From assembly GCA_013178125.1 (NCBI GenBank), contig JABLXJ010000003.1:1-64000 (forward strand): 64,000 bases of DNA, given 5' to 3'. This document shows, piece after piece, positions 1-64,000 of this stretch; position 1 is the first letter of the stretch, and every line of letters starts with the position of its first letter. The stretch is from Bacillota bacterium. GTDB taxonomy: Bacteria; Bacillota; SHA-98; Ch115; JABLXJ01. The position numbers and the translations under genes were made by a program. Below the pieces are notes generated by a model. It saw only the letters and a list, made by a program, of their open reading frames with translations, did not search any database and was not told where the DNA came from.

Positions 1-46
1 GCAACCAAATTTCGACCCGTCCTGAGACCTTGCACTCTCGACCCAT
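1..46 (-). CDS. Possible gene start, runs off left edge
   Basis: On the minus strand an ATG at 46-44 is preceded by a purine-rich AAGGAAAAGGG about seven bases upstream, and the frame stays open to the window edge (15 codons). It lies about 80 bases downstream of a fluoride riboswitch on the same strand, so it would be the regulated gene. The visible residues do not resemble CrcB/Fluc or CLC-F starts, and the sequence could equally be part of an inserted element. Nothing more can be said without the neighbouring sequence. Confidence 0.25.
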   Translation of the reverse strand, partial: MGRECKVSGRVEIWL

Positions 47-120
47 GTTAAAACCCTTTTCCTTCTTTAGAAAATTTAACACCATAACGAAGTCCCTACC
101 AATACCTCTCCACCTTTAGT

Positions 121-176
121 CACTGTTAGGAGCTATCAGCCCTAATATCAGGCGTTAGGCGAACCCCATCGCCGGT
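121..176 (-). ncRNA. Fluoride riboswitch (crcB motif), copy A
   Basis: Read on the minus strand, this matches the fluoride aptamer core. A GGCG/CGCC stem (170-173 with 158-161) closes a loop whose GGGGUU (162-167) pairs with AGCUCC (129-134), forming the pseudoknot. Between them is a second hairpin (139-154) with an AGGGCUGAU segment, as in the Thermotoga petrophila example. Downstream, a terminator-like pairing remains (CCTAACAG with TTGGTAGG) but has a mismatch and lacks a T-run, so the expression platform looks eroded. The aptamer is seen; function is inferred from the motif. Confidence 0.85.
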
Positions 177-347
177 TCTACCCAACATTGCTGCCGAACT
201 AGTATCATGCTCATGAGTCGCTTTGTCCTTCAGCTCTGGTGCTAAGGCTGGTCAACCGCGAGGCATCATACCTCCGACTTAGTCGGGGATGATTGACTAC
301 TTAGGAGCATATTGGATGATCTATCCAACTTATATTTTCGATATTAA

Positions 348-377
348 TTGACAAAATCCTGCTTTTTTTGGTAAAAA
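348..377 (+). promoter_or_regulatory. Candidate promoter for the 63-residue ORF
   Basis: TTGACA (348-353) is followed 17-18 bases later by GTAAAA/TAAAAA (371-377), a weak -10. The same TTGACA and following bases recur at 4648-4676 in the duplicated module, so the element is conserved between copies. The -10 is poor, so strength is uncertain. Confidence 0.4.
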
Positions 378-426
378 TTATTACAAGACCTGATCCCAAA
401 ACCTGCGCTCAGGAGGAAGCATTATC

Positions 427-618
427 GTGGGGGTTATTAAACGAGGAGAGCGCATGAGGTCACCGGTCACATCTCTATTGCTTTTTGCCGGATTAGAACC
501 GCATTGGGAGTCGCCAACATGGACTGCAATCGGGGCCATCGGACAATGGGCAGGCGCCTTGGCGACGACCGGCGCGGTCGTTGTAGTGCTAAAAGCAGCA
601 CGAGACGCTACCGCATGA
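427..618 (+). CDS. Small hydrophobic protein, unknown function
   Basis: A 63-residue ORF starts with GTG at 427, ten bases after AGGAGG (411-416); an internal ATG at 454 also has a GAGGAG in front. The C-terminal half holds a hydrophobic stretch rich in Gly, Ala and Val after WTAIGAIGQWAG, which looks like a single membrane segment, ending in a short charged tail. It is read divergently from fluoride riboswitch copy A. In the second copy of this module (4718 on) the same start region meets a TAG after 11 codons, so only this copy is intact. I do not recognise a family. A role in fluoride response is only a guess from position. Confidence 0.45.
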   Translation: MGVIKRGERMRSPVTSLLLFAGLEPHWESPTWTAIGAIGQWAGALATTGAVVVVLKAARDATA

Positions 619-699
619 ACAAGAGACCGCATAACAGCGTAAAAAGATGAATAGAATTACTAAAAAATGAAGGTTCATCTAAAAGGGGGCTAAACCTCT

Positions 700-1500
700 A
701 TGTCATATATTGAGGTTGCCAGGGGTATTCGGCTTTTTTACGAAGACTGGGGTTCAGGGCCGGTTATTCTTTTCCTCCATGGCTGGACTATGAGCCACAA
801 AGTCTGGGCCTACCAAACTTCGGAGTTGGCCTACCGCTTTCGTACAATAGCTCTGGATTTGAGGGGTCACGGAAGTTCAGATAAACCCTTCAGCGCCTAT
901 TCTTATCAGGAGTATGCCAATGACATACAAAACTTCATAAGGAAACTGGATTTATGGGAAGTCACCCTGGTGGGTTGGTCCATGGGAGCAGCTATCGGCA
1001 TAGAGTATTTGAGACTCTTCGGAGACCGGGTAGCCAAGTTTGTATCTGTAGCTGGAGCTGTGCCCAAATATGTGGCTGGCCCTGATTGGCCCTATGGCTT
1101 GCCCTTGGATACTATCCAAGCCTGGTTAACTGGTCTACGTCACCAACGACCAGAATTAGCCGAAGAATTTTCTTCAGCCATATTTAAAAGTGATACCGTC
1201 GGTAGGATGACTAAGCATTGGATCTGGGAGATAATCATGGAGGCTTCCTGGGTCGCTGCTACACGCAGCTTGATGTCCCTGCGGGACGCCGACCTCCGGG
1301 ACTTTGTCCCTAAAATCCGGGTTCCAACTGCAATTTTTCACGGCGCCAGGGACGATATAACCTACCTCGAGGCGGCGACATGGATGGCCGCCCACCTTCC
1401 CCAGGCCAGATTGATTATATTTACAGAAAGCGGTCATGCTCCCTTCATTGACGAGATTGATAAATTCAATAGAGAAATCGAACGGTTTATATTGGAATAG
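700..1500 (+). CDS. Alpha/beta hydrolase fold protein
   Basis: 266 residues of the alpha/beta hydrolase superfamily. The oxyanion segment LHGWTMS is near residue 26, the nucleophile elbow GWSMG places Ser94, and probable acid and base are Asp218/219 (HGARDD) and His246 (ESGHAP). The region between about 125 and 200 is the helical cap. Length is normal for the family. A GGGGG stretch lies about ten bases before the ATG. The substrate cannot be told; non-haem haloperoxidase or esterase are the usual database labels. The next gene is convergent, so it seems to be transcribed alone. Confidence 0.85.
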   Translation: MSYIEVARGIRLFYEDWGSGPVILFLHGWTMSHKVWAYQTSELAYRFRTIALDLRGHGSSDKPFSAYSYQEYANDIQNFIRKLDLWEVTLVGWSMGAAIGIEYLRLFGDRVAKFVSVAGAVPKYVAGPDWPYGLPLDTIQAWLTGLRHQRPELAEEFSSAIFKSDTVGRMTKHWIWEIIMEASWVAATRSLMSLRDADLRDFVPKIRVPTAIFHGARDDITYLEAATWMAAHLPQARLIIFTESGHAPFIDEIDKFNREIERFILE

Positions 1501-1530
1501 CACCGACAATCATATTGATGTCTAACGGGT

Positions 1531-2466
1531 TTACCCCATGCGACCCGGGGCAGCTACCACCCTGTCCTTGCCTTGCTTCTTCGCCCTCCTGAGCGCGTCA
1601 TCGGCCGCCTGTATCAGGTCGGAGGGGCTATCGGCATCCTCGGGAAAGGTAGAGATTCCAACTGATATAGTGAGTCGCTTGTGTGGGAAGGGGACTGACG
1701 CTATGGAAGCCTTCAGCCTCTCGGCTATGGCCCGCGACCTTTCCTTGTCCGTATCGGGCAGTATCACCACAAATTCATCTCCTCCATAACGAGCCAGAAC
1801 ATCTTTGTCCCTCAGATTAGCCTTAATAGCCTCTGATAGAAGAAGCAATACTCGATCCCCCTCAGGATGGCCGTAAGTGTCGTTTATGTCTTTAAAATCG
1901 TCTGCATCTATGAAGACTAGCGATAGACATTGAGAGGCTGTCCTTGCACGATTTAGTTCAAATCTCAACCGTTCTTTGAAGTATCCATGGTTGTAAAGCC
2001 CGGTGAAGTTATCCCTTATAGCTCCCTCATAGGCTCTCCACAGCTCCCGTTCTCGCCTCCTCAACTTCTCTGCCATAAACCCAACGCAAAGGGAAGCTAA
2101 AACTGTGAGCCCGAGCATCAAGAAGGTATCTGCAAATCCAATCCTTCCAAGGTTTATCAAGAGCCTTCTCTTCTCATTCTCTGTAAGGAGGACGACAGCC
2201 GTGCTTATAATGGCGTTGGCCAGGCTGCCCTTAAACCCATAGTAATAGGCCAGGAGAATCGCGGGCAGGAAGTAAATATGCCAGATCGTATTTTTAAAGG
2301 TCTCTTTACCGCCCTCTCCAAGCTCCTTCCACACAGGAATGACATAAAGGCAAAGGCAGATAAGCCCGATTGCAACGCGTGTAAGCCTTGTGAAATGCCC
2401 AGCGGCGAAAACTTGTTTTCCATTCTCGCAAACGTAGGCATTAAAAACCGCTTCTTTGTGGATCAT
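1531..2466 (-). CDS. Membrane-bound diguanylate cyclase (GGDEF)
   Basis: 311 residues. The N-terminal half has about three or four hydrophobic segments, and the C-terminal half is a GGDEF domain. YGGDEF is intact and preceded by RDKD at the usual distance, so the product-inhibition I-site is present. Expected reaction: two GTP to cyclic di-GMP at the membrane. It starts six bases after the stop of the HD-GYP gene, so synthesis and breakdown of c-di-GMP are co-transcribed. The sensor part has no recognised ligand domain. Confidence 0.9.
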   Translation of the reverse strand: MIHKEAVFNAYVCENGKQVFAAGHFTRLTRVAIGLICLCLYVIPVWKELGEGGKETFKNTIWHIYFLPAILLAYYYGFKGSLANAIISTAVVLLTENEKRRLLINLGRIGFADTFLMLGLTVLASLCVGFMAEKLRRRERELWRAYEGAIRDNFTGLYNHGYFKERLRFELNRARTASQCLSLVFIDADDFKDINDTYGHPEGDRVLLLLSEAIKANLRDKDVLARYGGDEFVVILPDTDKERSRAIAERLKASIASVPFPHKRLTISVGISTFPEDADSPSDLIQAADDALRRAKKQGKDRVVAAPGRMG

Positions 2467-2472
2467 CCATTG

Positions 2473-3420
2473 CTACCTCCCAAGAGAACCCGCCGCTAAA
2501 GGTTCAGCGACCTTATTTGAACAAAAAACAGCTTTTGAGGTTAGCCTTTCCAGGTAATGGCAAAATGTCTCTACAACCTGTGGATCGAACTGGGTGCCGG
2601 AGCATCTCTTAAGCTCCACGATAGCCGCCTCTTTCGGTATAGCCGGCCTGTAAATCCGCTCCGAGGTCATGGCATCAAAGCTATCAGCTACGCAAAGGAT
2701 CCTCGCGCCCAACGGTATGTCTCCATCGTCTATTCTGTGGGGATAGCCCCGGCCGTCGAACCGCTCGTGATGGTGCAATATCATGCGGGCAATATCGCCA
2801 AGCCCGGGGATGTCCTGGAGGATCTCATAACCCAGGAGTGGATGTTTTCGTATCTCCGCCCACTCTTCATCTGAGAGCTTACCGGGCTTGTGAAGATACG
2901 CCCCGGGGATCCCGATCTTCCCCACATCATGAAGCAGTCCTGCGAGGTAAATAGCCTTTTGCTCAGAAGCGCGAAGCCCCATTGTCTCCGCGATGGACCT
3001 TGAGTATTCAGCCACTTTTCTCGAGTGCTCCGCGGTATAGTGGTCGCGGGCATCGAGGGCTTTACTCAGGGCGATGACGGTCCCCAAAAACGTATCCTCC
3101 AATTGCTCTGCCCGTTGAAGGGCCATTCTTCTCATCTCTATAAGTTCGTGTATGATAAGCGCCACAAATGAATAGATGCCCCAGGCGAGCAGCAAAGTGA
3201 AAATGTGTTCGGCGCTCTTGATGTCCGATGGAACGTCAAAGGTGCGAGCCAAGAGTGGATTTGCCACAAACCGCGCTACCGCACTTATACCTGCGATCCC
3301 GAGCCCAAATGGCAGCGAGATGAGGCTTGCAAGCATGATAGGCAGAAAAAAGAGGAAGTCTATGGCGACATTTATGTAGTGCCCCTCTGCAGAGTAATCG
3401 ATTGCCGCCAGGACTCCCAA
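2473..3420 (-). CDS. HD-GYP domain c-di-GMP phosphodiesterase
   Basis: 315 residues: an N-terminal membrane region (two or three hydrophobic segments up to about residue 105), a short coiled linker, then an HD-GYP domain with LLHDVGKIGIP and HHERFDGRGYP. The family hydrolyses c-di-GMP to pGpG/GMP. The only start in frame is TTG at 3420, without a clear ribosome site. The frame is open upstream to a TAA but holds no ATG or GTG, whereas ATG and GTG codons occur just upstream in another frame. The gene may therefore have lost its true N-terminus by a frameshift. It is first in a two-gene unit with the GGDEF gene. Confidence 0.85.
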   Translation of the reverse strand: MGVLAAIDYSAEGHYINVAIDFLFFLPIMLASLISLPFGLGIAGISAVARFVANPLLARTFDVPSDIKSAEHIFTLLLAWGIYSFVALIIHELIEMRRMALQRAEQLEDTFLGTVIALSKALDARDHYTAEHSRKVAEYSRSIAETMGLRASEQKAIYLAGLLHDVGKIGIPGAYLHKPGKLSDEEWAEIRKHPLLGYEILQDIPGLGDIARMILHHHERFDGRGYPHRIDDGDIPLGARILCVADSFDAMTSERIYRPAIPKEAAIVELKRCSGTQFDPQVVETFCHYLERLTSKAVFCSNKVAEPLAAGSLGR

Positions 3421-3580
3421 GATATTAGAAGCGTGATGAGCTTCATCACGCGGTTATTGAATGTTCTGTCGGTCAGCTTTGAAATCAGCACTTCCAGCAT
3501 AATTGGCCACCTTTCTAATCGTAGGGATCGTCAGAGATGGAGGCTCCAAATGAGTACGGCTCAGCTGGGTCCATAGTAGA

Positions 3581-3704
3581 CAGATATACACCCTCATGAT
3601 CCTGGAGCTCTGGCACCACCTGTTCGTCGACGGTGAGCAGGAGATTTTGGCCTTTAACTCTTTCCAGGAAGAAATTTACGATGTTCTTCGTACAATGATC
3701 TAAA
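3581..3704 (+). pseudogene. Fragment resembling asparagine synthase C-terminus
   Basis: A frame ending at TAA reads QIYTLMILELWHHLFVDG and then about 25 more residues. The segment LLxLELWHRxFxD is typical of the last helices of class B asparagine synthases, so this looks like a C-terminal scrap with nothing recognisable upstream. It supports the view that 3.4-4.8 kb is a graveyard of fragments. The match is short and judged by eye. Confidence 0.35.
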
Positions 3705-3719
3705 ACGTTTGAGCCTCAA

Positions 3720-3976
3720 CCTCAAGTGATATAATCTATCCGTCTTCATCCTCAGATTTAGCTACCTGCCTAGAAATAAGCCCGAAAGCTACCAGGAAAT
3801 ATATAAGGGCTATTCTCTGTCTTGACCGTTCCTTCGTTCCTCCTACTCCATCGTTAATTCCCATTAGCTACCGTTCCCGTTACTTCTTTATACTTAATAA
3901 TACTTATAATCCCTCGTATGCTATAGGTAAAGTCACAGAGACTCCAAGAAATATAACTATAAAATAGTCGTCGCCG
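3720..3976. other. AT-rich non-coding stretch
   Basis: No ORF with a start signal, RNA motif or repeat was recognised between the synthase-like scrap and the long palindrome. Base composition is AT-richer than the later biosynthetic regions. Confidence 0.4.
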
Positions 3977-4086
3977 GGGCTGTGGGTATGTGGTCAACGC
4001 GTAGCGTTGTCCAAGCATCTGTAGACCCTGTGGGTAACTCCGAAGGGGTTATCCATAAGTCCACAGATGCGCCATATCCACAGCCC
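3977..4086. repeat. 110-bp nested palindrome, possible IS21-like remnant
   Basis: The outer arms GGGCTGTGG and CCACAGCCC close the element. Inside are two further hairpins: AACGC-GTA-GCGTT, and a longer arm where GCATCTGTAGAC pairs with GTCCACAGATGC and an inner TGGGTAAC pairs with GTTATCCA. The whole would fold as a three-way junction. Similar TGTGGATAAC-type palindromes occur near the ends of some IS21-family elements; no istA or istB is seen here. The origin is inferred. Confidence 0.5.
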
Positions 4087-4400
4087 AGGGCTTGAAGTTT
4101 TGGGGCTTTCTTGAGACAATGGCCTTAGGTTGGCAGGGGCAGGTCTTGATCCCCCCTGAGGCATAGCGGAATTCCACCGCTACGACTTCTTGTCTTAGAC
4201 TGCCCCCCTGGTTCCTTGTGTGAACTTCTTACCCGTAAGCTGTCCGCTACCCAGATAGACCCTTATTCTCAGCAGGTAAGGGACGCAGCCTCTATCCGGT
4301 GTAGACAGTTCTCATCCCCTGGAATTGACCAAGAGATCAACCGCTTCCCGTTCCACTTTGAGGACCTCCTGTATGATGTTATGTCGCTGCAATATCAGCT
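4087..4400. other. Degenerate region between palindrome and riboswitch
   Basis: No intact gene. GGGGCAG (4137-4143) and CTGCCCCC (about 4200) form the ends of an imperfect inverted repeat of about 70 bases. On the minus strand an AGGAGGTC ribosome-like site precedes a GTG, but the frame closes after 14 codons, so the gene once controlled by riboswitch copy B appears to be lost or interrupted. Confidence 0.4.
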
Positions 4401-4404
4401 AAAT

Positions 4405-4447
4405 CAAAAACCCCTACCAGTACCTTTCCCCTTTATTCCCTGGTAGG
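4405..4447 (-). terminator. Intrinsic terminator of fluoride riboswitch copy B
   Basis: On the minus strand CCTACCAG (4447-4440) pairs perfectly with CTGGTAGG (4420-4413) and is followed by a TTTTT run (4410-4406). The first arm overlaps the last bases of the aptamer, as in known fluoride switches where ligand binding blocks termination. Confidence 0.75.
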
Positions 4448-4490
4448 AGCTATCAGCCCTAATAACGAGGGTTAAGCGAGCCCCATCTCC
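4442..4490 (-). ncRNA. Fluoride riboswitch (crcB motif), copy B
   Basis: Minus strand. The loop GGGGCU (4479-4484) pairs with AGCUCC (4446-4451), and the second hairpin CCCU...AGGG is perfect and is followed by GCUGAU. Relative to copy A the pseudoknot has a U-to-C change that keeps pairing (U-G to C-G), which supports selection on structure. The first stem (4487-4490 with 4475-4478) has one mismatch. A complete terminator follows, so this copy looks able to switch, yet no fluoride exporter gene is seen downstream. Confidence 0.85.
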
Positions 4491-4599
4491 GATTGTATCT
4501 AATATTTATTACTATTATTTATTACTATCCGCCCATCATAGGGTCTTGTATTAAAATTCGATTAGAGAAGACGGCCTGAACCCCAGGTGTAGAGCCACT

Positions 4600-4770
4600 A
4601 ATTGAAAATACATCGTACAGATTATCCAACCTATCTTTCGGTACAAATTGACAGAATCCTGCTTTTGGGTACAAATTTCATTATAAGGCCTGCTCTAAAA
4701 ACTCGCGCTCAGGAGGAATCGTTGTCGTGGGGGGTATTAAAAGAGGCGGGCGCATAAGGTAGCCTGTCAT
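4600..4770. repeat. Second copy of the divergent leader module
   Basis: This segment repeats about 300-470: TTGACA plus AATCCTGCTTTT, then GCGCTCAGGAGGAA, then the GTGGGG start region of the small ORF. With riboswitch copy B it forms a second, diverged copy of the whole intergenic module. The small ORF is broken here by a TAG about 35 bases after the GTG. Confidence 0.75.
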
Positions 4771-4786
4771 TAAGAATCGGGATAGC

Positions 4787-5107
4787 CTAAAAAGTCACAA
4801 CCCGGTCAGACCATACCACAAGGTTAACCAGGTCCTGCATCGTGGAAAGAGGACATAGCTCGTCGGGATTCTTCTGCCTGAGCTTAAGGCATGAACCGCA
4901 GGCTAGAATCTGTCCGCCGGCATCCAAAAAGGCCAGCATTTGTTCACGGACCTTAAATTTCTCATGGGTGATTTCTTCGCATTCAACGCCCTCGCCAAGG
5001 AGGAATGTTCTCACCTCGTGACCGTCTTTCAAGGCCTTCTCCCCAAATCTAAAGGCATTCCAGGCTTTTTCTGGATCCTTTGTTTGAATGATCATGCCGA
5101 TCTTCAC
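4787..5107 (-). CDS. DsrE-like sulfur-transfer family protein
   Basis: 106 residues with the small alpha/beta fold pattern of the DsrE/DsrF family (MKIGMIIQTKDPEKAWNAFR start). Near residue 70 is a CGSCLKLR segment that could carry persulfide or a metal. It lies seven bases after the stop of the arsR-type gene, so the two are co-transcribed. Family members act in sulfur relay or are of unknown role. In this context it may handle reactive sulfur or a thiophilic compound, which is inference. Confidence 0.75.
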   Translation of the reverse strand: MKIGMIIQTKDPEKAWNAFRFGEKALKDGHEVRTFLLGEGVECEEITHEKFKVREQMLAFLDAGGQILACGSCLKLRQKNPDELCPLSTMQDLVNLVVWSDRVVTF

Positions 5108-5113
5108 TTCATC

Positions 5114-5464
5114 TTACCCCCGTTCAGTTTTGCCAATTTGCAATATCTTTTGTGTAGCAGAGAGAGTCTCCGTAAGCCTTTCCAGCATCACTTCCCGCAT
5201 AAGATCGCAGGCCTGAATGATTTTGGGGTTAGCGATTTTATAGAAGACATTCAACCCCTCTTTGCGTGACACAACAATCCCTTTCTCACGCAAGATCGCA
5301 AGATGCTGGGAAACGTTGCCTTTGCTGATACCCATCCTGGAGGCCAGCTCATCGACGTGCATTTCGCCTTCTCGGAGCAGGTTAATGATCTGTATACGTC
5401 TGGGACTTGCCAGGGCTTTACATACTCCTGCATGGAGCTCAAAGAGCATATCCTCGACGTTCAT
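5114..5464 (-). CDS. ArsR-family transcriptional regulator
   Basis: 116 residues with a typical ArsR winged helix: SPRRIQIINLLREGEMHVDE, then the recognition helix SKGNVSQHLAILREKG. The classic arsenic-binding ELCVCDL motif is absent. Two cysteines, at about residue 15 (VCKAL) and residue 86 (QACDL), are spaced far apart, more like thiol- or persulfide-sensing relatives than metal sensors. It is first gene of a unit with the DsrE-like gene, behind a good promoter at 5535-5563. Confidence 0.88.
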   Translation of the reverse strand: MNVEDMLFELHAGVCKALASPRRIQIINLLREGEMHVDELASRMGISKGNVSQHLAILREKGIVVSRKEGLNVFYKIANPKIIQACDLMREVMLERLTETLSATQKILQIGKTERG

Positions 5465-5534
5465 TTTATGGGTGACACCCCATTAGTTTAGTAATTTATA
5501 AATCTCATGTTTAGAAATAGCCTTCTTGATAGTT

Positions 5535-5563
5535 ATTATATATCGAACTTCGGAACATGTAAA
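5535..5563 (-). promoter_or_regulatory. Promoter of the arsR-dsrE unit
   Basis: Minus strand: TTTACA (5563-5558), 17-base spacer, TATAAT (5540-5535), about 70 bases before the arsR start. A 17-bp site shared with the padR promoter lies 15 bases upstream of the -35. Confidence 0.75.
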
Positions 5564-5578
5564 GGGGCTCAGCAATAT

Positions 5579-5595
5579 ACCGTTCTGCCGTTCTG
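5579..5595. promoter_or_regulatory. 17-bp shared upstream site, copy 1
   Basis: ACCGTTCTGCCGTTCTG contains two head-to-tail CCGTTCTG units. The same 17 bases occur in reverse orientation at 7334-7350, upstream of the padR promoter. Position just upstream of a -35 box suggests an activator site; the binding protein is unknown. Confidence 0.6.
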
Positions 5596-5692
5596 CGTCG
5601 AGGGGTGTAGATGGGTGTTAAGCCACCAGAAAGGCAGCGCTGCAGGGCATCACAGTTGGCTGTACGCTTGCTGCTTAAAGATCCATATGGTT

Positions 5693-6265
5693 CTAAGGCT
5701 GATAGCCTTCTTGATGTTTCTGGTAGATTTTAGATTTCTCTTCTTGCGTAACGAGCCTGTCTATGATAACTGTCATGAGAATAATCCCTGTTACGCTTAC
5801 GATCCAGCGCGTCAGGGCAAAGGCTGCACCAAGGGCAGATACCTCAAAGAGAAACATGGGTATCTTCAGAGTCGACCAGGCCCCAATGAATATAATCACG
5901 TTTGAAAACTTCGCCCCTTTTTTCATCATAACTGCGGCCACTGGGAACGCACCATAGAGAGGGCCCGCAGCGGCGGCACCCATGAAAATACTGAGTGCCA
6001 CGCCGAGCGCGCCCGAGTGCTCGCCAAGGTACCTTATGATTGTCTCTCTGGGAACCCATACATCCAGAAGCCCTAAAAGGAGGAAGATAGGTGGGCAAAC
6101 ACCAAGCATCTCAGCGAAATTGAAATAGGTATGCCTGAATATCTCCTTTCCCGTCGCGGGATGTAAGACGAGGATGACGATATCTAGAAGCAGGATCGAG
6201 AGAAAGTACTTGTAGATCCTGGCAAGACTTTTCAATATTTCCGGGATACGCATGGTGCCCCTCAT
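5693..6265 (-). CDS. Permease, second half (UPF0718/DUF318-like)
   Basis: 190 residues with about five hydrophobic segments. The motif GAAAAGPLYGAFPVA in the middle and the GAWSTLKIPM segment after it are characteristic of the predicted permease family PF03773, which includes the organoarsenical exporter ArsP. Standard members are about 300-350 residues in one chain. Here the ATG overlaps the stop of the upstream gene by four bases, so the transporter seems to be made as two polypeptides. Substrate unknown. Confidence 0.75.
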   Translation of the reverse strand: MRGTMRIPEILKSLARIYKYFLSILLLDIVILVLHPATGKEIFRHTYFNFAEMLGVCPPIFLLLGLLDVWVPRETIIRYLGEHSGALGVALSIFMGAAAAGPLYGAFPVAAVMMKKGAKFSNVIIFIGAWSTLKIPMFLFEVSALGAAFALTRWIVSVTGIILMTVIIDRLVTQEEKSKIYQKHQEGYQP

Positions 6266-6741
6266 GAAACCACCATCCCTATGATAAAGGCTGCGATAAA
6301 GGAGAATAGGTACGCCAGGGCATTTCTAAGAAATGTTACTTTCTTCCCGAAGTACCTGATCTCAAGGGGAGCCGTCACGAAGCCCACCATCATCAATGTG
6401 GATATGAAGACTGCGATCTGCATTATCCCCGCGCCCCTGTCAAGCAGGGACTTGGCGAGTGGGAAAGCCACAAACCCAGGGATCAGGGTAATCGCACCAG
6501 CAACGGATGTAAAGAACATACCGAGCATCCCCGTCTTGCTACCGATAAGGCCTGCTACGATGTTTGGAGAGAGAAAGGTCAATACAAGCCCGACGATAGC
6601 AAGGACTGTAGCGAAGTCAGGGAGGATATTGAGGAAAGCCCGGAGGCCTTTAACCAGGGCAGCTCGGGTCTTATTCTTATCCTTAACGAAGGATGCGACA
6701 AGAAGGCTAATCGAGATTATGTAAAGGACCTGAGTAAACAA
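6262..6741 (-). CDS. Permease, first half (UPF0718/DUF318-like)
   Basis: 159 residues, almost all membrane segments (about four or five). The segment ITLIPGFVAFPLAKSLL and the following helix resemble the N-terminal half of PF03773 permeases. Its last codons overlap the next gene (ATGA type), so the two halves are translationally coupled and equal amounts are likely. The upstream neighbour is the PadR regulator, which shares the promoter. A lost stop or fission of a single ancestral gene is one explanation; natural two-subunit permeases of this family also occur. Confidence 0.75.
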   Translation of the reverse strand: MFTQVLYIISISLLVASFVKDKNKTRAALVKGLRAFLNILPDFATVLAIVGLVLTFLSPNIVAGLIGSKTGMLGMFFTSVAGAITLIPGFVAFPLAKSLLDRGAGIMQIAVFISTLMMVGFVTAPLEIRYFGKKVTFLRNALAYLFSFIAAFIIGMVVS

Positions 6742-6829
6742 CGAACAACCACTCCCTCCCGGCTCTTTTTTCAGTTGAATCTATGAAGAATTCCTATAGC
6801 TCCGGCCTTCTGTGCGCGGAATGGTTGGA

Positions 6830-7228
6830 TCACTTTGTATCCAGGGCATCATAGCGCTCTAAGAAGGATTTTAGGGTGACGATATTCTGCCTTATCACCT
6901 CTACCCACGCCTGGAGCAATTCCTTCCCCTCAGGGGTTACTTCATAGAGTCGCCTTGCCGGCCCTGACCCTGTAGTGTCCCACTCGGACCGCACCATACC
7001 ATCCTCCTCAAGCCTCCGTAAGTTGCGATAAACCATCCCGGGATCCTGATTCTCACCGTCGAAACCGAAGTCCCGTAGTCGCTCCATGAGATCGTATCCA
7101 TGGGCGGGTTTCTCCCGCAAAAGTAGGAGAAGGCATGGCTCTATGAACCGTTCAATTCTCGAGCCTGAGTACCTACATCCGTGAGGTAGCTGGCTATGGC
7201 AAGAGTGATTCTCCATACGTCCACACAT
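6830..7228 (-). CDS. PadR-family regulator with Cys/His-rich N-terminus
   Basis: 132 residues. The winged helix is of PadR type (HGYDLMERLRDFG, GMVYRNLRRLEEDGMV, RRLYEVTPEGKELL). The N-terminal extension of about 20 residues holds Cys2, His8, Cys10, His16 and Cys18, an unusual metal- or redox-binding-like tail ahead of the DNA-binding domain. It leads the permease genes and likely controls them. An ATG at residue 5 is an alternative start that would drop the first cysteine. Confidence 0.85.
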   Translation of the reverse strand: MCGRMENHSCHSQLPHGCRYSGSRIERFIEPCLLLLLREKPAHGYDLMERLRDFGFDGENQDPGMVYRNLRRLEEDGMVRSEWDTTGSGPARRLYEVTPEGKELLQAWVEVIRQNIVTLKSFLERYDALDTK

Positions 7229-7285
7229 CCCAGGATCACATCCAATCCATATATGTGTTTAAGGCATATAAAGATTTATGATTCT

Positions 7286-7314
7286 ATAATAATTAACATA
7301 TAACAGAGTGTCAA
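7286..7314 (-). promoter_or_regulatory. Promoter of the padR-permease unit
   Basis: Minus strand: TTGACA (7314-7309), 17-base spacer, TATTAT (7291-7286), about 58 bases before the padR start. The shared 17-bp site lies 19 bases upstream. Confidence 0.75.
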
Positions 7315-7333
7315 TACCTCCCCTTTATATTGC

Positions 7334-7350
7334 CAGAACGGCAGAACGGT
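7334..7350. promoter_or_regulatory. 17-bp shared upstream site, copy 2
   Basis: CAGAACGGCAGAACGGT, the exact reverse complement of 5579-5595. A third partial unit (GAACGGCAGG) follows directly. It is upstream of the padR -35 box but in the opposite orientation to copy 1 relative to its promoter. Confidence 0.6.
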
Positions 7351-7583
7351 GAACGGCAGGGTGCGTGTAATTTCTGACCACCTCCACCCCTGGTTGGAGT
7401 CGACCGGCAAGAAGCAACCATTAGGAATTGATGAAAGGGGAGGTATAGGACAATTCAAGTAAAGGCGGCCTTCCTTCATTCATTTATATATAACGACTCT
7501 CGGCACAATGATGTTCTGGAGGGGGATACTCTACGTTTGGTCCGGGATGTCGCCGGTTGGAATAAGAGCCTATCTTCCCCCAA

Positions 7584-8106
7584 GAACTACAATTTGAGTA
7601 CATCTTCAAGTGGTTTGGGAAGGTTCATGCCCTCATTGGGGTAGACTTTGAGGTCAGGCCGGCCGAGATTGTGGGGTTGGTTGGGGATAATGGAGCGGGT
7701 AAATCAACCTTGATCAAGGTGCTATCTGGATATCACCTGGCCGATGAGGGTGAGATATACTTTGAGGGAAAGAAGGTGCATATTGGTTCGCCACGCGATG
7801 CTATATTTCAAAGCAAAGTTTGTCATATTGGATGAACCCACCATTGCTCTTTCCCTCAAGGAAGCAGAGCAGGTGCCAAACTTTATGAGGCAGCTAAAGA
7901 GGGAGGGAATTTCAGTAATTCACATTACTCACAACCTCCATCATGTGTTTCTAGATGCGGATAGATTTGTTGTCCTGAGTCGCGGGAAGAAGGTAACGGA
8001 TGTCAGAAAAGAAGACACTTCTATAGAAGAACTATCCGAGCTGATAATCAGGGGCGCATCGAGCCAGGATACACAAGATATAGAGGGTCCGGGGAGAAGG
8101 GGGTGA
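7584..8106 (+). pseudogene. Broken sugar ABC transporter ATPase
   Basis: The first frame (to about 7815) reads a sugar-type ABC ATPase N-terminus with Walker [10 protein letters not shown] and [15 protein letters not shown]. It then jumps to another frame that resumes at FVILDEPT (Walker B) and runs through THNLHHVF to an RGKKV tail. The intervening Q-loop and signature motif, roughly 80 residues, are deleted. The product could not work. It resembles ribose/xylose (RbsA/XylG) type ATPases and is followed by a truncated permease, so a whole import cassette has decayed. Confidence 0.85.
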
Positions 8107-8110
8107 GCCT

Positions 8111-8245
8111 GTGGAGAGGATTTCTATTTCTACCCCTGCATTGAAGGCTGATTTTACGAGGTCCTTCTTTCGTTACCGGTCATTTAGCGTCTTCCTGGTA
8201 TTGGCAGCCCTGGTAGTGGTGTTTGGTCTCGTTTCCCCCTCCCAA
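8111..8245 (+). pseudogene. Sugar ABC permease remnant, N-terminus only
   Basis: After the ATPase remnant, a start with GGAGAGGA-like bases leads into about 45 residues ending in SFSVFLVLAALVVVFGLVSPS, the first membrane helix of a ribose-type permease. The homology stops abruptly near 8245, where the sequence becomes the 3' end of dinB on the other strand. This marks a deletion or rearrangement junction. Confidence 0.7.
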
Positions 8246-9435
8246 TTGAACATTACTCGGGCCCGCATAATCGCATCTTTACCAAATCTATTGTGAATCC
8301 TATCCAGAGTTCTATCAACCGCCGCCCGCTTTGCCTCCTTTGGATAATCATCAAACAGGGAGAGCTGTTTCTGATAGCGGCCCCGCTCGATCAGGTTGGA
8401 TATGCTGACGCCAACAAGCCTGACCTTGCGCCACCTCTGCCAGTTGCGAATAAAAATCTCCCAGGCCTTCTGGGATATCGTCCTATCGGAGTCGGTGAAA
8501 TTCCCTAGACTCTCGGACCTCGTTATGGTTATGAAATCCTCGTACCGCAGCTTGATCCCGATTGTCTTGCCAAGGTACCCCGCGCTCCTCAGCCTCCTTC
8601 CGACCTCATCAGAAAGCCTCAGGATATGCGCCTTCAAAACATCCTGGTCGGCGGTGTCCCTGGGGAGGGTGTATTCATTCGATAAAGATTTGATCGGGAA
8701 ACCTGTGGGACGCACAGGGGAATCATCCATCCCCCAGGCCATCCCATATAATGCACGGCCCATAACGCCAAACTTTCGCTCCAGGAGATTCAGAGGATAT
8801 CCTGCTAGCTCACCGATGGTTTTGATGCCCATGTGATTGAGGGCCTTCTCAGTCTTTTCCCCGACCCCGATCAATGCCCTTACAGGGAGAGGCCATATTT
8901 TCTCTGGGATATCTTCTCGCCTTATGAAAACCAACCCGTCGGGTTTTTGAAGATCCGAAGCCATTTTGGCAAGGAGCTTGTTCGGTGCGATTCCTATGGA
9001 ACAGGTGAGGTCGAATTTCCCCTTCATCCGGGCCTTTATGAGACCTGCGATCTCTATGGGGGGGCCGTGTAACTTATCGCAGCCTGTAACGTCCAGGAAA
9101 GCCTCGTCTATAGAAAAGGGCTCCACAAGCGGTGTAAAGCTCTGGTATATCTTCAGGATTTCCAATGATACCTCAACATATCTTTGGATGCGCCCTTTGA
9201 TAAATACGCCTTGAGGACATAGACGCGTGGCCTGCGAGACAGGCATGCCCGCTTTGACACCGAAAGGCCTGGCCTCGTATGACGCCGTGGATACCACGCT
9301 CCTGCCCTCCGGGTCGCCGCACACTATGACAGGCTTGCCTTTGAGAGCGGGGTTATCATGCTGTTCGACGGCGGCGAAGAAGGCGTTCATATCAACATGG
9401 AGAATATGACGCTCAGGGTTCGGCATGTTCGGCAT
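8173..9435 (-). CDS. dinB: DNA polymerase IV (Y family)
   Basis: About 420 residues. Catalytic segments HVDMNAFFAAVEQ and SIDEAFLDV are intact, as are the fingers, thumb and little-finger regions, so it should be an active translesion polymerase. I take the ATG at 9435, with GGGGAG upstream, rather than the GTG at 9480. The last 23 codons after the usual RARVMFN end are antisense to the truncated ABC permease: the native stop was lost at the junction near 8245 and translation runs to a TAA at 8173-8175. No clamp-binding motif is obvious in the acquired tail. Confidence 0.9.
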   Translation of the reverse strand: MPNMPNPERHILHVDMNAFFAAVEQHDNPALKGKPVIVCGDPEGRSVVSTASYEARPFGVKAGMPVSQATRLCPQGVFIKGRIQRYVEVSLEILKIYQSFTPLVEPFSIDEAFLDVTGCDKLHGPPIEIAGLIKARMKGKFDLTCSIGIAPNKLLAKMASDLQKPDGLVFIRREDIPEKIWPLPVRALIGVGEKTEKALNHMGIKTIGELAGYPLNLLERKFGVMGRALYGMAWGMDDSPVRPTGFPIKSLSNEYTLPRDTADQDVLKAHILRLSDEVGRRLRSAGYLGKTIGIKLRYEDFITITRSESLGNFTDSDRTISQKAWEIFIRNWQRWRKVRLVGVSISNLIERGRYQKQLSLFDDYPKEAKRAAVDRTLDRIHNRFGKDAIMRARVMFNWEGETRPNTTTRAANTRKTLNDR

Positions 9436-9586
9436 AGCCGTCACTCCCCATTCCAGGAGATTCGCCGAATCGTCCCGCACTTATACTACCAGAGGTCCGG
9501 GAATTTGGCAATATACATCTCTTCCACCATGATTTTTCACCATCTTCACATCCGTCATTCCTGCAACATTCCTACAATCTCCGGGT

Positions 9587-9610
9587 TAAGCCTAAGCCTA
9601 AGCCTAAGCC
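9587..9610. repeat. Four TAAGCC tandem repeats
   Basis: Four perfect copies of TAAGCC between dinB and the DUF72 gene. The rest of 9481-9675 shows no gene. Confidence 0.8.
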
Positions 9611-9675
9611 CTATGCTACCAGACATGAACCAACACTAAGCTATATCCAATGTTAACTGTTAACGTAGGATTGCG

Positions 9676-10470
9676 TCACGATTGCTTCAACCAGGCCTGT
9701 AATATGCTAGCATTTTTTACTGCATGGCCCTTATGACAGTTGTTGAAGAATACGAACGTGATGTCAACGAGGCTATCGAGGTGTTTTATCCGTGGGATCC
9801 ATTCCTTTAGCTCCTCTTCCGAGTAGAGGTAATTATATCTCTCCCAGGGCTGCTCGTGCTTCCACCACTTTTCGGCATTTCGCCCGTGAAATCTTATATA
9901 TGCGACCCGGGAAGTAACCTTTATGATCGGGGGGACGAGCCCTCTCAGCCTGGGCTCGTCGACCGCACAGAAGCCGAGACCCTCTGCCTGCAGGACCGCG
10001 AATATATCTTCCTTGAGCCAGCTTATATTCCTGAATTCTACCACGATGGGAATCTCGGGGATAAGCTCTGGAAGCCGGCGGATGTAGTCGAGATTTTCGG
10101 GGCTATTTTTGAAACCCCAGGGGAACTGGAGGAGAACGCACCCGATCTTCTTTGACTCGATGACCGGCGCTATCCCCATGAGAAACTGTTTGAATGCCTC
10201 CTGCGGCGCCTTGAGGTCCACCTCATGGGTCATAGATTTGTGGGCCTTTATGCAAAAGCAAAATCCGTCGGGCGTTTTCCTGTCGAGGGAGGCCATGGTC
10301 CTCGCTGACGGCATGGTATAGTAGCTGAAATCAAGCTCTACGGCAGGGAAGCGCGTGGCATAGTGGCGGAGCATGTCCCCGGCCTTTATGCCTGTGGGGT
10401 AGAATTCGCCTATCCAATCCTTGTAGCTGAAACCCGAGGTCCCAATCAAGATCATGCTCCGTCCCCCCAC
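9676..10470 (-). CDS. DUF72 (YecE-like) TIM-barrel protein
   Basis: 264 residues. The family signature is clear: an N-terminal GTSGFSYKDW, then LDFSYYTMPS, FCFCIKAHKSMTH, LLQFPWGFK, VVEFRN and YIRFHGR, ending in FVFFNNCHKGHAVKNA. The molecular activity of DUF72 is not established. GTG at 10470 follows AGGAGG; an ATG five codons in is also possible. Stands alone on the minus strand. Confidence 0.9.
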   Translation of the reverse strand: MGGRSMILIGTSGFSYKDWIGEFYPTGIKAGDMLRHYATRFPAVELDFSYYTMPSARTMASLDRKTPDGFCFCIKAHKSMTHEVDLKAPQEAFKQFLMGIAPVIESKKIGCVLLQFPWGFKNSPENLDYIRRLPELIPEIPIVVEFRNISWLKEDIFAVLQAEGLGFCAVDEPRLRGLVPPIIKVTSRVAYIRFHGRNAEKWWKHEQPWERYNYLYSEEELKEWIPRIKHLDSLVDITFVFFNNCHKGHAVKNASILQAWLKQS

Positions 10471-10545
10471 CGTGCCTCCTACCTCGCATTAGCACTACCA
10501 TACTATCATGGTATTTTTTCCATAAATTTCTTCTTTCATACATAA

Positions 10546-10739
10546 TTTTGCATAATTTTATTTCATGATCTCATATCATGATCTCATAGTTCCATATTTG
10601 CAAAGTGCCCCCGGATTTCCTGTCAGCAGGTGAGACTCACCTCGCCATTCCTGGCTATGGCCGCCGGGAAGGTTCTGGCATTGGATGCCTTCCCCCACAG
10701 GCAATTTCGGTCTAAGATCAGCACCCTCCTGGGACTCCT
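10546..10739. other. Intergenic, no gene seen
   Basis: Near 10563-10590 is a short direct repeat (CATGATCTCATA twice). No coding signal, RNA motif or terminator was recognised. Confidence 0.4.
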
Positions 10740-11555
10740 TCATAGAATCACAGGTATCCTGCGATCAAGCCGGATAGCAGCCGGGGTAACGCAACAGGCA
10801 TACGCCCATATTTCTACACCTTCTTCTGCCGCCTCCCGTAAGGCCCTGCCGAACTCCGGGTCGGTTGTGTCGTTGGGTGAGAATACATGTGCATCTCCCC
10901 GCTGCACGATGAAGATTACGATGGCTTCAAGTCCCCCGGCCACGGCTCTCGCCAGTTCACGCATGTGGCGAGCGCCGCGAAGGGTAGGGGCATCTGGGAA
11001 TAGCGCCCGGCCTTCTCGCACGAGAGTGACGGATTTCACCTCAATGAGGCAATCCCGTCCCGAGGGCCTGGATAGCCGGAAGTCCAGGCGGCCCTCGCCG
11101 TACCTGGCCTCGCGCGTAATGATGGAGTAACCCTCGAGCTCCTTGAAGAATCGCATTTGCAAGGCCTCGAATACAATCTCATTGGGCACGCGGGAATCAA
11201 CGGAGAGGAGCGTGCCATCGAAATCGACCAGCACGAGATCATAAGCGGTCCTACGGCGGGCGGCCTTACGGGGAGCGGCCGTCTTGCGCCGGACGATACT
11301 GCTCGGACCACCCGGCCGCCCCGGAGGCGAATCCGGAGAAGAGCCCACCGGGGCAAGATAGACCCTCCGCCCGGGCACCAGGAGCTCCTCGAGCCGGCCA
11401 GGGTCCGCCACATGGGCATATATCAAGCCATCACTGGCATCACCGGCGAAGCTGTTTCCGGGGCGGGGGCGCACGATGGCTAGGAAACGATTCGGCCGGG
11501 AGACGAAGATGGTCTCTTTAAGAAGGGAGGCGTTTCGTGTAAATCCGGGCATCAT
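10740..11555 (-). CDS. sfsA: SfsA-family nuclease/sugar fermentation stimulation protein
   Basis: 271 residues. An OB-like N-terminal part (RPNRFLAIVRPR, HVADPGRLEELLVPG) leads into a nuclease-like part with EARYGEGRLDFRL and CLIEVKSVTLV. Between about residues 70 and 105 there is an Arg/Pro/Ser-rich insertion absent from typical members of about 235 residues. Family members bind or cut nucleic acid; the name comes from a maltose phenotype in E. coli. Similar low-complexity inserts occur in other genes of this window. Confidence 0.88.
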   Translation of the reverse strand: MMPGFTRNASLLKETIFVSRPNRFLAIVRPRPGNSFAGDASDGLIYAHVADPGRLEELLVPGRRVYLAPVGSSPDSPPGRPGGPSSIVRRKTAAPRKAARRRTAYDLVLVDFDGTLLSVDSRVPNEIVFEALQMRFFKELEGYSIITREARYGEGRLDFRLSRPSGRDCLIEVKSVTLVREGRALFPDAPTLRGARHMRELARAVAGGLEAIVIFIVQRGDAHVFSPNDTTDPEFGRALREAAEEGVEIWAYACCVTPAAIRLDRRIPVIL

Positions 11556-12225
11556 AGCTACCGTTCTTATCTTTTCTTCCCTCCCTTTCCATGTTCCTTA
11601 TCCTTACTTTTTATCCTTGCCTTGCATTCTTGCCTCGCTGCCCACCCATACCGAGTAAGATATAGAATATAACCTTAGCCTGTATATATTCTCTTCTATA
11701 TCTCTTCTTCCTCCTTCTTTGCATTGGTGGCCTGCTTGCGCAACGCATCGCACATCGGCGAGGTGTTGGTAACTCACTTTTCCTCTGGCCATTTCCCCGG
11801 CACCTCCCTCCAGGCGGGCTGGAACCAATATATCCGATGAATTAGTACATCTGACAGTATATCCCCTCCGAGCTGAAGGTACTGTACACTGCAGTATATC
11901 TATGTAAAATGTGCTGCACCATGCAGCATGTCCGGGCGGAATATGCTGCAATGAGTGGCGTAAAGGAGGGTATATACTACAGCATTGATGGGTCTGATGC
12001 TACTAATTGCAACACGTCTTTAAAAAGTGTACTAAGACTTGCGGCATATTCTTGGGAAGACATGCTGCAGTATACAGTATGACGGGGGCCAGAGATTACT
12101 CATTACGGTGCTCGTTGCGGCACAAGGTTACCTTCGGAAATGGAAATCTATATCATAAGTCGAGGCGTTGATAATAATGAGTTGGTGATAAAAAAGTTAA
12201 GGGGAATCTATTTGATTTGGGGGTC
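11556..12225. repeat. Long intergenic region with repeated CTGCAGTATA-like motifs
   Basis: About 670 bases without a supported gene. Between about 11848 and 12082 at least six related motifs occur in both orientations: GACAGTATAT, CACTGCAGTATAT, CATGCAGCATG, ATATGCTGCAAT, ACTACAGCAT and ATGCTGCAGTATACAGTATG. The clustering suggests operators or the end of an element. A short purine-rich minus-strand stretch near 11810 has a ribosome-like AGGTG before an ATG, but the reading frame is unconvincing. Confidence 0.45.
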
Positions 12226-12271
12226 TTGACAAAGGGATATGTATATGTATAATATTACTTAGTAGATAAGT
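12226..12271 (+). promoter_or_regulatory. Promoter with operator-like inverted repeat for the Rrf2 gene
   Basis: TTGACA (12226-12231), 16-base spacer, TATAAT (12248-12253). Just downstream is ACTTA-N5-TAAGT (12257-12271), overlapping the expected transcription start. This is the position expected for autorepression by the Rrf2 protein; binding is inferred. Confidence 0.75.
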
Positions 12272-12408
12272 TATATTAAACTTTGCTTCATTACTGCATC
12301 TCATATTACTCTTTAGATCGGATCTCTTGGCTCTCTATAGACTCTACTTGATAACGTCAGTAGTGTTAAAAATAGTATCAATGCCAACAACATGAAAGGG
12401 GATACCCC

Positions 12409-12855
12409 GTGATTACCAATAAAGTTGAATACCTCTTGCGGATCTTGTTGGATATGTCTGAGAACGCCACCGAGGGATATATATCATCGAAGGATATCGC
12501 CGAGAGACAGGGCATTCCCCCGAAGTATATGCCGCAGCTTATGGCGCTCCTGACGGGGAAGGGCTGGGCAACCTCTGCTCGCGGGGCAAGGGGCGGCGTT
12601 AAGCTCGCCGTTGACCCGGGGGACATAAACGTCTATGATGTTATCGCTGCCGCGGGGGAGCCGCTCCTTATTAAGCCATGCCTCGAGGGGAAGTTCCAGT
12701 GCTCCCTGAAGGAGCTCTGCCCGTTACTCCCCGTTTGGCATGAGGCTCAGCAAAAACTTGATCTCGTGATGCGCCAGACGACTCTGGCAAGCTTGAAAAA
12801 GAATATGGAGGATGTGAATGCGAAGGCACCGGAATCAATGAGCCGGAATCAATAG
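12409..12855 (+). CDS. Rrf2-family regulator, Fe-S type
   Basis: 148 residues with the Rrf2 winged helix (EYLLRILLDMS, SSKDIAERQGIPPKYMPQLM, ARGARGGVKLA). Three cysteines, 91, 98 and 104, in the pattern C-X6-C-X5-C match IscR/NsrR-like cluster-binding members, so it probably senses Fe-S status, NO or redox. GTG start behind GAAAGGGG. It is followed after 50 bases by a DUF438-hemerythrin gene, a combination fitting nitrosative or oxygen stress in an anaerobe. Confidence 0.9.
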   Translation: MITNKVEYLLRILLDMSENATEGYISSKDIAERQGIPPKYMPQLMALLTGKGWATSARGARGGVKLAVDPGDINVYDVIAAAGEPLLIKPCLEGKFQCSLKELCPLLPVWHEAQQKLDLVMRQTTLASLKKNMEDVNAKAPESMSRNQ

Positions 12856-12905
12856 CGTGGGCTGATAAGAGAAAATCTAGGAGAGGACGGAAGGAGGGGC
12901 CAGCG

Positions 12906-13763
12906 ATGGCTGAAAGGACCGAAGCTAAAAGGATCGAAAGGGTTGAAAACAAGATCAAAATGTTGGCAGAAACGCTGCAGGGTATTAATGAAGGGACGAT
13001 TTCTGATGAGGATGCCAGGCGAATCCTCTCGGGCATTGACCCCGTGGAGCTCTCTCTAGCGGAACAGGAGCTCCTGGAGAGAGGGGTCGACCCGCAGGAG
13101 CTGAGACGCCTGTGCGAAGTTCATCTGAGGGCCCTGGAGAGGGAGGTCGAGGATCTCAAGGGCAGGGCAGGTGCAGGCCATCCACTATACACCCTGATTT
13201 CAGAGCACGAGCTAATCCTCGGGTTCCTGGATTCGCTGGAAGCTGCCACGGGTAGACTGTGGGAGAGCGATTCGTATACACCGGGCGATAAGGATAGCGA
13301 TAAGGACATAGAGCTGGTCGAGGAGCTTGCCAGGCACCTCGTGGAGACTGAGAAACACCATCGACGGGAGGAGGACGCCCTCTTCCCTGCGCTGGAAAGC
13401 CGCGGCATCACCGGCCCAACCAGGGTAATGCGGATCGAACACGAGGAAATGAGGCCGAAGAAACAGGAGCTCCTGGAGCTGGTCCGGCGGGTGAATTCCA
13501 TGGACTATGAGGAATTCAAGCACAGGCTCAGGGAAATTGCATCATTCATCGTTTTCCACCTCCGCGACCATATCTTCAAGGAGAATACAATCCTCTATCC
13601 AGCGGCTTACAGGGCTATCCGCGAGCCCGGCGCCTGGAGCCAGATCGCGAGGAAGTGCGATGAAATAGGATATTGCTGCTTCACGCCCGGGGCTACCGCG
13701 GGCGAGGGCGAGCGAGCTCCGGGCGGGCATATGGTTCATAGTTGCTGTATTAGTATGATCTGA
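12906..13763 (+). CDS. DUF438 and hemerythrin domain protein
   Basis: 285 residues. Residues 1-90 fit DUF438 (a helical domain). From about 95 on is a hemerythrin HHE bundle with ISEHELILGFL, ETEKHHRREEDALFP, RIEHEEM and FHLRDHIFKENTILYP, giving the His/Glu ligands of a di-iron site. The C-terminus is Cys-rich (CDEIGYCCF and HSCCISMI), unusual and possibly a second metal or redox site. Close relatives are implicated in repair or sensing under NO or oxygen. Likely co-transcribed with and controlled by the Rrf2 regulator. Confidence 0.88.
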   Translation: MAERTEAKRIERVENKIKMLAETLQGINEGTISDEDARRILSGIDPVELSLAEQELLERGVDPQELRRLCEVHLRALEREVEDLKGRAGAGHPLYTLISEHELILGFLDSLEAATGRLWESDSYTPGDKDSDKDIELVEELARHLVETEKHHRREEDALFPALESRGITGPTRVMRIEHEEMRPKKQELLELVRRVNSMDYEEFKHRLREIASFIVFHLRDHIFKENTILYPAAYRAIREPGAWSQIARKCDEIGYCCFTPGATAGEGERAPGGHMVHSCCISMI

Positions 13764-13840
13764 TATGCCTATATATTACCACAGTTTAATAGACTAGGGA
13801 CTTAATAGTTACAGAAGCAAACAAGGAGGAAGGGTGGATT

Positions 13841-14194
13841 ATGAACACGTTACAAATCATCAAAGTCGAGGAGCTTCCAGTCACAACATCACCGCGCGGG
13901 CCAAAGGTTCGCAAGGTGCTATCCTCTGAGGACGTAGCCATAATGAACGTGGTGCTGGAGCCAGGGGAGACCCTGCCAGCTCATGTGACGCCTGTGGATG
14001 TATTCTTCTATATCCGGTCCGGCTCCGGCACAGTCATTATCGGCGACGATGAGGGAGAGGTTTTTGAGGGGGATATCGTCGTAAGCCCCAGGGGCATTCC
14101 CCATGGCCTGAAGGCGAACAAGTCTGAGACCTTTAGTGTCCTCGTCGTGAAGACGCCAAACCCCGAAAAGCCCCATTTCGAGCGGGCCCATTGA
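13841..14194 (+). CDS. Cupin-domain protein
   Basis: 117 residues forming a single small beta-barrel cupin (VVLEPGETLPAHVTPVDVFF, GDIVVSPRGIPHGL). One metal-ligand histidine of motif 1 is in LPAHVTP and that of motif 2 is in IPHGL; others are less clear. AAGGAGGAA ribosome site before the ATG. Follows the hemerythrin gene by 77 bases and may share its transcript. Ligand unknown. Confidence 0.85.
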   Translation: MNTLQIIKVEELPVTTSPRGPKVRKVLSSEDVAIMNVVLEPGETLPAHVTPVDVFFYIRSGSGTVIIGDDEGEVFEGDIVVSPRGIPHGLKANKSETFSVLVVKTPNPEKPHFERAH

Positions 14195-14268
14195 CCGAAA
14201 ATAGGCCGACGCAAGCCCCTTTCCTTCAGACATGGGGATAAGGCGGCCGCTCGGCCTCTCCATCCCCC

Positions 14269-14297
14269 TTTACAACGTGTACGAAAGGTCATATAAT
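14269..14297 (+). promoter_or_regulatory. Promoter of the FMN riboswitch transcript
   Basis: TTTACA (14269-14274), 17-base spacer, TATAAT (14292-14297), placing the start a few bases before the aptamer at about 14320. Confidence 0.75.
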
Positions 14298-14319
14298 CAT
14301 GGCGGAAGGATAAAAAGTC

Positions 14320-14488
14320 TGCCTTCGGGGCACGGTGAGGGGAGTATCTGGCGTCAGAGAGCTAGCATCGCTCGCTCCCCAATTCCGGACCGGCGGTGAT
14401 GCCTCCTCGCGAGGACGAGCCCGTCAGCCTCAACGGTGGAGCCGGTGGGAATCCGGGGCCGACAGTAAAGTCTGAATGGGAGAAGGGT
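14320..14488 (+). ncRNA. FMN riboswitch (RFN element)
   Basis: Conserved blocks occur in order: CCTTCGGGGCACGGTGA, AATTCCGGACCGGCGGTGAT, GAGCCC, CCGGTGGGAATCCGG, GCCGACAGTAAAGTCT and GAATGGGAGAAGG, the last pairing with the opening CCTTC. The second stem carries an extra GGGGAG...CTCCCC hairpin of about 45 bases. The usual GCCCGCGAG block reads GCCCGTCAG. No riboflavin gene lies downstream. The following hairpin near 14560-14600 lacks a T-run, so control of translation rather than termination is possible. Confidence 0.88.
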
Positions 14489-14610
14489 CATAGAACAGGG
14501 AATGAGTCAAGATTCATTATAGGGAAACTGGCCTGGCGAACTGGCGAGCCCTGGCCCTGGAGAGCTGGTGGATGCCGAGGCGCACCCCGGGCTCTCTGGA
14601 CCGGATGTTA

Positions 14611-14628
14611 ACATAACATATGTTATGT
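14611..14628. promoter_or_regulatory. 18-bp perfect palindrome
   Basis: ACATAACATATGTTATGT is an exact palindrome, followed by a partial third arm TGTTATGT. It sits in the FMN riboswitch leader, upstream of the small ORF. It looks like a protein-binding site; the regulator is unknown. Confidence 0.6.
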
Positions 14629-14710
14629 GTTATGTAGGTTGCGATCTTGAATCCCGCGAGCGGAGAACGTCCGGGATCACATCGTCAGGAGAAGCAGCCA
14701 GGGTGGGTGG

Positions 14711-14836
14711 ATGCCAGAGAGCTTGCCGGTGATCTTGGGGGCTACCGTGGTGGCCCGGAGGTGCTTTGAGCAGGGGAGTTCCCTAGAGAATCTTAATGAG
14801 TTCCTTGAGATCATGAACCAATTCCCAAAAACGTAA
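14711..14836 (+). CDS. 41-residue ORF under the FMN riboswitch
   Basis: The only ORF between the FMN riboswitch and the terminator at 14844-14872: ATG at 14711 to TAA at 14836. The product has LPVILGATVVARRCFEQG and then an acidic helix-like LENLNEFLEIMNQF. Ribosome-site evidence is weak (a GGGTGGG just before the ATG, AGGAGA about 18 bases up). It could be a real small protein or the end of a decayed gene. No family recognised, and it does not resemble RibU or riboflavin enzymes. Confidence 0.4.
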   Translation: MPESLPVILGATVVARRCFEQGSSLENLNEFLEIMNQFPKT

Positions 14837-14841
14837 TTGAT

Positions 14842-14872
14842 ATCCCGGAGGCGAACTCCGGGATTATCTTTT
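14842..14872 (+). terminator. Intrinsic terminator after the small ORF
   Basis: ATCCCGGAG (14842-14850) and CTCCGGGAT (14856-14864) form a nine-base-pair stem with a GCGAA loop, followed by TATCTTTT. Confidence 0.85.
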
Positions 14873-15001
14873 CATGTGAACTTTTGTGTCGATCTGACGG
14901 ACCGTAGCGGAACCTATCCCATAAAATTCATCTCATGAAATCCATCTCAATTGATATCCATTAAGGAAATAAATTCAAATAGAATGCTGGAGGTGTTTTC
15001 C

Positions 15002-15904
15002 ATGGTGCAGGATGGAAACGAACGAGCGACAGGAACGTGGACGGTTAAAAAGGGCATGGCAGAGATGCTCAAGGGCGGGGTCATAATGGATGTAACCACC
15101 CCCGAGCAGGCCAGGATCGCTGAAGATGCTGGAGCCGTGGCCGTGATGGCGCTCGAGAGGGTGCCGGCGGATATACGGGCAGCTGGGGGAGTGGCCCGCA
15201 TGGCGGACCCGGCCGTCATTGAGGCGATCATGGAGGCGGTAACTATCCCTGTTATGGCCAAGGCGCGCATCGGGCACTTCGTGGAGGCCCAGATTTTGGA
15301 GGCCATAGGTGTGGACTATATCGACGAAAGCGAGGTGCTGACGCCGGCGGACGACAAATTCCACATCAACAAGCATGCCTTTAAGGTTCCTTTTGTATGC
15401 GGAGCCCGGAACCTCGGCGAGGCGCTGCGGAGGATAGGCGAGGGTGCCGCCATGATCAGGACTAAAGGGGAGGCGGGCACAGGGGATGTTATCGAGGCCG
15501 TCAAGCACATGCGCTGTATGATGGACGAGATAAGGCGCGTGTCTGGCTTGCCAGAGGAGGAGCTGATGACTATCGCAAAGGAGATTCAGGCACCCTATGA
15601 TCTCCTGGTGGAGGTCGCACGGACGGGCAGACTTCCCGTGGTAAACTTCGCCGCAGGCGGCATCGCGACACCCGCGGATGCGGCGCTGATGATGCAGCTG
15701 GGGGCGGATGGCGTCTTCGTGGGCTCGGGGATATTCAAGTCGGAAGACCCTGCAGCGAGGGCGAAGGCCATAGTTGAGGCGACCACGCACTACAATGACC
15801 CGGAGGTCCTGGCGAGGGTTTCAAAGGGGATCGGAGAGGCCATGCGCGGTATTCATGTAGGCAGCATGAGAGAGGAGGAGCGCATCCAGACGCGCGGCTG
15901 GTAA
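15002..15904 (+). CDS. pdxS: Pyridoxal 5'-phosphate synthase subunit PdxS
   Basis: About 300 residues forming the TIM-barrel lyase subunit that joins ribose 5-phosphate, glyceraldehyde 3-phosphate and ammonia into PLP. The two active lysines are in [12 protein letters not shown] and [33 protein letters not shown] is intact. I choose ATG at 15002, seven bases after GGAGGTG (14989-14995), which gives the usual length; an upstream frame extension to 14951 is not needed. The partner glutaminase gene follows after five bases. Confidence 0.96.
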
Positions 15905-15909
15905 CAAAA

Positions 15910-16497
15910 ATGGGAGCAGGGATTGCAGGAATTAAGGTAGGTATTCTGGCATTACAGGGTTCATTCATAGAGCACGCCCGGAGCGTCGAGATGTGCGGCG
16001 CCCGGGCCGTGGCGGTTAGAAAGCCCGAGGATCTCGAGGGCGTGCGCGGGCTGATCATTCCGGGCGGGGAGAGCACAACGATAGGCAAGCTAATGGCCCG
16101 CTATGGCTTGGATCAGAGGATACGGGAGCTTGCAGCCTCCGGGATGCCAATATACGGCACCTGCGCTGGCCTGATTCTCCTTGCAGGGCACGTTTTATCG
16201 AGCTCGCAGCCGGTCCTTGGAATGATGGACATCACGGTCATGAGAAACGCCTATGGACGCCAGGTGGAGAGCTTCGAGGCGGACCTCCGCATCCCGGCCA
16301 TCGGCGAGGCCCCTTTCAAGGGGGTATTTATCCGGGCTCCCCGCATCGAGGCGACGGGCCCGGAGGTTGAGGCGCTCGCGTATCTTGATGGGAAGGCCGT
16401 TCTCGCGCGGCAAGGGCATTTCCTGGCATCGAGCTTTCATCCGGAGTTGACGGGCGATTTGAGGATACACAGCTACTTCCTAAGCATGGCATCGTGA
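15910..16497 (+). CDS. pdxT: PLP synthase glutaminase subunit PdxT
   Basis: 195 residues, class I-like glutaminase supplying ammonia to PdxS. GGESTTIGKLM, the nucleophile in YGTCAGLILLA and the His/Glu pair in SSFHPEL form the catalytic set. The start lies five bases after pdxS with a poor ribosome site, so translational coupling is likely. Confidence 0.95.
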   Translation: MGAGIAGIKVGILALQGSFIEHARSVEMCGARAVAVRKPEDLEGVRGLIIPGGESTTIGKLMARYGLDQRIRELAASGMPIYGTCAGLILLAGHVLSSSQPVLGMMDITVMRNAYGRQVESFEADLRIPAIGEAPFKGVFIRAPRIEATGPEVEALAYLDGKAVLARQGHFLASSFHPELTGDLRIHSYFLSMAS

Positions 16498-16687
16498 TGG
16501 CGATGCACGGCACCCGACGGATTTTATAGGAAAGGGAGCAGGAATCTGGTTTTATTTGTCGAATTTATATTTGAGCATTTGAGTTTAGGGCAATGTACAA
16601 GAGCCCGCCGGATTTTCGGATAGCGAGAGTACCGGGGACATAAGTAAGTTAAATCAGGTGTCACTGCCGGAAAACTGAATAGCGCAA

Positions 16688-16876
16688 GGATCACTGGGGG
16701 AGCTTCTACTGCTGCGAGGCTGAGAATGCAGGGGCAACCTGCTCACCCCTTGAACCTGATTTACGCCGGGTGACGCGCCGCAATTGCCCTGCGAGCAATC
16801 CTGCAAGGAACGCGGAGGGCGACATGCGAGGCGCCACAGCATCCGGTGTCTGGGTAATACCAGCGTAGGGAAGTGA
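16688..16876 (+). ncRNA. TPP riboswitch (thi box) with long P3
   Basis: Conserved parts are GGCTGAGAATG, ACCCCTTGAACCTGAT and GGGTAATACCAGCGTAGGGAAGT. Between CTGAT and GGGTAATACC lie about 95 extra bases; ACGCCGG pairs with CCGGTGT at their ends, extending stem P3. A terminator and the thiC ribosome site follow. Confidence 0.93.
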
Positions 16877-16908
16877 TTTCGTTGAGTTGAAACGGAAAGA
16901 GAGATGCG

Positions 16909-16944
16909 AAACCGCGAACCGTAACTGGTCCGCGGTTTTATTTT
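16909..16944 (+). terminator. Terminator of the TPP riboswitch
   Basis: AAACCGCG (16909-16916) pairs with CGCGGTTT (16931-16938), followed by TATTTT. It ends four bases before the thiC ribosome site, so it is the off state of the riboswitch. Confidence 0.8.
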
Positions 16945-16960
16945 GCTGGAGGTGAAAACA

Positions 16961-18292
16961 TTGACGCAACTTGAAATGGCAAGAGGCGGCACCATAACCC
17001 GGGAGATTCGGATGGTTGCTGCGAAGGAACATACCGCACCGGAGGAGATACTTAAGGGGGTGGCCGGAGGGACGATCGTAATCCCCGCGAACCCGAATCA
17101 TGCCGGACTTGACCCCTGCGGCATAGGATCGGGGCTCCGTACAAAGGTTAATGCCAATATCGGCACGTCTGAGCATTACCCGGCCATGGAAGCGGAGGTA
17201 ACCAAACTCGAGGCCGCTCTTGCGGCTGGAGCGGATACCATCATGGATCTCAGCACTGGCGGCGACATCGACACGGTAAGGCGGGGTTTGCTTGAGAGAT
17301 GCCGTACCCCGTTTGGGACGGTGCCGATCTACCAGGCCGCGGTGGAGGCAAGGGCCCGGGACGGCGCGATCGTGGCCATGAAGGCAGACAGCCTCTTTGA
17401 GGTCATCGAGAGGCAGGCCAGGGATGGTGTGGATTTCATGACGGTCCACTGCGGCCTTACGATGGAGAGTCTGGAGAGGATGCGCAGGCAGGGGAGGGTG
17501 ACCGACATCGTGAGCAGGGGTGGCTCGTTCATCGTTGGGTGGATGCTGCACCACGAGAAGGAAAATCCCCTCTATGAGCAGTTCGATCGCCTCCTGGATA
17601 TATCCCTGCGATATGACATCACCCTGAGCCTCGGAGACGGATTGCGGCCAGGCGCTATAGCTGATGCCACCGATAGGGCGCAGGTTCAGGAGCTGGTCAT
17701 CCTGGGGGAGCTCGCCCAGAGGGCGCGGGATGCGGGGGTCCAGGTGATGATCGAGGGGCCCGGGCACATGCCGCTTGACCAGATCGAGGCGAATATGCGC
17801 CTTGAGAAGCAACTCTGCCAGGGAGCGCCGTTTTACGTCCTGGGGCCGCTGGTTACGGATGTGGCGCCGGGATTTGATCACATCACCTCGGCTATTGGCG
17901 GGGCCCTTGCCGCAAGCTTTGGTGCTGATTTCCTCTGCTATGTGACCCCCGCCGAGCACCTGCGACTGCCGACCCTGGAGGAGGTGCGAGAAGGTGTCAT
18001 CGCCGCCCGGATCGCAGCCCATGTGGGCGACCTCGTGAAGGGGGTCAGGGGGGCGGCGGATTGGGACAGGGAGATGTCAAGCGCCCGCAAGGCACTTGAC
18101 TGGGGGCGCCAGATCGAGCTGGCCATAGACCCTCAAAAGGTTGAGAGCTGCCTCGCAGGCGATGCACTGCCGGAGGTTGGAGAGGGCTGCACGATGTGCG
18201 GTCCCTACTGTGCGATGAAGCTGGTGGAGGGTTTCCTCACCGCACGAGAGACAAAAGATACAAGAGATAATGGAGGTCTGCACCATGAATGA
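16961..18292 (+). CDS. thiC: Phosphomethylpyrimidine synthase ThiC
   Basis: About 443 residues, a radical-SAM enzyme converting aminoimidazole ribotide to HMP-phosphate. The C-terminal cluster motif reads CTMCGPYC (C-X2-C-X3-C). [14 protein letters not shown] and [11 protein letters not shown] segments are intact. TTG at 16961 is six bases after GGAGGTG, better than the TTG at 16943. Being behind a TPP riboswitch with thiM, thiE and thiL makes a thiamine role certain, rather than the benzimidazole-forming BzaF paralogue. Confidence 0.95.
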
Positions 18293-19133
18293 TATTCGTC
18301 TAAACGATTCCTACCTGGACAAGATAGCCGGCATTCCCGAGCGCATTCGCCGCGAGCGACCGCTCATCCACCACATTACCAATATGGTTGTCATGAATGA
18401 TACGGCCAACATCACCCTCTTCGTAGGAGCCTCCCCGGTTATGGCCCACGCTGCCGAAGAGGTGGCGGAGATGGTGGGCATGGCGAGAGCCCTGGTATTG
18501 AATATAGGGACGCTCACTCCTGGGCTTGTGGATGCCATGTTGATCGCCGGAAAACGGGCAAACGAGCTCGGCGTGCCCGTTGTCTTGGACCCTGTTGGGG
18601 CAGGGGCCACCAGGCTGCGGACCGACAGCGCCCGGAGGCTCCTCGCCGAACTTAAAATAGATATCCTCCGGGGCAATGCTGCCGAGGTCTCTATCCTGGG
18701 AGGCCGCCGCGCCGAGGTGAGAGGCGTTGATGCGGCCGGCGTCCAGGGAAATACCGCGGAGATAGCCCGCGACGTAGCAAGGGAGTACGGGCTCGTAGTC
18801 GCGATCACGGGCAAGCGCGATTTTGTCTCCGATGGCGACACGATAGCGGCCATTGACAATGGCCACCCCCTCATGGGAAATCTCACGGGGACGGGCTGCA
18901 TGTCAACCTCAATCGTGGCCGCGTTCGCGGCGATAGAGATCGACCATATGTTGGCGGCGACGGGCGCCCTGGCGTTGTTCGGCGTGGCCGGCGAGCTGGC
19001 GGCGGAGAAGTCTCTCGTGCCCGGCAGCTTCAAGACGGCCCTCTTCGACGAGGTTTACAATATGAGCGAGGATACCTTGCGAGCAAGGGCAAGGGTGCAG
19101 GTATTCAAGGCTTCGGAGGCGGATAAGCTTTGA
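18285..19133 (+). CDS. thiM: Hydroxyethylthiazole kinase ThiM
   Basis: About 282 residues of the ribokinase-like thiazole kinase family: [42 protein letters not shown] and [10 protein letters not shown], with the catalytic Cys in GTGCM. Phosphorylates salvaged thiazole alcohol. ATG at 18285 follows TGGAGGT and overlaps the thiC stop. Confidence 0.95.
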
Positions 19134-19837
19134 GTGGGAATGCATTGAAACGGAATAACCCGGACCTGGTTAGTTTGAATTTGAACAGGGATATATGGGA
19201 CCTATATGTAGTTACCGACCGGAAGCTCGCGCATGGCCGCTCCCACGAGGTTGTGGCCAGTGCAGCCGTCGCCGGGGGCGCGAGGGTGATCCAGCTCCGC
19301 GACAAGGAAATGACGACGAGGGAGCTGATCGATACCGGCCTGAGGCTCAAGGAGATAGTCCACAGGGCCGGCGGGATACTCATAATAAACGATAGGGTGG
19401 ATGTTGCCCTGGCCATCGACGCGGACGGGGTGCACCTGGGCCAGGAGGATATGCCTCCTAGACTCGGAAGAAAGATGCTGGGGCGCGAGAAGGTCATCGG
19501 GGTATCGGTCTCCACTGTAGAGGAGGCTATTTCTGCTGAAAAGGATGGCGCCGATTACCTGGGAGCAAGCGCGATATTCGCCACCCCGACAAAGATCGAT
19601 GCGGCTCCCATAGGGATCGAAGGCTTGCGGAGGATATGCGAAAGCGTGCGAATACCCGTGGTGGCCATCGGCGGGATGAATAAAGGCAATGTCGAGCAGG
19701 TTATACGGGCGGGAGCTGCGGGAATCGCCGTTGTCTCCGCGGTGGTCAGCGCGCCTGATGTAAGTGCTGCCGCGCTGGAGCTCCTGCAGGAGGTGCGCAG
19801 GGTTAAGGCGAGCATGATAGCCCCCCATGCCCCATAG
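19130..19837 (+). CDS. thiE: Thiamine-phosphate synthase ThiE
   Basis: 235 residues coupling HMP-PP and thiazole phosphate. YVVTDRKL, IQLRDKEM, INDRVDVALAIDADGVHLGQ, GASAIFATPTK and AIGGM are all present. The TTG at 19130 overlaps the thiM stop; no better ribosome site was seen, and the real start may be a few codons in. No thiD or thiazole synthase genes follow in this operon, so thiazole may come from salvage via ThiM or from genes elsewhere. Confidence 0.93.
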   Translation: MSGNALKRNNPDLVSLNLNRDIWDLYVVTDRKLAHGRSHEVVASAAVAGGARVIQLRDKEMTTRELIDTGLRLKEIVHRAGGILIINDRVDVALAIDADGVHLGQEDMPPRLGRKMLGREKVIGVSVSTVEEAISAEKDGADYLGASAIFATPTKIDAAPIGIEGLRRICESVRIPVVAIGGMNKGNVEQVIRAGAAGIAVVSAVVSAPDVSAAALELLQEVRRVKASMIAPHAP

Positions 19838-19921
19838 GCGGCAGCAACGGAGGGTGAGAATACCATCTCGAGAATGAGGGCGTTTTTAGTAAGATAGAAA
19901 TCTGCTTTGGGGGTGGCCGGC

Positions 19922-21067
19922 TTGCAAATCGGAGAAATAGGGGAATTCGGGCTCATCAAGCGGATTACGCAGGGTGTTCTTCCTGGACCCGGCGTGGTGG
20001 AGGGGGTAGGAGACGATGCCTGCGTTCTCGATGTGGGCGGCGACTTGCGTCTCCTGGTTACGATTGATATGCTTGTAGAGGGGAGCCATTTCCTCAGGGA
20101 CAAGATCACCCCCTACCAGCTGGGCAGGAAGGCCCTGGCCGTCAACCTGAGCGATATAGCTGCCATGGGCGGGCTGCCAAGATTCTTCTTGGTCAGCATA
20201 GGCGTTCCCTCTTCGCTGCCCGTGGAGTATGTGGACGAGGTCTACCGGGGCATGAAGGACATGGCTACCCGCTGGGGAGTTAGCCTAGTCGGCGGGGATA
20301 CCGTCCACTCGGAGATCACGGTTGTCGACGTTACCGTGCTTGGCCTGGCCGCGGAGAACGAGATCCTCCTGCGCAGCGGCGCCCGGCCCGGCGACATAAT
20401 CCTGGTGACAGGCCACCTCGGCGCCTCTGCGGCGGGGTTGGGGCTCCTGCTTAGTTCAAGGGACGAGGAGATGGGCAAGGACCTGGGCGGGGAGATAAGT
20501 TGTAGAGACGCAAGGCCAGCCAGCCAGGTGTCGGGATCGGATGAGGGCGGTTGCAGTCCCGGAAAAGTCGGTGGGAGCTATGAGCCGGCCTATCCCCGTG
20601 GTTATGAGAGGTATGAAGGGCGCGTACTGCAGGCGCATCTAGAGCCCGACCCCAGGATAGCTGAGGCACGTGTGATCGCCGGGACAGGCAAGGCTACATC
20701 CATGATAGATATAAGCGACGGGCTTGCGAGCGAAATCAACCACATCTGCGAGCGAAGCTGCGTTGGAGCCCGGATACTGGCCGATCGCATTCCAATTGAC
20801 GAGGCAACGCTGGCCGTGGCCAGGTCCCTGGGTAAGGATTCTCTGCGCTGGGCTCTAACTGGCGGAGAAGACTATGAGCTTCTCTTTACGGTGCGGCCAG
20901 GCGCGGTGGACGGCATAATCAAGGCTGTGAGGGAGGAAACTGGAACGCAGGTTACCGCTATCGGCGAGATCCGCCCGCGGGAGGAAGGCGTATCGCTCGT
21001 CCACCCCGGTGGGGAAGTTCAAAGGCTTGAGGCCCGGGGGTTCAATCATTTTATAACCCATTCATAG
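19922..21067 (+). CDS. thiL: Thiamine-monophosphate kinase ThiL
   Basis: About 381 residues; phosphorylates TMP to TPP. GEFGLIKRI, GDDACVLDV, TIDMLVEGSHF, AVNLSDIAAMGG and the C-terminal ISDGLA and GGEDYELLF motifs are intact. Typical proteins are about 330 residues. The excess is a hydrophilic insertion after GLLLSSRDEE, around residues 185-235, rich in Gly, Ser, Arg and Tyr. TTG at 19922 after GGGGGTGG fits the family N-terminus best. Confidence 0.93.
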   Translation: MQIGEIGEFGLIKRITQGVLPGPGVVEGVGDDACVLDVGGDLRLLVTIDMLVEGSHFLRDKITPYQLGRKALAVNLSDIAAMGGLPRFFLVSIGVPSSLPVEYVDEVYRGMKDMATRWGVSLVGGDTVHSEITVVDVTVLGLAAENEILLRSGARPGDIILVTGHLGASAAGLGLLLSSRDEEMGKDLGGEISCRDARPASQVSGSDEGGCSPGKVGGSYEPAYPRGYERYEGRVLQAHLEPDPRIAEARVIAGTGKATSMIDISDGLASEINHICERSCVGARILADRIPIDEATLAVARSLGKDSLRWALTGGEDYELLFTVRPGAVDGIIKAVREETGTQVTAIGEIRPREEGVSLVHPGGEVQRLEARGFNHFITHS

Positions 21068-21114
21068 CCTATCTCACAATTCATTCGGTGGATGTGAAGG
21101 GGGGGGTAGCGAAA

Positions 21115-22854
21115 ATGCCGGCAAAAGCCCTCATGATCCAGGGGGTTGCATCAAACGTAGGCAAGAGCGTGCTGGCAACCGCCCTTTGCAGGATATTCGC
21201 CCAGGATGGTTATCGTGTGGCGCCCTTCAAGGCATGGAATATGGCCTTGAATTCCTATGTTACGAGGGACGGGTTGGAGATAGGCCGCGCCCAGGGCGTC
21301 CAGGCGGAGGCGGCCGGGGTCGAGGCCACGGCCGACATGAACCCTTTTTTGTTGAAACCCAAGGGGAATATGACCTCTCAAGTCATAATGCGGGGAAGGC
21401 CCTGGGCCGATGTAGACGCAGGAGAGGGGCGGCGCGATTTCGTAAATGTAGCCCTGCCCGTCATTGAGGAATCGCTGGGGAGATTGAGGACCCAGTTTGA
21501 TATCATCGTGATCGAGGGCGCCGGGAGCCCAGCCGAGATCAACCTGCGGGATCGCGATGTCGCCAATATGAGGGTTGCGAAGATGGCGAACGCCCCCGTT
21601 TTGCTGGTTGCTGATATCGACAGGGGCGGCGCCCTTGCGGCCATCGTGGGGACGCTCACGCTCCTGCCGGAGGATGAGCGGGGTCTCGTAGCCGGGAGCG
21701 TATTGAATAAATTCCGCGGCGATTTTGAGATATTGCGTCCAGGCATTGAGATCCTGGAGCGGCGAACGGGCAAGCCCGTTGTGGGTGTCGTGCCATATAT
21801 CGACGAGTCCCTCATCGACGAGGAGGATTCCGTTTCGATTGAGCGGCCAGCAAGTCTCGAGGCCATGGCGGCGGCCGCTGGAGGGGCGGCAGTGGCTCCG
21901 GGCGCGGGTCCAGCGGCTGCAGTGGCTGCGGCGGCTGCAGCGGCGGGTATCGAGATTGCCGTGATACGACTCCCCCACATCTCCAATTTTACGGATTTTG
22001 ACGCCCTCGCCAGGGAGCCCGGGGTGCGAGTGAGATATATAAGACCAGGGGAGTCCCTGGAAGGCATCGCGAGCGGGGGTGGCTTTGGCCCAGATGCCAT
22101 CATCATCCCCGGGACAAAGAACACCATCAGCGACCTGCGCTACCTCCGGGAGGCTGGCTATGCGGCGGAGATAATCGAGAGAGTGAGGCGGGGGGCCCAA
22201 GTTATGGGCATTTGCGGCGGGTATCAAATGCTGGGGCGCGTGCTCCGCGATCCCTATCATACCGAGGCAGGCACGGCCGGGACTGGCGGCGGCAATGGTG
22301 GCGGTAATGGCTGCGGTGACGATGGCGGTGCCCCGGACGAGGTTCCAGGCCTCGGGCTCCTTCCCACGGAGACGACATTCTACCCTGGTAAACGGACCAT
22401 CCGCGTCAGAGGACGGGTTATCGCTCGCGCGGGTTGGCTTGGCGAGCTCGCCGGCCAGGAGATCTCCGGCTATGAGATACACATGGGAAGGACGACCCTG
22501 CTGGGAGATGCGGTCCCTGTGTTCCAGGTGCAAGATGAGGTCCCGACCTTGACCACGACCGCTAGTAACGGTGACCGTGTCAACGATAGCTCCGATGCTG
22601 GTTTCGAGGGGGCGGTGAGCCCGGACGGGCTCGTGATGGGGACATACCTGCATGGAGTCTTCGACAATGATGGTTTTCGCCGGGCGTTTATAAATCACTT
22701 GCGCCGCAAGAAAGGCCTGAGCCCCTTATCTATGATGGAGGGGACAAGCAGCAGGGCTCTGCGCGAGTTGAATTTTGATAAGCTTGCGGCCCTGGTGCGC
22801 AGGGGCCTCAATATGGACGCGATATACGGGCTGATCGGTGTGAGGAAGGGATGA
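21115..22854 (+). CDS. cobQ: Cobyric acid synthase paralogue 1
   Basis: About 579 residues; glutamine-dependent amidation of cobyrinic a,c-diamide side chains. P-loop GVASNVGKS (10-18), DIDRGGALAAIVGT, NKFRGDFEIL, GTKNTISDL, the glutaminase GICGGYQML (Cys367) and TYLHGVFDND are present. The usually invariant Gln of FKAQNM is Trp41 here, and DIDRGGVFA is altered. Two low-complexity inserts: an Ala/Gly/Pro stretch near 255-285 and a Gly/Asn stretch near 388-402. ATG at 21115 follows GAAGGGGGGG. An overlapping second cobQ follows. Confidence 0.9.
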   Translation: MPAKALMIQGVASNVGKSVLATALCRIFAQDGYRVAPFKAWNMALNSYVTRDGLEIGRAQGVQAEAAGVEATADMNPFLLKPKGNMTSQVIMRGRPWADVDAGEGRRDFVNVALPVIEESLGRLRTQFDIIVIEGAGSPAEINLRDRDVANMRVAKMANAPVLLVADIDRGGALAAIVGTLTLLPEDERGLVAGSVLNKFRGDFEILRPGIEILERRTGKPVVGVVPYIDESLIDEEDSVSIERPASLEAMAAAAGGAAVAPGAGPAAAVAAAAAAAGIEIAVIRLPHISNFTDFDALAREPGVRVRYIRPGESLEGIASGGGFGPDAIIIPGTKNTISDLRYLREAGYAAEIIERVRRGAQVMGICGGYQMLGRVLRDPYHTEAGTAGTGGGNGGGNGCGDDGGAPDEVPGLGLLPTETTFYPGKRTIRVRGRVIARAGWLGELAGQEISGYEIHMGRTTLLGDAVPVFQVQDEVPTLTTTASNGDRVNDSSDAGFEGAVSPDGLVMGTYLHGVFDNDGFRRAFINHLRRKKGLSPLSMMEGTSSRALRELNFDKLAALVRRGLNMDAIYGLIGVRKG

Positions 22855-24419
22855 ATCGAGGCATGGGGCTGGCGAAGACGGTAATGGTCCAGGGGGTTGC
22901 CTCTGATGTGGGCAAGAGCGTCCTGGTGGCTGCGTTGTGTCGCATCCTGGCTCAGGATGGCTATAGGGTGGCGCCGTTCAAGGCCCAGAACATGGCCCTC
23001 AATTCCTTTGTAACGGCGGGCGGCGGGGAGATCGGCCGCGCTCAGGCGGTCCAGGCCGAGGCGGCGCGGGTAGACCCGACGGTTGACATGAACCCCATCT
23101 TGCTCAAGCCCGTCGAGGACACCGTGGCCCAGGTCATCGTTCACGGCAGGGCCATCGGTAACATGACGGCGCAAGAGTACATGCGTTTCAAGAAGCACGT
23201 TGGTTGGAAGGCGATCACCGAGTCCCTGCGGCGGCTGCGCGAGGAATACAACATCGTAGTTATCGAAGGGGCTGGGAGCCCCGCTGAGGTTAATCTGCGG
23301 GATAACGATATCGTCAACATGCCCGTTGCTGTGGAGGCAGGCGCTCCGGTGATCCTTGTGGGCGATATCGATCGGGGCGGGGTGTTCGCCTACCTTGTTG
23401 GAACGCTGGAGCTGCTCGAACCCTGGGAGAGGGGGCGAATAAAAGGCATTATCATTAACAAGTTTCGAGGCCAGAAGGAACTTTTAAAGCCCGGGCTTGA
23501 TATGTTGACCGGGCTGGTTGGTATCCCAGTATTGGGTGTGGTGCCGTATTTTATGGATTTCAGGGTGCCTGAGGAGGACAGCCTCTGCGCAAGGTCTGAG
23601 GGCGTTACGTGGTCCAAAGGCGTTAAAGGTGAAGGTATAGAGATAGCCGTCATCTATTTGCCTCATATTTCCAATTTCACTGATTTTGATCTTCTCGAGA
23701 CTGAGCCTGAGACAGAGGTCCATTATATTCGAAGGGGCGAGAGCCTCGGCCGGCCAGACGCGGTTATAATACCTGGAACCAAGAACACCATAGATGACCT
23801 CGCATACCTCCGCGAAACGGGGCGCGCGGGCGAGATCGTGGCCCTGTCAAAGGCGGGGGTGCCCGTGGTTGGGATATGCGGCGGCTACCAGATGCTCGGT
23901 CGCGAGCTGCGAGATCCCCTGGGCCTCGAGTCGAGGCGGGATAGTATTGAGGGGTTAGATCTGCTCGATGTGGTAACTGAGTTGCAGCCCGACAAGATGA
24001 CCCACCAGGCGGAGGCGCTGATCGAAGTGGATCATGGACCCTTCGCGGGGCTGGCCGGGAGGAAGGTTAAGGGCTACGAGATCCATATGGGCATTTCGCG
24101 TCCCGGTCCCAAGGCGCGGCCGCTTTTACGGATCGTTTCCCGCTCAGGGAGGGATGTCTCGGTCTCGGACGGGGCTATCAGGGGGGACGGCCTCGTTTTT
24201 GGCACCTACCTGCATGGCATTTTCGATAACGATTCGTTCCGGCGTCGCTTCATCAACTGGCTCAGGGAACGAAAGGGCCTTCAACCTCTCCTCGGCCCCA
24301 TCGATTCCTCGGAGAGCGAGCACGAAAGAGCCTACGAGAGGCTGGCCTTGACCGTGCGGGAAAGCATCGAGATGGAGCTTTTCTATCGTATCCTTGATTC
24401 GCACACAGGCAGGTGCTAA
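22851..24419 (+). CDS. cobQ: Cobyric acid synthase paralogue 2
   Basis: 522 residues, with the canonical motif set: P-loop GVASDVGKS, FKAQNMALNSF (Gln46), MNPILLKP, DIDRGGVFAYLVGT, NKFRGQKELL, GICGGYQMLGR (Cys343) and TYLHGIFDND. It overlaps the end of paralogue 1 by four bases (ATGA). This copy fits the family better and probably carries the standard four-amidation activity in cobalamin synthesis. It is otherwise close to paralogue 1 over the N-terminal half, so a tandem duplication is likely. Confidence 0.93.
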   Translation: MNRGMGLAKTVMVQGVASDVGKSVLVAALCRILAQDGYRVAPFKAQNMALNSFVTAGGGEIGRAQAVQAEAARVDPTVDMNPILLKPVEDTVAQVIVHGRAIGNMTAQEYMRFKKHVGWKAITESLRRLREEYNIVVIEGAGSPAEVNLRDNDIVNMPVAVEAGAPVILVGDIDRGGVFAYLVGTLELLEPWERGRIKGIIINKFRGQKELLKPGLDMLTGLVGIPVLGVVPYFMDFRVPEEDSLCARSEGVTWSKGVKGEGIEIAVIYLPHISNFTDFDLLETEPETEVHYIRRGESLGRPDAVIIPGTKNTIDDLAYLRETGRAGEIVALSKAGVPVVGICGGYQMLGRELRDPLGLESRRDSIEGLDLLDVVTELQPDKMTHQAEALIEVDHGPFAGLAGRKVKGYEIHMGISRPGPKARPLLRIVSRSGRDVSVSDGAIRGDGLVFGTYLHGIFDNDSFRRRFINWLRERKGLQPLLGPIDSSESEHERAYERLALTVRESIEMELFYRILDSHTGRC

Positions 24420-24470
24420 ACTCTATTTCCCCCATAAGCCTCTCAACCATAGCCACAAATAAGCCTGACC

Positions 24471-24498
24471 AGACTCCAGTTAATAAAGCGTGGAGTCT
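24471..24498. terminator. Hairpin between convergent cobQ and panD
   Basis: AGACTCCA and TGGAGTCT pair over eight bases with a 12-base loop. No long T-run on either side, so termination is only moderately supported. Confidence 0.45.
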
Positions 24499-24543
24499 TC
24501 GATTCTGAGAAGACCTTGTGGCAAAGATAGATCAAAAGATAGA

Positions 24544-24894
24544 TCATGGGATATAGCGGTTATCATCATGCAAAATTATGATTGCGGGCTTAAGGTTCTT
24601 TGCCTCCTCCTGATCCACCAGGCCGTAGGCGAGAATGATAACCTTGTCGCCTGGCAGGGCGAGCCTCGCAGCGGCGCCATTTAGCCCGATGACCCCCGTG
24701 CCCCTCGCGCCTGGTATAGCGTACGTCTCGAACCGCGCCCCGGTATTCAAGTTGAATACCTCGACCTTTTCGTTCGGGAGGATATTGGCAAGATCGAGGA
24801 GCTCCTCGTCTATGGTTATGCTACCAACATAATTAAGGTCGGTCTCCGTGACCGTGGCGCGATGTATTTTGGATTTAAGCATGGTTACAAGCAT
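24544..24894 (-). CDS. panD: Aspartate 1-decarboxylase (pyruvoyl type)
   Basis: 116 residues; makes beta-alanine for pantothenate. The self-cleavage site is YVGSITID with Gly24-Ser25, matching the E. coli numbering and supporting this start. The chain then gives the beta and pyruvoyl alpha subunits. It overlaps the end of panC by ten bases. Confidence 0.96.
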
Positions 24895-25766
24895 TTCCGG
24901 ACACCTCGATCTTCGGATGCCTCGATGATGATATTGTCAATAAGCCTGGTTTTCCCTATTTTTACGGCAATCGCGAGGAGAACCTCACCCTGACCCGCGA
25001 GATTATCGAGTGGCTCCAGGTCGGAAAAGCGACAGGCTTCCACATAATCAATGCGGGCGATGGGGCAAGATTCAAGCATACGCTTTACAGTTTCTACAAT
25101 GTTTGCAGCGCTGCGTTCACCGGAATCGATAGCCTGCCTCGCAGCCTCAAGGCTTTGCGGGATGATCCGGGCGGCCTCCCTTTCGGCAGGGGAGAGGTAA
25201 ACGTTGCGCGAGCTCATGGCCAGCCCGTCAGGCTCCCTCACTGTTGGGACGGGAACGATCCTCACGGCGAGATTCAAGTCCTCCGTCATCCGTTGCATTA
25301 TCCGGAGCTGCTGCGCGTCCTTTTGCCCAAAATAGGCGCGATCGGGCTGGACAATATTGAATAGCTTTAAGACCACCGTGGCCACACCCCTGAAATGACC
25401 CGGCCTGAAGCGGCCACAGAGCTTATCGCTGAGCCCTTTGACCTCGACGTAGGTGGAATAGTCCTTAGGGTAGATTTCCTCGACTTCTGGCGCGAAAACG
25501 GCATCAACCCCCACGCTTTGAGCGAGTTCAAGATCTCGTTTAAGGTCCCTCGGGTATTGGGCAAAATCCTCTTGAGGGCCAAATTGCGTGGGATTCACGA
25601 AAATGCTCACGACCACGGTGTCATTCTCACTGCGCGCGGTTCGCATGAGGGTGAGATGGCCCTCGTGAAAGTAGCCCATTGTGGGGACAAAGCCAACCGT
25701 TTTGCCTCCGTTCCGCGCATTACGCACGAAATCACGAATCTCCTTTATCGTCTTGCATGTAACCAT
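24885..25766 (-). CDS. panC: Pantothenate synthetase
   Basis: 293 residues; ATP-dependent joining of pantoate and beta-alanine. [13 protein letters not shown] carries the nucleotide-binding HIGH-like motif. [42 protein letters not shown] and SSRNVYLS are intact. Normal length. Confidence 0.96.
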
Positions 25767-25857
25767 CAGCTAGCTCCCCCTTCTTAATCCTTTTCATCTT
25801 TTCCCCTTCTATCTGGCTGGCCGCTTTTCATGAATTTCGGACTGAGGATCATGAAAT

Positions 25858-26748
25858 TCATACTTCTCTATATCTTTCTCTATCTTTCTCTACATCCGCG
25901 CCAGCCATGATTTCCCTTACAATACCGAGGGTCTCAGGAGGTATCGTAAACGAATGTTCCCGCCCAGGAAACTTGCCCGCCCTGACCTCGTGGACAAAGG
26001 CTCCGATGGCATCGGTTATGATTTGGTGTAGCTCTGCGTAACATTTGACAAACTTGGGCGTCCCCTTCTCGGAAACCCCTAAAAGATCGTGGATTACCAG
26101 GATTTGGCCGTCGCACGCCGCGCCTGCTCCGATACCGATCGTGGGGATGGTGAGGGACTGGGTGATGATCTCCGCAAGCTCCCTGGGTACGCACTCAAGA
26201 ACGATAGCGAACGCCCCAGCCTTCTCTATAGCCTTTGCGTCGTGGACCAGCCTTGTTGCGGTCTCAAGGTCCTTGCCCTGCACCTTGTACCCGCCGAGTT
26301 GATTCACGGATTGAGGTGTGAGGCCGATATGTCCCATGACGGGAATGCCGGCCCTGACTATCGCTTTTACCGTGGGAGCGAAATTCGCCCCTCCTTCAAG
26401 CTTGACTGCTTGCGCTCCCGCCTCCTTTAAGAACCTGCCCGCAGAGCGCACGGCCTCCTCAACGGAAACCTGATATGACATGAATGGCATGTCAGCGACA
26501 ACGAGCGCCCGTGCGGTCCCTCTTGCTACAGCCCTCACATGGTGGATCATTTCGTCCATCGTAACGGGGAGGGTGGAATCATATCCCAGAACCACATTGC
26601 CCACGGAGTCTCCGACCAGGATCCCGTCAACGCCGTTGGCGTCGACAAGCCTCGCCGTCGGGTAATCATAGGCTGTGAGCATTGTAATGGTCTCGTGACG
26701 TATCTTCATCTCCTGAAAGGTTTTAACCGTCACGCGTTCCTGAGTCAT
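25858..26748 (-). CDS. panB: Ketopantoate hydroxymethyltransferase
   Basis: 296 residues; transfers a hydroxymethyl group from methylene-tetrahydrofolate to 2-ketoisovalerate. [50 protein letters not shown] and [11 protein letters not shown] are present. Its ATG overlaps the end of the upstream reductase gene by four bases. Confidence 0.96.
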
Positions 26749-27659
26749 AGCCGGAACCTCCTCTCATGTAGGTCCATTCTTTCAAGCGCCTCCCTTAACT
26801 CCTGCGCCTGGTCTCGCGTAATGGCCCCCTTTTCCTCGGCGAGCCTCACCGTGTAAAGGCCGAGAACGGAATAGAGTGCAACATTTTCCTTGCCCACCTT
26901 CGAAAGCGCCTCAAGATGGCCTTTTACAACCTCGGAATCGCCTCTGGCTATGGGCCCTGTAAGCGCCTGGGTCGGGCCCACCTGCCGAATATTTTTGACA
27001 GTTCCCTCTATAAGAGGCCAAAGCGCCTGAAGGGCGTCCCGTTCCGAAAGCCCAAGCCCGCGATAAATGCTTACGCTAAAATGAATGAGCGAGACCAGGT
27101 AATTTGATGCGACCACGGCCGCCGCGTGATAGAGGGGCTTTGCCGATGTGGAAATCACAAAGGGTTTTGTATCCATATCCATCGCAAGGGCCTTTGCAAC
27201 CTGGATAGCCTCCTCGTCGCCCTCGATGGCCATGAGCGATCCGGGCAGGGCAACCAGGGCAGCCTCAACGTCTGCGAAGGATTGAAGCGGATGCATTGAA
27301 GCCACGTGGGCCCCGAATTCCCTGGCAACGCTAAGTGCCTCGGAGGGAAGAAAGCCGCTTGCGTGAATGACCACCTGCCCCCTGCGAAATCCTTTGTTGC
27401 TGGCGACCTCCCGCGCGACCTTTGCGATTTCCCGGTCCGGTGTAGTTACAAACACCACCTCAGCGGAAGATGCGCAGGTAGTCGCGTCATCGGTTACAAT
27501 CGAGTCGACTCTCGCCGCGAGCGACGCCGCGTGAGACCTGGTTTTGCTTGTCACTGCCGAAATCTCATATCCCTTCTGGCGCAGGAGTATCCCAAACGTG
27601 GACCCCACCTTTCCGGCGCCGATCAAGGCGATCCGCGGCTTATGCATCTGGCAGTGCAT
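26745..27659 (-). CDS. panG: DUF2520 Rossmann protein, likely ketopantoate reductase PanG
   Basis: 304 residues. The N-terminal dinucleotide fold ([15 protein letters not shown]) is followed by FVTTPDREI, a HASG segment, ASMHPLQSF, and a helical C-terminal half with [12 protein letters not shown]. This matches the Rossmann-like/DUF2520 family, whose Francisella and Enterococcus members (PanG) reduce ketopantoate. First gene of a panG-panB-panC-panD operon with no classical panE, so it should supply that step. The start follows GGAGGTGAATAGGG. Confidence 0.85.
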
Positions 27660-27686
27660 CCCTATTCACCTCCGAAACCCCTTCGC

Positions 27687-27722
27687 AAAAAGTGACACCC
27701 CCGGGGATAGTCCGGAGGTGCC
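27687..27722 (-). terminator. Attenuator hairpin in the pan operon leader
   Basis: Minus strand: GGCACCTCCGG (27722-27712) pairs with CCGGGGGTGTC and is followed by ACTTTTT, about 28 bases before panG. Loop and 3' arm bases CTATCCCCG (27710-27702) are exactly complementary to CGGGGATAG earlier in the leader (27758-27750), which could form an antiterminator. Confidence 0.65.
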
Positions 27723-27838
27723 ACAAAAATTCTCTCCTCACGTCAAGCCCTATCCCCGTCCCGGTCCTGCGCGGATCCAGGCGGGTTCATGCGAAAACAG
27801 GCTTTTGGCTGGCGTCAGTCGTTGCCATTGACACTTAT

Positions 27839-27867
27839 ATTTTAACATCTAAATAGAAGTAGCACAA
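27839..27867 (-). promoter_or_regulatory. Promoter of the pan operon
   Basis: Minus strand: TTGTGC (27867-27862), 17-base spacer, TAAAAT (27844-27839). This implies a leader of about 170 bases before panG. Confidence 0.6.
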
Positions 27868-28005
27868 GGGGAACGAATCCGGAAGGCCAGATATTTTCAT
27901 CTTGATGCCCAGGGGGTTTAATCATTTCAGGTAGGGAGTCAATGGGGAGGCGTGGATCAAGGTGAGATCAAGGCGAGATTAGGGCGCCCTGGCGCTCTGA
28001 ATCTC

Positions 28006-28035
28006 CTTGACAGTCGGTGTCAAGTCAGGTATCAT
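28006..28035 (+). promoter_or_regulatory. nad operon promoter overlapping a palindrome
   Basis: TTGACA (28007-28012), 17-base spacer, TATCAT (28030-28035). CTTGACA-GTCGG-TGTCAAG (28006-28024) is a perfect seven-base inverted repeat covering the -35 box, so a repressor site. A niacin-responsive repressor such as NiaR is one candidate; its regulator gene is not in the window. Confidence 0.7.
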
Positions 28036-28071
28036 GTCAGTAAGAAAATGGTTTAAGGGGGCGGGGCAGGA

Positions 28072-29010
28072 TTGCCTTGCAACGTAGAGATATCGCACGA
28101 AGCGGAGACGGCGAGCTTCATGGAGAGGGTGCACCGCTTAAAGAAGGAAAGGAATGCCATCATTCTCGCGCACAATTATCAAATTGGGGAGGTCCAGGAT
28201 GTAGCGGATTTTGTGGGTGATTCCCTCAAATTGAGCCAGATAGCCGCAAAAACGGATGCTAAAGTTATCATCCTCTGTGGAGTCCGTTTCATGGCGGAGA
28301 GCGCCGCGATCTTGGCTCCTGATAAAGTGGTAATATTGCCTTCCATAGATGCTGGATGCCCAATGGCAGACATGGTCACTCGCGAATCGTTACTGGAAAG
28401 GAAAAAGGATCTGCCGGGTGTGCCCGTTGTTTGTTATGTGAATTCTTCGGCAGAGGTTAAGGCGGAAAGCGACATATGCTGCACCTCATCGAATGCCGTG
28501 CGAATCGTGAAATCGCTCTCCGAAGATACCGTGTTATTTGTGCCTGATAAAAATCTGGGTAGTTGGGTGGCAAAACAGGTTGATAAAAAGGTGATCCTGT
28601 GGGAAGGTTATTGTTTGACCCACCAGCGAGTGACTCCGGAGGAGGTGCGTAAGGCCAAAGCAGCCCATCCTGATGCGGTTGTGATGGTACACCCTGAGTG
28701 CCGACCAGAGGTTGTGGACCTTGCCGACGTTGTGTGCAGCACGGAGCAGATGGCTCGCTATGCTCGTGAGTCACCCGTTCATAAATTTCTGGTTGGGACG
28801 GAAATGGGACTTATTTACAAACTCCAAAAGGATAATCCCGAGAAGCAGTTTTATCTTCTCTCGCAGGGCCTCATCTGTCCAAATATGAAGCGGACCAGCC
28901 TGCGCCATGTCCTGGATGCCCTTATGACTCTCGAGCCCAGGATAACCGTGTCTGATGAAATCCGAATCAGGGCAAAGAGGGCCCTCGACAGGATGCTCGC
29001 TGTGGGTTAG
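28072..29010 (+). CDS. nadA: Quinolinate synthase A
   Basis: 312 residues; condenses iminoaspartate with dihydroxyacetone phosphate using a [4Fe-4S] cluster. By spacing, the cluster ligands are Cys96 (DAGCPMAD), Cys181 (GYCLTH) and Cys269 (GLICPNM). Further matches: [24 protein letters not shown] start, preceded by a G-rich stretch. First gene of nadA-nadB-nadC-pabB-pabC. Confidence 0.95.
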
Positions 29011-29081
29011 ACATGTGTGCGAGCCGGGTATGCGTGTGCGAGTCGGGTATGACAGGGATATTGCAGACAGAGATATTGCAA

Positions 29082-30845
29082 ATGAACTATAGATATCTGG
29101 TGAATTTCCGAGCGACAGAGCTTGATCACACTGAAACAGACATTATAGTCGTCGGAAGCGGCATCGCTGGGTTATTTACTGCCATAACCCTGGCTACGAG
29201 TGGCTATAGAGTTATTCTCCTCACAAAGGGCAGGGGTGTCGATAGCAATACCTATCATGCTCAGGGAGGTATAGCAGCGGCCCTGGGCGATTTTGATTCT
29301 CCTGAACTCCATTTTCAGGACACGATATCCGCAGGTGCCGGCCTGTGTGATCCTGAGGCGGTCAGGGTCATGGTTGAGGAAGGGCCAGAGATGATCCGAG
29401 AGCTCATAGCTTTAGGCGTGAAATTTGATCAAAACGAGGAGGGGCTGGCTCTAACCCGGGAGGGTGCCCATTCCCGCAGGCGGATCGTTCATGCAGATGG
29501 TGATGCGACAGGGCGGGAAATCATTGAGGCGCTTGAATGTCAGGTAAGGCGCCTGGGGAACATAAGCTGGATTGAAGATACTTTCGCAATTGACGTCCTG
29601 ACTATAGAAGGCCGCGCCTGTGGTGTGCTCGCCCTGCAACTTGGCGAGAAGCTGATTATCTATTGTGGCCGCGCGATCATCCTGGCTACAGGAGGATTGG
29701 GGAGGCTGTTTGAGCATACGACCAATCCCGAGGTGGCAACGGGGGATGGCATGGCAATGGCCCTTCGTGCGGGTGCCGACCTCATCGACATGGAGTTCAT
29801 TCAATTCCATCCAACCGTCCTCGATCTTCAAGGGGCGCCGAGATTTCTCATATCGGAAGCCGTCCGCGGGGAGGGTGCGATTTTGCTTGATAGCCACGGG
29901 AAGCGGTTTGCACATCGCTACCATCCCCTGGGGGAATTAGCTCCGCGGGATGTGGTTGTGCGAGCCATGGTAACGGAGATGCGGAAGACGGGAGGGCTTA
30001 AGCCTTTCCTGGACATGAGACCCCTGGGCGAACACTTGATAAAAGAGCGCTTTCCGCATATTTACCGCACCTGCCTCGAGTACGGCCTGGATATTACACG
30101 GGAACCTGTTCCGGTTTCTCCCGCCGCACACTATTGCATGGGCGGCATACATACTGATCTCTGGGGACGCACCCGCGTGCCCGGCCTTTTCGTCTGTGGA
30201 GAGGTTGCCTGCACTGGAGCTCACGGGGCAAACAGATTGGCGAGCAATTCCCTCCTAGAGGGTGTTGTGTTCGGAAAGCGTGCGGCGCTAAAAGCCGCCG
30301 AGTATGTTGAGAAAACCTCTTCGCTTAAGCTTTCTGCTGACACCTCCGCCCTCGTAAGTTTCGTAAATCGCATTTATTACTCATCATATAATTCATCGTC
30401 CCGTGACCCACTGCAGAGAGCTGACCTCTTGGCCGAAGTTATGGACGACCTTCGGAATCTCCGTGATGATGCTTGTAATGAGGTGATTAGTTCAATCCTC
30501 GACCCGTTCGAAGGGCGCGAGCCGGATGTAGAATTCTTTGCTGACCTGCTGAGGCGAGCTATGACGCGTGGAGCCGGGACAGTGCGTTCCGGAGAGGAGC
30601 TATCGGCTCTTCAAAGATTTCTTAAGGCGCTGGCACCATTACATCATCTCGAGTTCAGGGATATACCCGGGTTAGAGCTCCGGAACATGCTGACATTGGC
30701 TGATATTATCGTCAGATCGGCCCTTACCAGGACAGAAAGCCGAGGCGCCCATTTTAGAGAGGACTTCCCCCTGCCTGATGACGAGAAGTGGTTGAAACAT
30801 CTAAAATGGAATATTGAAGATACCATAATTAAAATAGGTCAATAA
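29082..30845 (+). CDS. nadB: L-aspartate oxidase
   Basis: About 587 residues, a flavoprotein making iminoaspartate for NadA. DIIVVGSGIAGLFTA binds FAD; GGIAAALG, SRRRIVHADGDATG and HYCMGGIHTD are present, with a C-terminal helical domain. In anaerobes fumarate can replace oxygen as acceptor. The family N-terminus begins near RYLVNF, so ATG at 29082 is my choice. The frame is open back to 29013, where two copies of GTGCGAG(C/T)CGGGTATG form an apparent duplication. The ribosome site is weak at either start. Confidence 0.94.
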   Translation: MNYRYLVNFRATELDHTETDIIVVGSGIAGLFTAITLATSGYRVILLTKGRGVDSNTYHAQGGIAAALGDFDSPELHFQDTISAGAGLCDPEAVRVMVEEGPEMIRELIALGVKFDQNEEGLALTREGAHSRRRIVHADGDATGREIIEALECQVRRLGNISWIEDTFAIDVLTIEGRACGVLALQLGEKLIIYCGRAIILATGGLGRLFEHTTNPEVATGDGMAMALRAGADLIDMEFIQFHPTVLDLQGAPRFLISEAVRGEGAILLDSHGKRFAHRYHPLGELAPRDVVVRAMVTEMRKTGGLKPFLDMRPLGEHLIKERFPHIYRTCLEYGLDITREPVPVSPAAHYCMGGIHTDLWGRTRVPGLFVCGEVACTGAHGANRLASNSLLEGVVFGKRAALKAAEYVEKTSSLKLSADTSALVSFVNRIYYSSYNSSSRDPLQRADLLAEVMDDLRNLRDDACNEVISSILDPFEGREPDVEFFADLLRRAMTRGAGTVRSGEELSALQRFLKALAPLHHLEFRDIPGLELRNMLTLADIIVRSALTRTESRGAHFREDFPLPDDEKWLKHLKWNIEDTIIKIGQ

Positions 30846-30879
30846 AAATAGAAAAATGTAAGTTCGAGCGGGCGAAAAG

Positions 30880-31758
30880 GTGGTGTCATATTTGCATCTT
30901 GAGCGGTTTCTGATTGAGCCCATCGTGCGGCGGGCGCTGGAGGAAGACCTGGGATATGGGGATATCACGACCAATAGCATTATTGATGAAGATGCCTGGG
31001 CCGAGGGATTTTTCATTTCACGCGAAAAAACGGTCGTTGCAGGTCAGGCAGTTGTAAATTTAACCTATGCGTTACTGAACGACGAAATTCAGATAACCTG
31101 GCTTGAGCGAGAAGGCGAATGGATCGAGGCCGGCACTCGCATAGGGGAGATTCGAGGCCCTGTGAGGCCAATCCTTTCCGGGGAGCGGGTTGCATTGAAT
31201 TTTCTCCAGATAATGTCGGGAATCGCGACTGCCACAGCCAGGCTCGTGAAGGAGATTGAGGGGACAGGAGCGAAAGTTACCGATACCCGCAAGACAACGC
31301 CGGGGTTGCGTCTGCTTGAGAAATATGCAGTATCAATCGGAGGGGGATATAATCATCGCTTCAATCTGAGCGATGCTGTTTTGATAAAAGATAATCATAT
31401 CGTTGCTGCAGGTAGCGTAGGGGCGGCAGTGGCCAGGGTGCGCCGAAAACTCGGACATACCGTAAAGATAGAGGTTGAAGCCGAAAACGCAGATGAGGTT
31501 GAGGAAGCTCTGGCCTCAGGCGTGGATATAATCATGCTGGATAACATGGAACCTCACCAAATCAAGGAGATGGTGAAACTCATCGGCGGCCGCGCTCTGG
31601 TGGAAGCCAGCGGCGGGATGAGCGAGACAAATATCCGGCAGGTGGCCGAGGCAGGGGTGGATTTCATTTCCGTTGGAGCAATTACCCATTCGGCGCCCGG
31701 GATCGATATAAGCCTTGAGGTGACAGGCCTTTATGAGAGCATCCACTTTGCTATTTGA
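30880..31758 (+). CDS. nadC: Nicotinate-nucleotide pyrophosphorylase (quinolinate PRTase)
   Basis: 292 residues; converts quinolinate and PRPP to nicotinate mononucleotide. EEDLGYGDITT, ALNFLQIMSGIAT, DTRKTTPGLR, GGGYNHR, LIKDNH, IEVEAEN, ASGG and ISVGAITHS are intact. The GTG at 30880 follows AAAAGG. The 3' end overlaps pabB by 26 bases. Confidence 0.96.
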   Translation: MVSYLHLERFLIEPIVRRALEEDLGYGDITTNSIIDEDAWAEGFFISREKTVVAGQAVVNLTYALLNDEIQITWLEREGEWIEAGTRIGEIRGPVRPILSGERVALNFLQIMSGIATATARLVKEIEGTGAKVTDTRKTTPGLRLLEKYAVSIGGGYNHRFNLSDAVLIKDNHIVAAGSVGAAVARVRRKLGHTVKIEVEAENADEVEEALASGVDIIMLDNMEPHQIKEMVKLIGGRALVEASGGMSETNIRQVAEAGVDFISVGAITHSAPGIDISLEVTGLYESIHFAI

Positions 31759-33139
31759 AGAAATTCAGGATGCTCCGCCTCCGTGGGAGTTATTCGAGTT
31801 GTGGGCTGATCTCCCAGGCAGTGTCCTCTTAGATAGCGGCATGGGCCACGAGAGGCTTGGTCGATATTCCTTTTTGACATGTGACCCTTTTCTCGTCCTC
31901 CGGAGTAAGAATAGGGGAATAGAGGTGGAGGAAGGGGGCAAAGTGCAGAGGTTTGAGGGCAATCCCTTTGTAGAATTGCGGCGCCTCCTGAACTACTACC
32001 GGATTCCTCAAAGACCCCCTGGCCTTCCCCCATTTCTCGGAGGAGTAATCGGCTACTTCGGGTACGACCTATGTCACCACATAGAAAGGCTTCCAAGAAC
32101 GGCTACGGATGACCTTTGCGTCCCCGATTGCTGGTTGGGATTTTATGATAATGTTCTCATCTACGACTGGCTTGAGCATCGTGCCTATTTTGCGGCCACG
32201 ACATTGTGTTGCGGCGAGCGGCCCAAGGAAAGCTTGGAAAGATTGAAAAGCATGAGACAGCATATTGCACGGTCGCAACGGAAGGAAACGCGGCAGAGGG
32301 AATATATAGCATCCAACTTTACCCGGGAGGAATACCTGCGTGCTGTGGAGCGTGCGCAGGAATATATACGTGCTGGCGATATCTTTCAGGTAAATCTATC
32401 CCAGCGCCTTACTGCCAAGATCGCTGGATCACCCTGGGACCTCTACCGGCAGTTGCGACAGATCAATCCCGCACCCTTCGGCGCATACTTGAACTGCAGA
32501 GATGTGGTCATTGCGAGCGCTTCGCCTGAGCGATTCCTGAAGGTAAGGGACCGTAAGGTCGAGACGCGGCCAATTAAGGGGACCAGGCCGCGAGGGCGGA
32601 CTCAAAAGGAGGATCGGGCGTTGCGTGCTGAGCTCATGTATAGCCCCAAAGACCGCGCAGAGCTGGTCATGATCGTTGATCTTGAGCGAAATGATTTAGG
32701 AAGGGTATGTGAATATGGTTCCGTCAAAGTCCCTGAACTTATCGTGTTGGAAGAGTACCCCACCGTCTTTCACCTGGTATCCACCGTCGAGGGAACGCTT
32801 CGCAAAGAGTGCGACATAGTAGACCTTCTGTTGGCCGCGTTTCCCGGCGGGTCAATTACCGGCGCCCCAAAGATAAGAGCCATGGAGATCATAGACGAGT
32901 TGGAGCCAACGCAACGCGGCCCCTACACCGGATCCATCGGCTATATTGACTTTGCAGGCGACGCCGACCTGAATATCGTGATTCGCACCTTTATCATGAA
33001 AGGCGATCAGGTTCATTTTCAGGTTGGGGGTGGTATCGTGGCTGATTCAGTGCCCGAGCTCGAATATGAGGAGACCCTCCACAAGGCCAGGGCATTAATC
33101 AAAGCAGTTAGGAAAGAGGCTTCTTCATGGAACAGATAG
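31733..33139 (+). CDS. pabB: Aminodeoxychorismate synthase component I
   Basis: 468 residues of the chorismate-using anthranilate/aminodeoxychorismate synthase family. The active-site segment is RPIKGTRPRG with Lys282; TrpE has Ala at this place, so PabB is favoured. DLERNDLGRVC and PGGSITGAPK are intact. Makes 4-amino-4-deoxychorismate for folate. Starts inside nadC. No glutaminase PabA gene is adjacent; a TrpG-like protein may serve both pathways. Confidence 0.9.
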   Translation: MRASTLLFEEIQDAPPPWELFELWADLPGSVLLDSGMGHERLGRYSFLTCDPFLVLRSKNRGIEVEEGGKVQRFEGNPFVELRRLLNYYRIPQRPPGLPPFLGGVIGYFGYDLCHHIERLPRTATDDLCVPDCWLGFYDNVLIYDWLEHRAYFAATTLCCGERPKESLERLKSMRQHIARSQRKETRQREYIASNFTREEYLRAVERAQEYIRAGDIFQVNLSQRLTAKIAGSPWDLYRQLRQINPAPFGAYLNCRDVVIASASPERFLKVRDRKVETRPIKGTRPRGRTQKEDRALRAELMYSPKDRAELVMIVDLERNDLGRVCEYGSVKVPELIVLEEYPTVFHLVSTVEGTLRKECDIVDLLLAAFPGGSITGAPKIRAMEIIDELEPTQRGPYTGSIGYIDFAGDADLNIVIRTFIMKGDQVHFQVGGGIVADSVPELEYEETLHKARALIKAVRKEASSWNR

Positions 33140-34029
33140 TCTATCTAAATAAAGAGTTCTTCCCGGCGACGCAGGCGAGCATTTCAGCGTTTGACCATGG
33201 TTTTCTTTACGGAGACGGACTTTTCGAAACCATGCGTGCCTACGGCGGGCACATTTTTCTCTTGGACAGGCATCTCGGGCGTCTGGAGCGCTCCGCGAAA
33301 TGGTTGGGAATCCCCTTGCCCCCGCTTGACGAGCTGACAGGCGCTCTTTGCCGGTTGCTTGCCGTAAACGGCCTCAAGGATGCATCCATACGTCTTACCG
33401 TGTCGCGAGGCCCGGGGCCGGGGCGGCCGGAGCTTGAACTTTGCGGCCCTCCCACTGTGCTGGCAGCGGTGCGTCCGTATGCGTATGGAGGCGAAGAGGC
33501 CGAGAAATCCCTCTCGAGAAGGAGGTTAATTGTCTCTTGCATTCGTAGGAATGACCTGTCACCGCTTGCTGGAATCAAATCCTTAAACTACATGGATAGC
33601 CTTCTTGCGAGAGAGGAAGCTCACCGAACCGGTGCTGATGATGCTATCCTTTTAAACACCCGGGGCGAAATCGCGGAAACTTCGACAGCTAATATATTTT
33701 TTGTGCAGGACCAGCTCATTTTAACCCCGCCGATTGAAAGCGGCTGTCTCCCTGGGATTACAAGACAGGTAGTTCTGGAGATCGCGCAAGCCATGGGTTT
33801 TCGTGCTTTGGAAAAGGTGATGATGCCGCAGGATCTTTTGTGTTCAGACGAGATTTTCGTCACCAACTCACTCATTGAGGTGGCTCCTGTCCAGGAGGTT
33901 AATGGGCAAAGAGTGCATGACAAGATCCCGGGTCCCATCACTCGTGCTTTGGCTCAAGCCTACCGCGAAATGGTGGGGACTTTCTGTGGGATCGCGAGGG
34001 AAGATCCCTTAAAACTTACTCGAGAGTAG
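33127..34029 (+). CDS. pabC: Aminodeoxychorismate lyase (class IV aminotransferase fold)
   Basis: 300 residues, PLP fold type IV: FDHGFLYGDGLFETMRAYGG, GIKSLNYMDSLLAREEAHRTGADDA with the PLP lysine in IKSLNY, and EIAETSTANIFF. Overlaps pabB by 13 bases, which makes PabC more likely than a branched-chain or D-amino-acid aminotransferase from the same fold. Confidence 0.88.
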   Translation: MEQIVYLNKEFFPATQASISAFDHGFLYGDGLFETMRAYGGHIFLLDRHLGRLERSAKWLGIPLPPLDELTGALCRLLAVNGLKDASIRLTVSRGPGPGRPELELCGPPTVLAAVRPYAYGGEEAEKSLSRRRLIVSCIRRNDLSPLAGIKSLNYMDSLLAREEAHRTGADDAILLNTRGEIAETSTANIFFVQDQLILTPPIESGCLPGITRQVVLEIAQAMGFRALEKVMMPQDLLCSDEIFVTNSLIEVAPVQEVNGQRVHDKIPGPITRALAQAYREMVGTFCGIAREDPLKLTRE

Positions 34030-34183
34030 CCCTGCCGACATCAAGAGACCTATTAATGTATAAATCTTGATAGTCATGGCATTCGCAGGGACCAACTCCA
34101 TCGGCGCGTCGTAGTGGCGATTTAAGTGATTATGATGGAAATAGAGTTTAGAGTTTAGCCCTCGAGGCCGCATCGGGGGAGGG

Positions 34184-34203
34184 GGAGGAGTGGCCCTCCT
34201 TTT
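34184..34203 (+). terminator. Probable terminator of the nad-pab operon
   Basis: GGAGG (34184-34188) pairs with CCTCC (34195-34199), followed by TTTT. Short but well placed. Confidence 0.5.
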
Positions 34204-34341
34204 AGTGAATCGTGTGGGCCCGCTTGCAGGTCTATGAAAGCGATTCGAACGCCCAAAAGTTGGTACCTCTGTTGATTATTGTCGGCCGCACACTCGTGAC
34301 TTTAGTCGTTAGTAGGAGGCCGACAAAGTTCTATCCAAACC

Positions 34342-34370
34342 TTGCCACCTGCAAATACAGATGTTATAAT
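34342..34370 (+). promoter_or_regulatory. Promoter of the toxin-like pair
   Basis: TTGCCA (34342-34347), 17-base spacer, TATAAT (34365-34370), about 105 bases before the first ORF. The rest of 34030-34476 has no recognised gene. Confidence 0.7.
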
Positions 34371-34476
34371 ATTTGTAGGGGTGGAAGCCACGTTAGCAAG
34401 GAAAGCACGTGGATACGTATAGTGTACAATTAAGTCGGCGGTTAGATTGGCGGCGGTTTACAGTGGAGTGAGCTAA

Positions 34477-34716
34477 ATGATAAAGACTCTCTATGGAATT
34501 GAAGTTGATCCGAGTCTCATTTGGGATTACCGATTCGGCAGCGACGAACTAATGAAGGAAGACGTTTTCGTATGGTATTTATCCAGGGTGCTGAACGAAG
34601 GCACCTACGAGCATGTAAAGAAGATACCTAAGGAGATAGTGAGGCGTTACCTTCCTCTATTGAGGCTTCGACCAAAGGTAAAGCATTTTTGGGAATGGTA
34701 CTTAGCCTCGAACTGA
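34477..34716 (+). CDS. Small protein upstream of AbiEii-like toxin, putative antitoxin
   Basis: 79 residues, aromatic and charged (VDPSLIWDYRFG, YLPLLRLRPKVKHFW), with a GGAGTGAG ribosome site. It ends nine bases before a nucleotidyltransferase gene of the AbiEii type. Position and size suggest a partner or antitoxin, but it lacks the winged-helix look of AbiEi. Family not securely recognised. Confidence 0.6.
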   Translation: MIKTLYGIEVDPSLIWDYRFGSDELMKEDVFVWYLSRVLNEGTYEHVKKIPKEIVRRYLPLLRLRPKVKHFWEWYLASN

Positions 34717-34725
34717 TAATACGCA

Positions 34726-35367
34726 ATGAATGTTCTTTCGGCACGGCAGGAGATTCTTTTACATGCTATTGGGGGGAGCGAGCTGGGAGGGGATTTCTTT
34801 CTCACCGGCGGGACTGCTCTCTCTGCGTTTTATTTGCAGCACAGGGTATCTGAGGATCTCGATTTCTTCACTGAGAATCCTGCAGCGGTTACCGGTGCTC
34901 TTCCGATTTTGTTGAAACTAGCTCAAGACCTTAATGGCGAAGTCCAGGTCAAGCGCAGCTTTCGAACATATCTCGAACTTCTTTTCAAGCTTGAGGGAGA
35001 GCTGATCCGATGTGACTTTGCACAAGATTCACCCTACCGACTTTCCGATAGGGTATTCAATTACAATTATGGGATTTATGTTGATAATGCACTTGACATT
35101 GCCTGTAATAAATTGTCGGCTCTTTATGACAGGGCAGAGCCCAAGGATTTTGTTGATGTCTACTTTATAGATAAAGAGCTATTCCCCCTGGCTTCTATCC
35201 TCGAGAGTGCCCGCAAGAAACACGTAGGTATCGATGATTACTGGCTTTCTGTCGCCTTTCTTGAAGTAAATAAAGTGACATTTCTGCCGAAACTGTTAAA
35301 GCCTGTTAACATTTCTGAGCTTCGTACATTTTTTGAACGAGAGGCTCGAAAACTTATGTCAAAATAG
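34726..35367 (+). CDS. AbiEii/AbiGii-type nucleotidyltransferase
   Basis: 213 residues. FLTGGTALSAFYLQHRVSED followed by LDFF is the polymerase-beta-like nucleotidyltransferase motif G-G-T-A-L...S-x-D-L-D-F. LDIACNKLSALYDRAEPKDFVDVYF is the second conserved block. In AbiE systems such proteins are growth-inhibiting toxins; some relatives nucleotidylate tRNA. The small upstream gene is the likely antidote. Lower GC than the flanking operons suggests acquisition. Confidence 0.85.
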   Translation: MNVLSARQEILLHAIGGSELGGDFFLTGGTALSAFYLQHRVSEDLDFFTENPAAVTGALPILLKLAQDLNGEVQVKRSFRTYLELLFKLEGELIRCDFAQDSPYRLSDRVFNYNYGIYVDNALDIACNKLSALYDRAEPKDFVDVYFIDKELFPLASILESARKKHVGIDDYWLSVAFLEVNKVTFLPKLLKPVNISELRTFFEREARKLMSK

Positions 35368-35398
35368 AAATATGAAGGCTATTTTTTTACCAAAGTTA

Positions 35399-35428
35399 TT
35401 GACATATGCTCAGAAAAGGGGTTATACT
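35399..35428 (+). promoter_or_regulatory. Promoter of the Mrp-MinD cluster
   Basis: TTGACA (35399-35404) with TATACT (35423-35428) at 18 bases, or TTATAC at 17. The 180-base leader that follows is rich in AGCAGC/GGCAGC low-complexity repeats. Confidence 0.65.
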
Positions 35429-35611
35429 ATTAATGAACATATGACCGTTATTGATTGATCGTTATTAATGCGACACAGGTAACAGGCGCAGCAGATAGTG
35501 GCAGCGGCAGCGGTGGTGGTAGCAGCAGTAATAGAGATCCAGATAGAGATAACGGTAGGCAGATGGTATTTAGTAAGCAGTAAGTCAATCGGGCGACAGG
35601 GAGGCAAAACC

Positions 35612-36445
35612 ATGGGCGAAAAAGGCTACAAGGATCATAATCCAGGCATCGAAAAGCTCTCCCCAAACGAGCTTAATAGCATAAATCATGTTATAGCGGT
35701 GATGAGCGGCAAGGGTGGGGTAGGTAAATCGTCGGTGACAGCGCTTCTGGCTGTAAATCTGGCCAGGGAAGGCTATAAGGTCGGCGTGCTCGATGCCGAT
35801 GTTACAGGGCCGAGCATACCGAAGATGTTCGGGGTGCATGCCAGGGCGGAGGCTTTCGAGTTTGGAATGCTTCCCGCGAAGACCAGGCTCGGGATAGAGA
35901 TCATGTCGCTGAATCTCCTCTTGGATCACGAAGATGACCCCGTCGTCTGGCGAGGACCCCTCATCGCAGGAACGGTTAAACAGTTTTGGACCGATGTCGT
36001 CTGGGGCGATCTCGATTACCTGATCGTTGATTTGCCACCGGGGACGGGAGATGCCCCGCTCACCGTTATGCAGTCCCTGCCGCTTGATGGCCTCGTGATC
36101 GTGTCTTCGCCACAAGATCTTGCGGTTATGGTTGTCAAAAAGGCCATAAAAATGGCTTCGTTAATGAAAATACCTATCCTGGGGCTCCTCGAAAATATGA
36201 GTTACACAATATGTCCCAGGTGCGGCGAAAAGCTCGAGCTTTTCGGACCGAGCAAGGGCGAAGAAGCGGCTCAGGCTGCGGGGGTGCCCTTTCTTGGCGT
36301 TTTGCCGCTTGACCCAAAGCTCGCTGAACTATGCGACAATGGGCGAATCGAGGATTATCATAATGAGAATCGTGACAATTCAGTAATGTCTCAAGTGGCC
36401 CGTAGACTCGTTTATGAACTCAAGTTGCCGAGCCAGGTGCGCTAA
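35612..36445 (+). CDS. Mrp/NBP35-family Fe-S carrier ATPase
   Basis: About 277 residues. Deviant P-loop SGKGGVGKSS (32-41), DADVTGPSIPKMFG, DLPPGTGDAPLT and a CPRC near the C-terminal third, where the bridging [4Fe-4S] cluster binds in Mrp/ApbC/Nbp35. ATG at 35612 follows AGGGAGG; the upstream in-frame Ala/Val stretch is low-complexity leader. First gene of an operon with DUF5320, two NifX-like and two MinD-ferredoxin genes. Role: assembly or transfer of Fe-S clusters. Confidence 0.92.
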   Translation: MGEKGYKDHNPGIEKLSPNELNSINHVIAVMSGKGGVGKSSVTALLAVNLAREGYKVGVLDADVTGPSIPKMFGVHARAEAFEFGMLPAKTRLGIEIMSLNLLLDHEDDPVVWRGPLIAGTVKQFWTDVVWGDLDYLIVDLPPGTGDAPLTVMQSLPLDGLVIVSSPQDLAVMVVKKAIKMASLMKIPILGLLENMSYTICPRCGEKLELFGPSKGEEAAQAAGVPFLGVLPLDPKLAELCDNGRIEDYHNENRDNSVMSQVARRLVYELKLPSQVR

Positions 36446-36473
36446 GCGAAGGCGCACGCTAAGCGAAGGCACA
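36440..36473 (+). repeat. Two 17-bp tandem repeats at the Mrp stop codon
   Basis: CGCTAAGCGAAGGCGCA is followed directly by CGCTAAGCGAAGGCACA. The mrp stop codon lies in the first copy, so the duplication is neutral for the protein. Confidence 0.8.
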
Positions 36474-36504
36474 AAATATTCATCAATGAAAGGAGGTATG
36501 GACT

Positions 36505-36960
36505 ATGCCACGCGGTGACGGTACCGGCCCTGTGGGCCTCGGGCCGATGACGGGAAGGGCTGCCGGATATTGTGCAGGCTTTCCTGTGCCTGGGTTTATG
36601 AATCCGGTCGGGCTTTGGGGCGCCGCTTATGGCCGGGGCCCCGGCTTTGGCCGAGGGCTTGGTTTCGGCCGGGGACGAGGCTGGCGGCGGATGTACTATG
36701 CGACGGGCCTCCCAGGCTGGGCGCGTTTTGGCTACACCGGCTGGGGAGCGCCTGCTCCGGTTTATCCGGCTTACTATGGCGCCCCCTTTCCAGGCGCGCC
36801 TTACGCAGCACCAGCAACCCAGCAGCCCGCTGCTTCCGAGCAGGAAATGGCGCTTCTAAAAGAACAGGCGGAGTTCCTCAGGGAGGGGCTCAAGGGGATT
36901 GAAGAGCGCCTGAAAGAGCTTAGCGGCTCCGAACAGGGCAAGGACGAGAACGAAGAGTAA
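36505..36960 (+). CDS. DUF5320 glycine/aromatic-rich protein
   Basis: 151 residues. N-terminal MPRGDGTGPVGLGPMTGRAA is the DUF5320 signature. The middle is Gly, Arg, Tyr and Pro-rich and probably disordered, and the last 45 residues form a charged coiled coil (EQEMALLKEQAEFLREGLKG region). AAAGGAGG ribosome site. Function unknown; in anaerobes it is a regular neighbour of NifX-like and MinD-ferredoxin genes. Confidence 0.85.
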   Translation: MPRGDGTGPVGLGPMTGRAAGYCAGFPVPGFMNPVGLWGAAYGRGPGFGRGLGFGRGRGWRRMYYATGLPGWARFGYTGWGAPAPVYPAYYGAPFPGAPYAAPATQQPAASEQEMALLKEQAEFLREGLKGIEERLKELSGSEQGKDENEE

Positions 36961-37012
36961 AGCACATCCTATAACTGTAGCATATTCCGCCCCACGCGTA
37001 AGGGACTAAAGG

Positions 37013-37050
37013 CGGGGGAAACTGGGGGTCTCAATTTCCGGTTTCCCCCG
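37013..37050 (+). other. Intergenic hairpin in the Mrp-MinD cluster
   Basis: CGGGGGAAAC and GTTTCCCCCG form a perfect ten-base-pair stem with an 18-base loop. No T-run follows, so it may stabilise or cleave the transcript rather than terminate it. Confidence 0.6.
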
Positions 37051-37110
37051 TCCCCTCCCATTCTATAGTTGAGTTGAGATAGGGGTAAATGATAAAGGAG
37101 GCAATGGGCC

Positions 37111-37482
37111 ATGAAGCTGGCCATCACAGCCCAGGGTGAGAATCTCGATGCAGCGATGGACCCACGTTTTGGAAGATGCCGGTTTTTCATCTTTATTGAC
37201 ATGGATACAGGGGCCTTCGAGGCAAAGGAAAACGAAGGCCTCTTGGCTTCAGGAGGCGCTGGCCCACAAAGCGCCCAATTTTTGGCGGACAACGGTGCTG
37301 ACGCGGTGATTACGGGGAACATAGGGCCAAATGCCATGAGGGCGCTTCAAAGCGTGGAGATCAAGGTATATGTCATGAGCTCAGGGACCGTGCGCGAAGC
37401 CCTGGAAGCCTACGAGAAGGGGGAGCTTCAAATGCTCTCTGATGCCTCGGTAGGCTCGCATTTTGGGATGGGCAGGCGTTGA
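37111..37482 (+). CDS. NifX/NifB-type dinitrogenase cofactor domain protein 1
   Basis: 123 residues forming one RNase H-like domain of the FeMo-cofactor carrier family: DPRFGRCRFFIF, GAGPQSAQFLADNGADAVITG, NAMRAL. Such stand-alone proteins in non-nitrogen-fixing anaerobes are thought to bind Fe-S or Mo-Fe-S species. AAAGGAGG ribosome site; length normal. Confidence 0.88.
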   Translation: MKLAITAQGENLDAAMDPRFGRCRFFIFIDMDTGAFEAKENEGLLASGGAGPQSAQFLADNGADAVITGNIGPNAMRALQSVEIKVYVMSSGTVREALEAYEKGELQMLSDASVGSHFGMGRR

Positions 37483-37550
37483 GAGGACGAAGGGAAAGAA
37501 GAAGACCCTGCTGCAGGAGTCTATAAGATTACAGGCGGGAGGTTTTAATC

Positions 37551-37925
37551 GTGAAGCTCGCTATAGCAACAGATGGGGCCATGGTGGCAGCGCATTTCGG
37601 CCGCTGCCCTGAGTATACCATTGTAACATTGATCGAGGGTAAGATGGACAACAAACTGGTAATCCCAAACCCGGGGCACGAGCCGGGCTTCCTCCCAGGC
37701 TACCTTGCAAAGCTGGGGGTCTCATGCATTATCGCGGGCGGCATGGGACCAAGGGCCCAGGGGCTTTTCGAGGAAAGGGGGATACAAACCATAACAGGCG
37801 TTTCGGGGATGGTAGAGGACGTAATCGAATCGTATTGTGCCGGAAACCTCAGGGGTGGGGAGAGCCTTTGCGACCATGATCAGAACGGCGATCATACTCA
37901 TGTCCGCCATGGTCATAACCGCTGA
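37551..37925 (+). CDS. NifX/NifB-type protein 2 with His-rich tail
   Basis: 124 residues of the same family (GAMVAAHFGRCPEYTIV, CIIAGGMGPRAQGLF), ending in a tail with Cys, Asp and six His residues (CDHDQNGDHTHVRHGHNR) that should bind metal. GTG start after GGGAGG. Paralogous to the gene upstream. Confidence 0.88.
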   Translation: MKLAIATDGAMVAAHFGRCPEYTIVTLIEGKMDNKLVIPNPGHEPGFLPGYLAKLGVSCIIAGGMGPRAQGLFEERGIQTITGVSGMVEDVIESYCAGNLRGGESLCDHDQNGDHTHVRHGHNR

Positions 37926-37977
37926 GATCATGGGGACTGCCAGCACAACCAACATGGTAAGTAGGAGCTAGATCCAT

Positions 37978-38850
37978 ATGATTGTAGCAATAGCCAGCGG
38001 AAAGGGCGGCACTGGCAAAACCACGATCGCAACCAACATGGCTTTGACCCTTGAGGAGGCCATGCCCACCCAGATTCTAGATTGCGACGTTGAGGAGCCT
38101 AATGCCCATCTTTTCCTGAACCCAGCGGTCGCAAATATTGAGCTGGTAACGCTCCCAGTGCCGGTTGTAGACGAGACTAGGTGCGATGTCTGCGGCAGAT
38201 GCAGCGCGGTCTGTGCCTTTCATGCCATCCTCGTGATGGGTGGCCGGGTCTTGGCTTTTCCTGAGCTATGCCACGGTTGCGGAGGATGTAGTCTGTTTTG
38301 CCCAACGGGAGCCATATCCGAGAAGCCAATTGATATAGGCGTTGTGGAGAGCGGCTGGGCGGGAGGGGACGGAAGGATCAACTTTGTTCATGGCAAGTTG
38401 AAGGTCGGTAGGGCTCTGGCCCCGCCTGTGATCAGGGCAGTGAAACGCAAGGCCCACAGCAAAGAGGCCTATGCGATTATCATCGATGCGCCGCCCGGGA
38501 CCTCCTGCCCTGTGGTGGCCTCGATGGTGGGGAGCGATTTTTGCCTGCTAGTCACCGAACCCACGCCTTTTGGCCTGAACGATCTGGTCCTGGCGGTTGA
38601 GATGGTTAAAGCGCTGAAGATTCCCTTCGGGGTGCTAATCAACCGCTCCGGCCTCGGCGATGAAGAGCTCAAGGCCTACTGCGAACAGAATCAGATTCCA
38701 ATATTATTGGAGATCCCGTTTGACCGGAGGTATGCTGCCTGTTATGCGAGAGGAGGCCGTCTCGTAGAGGAATTCCCCGAGTTAAAAGAGGCGTTGAGGG
38801 GGCTCTGGCAAAAGATCGAGAAGAAGGTGGGGGTCGAGAGCAAATTATGA
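37978..38850 (+). CDS. MinD-like ATPase with inserted ferredoxin domain 1
   Basis: 290 residues. P-loop SGKGGTGKTT at the N-terminus, then a two-cluster ferredoxin insert (CDVCGRCSAVC and CHGCGGCSLFC, residues about 65-115), then DAPPGTSCP and TEPTPFGLNDL. A family of ParA/MinD-like P-loop ATPases common in anaerobes, often in pairs; presumed to couple ATP hydrolysis to Fe-S or electron handling. Overlaps the next gene by four bases. Confidence 0.92.
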   Translation: MIVAIASGKGGTGKTTIATNMALTLEEAMPTQILDCDVEEPNAHLFLNPAVANIELVTLPVPVVDETRCDVCGRCSAVCAFHAILVMGGRVLAFPELCHGCGGCSLFCPTGAISEKPIDIGVVESGWAGGDGRINFVHGKLKVGRALAPPVIRAVKRKAHSKEAYAIIIDAPPGTSCPVVASMVGSDFCLLVTEPTPFGLNDLVLAVEMVKALKIPFGVLINRSGLGDEELKAYCEQNQIPILLEIPFDRRYAACYARGGRLVEEFPELKEALRGLWQKIEKKVGVESKL

Positions 38851-39767
38851 GCAAGATAAGGGAGTTATTGGTTATCAGCGGCAAGGGAGGCACTGGCAAG
38901 ACCTCTCTCGTAGGGGCGTTTGCAGCTCTGGCCGAAAATAAGGTATTGGCAGACTGCGATGTCGATGCCGCCGATCTCCACCTGCTTTTAAAACCCACAG
39001 TACGCGAGACTCATGAATTCTATGGCTCGAAGAAGGCCGTGATAAACCAGGGGGAATGCGCCAGGTGCGGCAGGTGCGTTCAGGCCTGCCGTTTTGCAGC
39101 CGTTATTGAACATTCCATTGCTCAACCTATTGCACGATGCACCATTGGTCATACAAACAACGATAAATCGTACGAGGTCAATCCGATTTACTGCGAGGGG
39201 TGCAGCGTCTGTTATCATGTTTGCCCTCAAGGGGCGATAACGATGGAGGATCGCCTCTCGGGCCACTGGTTTATCTCGGACACCCGTTACGGCCCTCTGG
39301 TCCATGCCAGGCTTGGGATCGCCGAGGAGAATTCGGGCAAGCTCGTGATGGAGGTCCGTAAAGCAGCCAGGACTATGGCCGAAATGAATGGAGCGAAATA
39401 TATAATCACTGATGGCCCGCCGGGGATAGGTTGTCCTGTTATATCTTCCATGTCCGGAGCGGATTTGGCCCTGGTCGTCACTGAGCCTACAGTCTCAGGA
39501 AAACACGATATGGAGAGGATCCTGGAGCTCGCGAGATATTTCAACGTAAAAGGCGTCGTTTGTATCAATAAGTATGATCTTGATGAGAAGAAAAGTGAAG
39601 AGATTGAGCAATGCCGCGATGAGGGGATAGAGGTCGTGGGCAGGATACCATTTGATGAAGAGGTGGTCCACGCCTTGATGAAGGGTGTCCCTATGGTTGA
39701 TCATGCGAAATACGCCTCGAAGGCGGTGACGCAAATCTGGGAGAGATTAGTTGAGATAATTGGTTGA
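38847..39767 (+). CDS. MinD-like ATPase with inserted ferredoxin domain 2
   Basis: 306 residues with the same plan as its upstream partner: SGKGGTGKTS, ferredoxin insert CARCGRCVQAC and CEGCSVCYHVC, then DGPPGIGCPV and TEPTVSGKHDM. The ATGA overlap implies a fixed ratio, and a heterodimer is plausible. Last gene of the cluster. Confidence 0.92.
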   Translation: MSKIRELLVISGKGGTGKTSLVGAFAALAENKVLADCDVDAADLHLLLKPTVRETHEFYGSKKAVINQGECARCGRCVQACRFAAVIEHSIAQPIARCTIGHTNNDKSYEVNPIYCEGCSVCYHVCPQGAITMEDRLSGHWFISDTRYGPLVHARLGIAEENSGKLVMEVRKAARTMAEMNGAKYIITDGPPGIGCPVISSMSGADLALVVTEPTVSGKHDMERILELARYFNVKGVVCINKYDLDEKKSEEIEQCRDEGIEVVGRIPFDEEVVHALMKGVPMVDHAKYASKAVTQIWERLVEIIG

Positions 39768-39783
39768 GATGTCTTCATTGGGC

Positions 39784-39972
39784 TTGGCCGGTTCTGACCG
39801 CTTGCTACCGGATCCGACTGGATCTTGACCAGGTTGGCTGGGGAAATCGGCTAGATTTTGATCGGGTAGGCCAGGGGAACCGGTCTGATTTTGACCCGGT
39901 TAGCCGGGGGACCGGTCTAATTTTGACCAATTTTAAGGAAAGCCCGGGTTCAATTTTGACCGGGTATTGCTA
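39784..39972. repeat. Five to six degenerate 32-bp repeats, IS21-like end array
   Basis: The core (G/A)ATTTTGACC(G)GG recurs about every 32-45 bases, each after CCGG/CGGTCT and before a G-rich AGCCGGGG stretch, ending in GGTTCAATTTTGACCGGGTATTG. Such multiple terminal repeats are typical of IS21-family ends, yet no transposase is adjacent. Probably a relic terminus. Confidence 0.65.
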
Positions 39973-40139
39973 TTGGTGTTATTATTTTCTATGAGAGAGG
40001 AAATTGTATAAGCAGGGGAGATGCTAATTCCACAGAATGGAAATATAGCCCAGGAATAATTGGAGAATTTTTGGGCAACGATTTTCGGGCTAAGAAGCTA
40101 ATAAGAGTATTTGATTCAGGGAGGAGAAATTATAATATT

Positions 40140-41627
40140 ATGGATGCGGACCTGGGTGTAATCGGCCTGGCGGTTATGGGTCAGAACCTTGTGCTCAATC
40201 TGGTGGACAAGGGTTACCGTGTTGCCGTGTATAACCGGACTAAAAGCAGGGTGGATGAATTCGTGCGCAGGGTCGCCAGGGGGAAGGATGTCGTGCCTGC
40301 CTATTCGCTAGCCGAGCTCGCGCAGGCCTTGACGCCGCCTCGAAAAATCCTGCTTATGGTCAAGGCGGGTGAAGCGGTTGATGCCATCATCACCGAGCTT
40401 ATCCCCTTACTTGAACCAGGGGATGTGCTCATTGATGGGGGCAACTCGTTTTTCCAAGATACCCGGAGGCGGGAACGGCAACTTGGCGAGCACGGCCTCC
40501 TCTTCCTGGGCGTGGGGATATCCGGCGGGGAAGAGGGGGCAAGGCACGGGCCGAGCATCATGCCAGGTGGGCCCCGGGCGGCCTGGGATTTGGCCGGGCA
40601 GGTCCTCGTCGATATCGCGGCCAGGGCGGCGGATGGGGAGCCCTGCTGCACATACCTCGGCCCGGATGGAGCCGGGCATTTCGTGAAGATGGTACATAAC
40701 GGCATCGAATACGGGGATATGCAGCTGATCTCAGAGGTCTATCACCTTATGCGGGAGCTCCTAGGCCTTTCTGCGCCCGAAATGGCCCGCATCTTCGCTG
40801 AATGGAACCGTGAGGAGCTCGAGTCCTATCTTATTGAAATTACAGCGGATATCCTGGGCAAGATTGACAAGGAAACAGGGATGCCCCTGGTGGAGCTCAT
40901 CAGGGATGAGGCTGAGCAGAAGGGGACCGGGAAGTGGACGGCGCAGGTTGCGTTGGACCTGGGCGTGCCGGTGCCCTCCCTGACCGAGGCTGTCTCCGCT
41001 CGTTTCCTCTCGGCACTCAAGGAGGAGCGGGAGCAGGCCGCCCGGGTCCTCATCGGCCCGGCCGCTGGATCCACTAGATCCACAAGAGAGCCAGGCGCAG
41101 GCGAGCGAGGTGAGCGGGGCGGACGAGGCGAAATCCGCTCATTCCTAGTGGATCTCCGTAAGGCCCTTTATGCCGGTAAGCTTTGCATCTATGCCCAGGG
41201 CTTTGCCCTTCTCAAGGAGGCGGCTCGCGTATACGAATGGGACGGTGAGCATGAGCTGGACCTGGCCAAAGTGGCCCAGATCTGGCGAAGTGGATGTATC
41301 ATCCGCGCCCGGCTCCTGAATCACATCATGGAGGCCTACAAACGGGATCCAGGGCTGCGCAATCTCCTCCTTGACGCCTACTTTAGAGGGGTGATTGCCG
41401 CCAATCAGACTGGCTGGCGCCAGGTGGTGAGCCAGGCGGCGCTCGCGGGCATACCCGTGCCCGTGCTAGGCTCCGCACTGGCTTACTATGATGCCTACCG
41501 GGCGGAAAGGCTGCCTGCAAATCTCATCCAGGCGCAGCGCGATTATTTCGGGGCCCATACTTACCGCCGACTGGACCGGCCGGGCGTTTTCCATACGGAA
41601 TGGCGGGGTCCCGAAGACAAGGAGTGA
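40140..41627 (+). CDS. gnd: 6-phosphogluconate dehydrogenase, decarboxylating
   Basis: About 495 residues; oxidises 6-phosphogluconate to ribulose 5-phosphate. GVIGLAVMGQNL binds NADP, GGNSFFQDT and GISGGEEGARHGPSIMPGG follow, and GHFVKMVHNGIEYGDMQLI carries the catalytic Lys. An Arg/Gly/Glu-rich insertion near residues 315-340 is not typical. ATG at 40140 follows AGGGAGGAG at a rather long distance; the TTG at 40071 is an alternative. zwf follows directly. Confidence 0.94.
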   Translation: MDADLGVIGLAVMGQNLVLNLVDKGYRVAVYNRTKSRVDEFVRRVARGKDVVPAYSLAELAQALTPPRKILLMVKAGEAVDAIITELIPLLEPGDVLIDGGNSFFQDTRRRERQLGEHGLLFLGVGISGGEEGARHGPSIMPGGPRAAWDLAGQVLVDIAARAADGEPCCTYLGPDGAGHFVKMVHNGIEYGDMQLISEVYHLMRELLGLSAPEMARIFAEWNREELESYLIEITADILGKIDKETGMPLVELIRDEAEQKGTGKWTAQVALDLGVPVPSLTEAVSARFLSALKEEREQAARVLIGPAAGSTRSTREPGAGERGERGGRGEIRSFLVDLRKALYAGKLCIYAQGFALLKEAARVYEWDGEHELDLAKVAQIWRSGCIIRARLLNHIMEAYKRDPGLRNLLLDAYFRGVIAANQTGWRQVVSQAALAGIPVPVLGSALAYYDAYRAERLPANLIQAQRDYFGAHTYRRLDRPGVFHTEWRGPEDKE

Positions 41628-41629
41628 GA

Positions 41630-43162
41630 ATGTGGGCCATGGGTAGGGCCATGGGTGAAAACCGGATCGATCCCTGCATACTTGTGATCTTTGGGGCTAC
41701 GGGGGACCTGGCCCGCCGGAAGCTCTTTCCGGCCCTCTACAACTTGTATTTAGAGGGGTGGCTGCCGGAGCGCTTCGGGGTCGTGGGCATCGGGAGGAGG
41801 CTAGGCAGCGAGGCAGCGTTCCGGGACGAGGTTTGCCGGGCGGTGAGGGAGTTTTCCCGCAAGGTTAAAACCGAGGTGTGCGGCGATTTCCTGGAAGGTT
41901 TTCACTACCAGCAGTTCGACCTCGACGAGGCCTCGGGCTTCTTGCGCCTCAAGGAGTTCCTCGCGAGCATGGACCGGACCCGCGAAACGCGGGGAAACAG
42001 GATCTTCTACCTTGCAGTGGCGCCCGAGCACTTCGGTCCCATCGTGGACCAGCTCGCCGCCAGCCGCCTGGTGGCGGAGGGGGGTGGCTGGGGCTGGCGC
42101 CGGATCGCGATCGAAAAGCCCTTCGGGCACGACCTGGCCTCCGCTCGAGAGCTGAATCAGAGGCTGGCGCGCGTTTTCGCCGAGGAAGAGATTTACCGCA
42201 TTGACCACTACCTGGGCAAGGAAATGATCCAGAATTTAATGGTAATCAGGTTTGCCAACTCCCTCTTTGAACCCCTATGGAACAACAGGCACATCGATAA
42301 TATCCAGATCAGCATCAACGAGAGCCAGGGGGTTGGGACGCGAGGCCGGTATTATGAGCAGGCGGGGGCGCTCAGGGATATGTTTCCGAATCACCTCATG
42401 CAGCTCCTGGCCCTGGTGGCGATGGAGCCGCCGGTGGACTTGTGTACTAAATCGATCCGGGACGAGAAGGTCAAGGTGATTCGCGCCCTCCAGAGACTCA
42501 CGCAGGAGGCCGTGGAGCGGGATGTGGTGCGCGGCCAGTATACGGGCGGAAATGTTGATGGAGAGGCGGTGCGGGGATATAAAGAGGAGGAGGGGATTTC
42601 CGCTGACTCGCGCACCGAGACGTTTATTGCGCTGCGCCTTTTTATCAATAATTCTCGTTGGGCAGGTGTGCCCTTCTACCTTAGGACCGGCAAGCGGATG
42701 CCGAGACGCTCAGCTGCGGTGGTGATCCAGTTTCGCACGCTGCCCGGCACCCTCTACTTTAAAGAATTCGGGGCCCTGGAGCCTAACTTGCTCGTGGTCA
42801 AGATCCAACCGGAGGAAGGGGTCTTTCTCCAATTCAACGCAAAGGAGCTCGGGCCAGGCGGTGGGATCGTCCCAGTCAAGATGAATTACTGCCAAAACTG
42901 CGACTACCCCGAAGATTCCCCCGAGGCCTATGAGCGACTGTTTTTTGACCTGATCCGGGGCGACCAGAGCATCTTCCCCCGTTGGGATGAAATCGAGCAG
43001 ACCTGGGCCTTTGTGCAACCGATCCTCGATGCCTGGGCATCAGCTGGGGAGGCGACTGGGCAGGGAGGGGTGGGCTTGCCCGTCTACCCCGCCGGGACAT
43101 GGGGGCCACAGGAAGCCCGGGATCTCCTGGAAGGGGAGGGGAGGAATTGGTGGCTGGTTTGA
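41630..43162 (+). CDS. zwf: Glucose-6-phosphate 1-dehydrogenase
   Basis: About 511 residues. FGATGDLARRKLFPALYNL is the NADP site; IEKPFGHDL and RIDHYLGKEMIQNL are the substrate and catalytic segments, and RTGKRMP follows later. ATG at 41630 has AAGGAG just upstream inside the end of gnd. Together gnd and zwf give the oxidative pentose phosphate branch apart from the lactonase. Confidence 0.95.
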   Translation: MWAMGRAMGENRIDPCILVIFGATGDLARRKLFPALYNLYLEGWLPERFGVVGIGRRLGSEAAFRDEVCRAVREFSRKVKTEVCGDFLEGFHYQQFDLDEASGFLRLKEFLASMDRTRETRGNRIFYLAVAPEHFGPIVDQLAASRLVAEGGGWGWRRIAIEKPFGHDLASARELNQRLARVFAEEEIYRIDHYLGKEMIQNLMVIRFANSLFEPLWNNRHIDNIQISINESQGVGTRGRYYEQAGALRDMFPNHLMQLLALVAMEPPVDLCTKSIRDEKVKVIRALQRLTQEAVERDVVRGQYTGGNVDGEAVRGYKEEEGISADSRTETFIALRLFINNSRWAGVPFYLRTGKRMPRRSAAVVIQFRTLPGTLYFKEFGALEPNLLVVKIQPEEGVFLQFNAKELGPGGGIVPVKMNYCQNCDYPEDSPEAYERLFFDLIRGDQSIFPRWDEIEQTWAFVQPILDAWASAGEATGQGGVGLPVYPAGTWGPQEARDLLEGEGRNWWLV

Positions 43163-43433
43163 AGCTGGTGGCCATCGAAGCTGCTCCGGTACACGCGTGT
43201 ACGTCTTTTTTGATCCGAGAGTAGGCTCGGAGAGGAGATAAGATCCGCGGGATGAAATAAATAAAGGTGCAACGAAAGTAAAAAAGGAGAGCGCTCCAGA
43301 AGGAGAATTAGAGTGAGACGCGAATAAACAATAGCAGATAGTCAAATATGGATAAAATTGTAAATGTCGGGCATGGCGAATGATGAATCAATAAAACTAT
43401 ATCTCTAGGACCTAATTAAATATTGAATCGACA

Positions 43434-43605
43434 GGATAGCGGGTTCCCCATAAAAGCGGGGATTAAAAGGGAAGCTTGGTGAAAATCCAACGCGGTCCCG
43501 CCACTGTGAAGGGTAGCTGCTTTGCGTTAAGCCACTGGGCCTTGTGAGGCCTGGGAAGGTGCAAAAGCGGCAAAGACCCTGAGCCAGGAGACCTGCCCGT
43601 TATCC
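43434..43605 (+). ncRNA. Cobalamin riboswitch
   Basis: P1 is formed by GGATAGCGGG and CCCGTTATCC. The core holds GGGAAGCTTGGTGAAAATCC, CGGTCCCGCCACTGTGAAGG, AGCCACTGGG, AAGGTGC and GACCCTGAGCCAGGAGACC, the standard B12 box order. It precedes cbiK and the long corrinoid-heme gene run, so adenosylcobalamin or a related corrinoid should repress it. Confidence 0.95.
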
Positions 43606-43661
43606 TCACCTAACCACACGACCTACGCGGATAGGGAGGTGGGCATTATGGTTATGCGATA

Positions 43662-43699
43662 GAGCCCCCAACCGGCGAAAGGTAGGGGGCTCTCAAGTT
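43662..43699 (+). terminator. Terminator hairpin after the cobalamin riboswitch
   Basis: GAGCCCCCAACC pairs with GGTAGGGGGCTC, followed by a weak TCAAGTTT. An upstream CACCT/AGGTG pairing (43607-43641) may be the alternative fold. Confidence 0.7.
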
Positions 43700-43757
43700 T
43701 CCAAGACTTTCATGCCGGCGCGATCGATCCTAGGAAAATTGAAGAGAGGAATATGGG

Positions 43758-44693
43758 ATGAAAAGGACGATGGGGTTGTTAATGTTCGTCATGGTGGGTG
43801 CTATCATGTTGGGCCTCCTGGCAAGCACAATTCCTGTCTTCGCGGCAGGGCATAGTAAGGAGAAAGAAGACAAAAAAGCCATCTTATTGGTGGCCTTTGG
43901 GACGAGCGTGAAATCGACCCTCCCTGCTTATGAGAACATAGAGCAGGAGGTGAGGAAGGCATTCCCTGATGTTGAGGTCAGGTGGGCCTATACTTCGGAC
44001 TTTATACGGAAAAAGGTTGCGAAGAGGGATGGCATCACAATCGATAGTCCAATTACGGCCTTAGCGAAGCTTCAGGATGAGGGGTATAACCTGGTGGCAG
44101 TTCAATCGCTACATATCTTCCCGGGGCAGGAATATAACGACCTGAGAAACATAGTCGAAGGCTTTCAAAGCATCAAAAGGGCCAAGGGGGACGTGGGGCT
44201 TAAGAAATTAGTGCTTGGCCACCCGCTTCTATATGCTTATGAAGATTATGTGAAAGTTGTATCTGCTCTTACCAATCAGTTCGGAGAGTATGAAGCGGAT
44301 GACGCCATCGTGTTGATGGGACACGGGAGCGACCATTACGCATTTCCTGCGTATAGCTGCCTGAATGACATGCTGCGGCGCATGTGCAAAAACGCCTTCC
44401 TGGGGTGTGTTGAGGGCTACCCGAGTTTCGATGAATTGAAGCAGGACCTAAAAGCCTCGGGCGTTAAGGCAGTCAGGCTGATGCCATTCATGATCGTAGC
44501 CGGAGACCATGCCATAAATGACCTGGCGGGCGACGAGGATGATTCGTGGAAACGCCAACTTATACAGGAAGGATACGAGGTCTCCGTCTACCTGAAGGGG
44601 CTGGGAGAAAATAACGACATAGCAAGGATCTACCTGGAGCACCTGAAGGGAGCCCTCGCTCAACTGGAAGTCACGGAAAGGCGCTTAAAATAA
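43758..44693 (+). CDS. cbiK: Exported sirohydrochlorin cobaltochelatase CbiK
   Basis: 311 residues. A signal peptide (hydrophobic 7-27, ending FAAG) precedes a class II chelatase: LLVAFGTS, GHGSDHYAFPAY (His189), a Glu near 219 and VAGDHAINDLAGDE (His251) as metal-site residues. Normal CbiK is cytosolic; a periplasmic CbiK is known in Desulfovibrio vulgaris. Directly after the B12 riboswitch and before a BtuFCD-type importer, so metal insertion or scavenging outside the membrane is suggested. Confidence 0.92.
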   Translation: MKRTMGLLMFVMVGAIMLGLLASTIPVFAAGHSKEKEDKKAILLVAFGTSVKSTLPAYENIEQEVRKAFPDVEVRWAYTSDFIRKKVAKRDGITIDSPITALAKLQDEGYNLVAVQSLHIFPGQEYNDLRNIVEGFQSIKRAKGDVGLKKLVLGHPLLYAYEDYVKVVSALTNQFGEYEADDAIVLMGHGSDHYAFPAYSCLNDMLRRMCKNAFLGCVEGYPSFDELKQDLKASGVKAVRLMPFMIVAGDHAINDLAGDEDDSWKRQLIQEGYEVSVYLKGLGENNDIARIYLEHLKGALAQLEVTERRLK

Positions 44694-44764
44694 AAGTGAA
44701 AAATAGAAGTAATATAAGACCTACTGAAGTAAGACCTCTTAGAATTCTGCCGAGGGGGCACGTG

Positions 44765-45823
44765 ATGATGCTTAATGTGATGATGGTTAAGAAAGGGAAG
44801 TTGGTCAGGTATTTGATAATTGGAGCTTTGATTCTCCTTATTACAGGCTGGTACATTGAAGGCCAGTGCATTCCCGGATTTGCTGAAGAGGCATCCCGGA
44901 AATTCGCCACCGTTACAGATGGAACGGGGAAGAATGTCAAAGTGCTTTGCCCCGTGAAGCGCCTTGTTGCCATTACCTCCGCTGCGTCGGAGATAATCTA
45001 TGCTCTCGGGGAGGGCGATAAAATCGTCGGGCGCGATTCTTATTCTGTTTTCCCTCCTTCGCTCCTGGCGATCCCCGTAGTGGCAGGCTCCTCGTATAAT
45101 CCCAACCTGGAGTTGATATTGCAGGCAAGACCTGATGTAGTTGTGGCCGACGGGATGCTCAAGGAAGACTTGCGGGGGAAGCTGGAGGCGGCCGGCATAC
45201 CGGTGATCATAGATTCCCCATCGAATCCAGAGAGGGTATTGCCCATGGTAAAGTATCTAGGGGTGCTTTTGGGCAAGGAAGAGAGGGCAGGGGAGATGGT
45301 CCGGTTCATAGAACGCTATGAAAACCTGGTCGACGACCGGGTGGGCAGGCTCTCAGCCAAAGATAAGCCTTTTGTCTTCTATGAATGGAGTCGGCCATAC
45401 TTTTCGGCTGCCAAGGACACACCTGCCCACAACAGCCTCACCAAGGCAGGTGCGATAAACATCGCTGCCCAGGAGCCCATAAAATACCCGACCTTGAGTG
45501 CAGAATGGGTGGCTGCGAAAGACCCTGACATTATCGTCCGCATGGCATCTCGTGGAGAAACTCTGGAGGAGATGAAGGCATTGAGGGATGAGGTCCTGGC
45601 TAGACCCGGTTTGCGCAATGTCAAGGCAATCAAGGATAAAAAGGTATTCATCACTTCCTGGGGTGTTGCAAGTGGGCTAAGGTCGGTGGTCGGACACCTT
45701 TACTGGGCCAAGTGGTTTCATCCGAGGCTCTTCGCCGATATCGACCCCGAAGCTGTTCATAGGGAGATGTTAAAGAAATTTTATGGCCTGGATCTAGAGG
45801 GGACTTGGGTCTATCCCCAGTAA
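44765..45823 (+). CDS. Substrate-binding protein of a corrinoid/haem-type ABC importer
   Basis: About 352 residues: an N-terminal hydrophobic signal or anchor, then a periplasmic-binding fold of the BtuF/FhuD class (VAITSAASEIIYALGEGDKI, RPDVVVADGML, WGVASGLRSVVGHLYWAKW). ATG at 44765 follows GAGGGGG; the frame is open back to 44696, next to cbiK. Its place under a B12 riboswitch with FecCD permease and ATPase genes argues for a corrinoid or tetrapyrrole-metal ligand; iron-siderophore is the alternative. Confidence 0.85.
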   Translation: MMLNVMMVKKGKLVRYLIIGALILLITGWYIEGQCIPGFAEEASRKFATVTDGTGKNVKVLCPVKRLVAITSAASEIIYALGEGDKIVGRDSYSVFPPSLLAIPVVAGSSYNPNLELILQARPDVVVADGMLKEDLRGKLEAAGIPVIIDSPSNPERVLPMVKYLGVLLGKEERAGEMVRFIERYENLVDDRVGRLSAKDKPFVFYEWSRPYFSAAKDTPAHNSLTKAGAINIAAQEPIKYPTLSAEWVAAKDPDIIVRMASRGETLEEMKALRDEVLARPGLRNVKAIKDKKVFITSWGVASGLRSVVGHLYWAKWFHPRLFADIDPEAVHREMLKKFYGLDLEGTWVYPQ

Positions 45824-45977
45824 GCGAAGAGACTACCCTCGCCGTCCCCGTGGCAGACGTGCGGCCGCCGGGCATTGGTGTTCGCCGTGATCCGGCGGCT
45901 ACCATGAGTTGATGCTGGCAAAGCCGTGGCAGCTTGGCTAAATGTCCAATAAAATCGGGGCTTATGGGGGATTTCCT

Positions 45978-47069
45978 ATGAAGACAGAGAAAATAGAGGA
46001 ATTCTATTCGCAGTTTACGGCCCGGAAGGTGCTTTTTCTGCTGTTCCTTTTGGTTGCCGTGGCGGTAAGCCTTCTGGCCGCCACGGTTGTCGGAGCTGCC
46101 CGGATAAGCGTGGGAGACTCTTTACGCGTGGTCGCGGCCAGGCTCTTTCCATTCCTGGCTTCCGGCGCCCGTTTGGGGCTCGCGGAGACGGTCGTCATGG
46201 ACCTGCGGCTCCCCAGGGCGCTCCTTGCAGTGATAGCCGGTATGAGCTTGGCCGGGTCTGGCGCGGCGATGCAAGCGATCCTTCGCAACCCCTTGGCCGA
46301 CCCATACATACTTGGCATTTCAGCAGGGGCATCCTTCGGGGCTGCTTTTACAATAGTCATTGGCTCGAGCCTATTGGGTGGCAGCCCTGGGTTCTCAGGA
46401 CTTCTTGGACCCTATGTGATCGTGGGAAGCGCTTTTGTATTCGGACTCATCACCATGTTTCTGATCTATGGGGTGGCGCGGCTGAAAGGCGGAGGCCCGG
46501 AGACTTTGATCCTGGCCGGGGTGGCAATTGGCTATCTCTTCTCCGCCGGGGTTTCGGCGCTAAAGTACGTCTCGGGTCACGAGCAATTGAGGGAGATCGT
46601 GCTCTGGTTGATGGGGGGGCTTGCGGGGGCCAGGTGGCAAACGATATACCTGCTTCTCCCCCTGGTCTTGGGCGCTCTCGGCTTACTTGTCCGCTATGCT
46701 TGGGACCTTAATGCTCTGAGCGCCGGCGAGGAGGTAGCCTCAAACCTGGGCGTGAACGTTCGAATCCTACGCAGGAACTGCGCTATCCTCGCTTCGCTCT
46801 TGGCCAGCGGGATCGTGGCCTTTACGGGGATCATCGGGTTCATCGGCCTTGTGTCCCCTCACATCTGCCGGATTTTGATCGGCAACGATCACCGATTTTT
46901 GATTCCTTGTTCAGGCCTGATGGGAGCGCTTCTGTTGCTTGGCGCGGATACCCTGGCTCGCACGATAATCAGCCCAACTGAGCTCCCTGTTGGGATCATA
47001 ACTTCATTGGTTGGAGCCCCATTCTTCCTTTACCTGCTTTTCAAGAGAAGGAGGCAGTGCTGGACGTGA
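45978..47069 (+). CDS. FecCD/BtuC-type ABC permease
   Basis: About 363 residues with about nine or ten membrane segments. MDLRLPRALLAVIAGMSLAG, AILRNPLADPYILGISAGAS and FTGIIGFIGLVSPHICRILIGNDHR are family landmarks. ATG at 45978 follows GGGGGA. Overlaps the ATPase gene by 13 bases. Confidence 0.92.
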   Translation: MKTEKIEEFYSQFTARKVLFLLFLLVAVAVSLLAATVVGAARISVGDSLRVVAARLFPFLASGARLGLAETVVMDLRLPRALLAVIAGMSLAGSGAAMQAILRNPLADPYILGISAGASFGAAFTIVIGSSLLGGSPGFSGLLGPYVIVGSAFVFGLITMFLIYGVARLKGGGPETLILAGVAIGYLFSAGVSALKYVSGHEQLREIVLWLMGGLAGARWQTIYLLLPLVLGALGLLVRYAWDLNALSAGEEVASNLGVNVRILRRNCAILASLLASGIVAFTGIIGFIGLVSPHICRILIGNDHRFLIPCSGLMGALLLLGADTLARTIISPTELPVGIITSLVGAPFFLYLLFKRRRQCWT

Positions 47070-47881
47070 AGCTGTTGATCAAGGACATCTGCTTTAGCTA
47101 TGGGAGCCACCGGGCGCTTGATAACGTAAGCCTGGAGGTCCATGCGGGAGAGGTAGTGAGCTTAGTGGGCCCCAACGGTTCAGGCAAAAGCACCATGCTT
47201 CGTTGCATAGCTCATGTGCTCAAGCCTCAGCAGGGGGCGATCTATTTGGATGGCAGGGAGGCCACCAGGGTCTCCTCCCGGGAGATGGCGAGGCTTTTGG
47301 GCTATGTGCCTCAGCTTTCGGTGGAGATTTTCCCGCTTACTGTGTTTGAGGCTGTGCTTTTAGGCAGGAAACCCTATATCACCTGGGGGGTAAGCCAAAA
47401 GGATAAAGATGTGGTAGCCCGGGTATTGAAGTTCATGGGGATCGAGGACCTCGCCCCCCGTTTCCTAGATGAGCTGAGCGGGGGCGAAAAACAAAAGGTG
47501 TTAATTGCGCGGGCATTGGCGCAAGAGCCCGAGGTGTTTCTATTCGACGAGCCGACTTCGAGCCTGGACATCAAGCACCAACTTGAAGTCCTGGAGGTGA
47601 TCCGCGGGCTCGCGATCGAAAGAGGGTGTTCAGTGGTCATGGTCCTGCATGATTTGAATCTAGCCTCCCGGTTCTCCGACAAGATGCTTCTCTTACGCGG
47701 GGGAAAGGTCTTCGCCGCAGGCAGGCCGGAGACGGCACTCACGCCGGAAAATATCGAGGCTGTTTATGGGGTGGAAGCCAGAGTAACTCAAAGCCCTTTC
47801 GGGCCCAGCGTGCTCCCCATTCGATCGCTTGAAGCGACACCGGAGGCAGGGACACCCATTAACGCAATGGTTGGTTCGTGA
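47057..47881 (+). CDS. BtuD/FhuC-type ABC ATPase
   Basis: 274 residues. Walker A GPNGSGKST, Q-loop YVPQ, signature LSGGEKQK, Walker B VFLFDEPTSSLD and the HDLNLASRF switch histidine. GTG start behind AAGGAGG. Powers the importer encoded by the two upstream genes. Confidence 0.94.
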   Translation: MLDVKLLIKDICFSYGSHRALDNVSLEVHAGEVVSLVGPNGSGKSTMLRCIAHVLKPQQGAIYLDGREATRVSSREMARLLGYVPQLSVEIFPLTVFEAVLLGRKPYITWGVSQKDKDVVARVLKFMGIEDLAPRFLDELSGGEKQKVLIARALAQEPEVFLFDEPTSSLDIKHQLEVLEVIRGLAIERGCSVVMVLHDLNLASRFSDKMLLLRGGKVFAAGRPETALTPENIEAVYGVEARVTQSPFGPSVLPIRSLEATPEAGTPINAMVGS

Positions 47882-47953
47882 ATATCGTCATTTAGTTTAT
47901 GGATATCAGTGGCTTATGGATATCAGGTTAGTTAAAGAGCGGGGTGTTGGAAC

Positions 47954-49000
47954 TTGTCCAGGAACGGAGCGGCGTACCCCTTTGCGGCCATAGTCGGCCA
48001 GGAGAGAATGAAGAGGGCCCTCCTTATCAATGCTGTCAACCCGGCTGTGGGCGGGGTTCTGATCAGAGGTGAAAAAGGAACAGCTAAATCTACAGCAGTG
48101 AGGGCGCTCGTTGATATTCTCCCCGAGATCGAGGTTGTAGCCGACTGCAGGTTTGGCTGTCATCCTACGGATCGGTCCATGATGTGCGATGAGTGCCTTG
48201 CGAGGATTGAGGCGGGGGAGAGCATACCACGTGGGATGAGGAAGATGAAAGTGGTTGAGCTCCCTGTGGGGGCCACAGAGGATAGGGTCGTTGGCACTCT
48301 GGATATCGAGCAAGCGATCAAAAAAGGGGAAAAAGCCTTCGAGCCGGGGATCCTCGCCCAGGCCCACCGCAACGTGTTATATATCGATGAAGTCAACCTG
48401 CTCGACGACCATGTCGTGGATGTGCTCCTGGACGTGGCCGCTATGGGGGTTAACGTGGTTGAGCGAGAGGGTGTATCCTATTCCCATCCTGCCAGGTTCG
48501 TCCTGATCGGGACCATGAACCCCGAGGAAGGGGAACTCCGGCCCCAGCTTCTGGATCGCTTTGGGCTTGCCGTCGATGTGGCCGGTATCGAGGACATCGC
48601 TTCAAGGGTCGAGGTGGTCCGGCGCAGGATCCGCTATGAATCTGACCCAGCAGGATTCGCCGAGGAATGGGCGGCCGAGCAGGCAAGTCTCAAAGAGAGG
48701 GTCGTGAAAGCGAAGGAAATCCTTCCAGAGGTGAATATCCCCGAGTCTATGTTGGAACTCATCGCCAGAATAGCCGTGGAAATGGGCGTTGATGGCCACA
48801 GGGCTGACATAACCATGATGAAGGCCTCAATGACCTTGGCGGCCCTGGCGGGCAAAAGGGCAGTTACAGAGGAGGAAGTGCGACAGGCAGCCGATTTGGC
48901 CCTGCTGCACCGGACGAGACGCAGGCCCTTTGAGGACTTTAAGTTCGACAGTGCGAAGGTCGAGGCCCTCATCCCTGGGAAGGGGAAGCAGGCGTCATGA
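47954..49000 (+). CDS. ChlI/BchI-type AAA chelatase subunit with four-Cys insert
   Basis: 348 residues. AAA motor of the magnesium/cobalt chelatase type: Walker [10 protein letters not shown] (39-47), Walker [14 protein letters not shown], sensor [18 protein letters not shown]. Between Walker A and B a CRFGC...CDEC set of four cysteines could bind Zn or Fe-S. TTG start. Next to a ChlD-type subunit and CobN, so it likely drives cobalt insertion by the class I chelatase. Confidence 0.88.
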
Positions 49001-51063
49001 TGGTCAAAGAGCGGATAACATACCCCTTCTCCGCGATAGTGGGGCAGGAGAGAATGAAAAAGGCTTTGATCCTGAACGCCGTCAACCCCTCTATCGGAGG
49101 GGTCCTCATCCTTGGGGAGAAAGGCACCGCCAAATCCAGCGCTGTTCGTGCTTTAGCAAGCCTCTTGCCCGAGATAGAGGTCGTTACCGGGTGTCCATAC
49201 TCCTGCTCGCCTTACAAACCTGAGGAAATGTGTGAAGGCTGTTATCGACGTTGGGCCAGCGGAGAGGAGCTTCCGAGGTCGCGCCGGAGGGTGAGGATCG
49301 TCGAACTGCCGCTCAATGCCACAGAAGACCGGCTGATTGGCACATTGAACCTCAAGGAAGCCGTCCAAAACGGCGTCAGGTCCTTTGAACCCGGGCTTTT
49401 GGCCGAGGCTAACAGGGGGATCCTCTACGTGGACGAGGTGAACCTCCTCGACGATTATCTGGTGGACGTGCTCCTGGACGTGGCAATAAGCGGAATAAAT
49501 GTGGTGGAAAGGGAGGGCATCGCCTATAGGTACCCGGCTCGATTTATCCTCGTGGGCACCATGAACCCCGAAGAAGGCGATCTTAGACCTCAAATACTTG
49601 ATAGATTCGGGCTTTCGGTCGAGGTAGGAGGCATATCCGACCCTAAGGAGAGGGTGGAGGTGCTCCGAAGGCGTGCGGAATTTGAAAGGGACCCGCTCGG
49701 CTTCCAAGCGCTTTGGGTCGAGAAAGAGAATGAGCTCTGCCTCAAGATCCTCCAAGCCCAACAATTGTTGCCAGCGGTGACAGTCCCGCCGGTCCTCGTA
49801 GAGCTGGCCGTTGAGTTTTCGCTCGGGGCCCGGGTAAGCGGGCATCGGGCTGATGTGGTCATCGTCAAGACAGCCATGACCATTGCGGCCTACGAGGGAC
49901 GAACTGAGGTTGAGGCGGAAGATATAAAGGAGGCGGCTCAGCTTGTACTGGGCCATCGCTTCAGGGAGGGTAATCCCCCAAGGGAAAAGGAAGAGGATGG
50001 GCCAGCCCCCGGAGCGGCGGATGGTGAAGACGAGAAAGAACGCAGAAAGGACGAAGGCCCGTTCTCAGGGCAGGGTGATGAGGGCCGAGATGAGGGTGAG
50101 AGCGGGCCGGAGGGCTTGTTCCCTCCATTGTCCTCCGATGGGGAGGTAAGCCAGAACGGAGAGAAGCAAGACGACCGGGACAATGGAGGATCCCCCTCTG
50201 AGATCGATCTCCCAAAAACAGAGGAGATGGTCTTCGGCATAGGCGAGATATACCAGGTCAGAAAACTGACCCCTCCGGCAGACCGGATTTTGCGCCGGGG
50301 CACAGGGAGGCGCACCAAGACCAGAACAGGAACTAAGCAGGGCCGCTATGTCCGGAGCATAATCCCGCGAGGCGCCCCAACTGACGTGGCCCTTGACGCG
50401 ACCATAAGGGCCGCCGCTCCCTATCAGCCGAAAAGGGAGAAAGCTGGCCGGGCCATAGCGATCGAGAGCACGGATATCCGGCAGAAGGTGCGGGAGAGGA
50501 AGATCGGCAATACGATCCTGTTTCTGGTTGATGCAAGCGGCTCCATGGGCGCACAGAGAAGGATGGTTGCCACGAAAGGGGCCATCCTTTCCCTGCTGGT
50601 GGATGCCTACCAAAGGCGGGACAAGGTGGGCCTGGTGGCCTTCAGGGGGGACAAGGCAGAGATACTCCTCAGCCCCACCAGGAGCGTGGAGTTGGCGCAC
50701 CGCAAGTTGGCCGAGCTTCCCACGGGTGGGAGGACCCCCATGGCTACGGGGCTTGCGGTCGCCTTAAACCTCCTCCATGCTCAAATGGCCAAGGAGGAGG
50801 GCACTATTCCGCTTTTGGTATTGATCTCCGACGGGAGGGCCAACGTGGGATTTAATGGAATGGATCCAGTTGAGTCAGCAAAACTGGTTGCTGCAGAAAT
50901 ATATCATTCTGGCATCAAGTCCATCGTCATCGATACCGAGAAGGAGTTTATCAATTTCGGCCTGTCGAGAGAAATATGTGCGGCCCTCGGAGGCTGGCAT
51001 TTCAAGCTAGAGGAGCTTCGGGGAGATACCATTGTGCGAGCTGTGCGGAAAAGCCTATCATAA
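48997..51063 (+). CDS. ChlD/BchD-type AAA plus VWA chelatase subunit
   Basis: 688 residues. N-terminal AAA module, clearly related to the upstream gene ([27 protein letters not shown]) and with its own CPYSC...CEGC four-Cys insert; an acidic, Gly/Ser/Pro-rich linker (about 325-405); and a C-terminal von Willebrand A domain with MIDAS DASGSMG (Asp512). Unlike many ChlD proteins its Walker A looks intact. Overlaps the upstream gene by four bases. Confidence 0.9.
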
Positions 51064-51171
51064 CGGGAAGGAGTCTGTTACGATAGATGCACTTGGGTGA
51101 GCGCAGCCAGTGGGACCCGCGAAGATGCAGATCTATGGTGAGTTAAACATCGAGGAACGTGGTGAAAGATA

Positions 51172-54100
51172 ATGAAGGCGTTCAAGCTCATCTATTTTAC
51201 TGCCATTGATAATGATCTCCCATCTCTTTCAGAGGCAACGCAAATCCTCGTCCAACGCTACCCGGGCGAAATTGAGGTTATCGCGGCAGTCGGGAATATG
51301 TTCGATGCAAAGGAGAAGGAAAGGCTCCTGGCCGCGTGCGGGGGTGCCCAGGTTGCGGTTATTCACCTCCACGGCGGCAAGAAAAGCTGCCCCTGTTTTG
51401 ATGAGCTGATAGACTACCTAAATGTACATGGGGTGCCGGTGTGTGTCACCGGATCCGCAAGTGAGCTTACAGATGATGACAGAAGCTATTCCACAGTTGC
51501 TCCGGAAACCAGAAGGGAAGTGGCCAGGTATATTCGTTACGGAGGCGCCGAGAACTTCGCAGGGCTTCTCCTGTTCCTAGCTAATCACTTCGGCGGCAAG
51601 GAGTTTCAAGTCCGGCCGCCGGAGCAGCCGCCCTGGGAGGGGATTTATCACCCCGCATTTTCCCACGATGTTTCTCTGGAGGAATACCTTGAGCGAAACT
51701 ATGACCCTGGAAGGCTGACTATTGGGCTTTGGTTTCACCGTAGCAATTGGGTTTCGCATAATACAGCCTTTATTGATGCCATCATCAATGAGATCGAAAG
51801 GCAGAGGTGTAATTGTCTTCCGGTTTTCATGATGACCTGGAAGGATGTAGACGCCGGCAATCGAGGGGCGGAGTGGATCACGGAGAATTATTTTGCAAGG
51901 AATGGCCGCCGACTTATCGATGTTCTGATCAGCCCGTTGATGTTTTCCTTATCTTTGGATGTCGTGGGGGCCAGAGCCATCGCCAAAGAAAACGAGGGCT
52001 TTCTTAAAAGGCTTAACGTCCCGGTGATTCAGGCCATCGTCACTCAGAAAAGCCTTGAGGAGTGGCGAAACGATATTCAGGGCATAGGGATCATGGATAT
52101 AAGCATATCCGTGGCCATGCCAGAATTCGATGGTTGCCTCATCTCCGTTCCGGTTGCAAGCCGCGAATTGTGCGAGATCGACCCCTATACCGGCGCCAAG
52201 GTGGTGAAGCAATTACCCATTCCCGAGCGGATCCGGAAGGTTGTGGAGCTTGCCAGAAATTGGGGCAGGCTTTCACACATCCCCAACAGGGAAAAGAAGG
52301 TGGCCATCATCTTCCATAATTACCCGCCCCGCAATGATACCATCGGCTCTGCCCACGGCCTCGATTCGCCGGAGTCGGTCTACCTGATCCTCAAGGAAAT
52401 GGAGGCACGGGGGTATTCCCTGGAAAACATCCCTGGGACCGGGAAAGAGCTAATGGATATGTTGCTCGGGGGACTCACCAATGACCGGCGCTGGATGAGC
52501 CCAGAGGAGCTGCAGGCAAAAGCGGTTGATTCTGTATCTAGAGAGCGTTATGAGGGGTTCTTCTCTGCCTTCCCCGTCGAGGCTCAACAGAGGGTGATAG
52601 ATGGATGGGGAGAGCCCCCAGGGGGGCTCTTTTGCTACGATGGCAAGCTCCTCATCCCCGGCATGGTCTTCGGGAACGTCTTCGTGGGATTGCAGCCACC
52701 CAGGGGCTTTTACGATGATCCCTCGAAAATCTATCATTCGCCGGATGTATCCCCGCCCCACCATTATCTGGCGTATTATCGCTGGATAAAGGAGGTCTTC
52801 AAGGCCGATGCCGTAATGCACATAGGGAAGCACGGCTCCCTGGAATGGCTTCCGGGCAAAGGTTGCGGCCTATCGGAGAGTTGCTTTCCCGATCTCGCCA
52901 TCTCCACCTTGCCCAATATTTACCCGTATATCATCAATGATCCCGGCGAGGGCACCCAAGCCAAGAGGCGGAGCTATTGCGCCCTGGTTGACCACCTGAT
53001 CCCTGTGATGACTAATGCGGACCTGTATGAGGGGACGCTTGCCGTCGAGAACAAGCTGAATGAGTACTATAGGTCCAAGAGCGAGGATCCGGCCAAGATT
53101 TCAATCCTGCGAAAGATGATCTGGGAGGAGGTCGTAAGCGCTAATCTCCATCTTGACCTGCGCATGAGCGAAGAAGAAGCCTTTTGTGATTATGACCGGT
53201 TCTTAGAACGCCTTCACGCCTACCTGAGCGAGCTCAAGGATACACTCATCTCCGACGGACTGCACGTCCTCGGTAGGCCGCCCGAAGACGACCGCCTGCA
53301 AAGCTTCCTGGTGGCCCTCACACGTCTCAAAAATGGGGATGTCCCCTCCCTGCGCCAGGCGCTGGCGGAGCACATGGGCTACGATTATGAGGATATCCTG
53401 GCCAACCGGGGCAAGCTCAACCCCGACGGACGGGTAAACGGGGAGATTCTAGATGAGCTCAATGACCTGGCTTTTGCCTTGGTCGGCGAGTATCAAAAGC
53501 AGGGATTTAATCCCGCAGCTATCGAGGAGGTCATCGAGACCTGCCTCCACGGGAGAAACGAGAAAATAGCCGCGGTTCTCAGGTATATGAGCGATGCGCT
53601 TGTGCCGAAGGTCGCCAGGACCCGTGATGAAATAGAAAACTCCATCGGGGCGCTAGAGGGCAGGTTTGTGCCCCCAGGCCCCTCCGGGTGCCCCACCAGA
53701 GGGATGGGTGATATCCTTCCCACCGGTAGGAATTTCTACTCGCTGGACCCGCGTGCCGTTCCTTCGCCCGCGGCCTATGAGGTCGGCAGGAAGCTTGGTG
53801 ACGCCCTGCTCGAGAAGTACCTGGCGGAGGAGGGGAGGTACCCTGAGAGCATAGGGATGGTGGTCTGGGGAAGCCCCACCATGCGCACCCGGGGGGATGA
53901 TATTGGCGAGGTCCTCTATCTCATGGGGGTGAAGCCGAAGTGGGAACCCGGCTCCGGACATGTGGAAGGCATTGAGATCATCCCTATCGAAGAATTGGGC
54001 CGGCCGAGGATTGACGTAACCCTCCGCATTAGCGGGTTCTTCAGGGATGCCTTCCCTGTCGTCGTCAATCTGATAGATGAAGCTGTCCGCCAGGTGGCCC

Positions 54101-54945
54101 AGTTGGATGAGCCGGACGAGGTGAATTTCCTGGCAAAACACTATCGGGAGGAAGTAAAAGGCTATCTGGAAGAGGGTTTGGAAGAGCTTGAGGCAAGGGA
54201 AAGGGCCAGCTATCGCATTTTCGGGTGCAAGCCGGGCGCCTATGGAGCGGGGGTGAGCGAGGCCATCTTCAGCAAGATGTGGGAGAATGAGCAAGACCTG
54301 GCCCGCGTCTACGTCACATGGGGAGGTTATGCTTACACCCAGGCGACTTACGGGCGCACGGTGCCCGACGTTTTCCAAAAGCGGCTTGCGAGGCTGGATG
54401 CCACGGTTAAGAACGAAGATAGCCGCGAATACGACATGCTATCAAGCGACGACTTTTATTCATATCATGGCGGGATGATCGCAGCGGTGAAGGCGTTCAA
54501 GGGGAAGCTCCCCCAATCCTTCGCCGGTGATTCCTCCGACCCGGACAGGGTCAAGGTGAGGACAGCAAAGGAGGAGACGGCGCACGTATTCAGGGCGCGG
54601 ATATTGAATCCCAAGTGGATCGAGGGTTTGAAGCGGCACGGATACAAGGGGGCGCATGACCTCTCCATGACGGTGGAGATCGCATTCGGCTGGGACGCTA
54701 CGGCGGAGGTGCTGGAGGACTGGATGTATGAGGGGCTCGCCCAAAAGTATGCATTGGATAAAGATATGCAGGAATGGATGAGGGAACATAACATCTATGC
54801 CCTCCAAAACATAACGGAGAGGCTTCTCGAAGCCATCCAGCGCGGGATGTGGCAACCCTCTCAAGAGATGAATGAGGCGCTTCAAAAGCTATATCTGGAG
54901 ATCGAAGGGGACATCGAGGGGTTGTCGGGGCAGGTACGGGGGTGA
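51172..54945 (+). CDS. cobN: CobN/BchH-type cobaltochelatase large subunit
   Basis: 1257 residues, the porphyrin or corrin-binding subunit of ATP-dependent class I chelatases. MHIGKHGSLEWLPGKG, YPYIINDPGEGTQAKRR, VVWGSPTMRTRGDDI and GKPGAYGAGVSE-like GCKPGAYGAG segments are present. Beside AAA and VWA subunits and under the B12 riboswitch, so cobalt is the expected metal although Mg or Ni cannot be excluded. Its coexistence with CbiK means two chelatase types in one operon. Confidence 0.92.
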   Translation: MKAFKLIYFTAIDNDLPSLSEATQILVQRYPGEIEVIAAVGNMFDAKEKERLLAACGGAQVAVIHLHGGKKSCPCFDELIDYLNVHGVPVCVTGSASELTDDDRSYSTVAPETRREVARYIRYGGAENFAGLLLFLANHFGGKEFQVRPPEQPPWEGIYHPAFSHDVSLEEYLERNYDPGRLTIGLWFHRSNWVSHNTAFIDAIINEIERQRCNCLPVFMMTWKDVDAGNRGAEWITENYFARNGRRLIDVLISPLMFSLSLDVVGARAIAKENEGFLKRLNVPVIQAIVTQKSLEEWRNDIQGIGIMDISISVAMPEFDGCLISVPVASRELCEIDPYTGAKVVKQLPIPERIRKVVELARNWGRLSHIPNREKKVAIIFHNYPPRNDTIGSAHGLDSPESVYLILKEMEARGYSLENIPGTGKELMDMLLGGLTNDRRWMSPEELQAKAVDSVSRERYEGFFSAFPVEAQQRVIDGWGEPPGGLFCYDGKLLIPGMVFGNVFVGLQPPRGFYDDPSKIYHSPDVSPPHHYLAYYRWIKEVFKADAVMHIGKHGSLEWLPGKGCGLSESCFPDLAISTLPNIYPYIINDPGEGTQAKRRSYCALVDHLIPVMTNADLYEGTLAVENKLNEYYRSKSEDPAKISILRKMIWEEVVSANLHLDLRMSEEEAFCDYDRFLERLHAYLSELKDTLISDGLHVLGRPPEDDRLQSFLVALTRLKNGDVPSLRQALAEHMGYDYEDILANRGKLNPDGRVNGEILDELNDLAFALVGEYQKQGFNPAAIEEVIETCLHGRNEKIAAVLRYMSDALVPKVARTRDEIENSIGALEGRFVPPGPSGCPTRGMGDILPTGRNFYSLDPRAVPSPAAYEVGRKLGDALLEKYLAEEGRYPESIGMVVWGSPTMRTRGDDIGEVLYLMGVKPKWEPGSGHVEGIEIIPIEELGRPRIDVTLRISGFFRDAFPVVVNLIDEAVRQVAQLDEPDEVNFLAKHYREEVKGYLEEGLEELEARERASYRIFGCKPGAYGAGVSEAIFSKMWENEQDLARVYVTWGGYAYTQATYGRTVPDVFQKRLARLDATVKNEDSREYDMLSSDDFYSYHGGMIAAVKAFKGKLPQSFAGDSSDPDRVKVRTAKEETAHVFRARILNPKWIEGLKRHGYKGAHDLSMTVEIAFGWDATAEVLEDWMYEGLAQKYALDKDMQEWMREHNIYALQNITERLLEAIQRGMWQPSQEMNEALQKLYLEIEGDIEGLSGQVRG

Positions 54946-55793
54946 GGCCATCAGTGATAGAACTTGTGAGGCTTCGCAAGCAATACGGCTCGATAGTGGC
55001 GGTCGACGGGGTGGACCTTGTGGTGAAGAAGGGCGAGATCTTCGGCTTTCTCGGCCCAAACGGCGCCGGCAAGACCACCACCATACGGATGCTCACCACG
55101 CTAACCAAGCCCACCTCGGGATATGCCCTTGTGAACGGCTACGATGTCGTGAAAGAGGCTGTAAAGGCCAAAATGGGCATCGGGGTTGTTCCCCAATATA
55201 TCAACCTCGACGGTGACCTGAGCGCCGAGGAAAACCTGGAGCTTTGCGGGCTTCTTTACCGAATGGGGAGGGAGGACCGGAGAAAAAGGGCGTCGGAGCT
55301 CTTGACTTTTGCCGGCCTTGCGGAGCGGGCGAGATATCCTGTCAAGACATTTTCAGGAGGGATGAAGAGGCGTTTGATGATCGTCTGCGCCCTCATGCAC
55401 AGGCCGCAGATCCTCTTCCTCGATGAACCGACTGTCGGGTTGGACCCGCAGTCCCGCAGGAGCATATGGGATCTCATCCGGCGGATCAATAGCGATGGAG
55501 GGACGATCTTCCTCACCACCCACTATATTGAGGAGGCTGAGCACCTGTGCCATCGTGTAGGAATTATCGACAACGGGAGGCTCATCGTCCTTGATACGCC
55601 GCAGAAGATGCTTACGGAGGCAGGCAATTGGGTCGTGGAGATCTACCGTAACGGGGAGACGGAGAGGGCTTTTTTCGAAACCCGGGAGGAGGCCGCTCAT
55701 TTTGCCGCAGGCTTTCAACAGGATGCTCTCATTCGGAGCGCAAATCTGGAGGACGTTTTCATCAGACTGACAGGAAAGCGCGGGGTAGATTGA
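54942..55793 (+). CDS. ABC-2 exporter ATPase
   Basis: 283 residues. Walker A GPNGAGKTT, signature FSGGMKRRL, Walker B ILFLDEPTVGLD, DrrA/NodI-like with a C-terminal domain. GTG start overlaps the cobN stop by four bases, so it is firmly in the operon. Partner permease follows after 49 bases. Confidence 0.92.
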   Translation: MRPSVIELVRLRKQYGSIVAVDGVDLVVKKGEIFGFLGPNGAGKTTTIRMLTTLTKPTSGYALVNGYDVVKEAVKAKMGIGVVPQYINLDGDLSAEENLELCGLLYRMGREDRRKRASELLTFAGLAERARYPVKTFSGGMKRRLMIVCALMHRPQILFLDEPTVGLDPQSRRSIWDLIRRINSDGGTIFLTTHYIEEAEHLCHRVGIIDNGRLIVLDTPQKMLTEAGNWVVEIYRNGETERAFFETREEAAHFAAGFQQDALIRSANLEDVFIRLTGKRGVD

Positions 55794-55842
55794 CGAATAT
55801 CAACCGCCCCTTGCGCGCTCAGAGCGAAGAGAGGAGACCAGC

Positions 55843-56577
55843 ATGAGTGGAGTATACGCTGTCTTCTGGCGCGAAATGCGGATCTTGCGACAGAGGTTAC
55901 CCAAAACCATAATCTCTTTTTGCGTTTCACCCCTCTTATTCCTCATCGCCTTTGGCTGGGGGGTGGGGCGAAACCTGACGGTGCAGGGAACCAACTATAT
56001 GCACTTTATGATTCCCGGGCTCATGGCGCTTGGCAGCATGAACAACAGCTTCAACATCGCCACAGAGATCAACATCGCGAGGTTCTACTTGAGGTCATTT
56101 GAGCGGCTGCAAGTGGCCCCGCTCTCGCCGTGGCAGATAGTGCTGGGGGAGGTATTGAGTGGGATGGTCAAGGGCCTGTTAGCGGGGGGCACGATTTACC
56201 TTCTCACCCTGGCCTTCGGAATACGCCCCCATCTGAGCTTGCTCCTATGGCTATCGGTCCTGGCAAATACCTTTATGTTTGCCTCTGCCGCCGTGATAAC
56301 GGCCATGGTGGTCAAGTCCCACGCCGACCAGGCGAGCTTCAATACGTTCTTCATAACGCCCATGTCCTTTCTGGCGGGAACCTTCTTCCCCCTGGCCAGG
56401 CTCCCCGAATGGGCCCAATATCTCGCCCGGGCGCTCCCCCTGACCCATGCCAGCAATTGTATTAGGGCAGCGGCCTTGGGGCAGAGGTTTCCCGTGGACT
56501 CGTTTGCGGTGATGATTATCTATTCCGCCTTCTTTTTCTTGATGGCGGTGGTGACAGTGAGGCATGCGAGCATTTAA
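55843..56577 (+). CDS. ABC-2 exporter permease
   Basis: 244 residues with about six membrane segments, of the DrrB/NodJ type (ERLQVAPLSPWQIVLGEVLSG, FFPLARLPEWAQYLARALPLTH). Between cobN and hemA, it may export a tetrapyrrole intermediate, haem or another by-product; the substrate is not shown by sequence. Confidence 0.88.
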   Translation: MSGVYAVFWREMRILRQRLPKTIISFCVSPLLFLIAFGWGVGRNLTVQGTNYMHFMIPGLMALGSMNNSFNIATEINIARFYLRSFERLQVAPLSPWQIVLGEVLSGMVKGLLAGGTIYLLTLAFGIRPHLSLLLWLSVLANTFMFASAAVITAMVVKSHADQASFNTFFITPMSFLAGTFFPLARLPEWAQYLARALPLTHASNCIRAAALGQRFPVDSFAVMIIYSAFFFLMAVVTVRHASI

Positions 56578-56596
56578 ATAAATTGGAGGAGCAGGA

Positions 56597-57991
56597 ATGC
56601 AGCTTCTACTCGTCGGGACCAATCATGAGATAGCGCCTGTGAGCATAAGGGAACGGCTCTCTTTCAGCAAATCCGAGTCGAAGAGGGCCCTCGCCGCGCT
56701 GATTGCCACCTCCGGTATCTCTGAAGCACTAGTGCTCTCCACCTGTAACCGCGTAGAGGTGCTTGCGGTTTCCAATGACAATGATATTGATTCTGCCGCG
56801 GTGAAGCTTTGCGGCTTTCTCGCCCGCCATGGGGGATTTGAAGATAGTGAACTTGACGGATATTTATATACCTATCTCGGCCTGAAAGCGGTGGAGCATG
56901 TGTTCCTGGTTGCCGCCGGCCTCGACTCCATGATCCTCGGTGAGGATCAGATCTTAGGCCAGGTCCGGAGCGCCTATGTCAATGCCCTGGAGGAAAAGGC
57001 CGTCGGCCCCGTGCTCGACCATATCCTACGCAAAGCCATCCAGGTAGGAAAGAGGGTCCGGAATGAGACGGAAATCGGAAGAGATGGTATTTCCGTAGGT
57101 CGTGCCGCTGTAGAGCTGGGTCGTCGCATATTCGGAAGCCTTGCGGGACGAGTCGTGCTTGCGATCGGCGCGGGGGAAATCAGCGAGCTGGTGGTGAGAG
57201 ATTTGGCGAGGCAGGGGGCAACCTCAGTTGTGGTCGCCAACCGAACCTATGAAAAGGCCTGTGAACTGGCGAAGGCTTTCGGGGGAATTGCTATAAGGTT
57301 CGATGGCATCCGTGACTGGCTCGAGAGGGTCGATATAGTCATAAGCTCTACTGGAGCCCCGCACATCGTTATTAAGAAAAGTCAGGTTGAGGGGGCAATA
57401 CGCCACAGGAATGAGAGGGCTCTCTTTTTCATCGATCTAGCGGTCCCCCGGGATGTGGATCCGGACGTGGGTAAGCTTCCAAATGTATTCTTGTATAACA
57501 TAGATGACTTGAAAACAGTTATGCAACGAAGCGATGGAAATGGGGGGCAGCCTTTCTTACAGGCCCGCGCCATTGTCGCTGAGAAGACAGAGGAAGTAGA
57601 GATGTGGTTCCGAGAAAGGGCCATTATCCCTGTGATTTCGGCTCTCCGGGGGCGGTTCGAAGAGATCCGCAGGGAGGCAGTGGAAGAAGCCTGGCGGAAG
57701 CTTCCCCATCTTGGAATCAAAGAGAAGGAAATCATAAATGCAGTCACGATATCGATGATTAACAAGCTTCTCCATGGACCTATCATGGGGCTTAAAAACA
57801 TATGGAACGCAAAAAGCCCCGGGAAGGAAGACGAGGGGGCATTGCTACATCTCGTCGCGAGACTTCTGGGCCTAAACCATATACACCTCGATGGCCCCCA
57901 GGTTAAAAAGCTAGAAACCGGGGTTGAAACCATGGAAGAGGCAAAAGAGAAAGAAGGTGGATCTCACTGGATAAGCGCTACCTCCCTTTAA
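56597..57991 (+). CDS. hemA: Glutamyl-tRNA reductase
   Basis: 464 residues; first step from glutamyl-tRNA to aminolevulinate. GTNHEIAPVSIRE, catalytic Cys50 in STCNRVE, AAGLDSMILGEDQILGQV, an NADPH domain with AIGAGEISELV, and a C-terminal dimerisation helix. GGAGGAG ribosome site. The stop shares one base with the next start. Confidence 0.96.
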   Translation: MQLLLVGTNHEIAPVSIRERLSFSKSESKRALAALIATSGISEALVLSTCNRVEVLAVSNDNDIDSAAVKLCGFLARHGGFEDSELDGYLYTYLGLKAVEHVFLVAAGLDSMILGEDQILGQVRSAYVNALEEKAVGPVLDHILRKAIQVGKRVRNETEIGRDGISVGRAAVELGRRIFGSLAGRVVLAIGAGEISELVVRDLARQGATSVVVANRTYEKACELAKAFGGIAIRFDGIRDWLERVDIVISSTGAPHIVIKKSQVEGAIRHRNERALFFIDLAVPRDVDPDVGKLPNVFLYNIDDLKTVMQRSDGNGGQPFLQARAIVAEKTEEVEMWFRERAIIPVISALRGRFEEIRREAVEEAWRKLPHLGIKEKEIINAVTISMINKLLHGPIMGLKNIWNAKSPGKEDEGALLHLVARLLGLNHIHLDGPQVKKLETGVETMEEAKEKEGGSHWISATSL

Positions 57992-58500
57992 TGATGGATA
58001 TCTACGAAAAGAAATGCGTAGTCATTGGGGGTGGGCGAGTTGCCGAGAGGAGGGTGAGGGCGCTTCTAGCGTGCCATGGCAAGGTCCACGTGATCAGCCC
58101 CGATATAACCGGAGAGTTTGAGAATTGGGTCCAATCGGGCAGGTTGACATGGGAGGCGCGGCGATATATGCCGGGGGATTGTCATGGCGCATTCCTGGTG
58201 CTTGCCTGCACCGACGACAGGAAAACTAATGGATTGGTTGCAAAAGAGGCGGGAGAAACAGGAGCCTTGGTTAATGTAGCAGATAGCCCGGATGAGTCGA
58301 ACTTCATTTTCCCCTCCACAGTACGAAGAGGCGGGTTGACCTTTGCGATTTCAACAGAAGGCAAAAACCCTGCCCTTTGTCGAAGGATCCGGGAGCGGCT
58401 GGAGGATATCCTTGATACACAGTATGAGGCAATTTGGGAGATACTTCGGGATGCGGAGGATGAGCGTGAAAAGTCGAGTAATTATCGGCACAAGAGGTAG
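57991..58500 (+). CDS. Precorrin-2 dehydrogenase (CysG N-domain/Met8 type)
   Basis: 169 residues: VVIGGGRVAERRVRALL at the NAD site, ACTDDRKTNGLVAKEA and PDESNFIFPSTVRRGGL. Oxidises precorrin-2 to sirohydrochlorin, the substrate of CbiK. It lacks the methyltransferase half, which is instead fused to HemD downstream. The C-terminal ferrochelatase helices are short. Confidence 0.93.
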   Translation: MMDIYEKKCVVIGGGRVAERRVRALLACHGKVHVISPDITGEFENWVQSGRLTWEARRYMPGDCHGAFLVLACTDDRKTNGLVAKEAGETGALVNVADSPDESNFIFPSTVRRGGLTFAISTEGKNPALCRRIRERLEDILDTQYEAIWEILRDAEDEREKSSNYRHKR

Positions 58501-59398
58501 CAGACTGGCCCTGGCGCAGACGAAGCTGGTTGTGGACTTGCTCTCTCAGATCCATTCAATTGAATTCGTCCTTAAAGAGGTTACGACCAGCGCGGATAAA
58601 AATCCGGATGCGCCCCTCTATGAGATCGGCGGGGAGGGCGTGTTCGTCAAGGAGTTAGAAATTCAGCTGCTTTCGGGCGGCATAGATATGGCTGTGCACA
58701 GTTTGAAGGATTTGCCCGTCGATTTACCCCAGGGCTTGTTGATTGGAGCCGTTATTTCGAGAGGAGACCCTCTAGATGCGTTTGTGTCGTCCAGATATGA
58801 AAGCCTTGATGAATTGCCTCCGAGAGGCAAATTGGGAACCAGCAGCCCAAGGCGCATTGCACAGCTGCGGAGCCTTCGACCTGACCTCGAATTTATCCCC
58901 GTTCGGGGCAATATCGAGACTCGCCTTGCGAAGATGGAAAGCCTCGGATTGGACGGAATAATCCTCGCCGCTGCAGGCCTTGAAAGACTGGGCCTCGCAC
59001 ACCTGATAAGGGAGCGCATCCCCTTTGAAATCTGCATGCCCGCGCCCGGCCAGGGTGCATTGGCCATCGAAGTTCGGAGAGATGACCCGGCTCTTTTAGG
59101 GATCGTAGCCTCCCTCGATGACCCGATGGCGAGGGCCGCTACTACAGCGGAACGCTCCTTTCTTAAAACACTTGGAGGGGGTTGCCATGCTCCCATTGGG
59201 GCGTTCGGCTACGTTGAAAATGGGGAATTAACCTTACAGGGAGTTTTGGCTAGTCCAAATGGGCGAGATATTTTAAGGGGGAAGATAAAGGGCCGGATGG
59301 AGGAAAGAGAAAAATTGGGCCAGAGGTTGGCAAAAGAGCTATTGGAGTGCGGCGGTGTCAATATCCTGAAAGGCCTTGGAAAAATTCAACGAAGGTGA
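58466..59398 (+). CDS. hemC: Porphobilinogen deaminase
   Basis: About 310 residues; polymerises four porphobilinogens to hydroxymethylbilane. IIGTRGSRLALAQT, HSLKDLPVDLP, GTSSPRR, RGNIETRLAK, and LGGGCHAPIG with the dipyrromethane-binding Cys. GTG at 58466 is six bases after GGAGG; ATG at 58460 is an alternative. Overlaps the preceding gene. Confidence 0.95.
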   Translation: MKSRVIIGTRGSRLALAQTKLVVDLLSQIHSIEFVLKEVTTSADKNPDAPLYEIGGEGVFVKELEIQLLSGGIDMAVHSLKDLPVDLPQGLLIGAVISRGDPLDAFVSSRYESLDELPPRGKLGTSSPRRIAQLRSLRPDLEFIPVRGNIETRLAKMESLGLDGIILAAAGLERLGLAHLIRERIPFEICMPAPGQGALAIEVRRDDPALLGIVASLDDPMARAATTAERSFLKTLGGGCHAPIGAFGYVENGELTLQGVLASPNGRDILRGKIKGRMEEREKLGQRLAKELLECGGVNILKGLGKIQRR

Positions 59399-59403
59399 GT
59401 TCA

Positions 59404-60987
59404 ATGAATTCGAGAATGGGCGAGAAGGGAATGGTCTACCTGGTTGGAGCTGGGCCAGGCGATGCTGGCTTGATAACGGTGAAAGGGCTTGAATGTATTC
59501 AACAAGCCCAGGTGATAGTCTACGACCGACTTGTTAACCCGCAGCTTTTAAACAGCGCCCCCGAAGAGGCTGAGCTGATATATGCGGGGAAAGGTCCGGG
59601 CTTGAAGGGTTTGAGCCAGGATGAAATCAATTCCCTATTGGTTGAGAAGGCCGCTGAGGGGAAGGTTGTTGTCCGGCTGAAAGGCGGTGATCCCTTTGTC
59701 TTCGGTAGAGGCGGGGAAGAGGCAGGGGTTTTGGCAGAGCATGGAATCCCATTTGAAGCCGTGCCCGGCGTGACGTCTGCCGTCGCTGTCCCAGCGTATT
59801 CCGGCATCCCGGTGACCGACCGGAGATACGCCTCTTCCGTTGCCATCTTCGCAGGGAGCGAAGCTTCGAACCGGAAAGAAACGCGCACCTACGAATGGCA
59901 GGCCACGGGGTCCGCAGATACCCTCGTGTTCCTAATGGGCATGGGCAATCTCGCGGAAATCGTCAAACGCTTGCAGGCAGACGGAAAAGACATCAATACA
60001 CCCGTTGCCGTAATTCAAGGCGGGACGAGGGCGGAGCAAAGGACAATCGTAGGCAACCTGAATGACATCGTGGAGAAGGTCCGGAAGGCGGGATTCGGCC
60101 CCCCTGCTGTAATCGTGGTGGGGGAGGTCGCAAAACTTCGGGAACTCCTGAAATGGCGCGAAAAGAAGCCTCTTTTCGGCCTGCGGATACTTGTGACGCG
60201 CTCACGAGAACAGTCTTCCGAATTAAGCCGGCTTATAACCCAGCACGGGGGAGAGCCGCTTGAGTTTCCAACGATAAGAATCAGCGATCCTGAGGATTTG
60301 CAGCCCATGGATGATGCTATAGCAAGGATTGAAAGCTACGATTGGATTCTCTTTACAAGCGTTAATGGGGTCAGATGTTTTATGAGGCGTTTGCTTGTTT
60401 CGGGTAAAGACGTACGAATGCTTGGCAGCGTCCGCATTGGGGCCATCGGCCCTTCGACTGCGGAGGGTCTTGCGGCCTTTGGGCTGCGGCCCGATCTGGT
60501 GCCGAAAACCTATCGTGCCGAGAGTTTGGCATTGGAGCTGAAAGACGATCAGGTGCGTGGCCGTCGATTTCTCCTCCCTCGCGCCGCCGGGGCGCGAGAG
60601 GTTCTGCCACAAGCCTTGAGGTCGAGGGGGGCTATTGTGGATGAAGTCGCAGCATATCGCACAACTATCGAAAAAGAAAGCACGCTTAGAAAGGGACTAC
60701 TTCCCGTCATTTCCATGATGCTTAGCCGGAGGGAGATTCATGTTATTACATTCACGAGTTCCTCCACGGTGAGGAATTTCATTGCATCTATAGGAGGGCA
60801 AGATGCAAAACGGCTCCTGGATGGCATAACCATCGCATGTATAGGACCGATAACTGCCGAAGCCGTCCAGGATTTCGGATTAGAGCCCGAGATTGTGGCC
60901 GCGGAACATACCATACCAGGGTTGGTTGAAGCCCTTGTTAAATGGGCAGAAGAGAGGAGGAAGTCTCGTGGGGTACCCAATGGTTAG
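59404..60987 (+). CDS. Fused uroporphyrinogen-III methyltransferase and synthase (CobA-HemD)
   Basis: About 527 residues in two domains. Residues 1-255 are the SAM-dependent methyltransferase ([55 protein letters not shown]). From about 265 on is uroporphyrinogen-III synthase ([34 protein letters not shown]). The fusion makes uroporphyrinogen III and converts it to precorrin-2, committing flux to corrinoid and sirohaem. ATG at 59404 follows AAGGTGAG. Confidence 0.95.
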
Positions 60988-61951
60988 GATGAGACGGCTT
61001 CGCGAGAAAGAAGGGATACGAAGGATGATCAGGGAAACCCATTTGACCCTGGATGACCTCGTATACCCGCTTTTCGTGGCGCCCGGCGAGCGTGTAAGAA
61101 AAGAAATACCCTCGATGCCGCGGAACCATCACATCTCCGTGGACTTGATCAGCGAGGAGGCGAAAACCCTTTATGATCTAGGGATCCCTGCCGTCATTCT
61201 CTTTGGATTACCGGAGACTAAGGACCCCTTTGGGAGCGAGGCATGGCATGAGGACGGGATAGTGCAGCGAGCTGTTCGGGCTATAAAGAAGGCCGTTTCC
61301 GACCTGGTCGTAATCACAGACGTCTGCCTGTGTCAGTATACCAGCACGGGGCACTGCGGACTTGTGGATAGCTCCGGGACCAGGATCGAAAATGACCCTT
61401 CCTGCGGGCTTTTGGCGGAGGTGGCCCTGTCTCATGCCCTCGCGGGTGCGGACATCGTCGCGCCGTCGGATATGATGGACGGGCGAGTCCAGGCGATCAG
61501 GAGGAAGCTGGACGATGCAGGTTTCCCCCATGTCCTGATTCTTTCCTATGCCGCCAAGTATGCCTCGAGCTTTTACGGCCCTTTCCGGGAGGCGGCGGAT
61601 TCGGCCCCTCAATTTGGGGATCGCCGCTCGTATCAAATGGATCCCGCCAACAGCGACCAGGCTCTGCGTGAGGTGGAGCTGGATCTCGACGAGGGGGCGG
61701 ATATTGTGATGGTCAAGCCCGCCCTGGCTTACGGGGATGTGATCCGCAGGGTCAAAGATAGGTTTCGGGTGCCGGTTGCCGCTTACAATGTAAGCGGGGA
61801 GTATGCCATGATAGAGGCGGCCGCCGAAAGAGGGTGGATAGATAGGAGATCGACCGTTTTGGAGGTATTGACCTCATTAAAAAGGGCAGGGGCGGATATC
61901 ATTATTACCTACTATGCCAGGGATGTAGCACGATGGCTGCGCGACGGCTAA
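60968..61951 (+). CDS. hemB: Porphobilinogen synthase (ALA dehydratase)
   Basis: About 327 residues. Zinc-type active site with Cys120, Cys122 and Cys130 ([14 protein letters not shown]). Schiff-base lysines Lys197 ([15 protein letters not shown]) and Lys250 (VMVKPALAY). GTG at 60968 sits six bases after GGAGGA and overlaps the end of the fusion gene by 20 bases. Confidence 0.95.
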
Positions 61952-62011
61952 GAGATTTGAAATACCGGGGGGTGTTTTTGGCTTTAGTGAGGAATGAAGA
62001 GGGGAGACAAA

Positions 62012-63337
62012 ATGGTGAATGAGAATGGGGGATTAAGCGCAAAATCCCGGTCGCTTGAGCTATACGCCGAGGCTGAGCGGTATATCCCAGGCGGCGTCAA
62101 TAGCCCGGTAAGGGCGTACAAGGCTGTGGACATGCATCCTTTGTTCATAGATAGGGGAGAGGGTTCGAGAATCTATGATGTGGACGGGCATTCCTATATA
62201 GACTACGTTTGCTCCTGGGGGCCATTAATTTTGGGCCACGCTCATCCTAAGGTCGTGGAGGCCATTAAGAAGGCTGCCGAGAAAGGGACGAGTTACGGGG
62301 CGCCGACTGAGCTTGAAACCAGGCTTGCGAGGCTTATCGTTGAGGCTGTGCCGTCCATCGAAAGGGTGAGGATGGTCAATTCCGGGACTGAAGCGACGAT
62401 GAGCGCATTGCGTGTGGCAAGAGGCTACACGGGACGAAACAAGATAATCAAGTTTGCAGGCTGCTATCACGGCCACGCTGACAGCCTCTTGGTAAGCGCT
62501 GGATCTGGGGCAATCACGCTGGGCATACCGGGGAGCGCTGGCGTAACGCAGAATGCAGTAAGGGATACTATCGTGCTCCCCTATAATGATCTCGCTCCTG
62601 TGGAAGAGGCCTTCAGTCAATTCGGGGAGGATATCGCTGCGGTCATTGTTGAGCCGATAGCAGGAAACATGGGGCTCGTCTTGCCGAAAATGGGCTACCT
62701 AGAAGGTCTGAGAAGGATAACGCGAGATCACGGTGCGTTGCTCATCTTCGACGAGGTCATTACGGGGTTCAGAGTCGCGCCTGGCGGGGCGCAGGAGCTT
62801 TACAACGTGGCACCTGACCTGACGTGTCTTGGAAAGATCATTGGTGGCGGCCTGCCAGTGGGGGCTTACGGAGGCAAGAAAGAGATCATGGGGGTTTTGG
62901 CTCCATCAGGCCCCGTATACCAGGCCGGAACCCTTTCGGGGAATCCCCTTGCAATGGCAGCAGGAATTGCTGTACTGGAGCTTTTGCAAGATAGACGCAT
63001 ATACGAGGAACTTGAAGGGAAAACATCATACCTCCTTAGCCAGATATCGGATTTTGCAAGCAAAAACGGCATACCTGTATATATAACTCGGGCTGGTTCC
63101 ATGTTTTGCGTTTTCTTCACCCACGGCGAGGTCTTTGACTACGACACGGCCAAGACAGCTGATGTCCGGGCGTATAGCGACTTCTTTAAGATCATGCTCA
63201 AAGAAGGGATCTACCTTGCCTCTTCTCAGTTTGAGACCGCATTCTTGTCGGCAGCGCATTCTGAGGAGGATGTAGAGCGTACGGTAGCTGCCTATAAACG
63301 GGCATTGATCAAGGTCGCGGCCACCATGGGCCCCTAG
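62012..63337 (+). CDS. hemL: Glutamate-1-semialdehyde 2,1-aminomutase
   Basis: About 441 residues of PLP fold type [54 protein letters not shown], and the PLP lysine Lys275 in [16 protein letters not shown]. Makes aminolevulinate. ATG at 62012 follows GAGGGGAG; an upstream ATG at 61994 is less well placed. Confidence 0.96.
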
Positions 63338-63399
63338 CCACGGGCATTGACTTCGAGAAACACGGAAAGACCCCTAAAAAGGAAGGCTGGAGAAGAAGG

Positions 63400-64000
63400 A
63401 TGCTCGAGCCAGTCAGACAAAATGGACGTCTTTTGAGGAGGGGCTACACCACCGGCACCTGTGCCGCCGCGGCTGCCAAGGCCGCGACCCGCATGCTCTT
63501 TGAAGGTTGCCCCCTCAAGGAGATAGAGGTGGCCCTTCCAGCAGGCAGCTCGCTTACACTGCACCTCATTGATGTCAAGATAGGGGACGGATACGCCATG
63601 TGTGGCGTGGTTAAGGACCCAGGGGATGATCCTGACGTGACAAGGGGGCTTACGATCTATGCCGAGGCGAAGCACGCTGAGGCTAAAGGATATGACAAAG
63701 GGCCCGGTGCGGGGAATGGCGTTAGCCACAAGATGGATGATAGTACTAGGGGGGGTGATAGCACCAGGATGGCCGATAGGATCCTCGTGCGGGCTGGCGA
63801 AGGAATAGGGATCGTCACAAAGCCGGGGCTCAAGGTGCCGGTGGGACAGCCGGCCATCAACCCGGTTCCGATGCGGATGATCGAGTCCGAGGTTAGCAAG
63901 GTTTTGCCGGAGGGAGAGGCCGTTGAGATAACCCTCAGCGTGCCGGGGGGCGCAGAGGTGGCGGCGAGGACCTTCAACCCGCGCCTGGGCATCATTGGGG
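63400..64000 (+). CDS. cbiD: Cobalt-precorrin-5B C1-methyltransferase, partial
   Basis: 200 codons visible, running off the right edge. RRGYTTGTCAAAAAKAA, KDPGDDPDVTRGL, GIGIVTKPGLKVPVGQ, AINPVPMRMIE and NPRLGIIG are CbiD landmarks of the anaerobic corrin pathway. A low-complexity insertion near residues 91-125, built partly from repeated GATAG(T/C)AC(T/C)AGG units, is unusual. ATG at 63400 follows AGAAGAAGG. Confidence 0.93.
   Translation, partial: MLEPVRQNGRLLRRGYTTGTCAAAAAKAATRMLFEGCPLKEIEVALPAGSSLTLHLIDVKIGDGYAMCGVVKDPGDDPDVTRGLTIYAEAKHAEAKGYDKGPGAGNGVSHKMDDSTRGGDSTRMADRILVRAGEGIGIVTKPGLKVPVGQPAINPVPMRMIESEVSKVLPEGEAVEITLSVPGGAEVAARTFNPRLGIIG

Follow-up and report, generated by a model that had tools for sequence, protein, structure and literature searches.

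A one-hairpin pan RNA, probably coupled to an intrinsic terminator, in the leader of a panG-panB-panC-panD operon of a Bacillota bacterium

Known pan RNAs and the pantothenate locus

The described RNA closest to the leader analyzed here is the pan motif (Rfam RF01749), published in 2010 (PMC2864571). Pan motif RNAs sit in the 5' leaders of panB, panC or panD operons and are recognized by a stem with two conserved bulged A's (CCGCYUGGAUCC...GGACCGRGACGG). Two hairpins in tandem, H1 and H2, make up the usual pan RNA. As the original paper used the word "most" for the tandem form, single-hairpin pan RNAs are compatible with its description, and the associated genes it lists are limited to panB, panC and those for aspartate decarboxylase (PMC2864571). 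Searching the literature for a ligand or a protein of the motif, we found only this paper. Terminator-type OFF riboswitches, such as the FMN and TPP leaders, resemble the present leader in having an aptamer-like hairpin that shares the antiterminator strand and in preceding a vitamin operon; the hairpin described below is far smaller than those aptamers, and its membership among riboswitches is putative.

We analyzed a stretch of 64,000 nucleotides, called the window throughout, which carries on its minus strand a pantothenate operon in the order panG-panB-panC-panD. The first gene, panG (26745..27659), encodes a ketopantoate reductase-type protein with Rossmann-like and DUF2520 domains (Pfam PF10728, PF10727); a GGAGG ribosome site lies about 9 nt 5' of its ATG, and relatives in the phylum reach up to 51% identity. 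The genes panB (25858..26748), panC (24885..25766) and panD (24544..24894) were assigned by NCBIfam TIGR00222, TIGR00018 and TIGR00223, respectively, all above cutoff. The leader is thus located, as in other pan RNAs, upstream of an operon with panB, panC and panD, here with panG in front.

In the preliminary description, panG was preceded by a promoter, about 150 bases of leader and a terminator hairpin with a T-run. A candidate promoter can be read on the minus strand at 27839..27867 (TTGTGC at 27867-27862, a spacer of 17 nt, TAAAAT at 27844-27839, extended -10 TGT at 27847-27845). With 8 of 12 consensus matches it is weak and remained below the threshold of the promoter scan, which reported no minus-strand promoter. 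From the predicted start site at 27832, placed by the position of the promoter relative to the open reading frame, to the panG ATG at 27659 the putative untranslated leader (27660..27832, minus strand) would measure about 172 nt, with about 108 nt located 5' of the terminator. As a whole it folds more stably than 200 of 200 shuffled sequences (z -2.8). The terminator was recovered by the terminator scan at 27687..27724 (minus strand), with a hairpin at 27724-27692 (13-bp stem, 7-nt loop, -24.0 kcal/mol) followed by TTTTT. Divergent from the pan operon, a strong sigma-70-type promoter (11/12) was observed before nadA at 28007-28035 on the plus strand; the inverted repeat at its beginning, TTGACAgtcggTGTCAA, may serve as operator for a repressor. 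Elsewhere in the window, cobalamin (43424-43614, plus strand), FMN (14317-14491, plus strand) and fluoride (120-182, minus strand) aptamers scored above their Rfam cutoffs.

Hairpin H2, the missing H1 and their distribution

Scanned at the curated threshold, Rfam gave nothing at the leader. With permissive settings the best match was the pan motif RF01749 at 27752..27827 on the minus strand, with 25.3 bits against a gathering score of 36.2 (E 0.041 over 4227 families in 601 bases). The gathering cutoff is a threshold of the database and does not represent a biological feature. All other families found in the region at E<=10 were noise from eukaryotic lncRNAs and miRNAs. The match includes a hairpin at 27756..27784 (minus strand), which corresponds to H2 of the pan motif. 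It is composed of an outer (CCG/CGG), a middle (CCUGG/CCGGG) and an inner (UCC/GGA) helix with the loop GCGCA, and all 11 pairs, 8 outer and middle and 3 inner, can form. In the aligned core, CCGCCUGG-A-UCC GCGCA GGACCGGG-A-CGG, both motif-defining bulged A's are present at conserved pan positions (27776 and 27759).

A covariance model of H2 was built from 54 relatives, leaving the window out. It detected the window hairpin (27785-27755; 37.2 bits, E 9.3e-9 over 113 kb), and genome-wide this hairpin was the only match at E<=5 (E 2.9e-7). A second match inside the window, at 11092-11054 on the minus strand (15.9 bits), covers the outer part without the apical part and is probably due to chance. 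In the comparative alignment of relatives, a check suggested in the preliminary description, the hairpin covaries strongly: 95% of the cells are paired, double changes occur in 8 of the 11 pairs, and none of 500 shuffles was as good. H1 of the relatives is likewise conserved by covariation. The window leader thus belongs to the known pan family, in a form with one hairpin. Consequently, two statements of the preliminary description had to be given up, namely that no known riboswitch consensus is evident and that the leader could be a new regulator; its interpretation of the leader as an RNA that regulates the pantothenate operon through terminator and antiterminator was supported.

No H1 was found at the window leader. 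The best H1-like score stayed below the null median, whereas 122 of the 153 loci of the H2 set (152 relatives plus the window) exceeded the 99% null. A covariance model of H1 applied to 27600-28100 matched only H2 itself, with no H1 within 300 nt upstream. The low Rfam score of the window is explained by this absence. The same blind spot was observed in the phylum: the H2 model found pan hairpins in 175 of 398 genomes and RF01749 in 151, with the E-value limits differing between the two (5e-4 and 1e-3). Twenty loci from genomes that RF01749 does not list were read, and 18 of them precede panG, panB or panC according to tblastn. Of the other two, L215 precedes a panG-like protein, as judged by eye, and L220 an amidohydrolase-type protein resembling those at L021 and L133. 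Most of the 20 lack an H1 near H2; the H1 model detected one in L222, L230 and, weakly, L218, at a longer distance from H2 than usual. At all 17 loci that were checked besides the window, most of them lacking a recognized H1, RF01749 gave no match at gathering score while H2 was present, so that H2-only pan RNAs appear as a recurrent form that Rfam misses. For genome annotation this means that such RNAs drop below the Rfam cutoff.

Among 16 other genomes of the class none gave a convincing pan RNA score or a matching panG, and the class relatives carry no homologous leader. PanB of the window shares 53-58% identity with class relatives compared to 65% with genomes from outside the class. A horizontal acquisition of operon and leader is possible. 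Of 80 named records searched with the H2 model, 35 carry a pan hairpin upstream of panB, their titles including Dehalococcoidia, Chloroflexi, Deltaproteobacteria, Syntrophaceae, Myxococcales, Nitrospina, Nitrospinota, Hydrogenedentota and Actinomycetota; a scan of the named genomes for PanG found nothing. The relatives nearest to the panG of the window are encoded directly downstream of pan RNAs.

Terminators and competing strands

The nine-base segment reported before was confirmed: 27758-27750 (CGGGGATAG) is complementary at every base to 27710-27702 (CTATCCCCG), which comprises six loop bases of the terminator and three at the beginning of its 3' arm. The two segments are the candidate 5' strand (CGGGGAUAG, 27750..27758) and 3' strand (CUAUCCCCG, 27702..27710) of an antiterminator on the minus strand. 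An exact complement of at least 9 nt anywhere in the leader occurred in 1.1% of dinucleotide shuffles, and one at this fixed place in 0.08%. As the segment begins with the CGG that forms the 3' outer strand of H2, hairpin and antiterminator compete and cannot both hold it. From the geometry, a 9-bp antiterminator helix without linker to the remaining 3' arm should not be able to coexist with an intact terminator. Mutually exclusive folds had been proposed for this leader, and the energies of the rivals were computed at two transcript ends. For a transcript ending at 27702 the antiterminator fold reached -39.3 and its rival -40.2 kcal/mol; with the terminator complete the values were -46.7 and -58.0 kcal/mol, i.e., the antiterminator was worse by 11 kcal/mol. 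Such a difference means that the choice of the fold would have to be kinetic or driven by a factor. Taken together, the energies at both ends make termination the likely default, the decision falling within approximately 10 nt of transcription. Judged from its sequence, the leader contains the putative parts of a transcription attenuator, an intrinsic terminator and a competing antiterminator before the first gene.

A comparable layout was found in many relatives. A strict terminator follows 3' of H2 in 110 of the 152 relatives, with 4.6 expected from shuffled sequences. Helices of 7 bp or more, beginning precisely on the 3' outer strand of H2 and extending into the terminator, were present in 38% compared to 10% for shuffled terminators. 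When the tail was shuffled, the duplex energy of tail and terminator gave p 0.03 for the window and p<0.05 for 30% of the set, only a moderate signal. Typical antiterminator pairs were CGGAAGG with CCUUUCG or CCUUCCG, and CAGAGGGAU with AUCCUUCUG. Where the outer strand of H2 reads CAG the partner in the terminator is U in 12 of 17 cases, where it reads CGG in 13 of 41 (Fisher p 0.009, uncorrected for phylogeny); the tested position was left free in this count, with no pairing required there. The last four positions of the Rfam consensus (AaGG), given as unpaired, join the antiterminator where the helix forms. At L231 from Bacillota DeMMO5_7, the PanB of which is 65% identical, the pan RNA is tandem, and CGGGAGGUA behind H2 stands opposite UACCUUUCG in the 5' arm of the terminator.

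In several respects the leader of the window differs from the described pan RNAs. It has one hairpin where most are tandem, scores below the Rfam cutoff and precedes panG as first gene. In its 3' tail GGAUAG replaces the AAGG-like sequence of most pan RNAs, and this tail pairs with the loop and the 3' arm of the terminator, whereas the antiterminator helices of the relatives pair mostly with the 5' arm.

Mode of control, alternative explanations and the signal

We consider it probable that the leader is an H2-only pan RNA coupled to the intrinsic terminator before panG-panB-panC-panD and acting as an OFF switch. This reading is carried by the homology and covariation of H2, the terminator, the complementary strand overlapping H2 and a layout that many relatives share. 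Concerning the direction of the switch, the binding of a factor and the nature of the signal, we infer the following. H2 would be closed, probably by a bound ligand or protein reporting enough pantothenate or CoA, and would hold its 3' outer strand CGG, so that the terminator could form and transcription would stop. With the outer helix of H2 open, CGGGGAUAG would pair with CUAUCCCCG of the nascent terminator and block its nucleation, and RNA polymerase would read into the operon. An OFF switch, in which a factor closing H2 favors termination, seems the simplest reading. Several observations stand against this explanation. About half of the terminator-bearing relatives show no antiterminator helix of at least 6 bp from the H2 strand; the antiterminator of the window covers only the terminator loop and three stem bases, and the complete terminator is favored by 11 kcal/mol; the promoter is weak; and some pan RNAs (L016, L161 and L165, for example) seem to adjoin a ribosome binding site, no terminator being detected there. 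At these three loci and at L167 and L193, GAGG-like ribosome sites lie only a few bases behind H2, before a gene for an ECF transporter S component; as no terminator was detected, this may represent a translational form of pan control.

As to the sensor of this RNA, and only the sensor, chances appear evenly divided for an RNA-binding protein that recognizes the A-bulged hairpin instead of a small molecule. Weinberg et al. suggested such a protein for the tandem form (PMC2864571), and a lone two-bulge hairpin of 29 nt would make a small aptamer; on the other side, the one recognizable hairpin of the window and other loci speaks against an obligatory dimer, the pan operon of the window contains no regulator gene, and no paper naming a protein was found in the literature search. 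A decayed, non-functional pan RNA that lost H1, leaving a constitutive terminator or no regulation, would agree with the missing H1 and with the 16 pan RNA-free genomes of the class. We regard it as improbable, since H2 forms every one of its 11 pairs and has kept the two bulged A's, terminator and complementary strand are intact, and H2-only loci recur before pan genes in other genera.

The same hairpin bears on attenuation by a ribosome translating a leader peptide. A frame of 15 codons (MNPPGSAQDRDGDRA) with its ATG at 27790 overlaps H2 and contains three Asp codons, and aspartate is the substrate of PanD. It overlies a helix which the relatives maintain through compensatory changes, no ribosome binding site was seen by eye before the ATG and the frame has no valine or leucine run, which makes this explanation highly improbable. 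Even less weight, close to none, is given to a T-box leader responding to uncharged tRNA. The faint resemblance noted earlier concerned 'GTGGCACC', which is the 5' arm of the terminator, where GUGGCACC recalls a UGGN box; the leader has neither Stem I nor specifier, no T-box family matched in the region up to E 10, and the approximately 108 nt before the terminator are already explained by the pan hairpin.

The genes found under pan RNAs extend from synthesis to uptake. At L018 the RNA precedes a PanS-type ketopantoate/pantothenate transporter (NF047939, 300 bits against a curated cutoff of 400), and proteins with similar N-termini are encoded at L103, L105, L109, L141, L162 and L189. ECF transporter S components follow at L016, L161 and others, a BioY-family protein at L026 and YhdT/DUF997 at L191. 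YhdT/DUF997 is a companion of the pantothenate symporter PanF. At L012 and L055 a BirA-like gene and then an ECF S component gene were observed; this link to birA is absent from the 2010 description. Amidohydrolase-type genes at L021 (by Pfam), L133 and L220 (by similar N-termini) and OPT-family transporter genes at L124, L145 and L149 (the latter by Pfam) are candidates for the uptake or salvage of pantothenate compounds. With synthesis and uptake genes under one RNA, the signal points to the supply of pantothenate or CoA. The further step, that the 29-nt A-bulged hairpin alone is the metabolite-sensing domain for a compound of the CoA/pantothenate pathway, and pan the missing riboswitch class of the CoA pathway with transporters of pantothenate compounds under common control, appears doubtful to us.

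The present analysis ties pan RNAs to terminators (110/152), shows the 3' outer strand of H2 doubling as antiterminator strand in many loci, and places the RNA before transporter genes as well. That one hairpin can stand alone offers a minimal construct and speaks against the need for two. In a review of riboswitch ligands CoA stands out as a conspicuous gap (PMC9971707); as a regulator of the CoA pathway the pan motif is a candidate.
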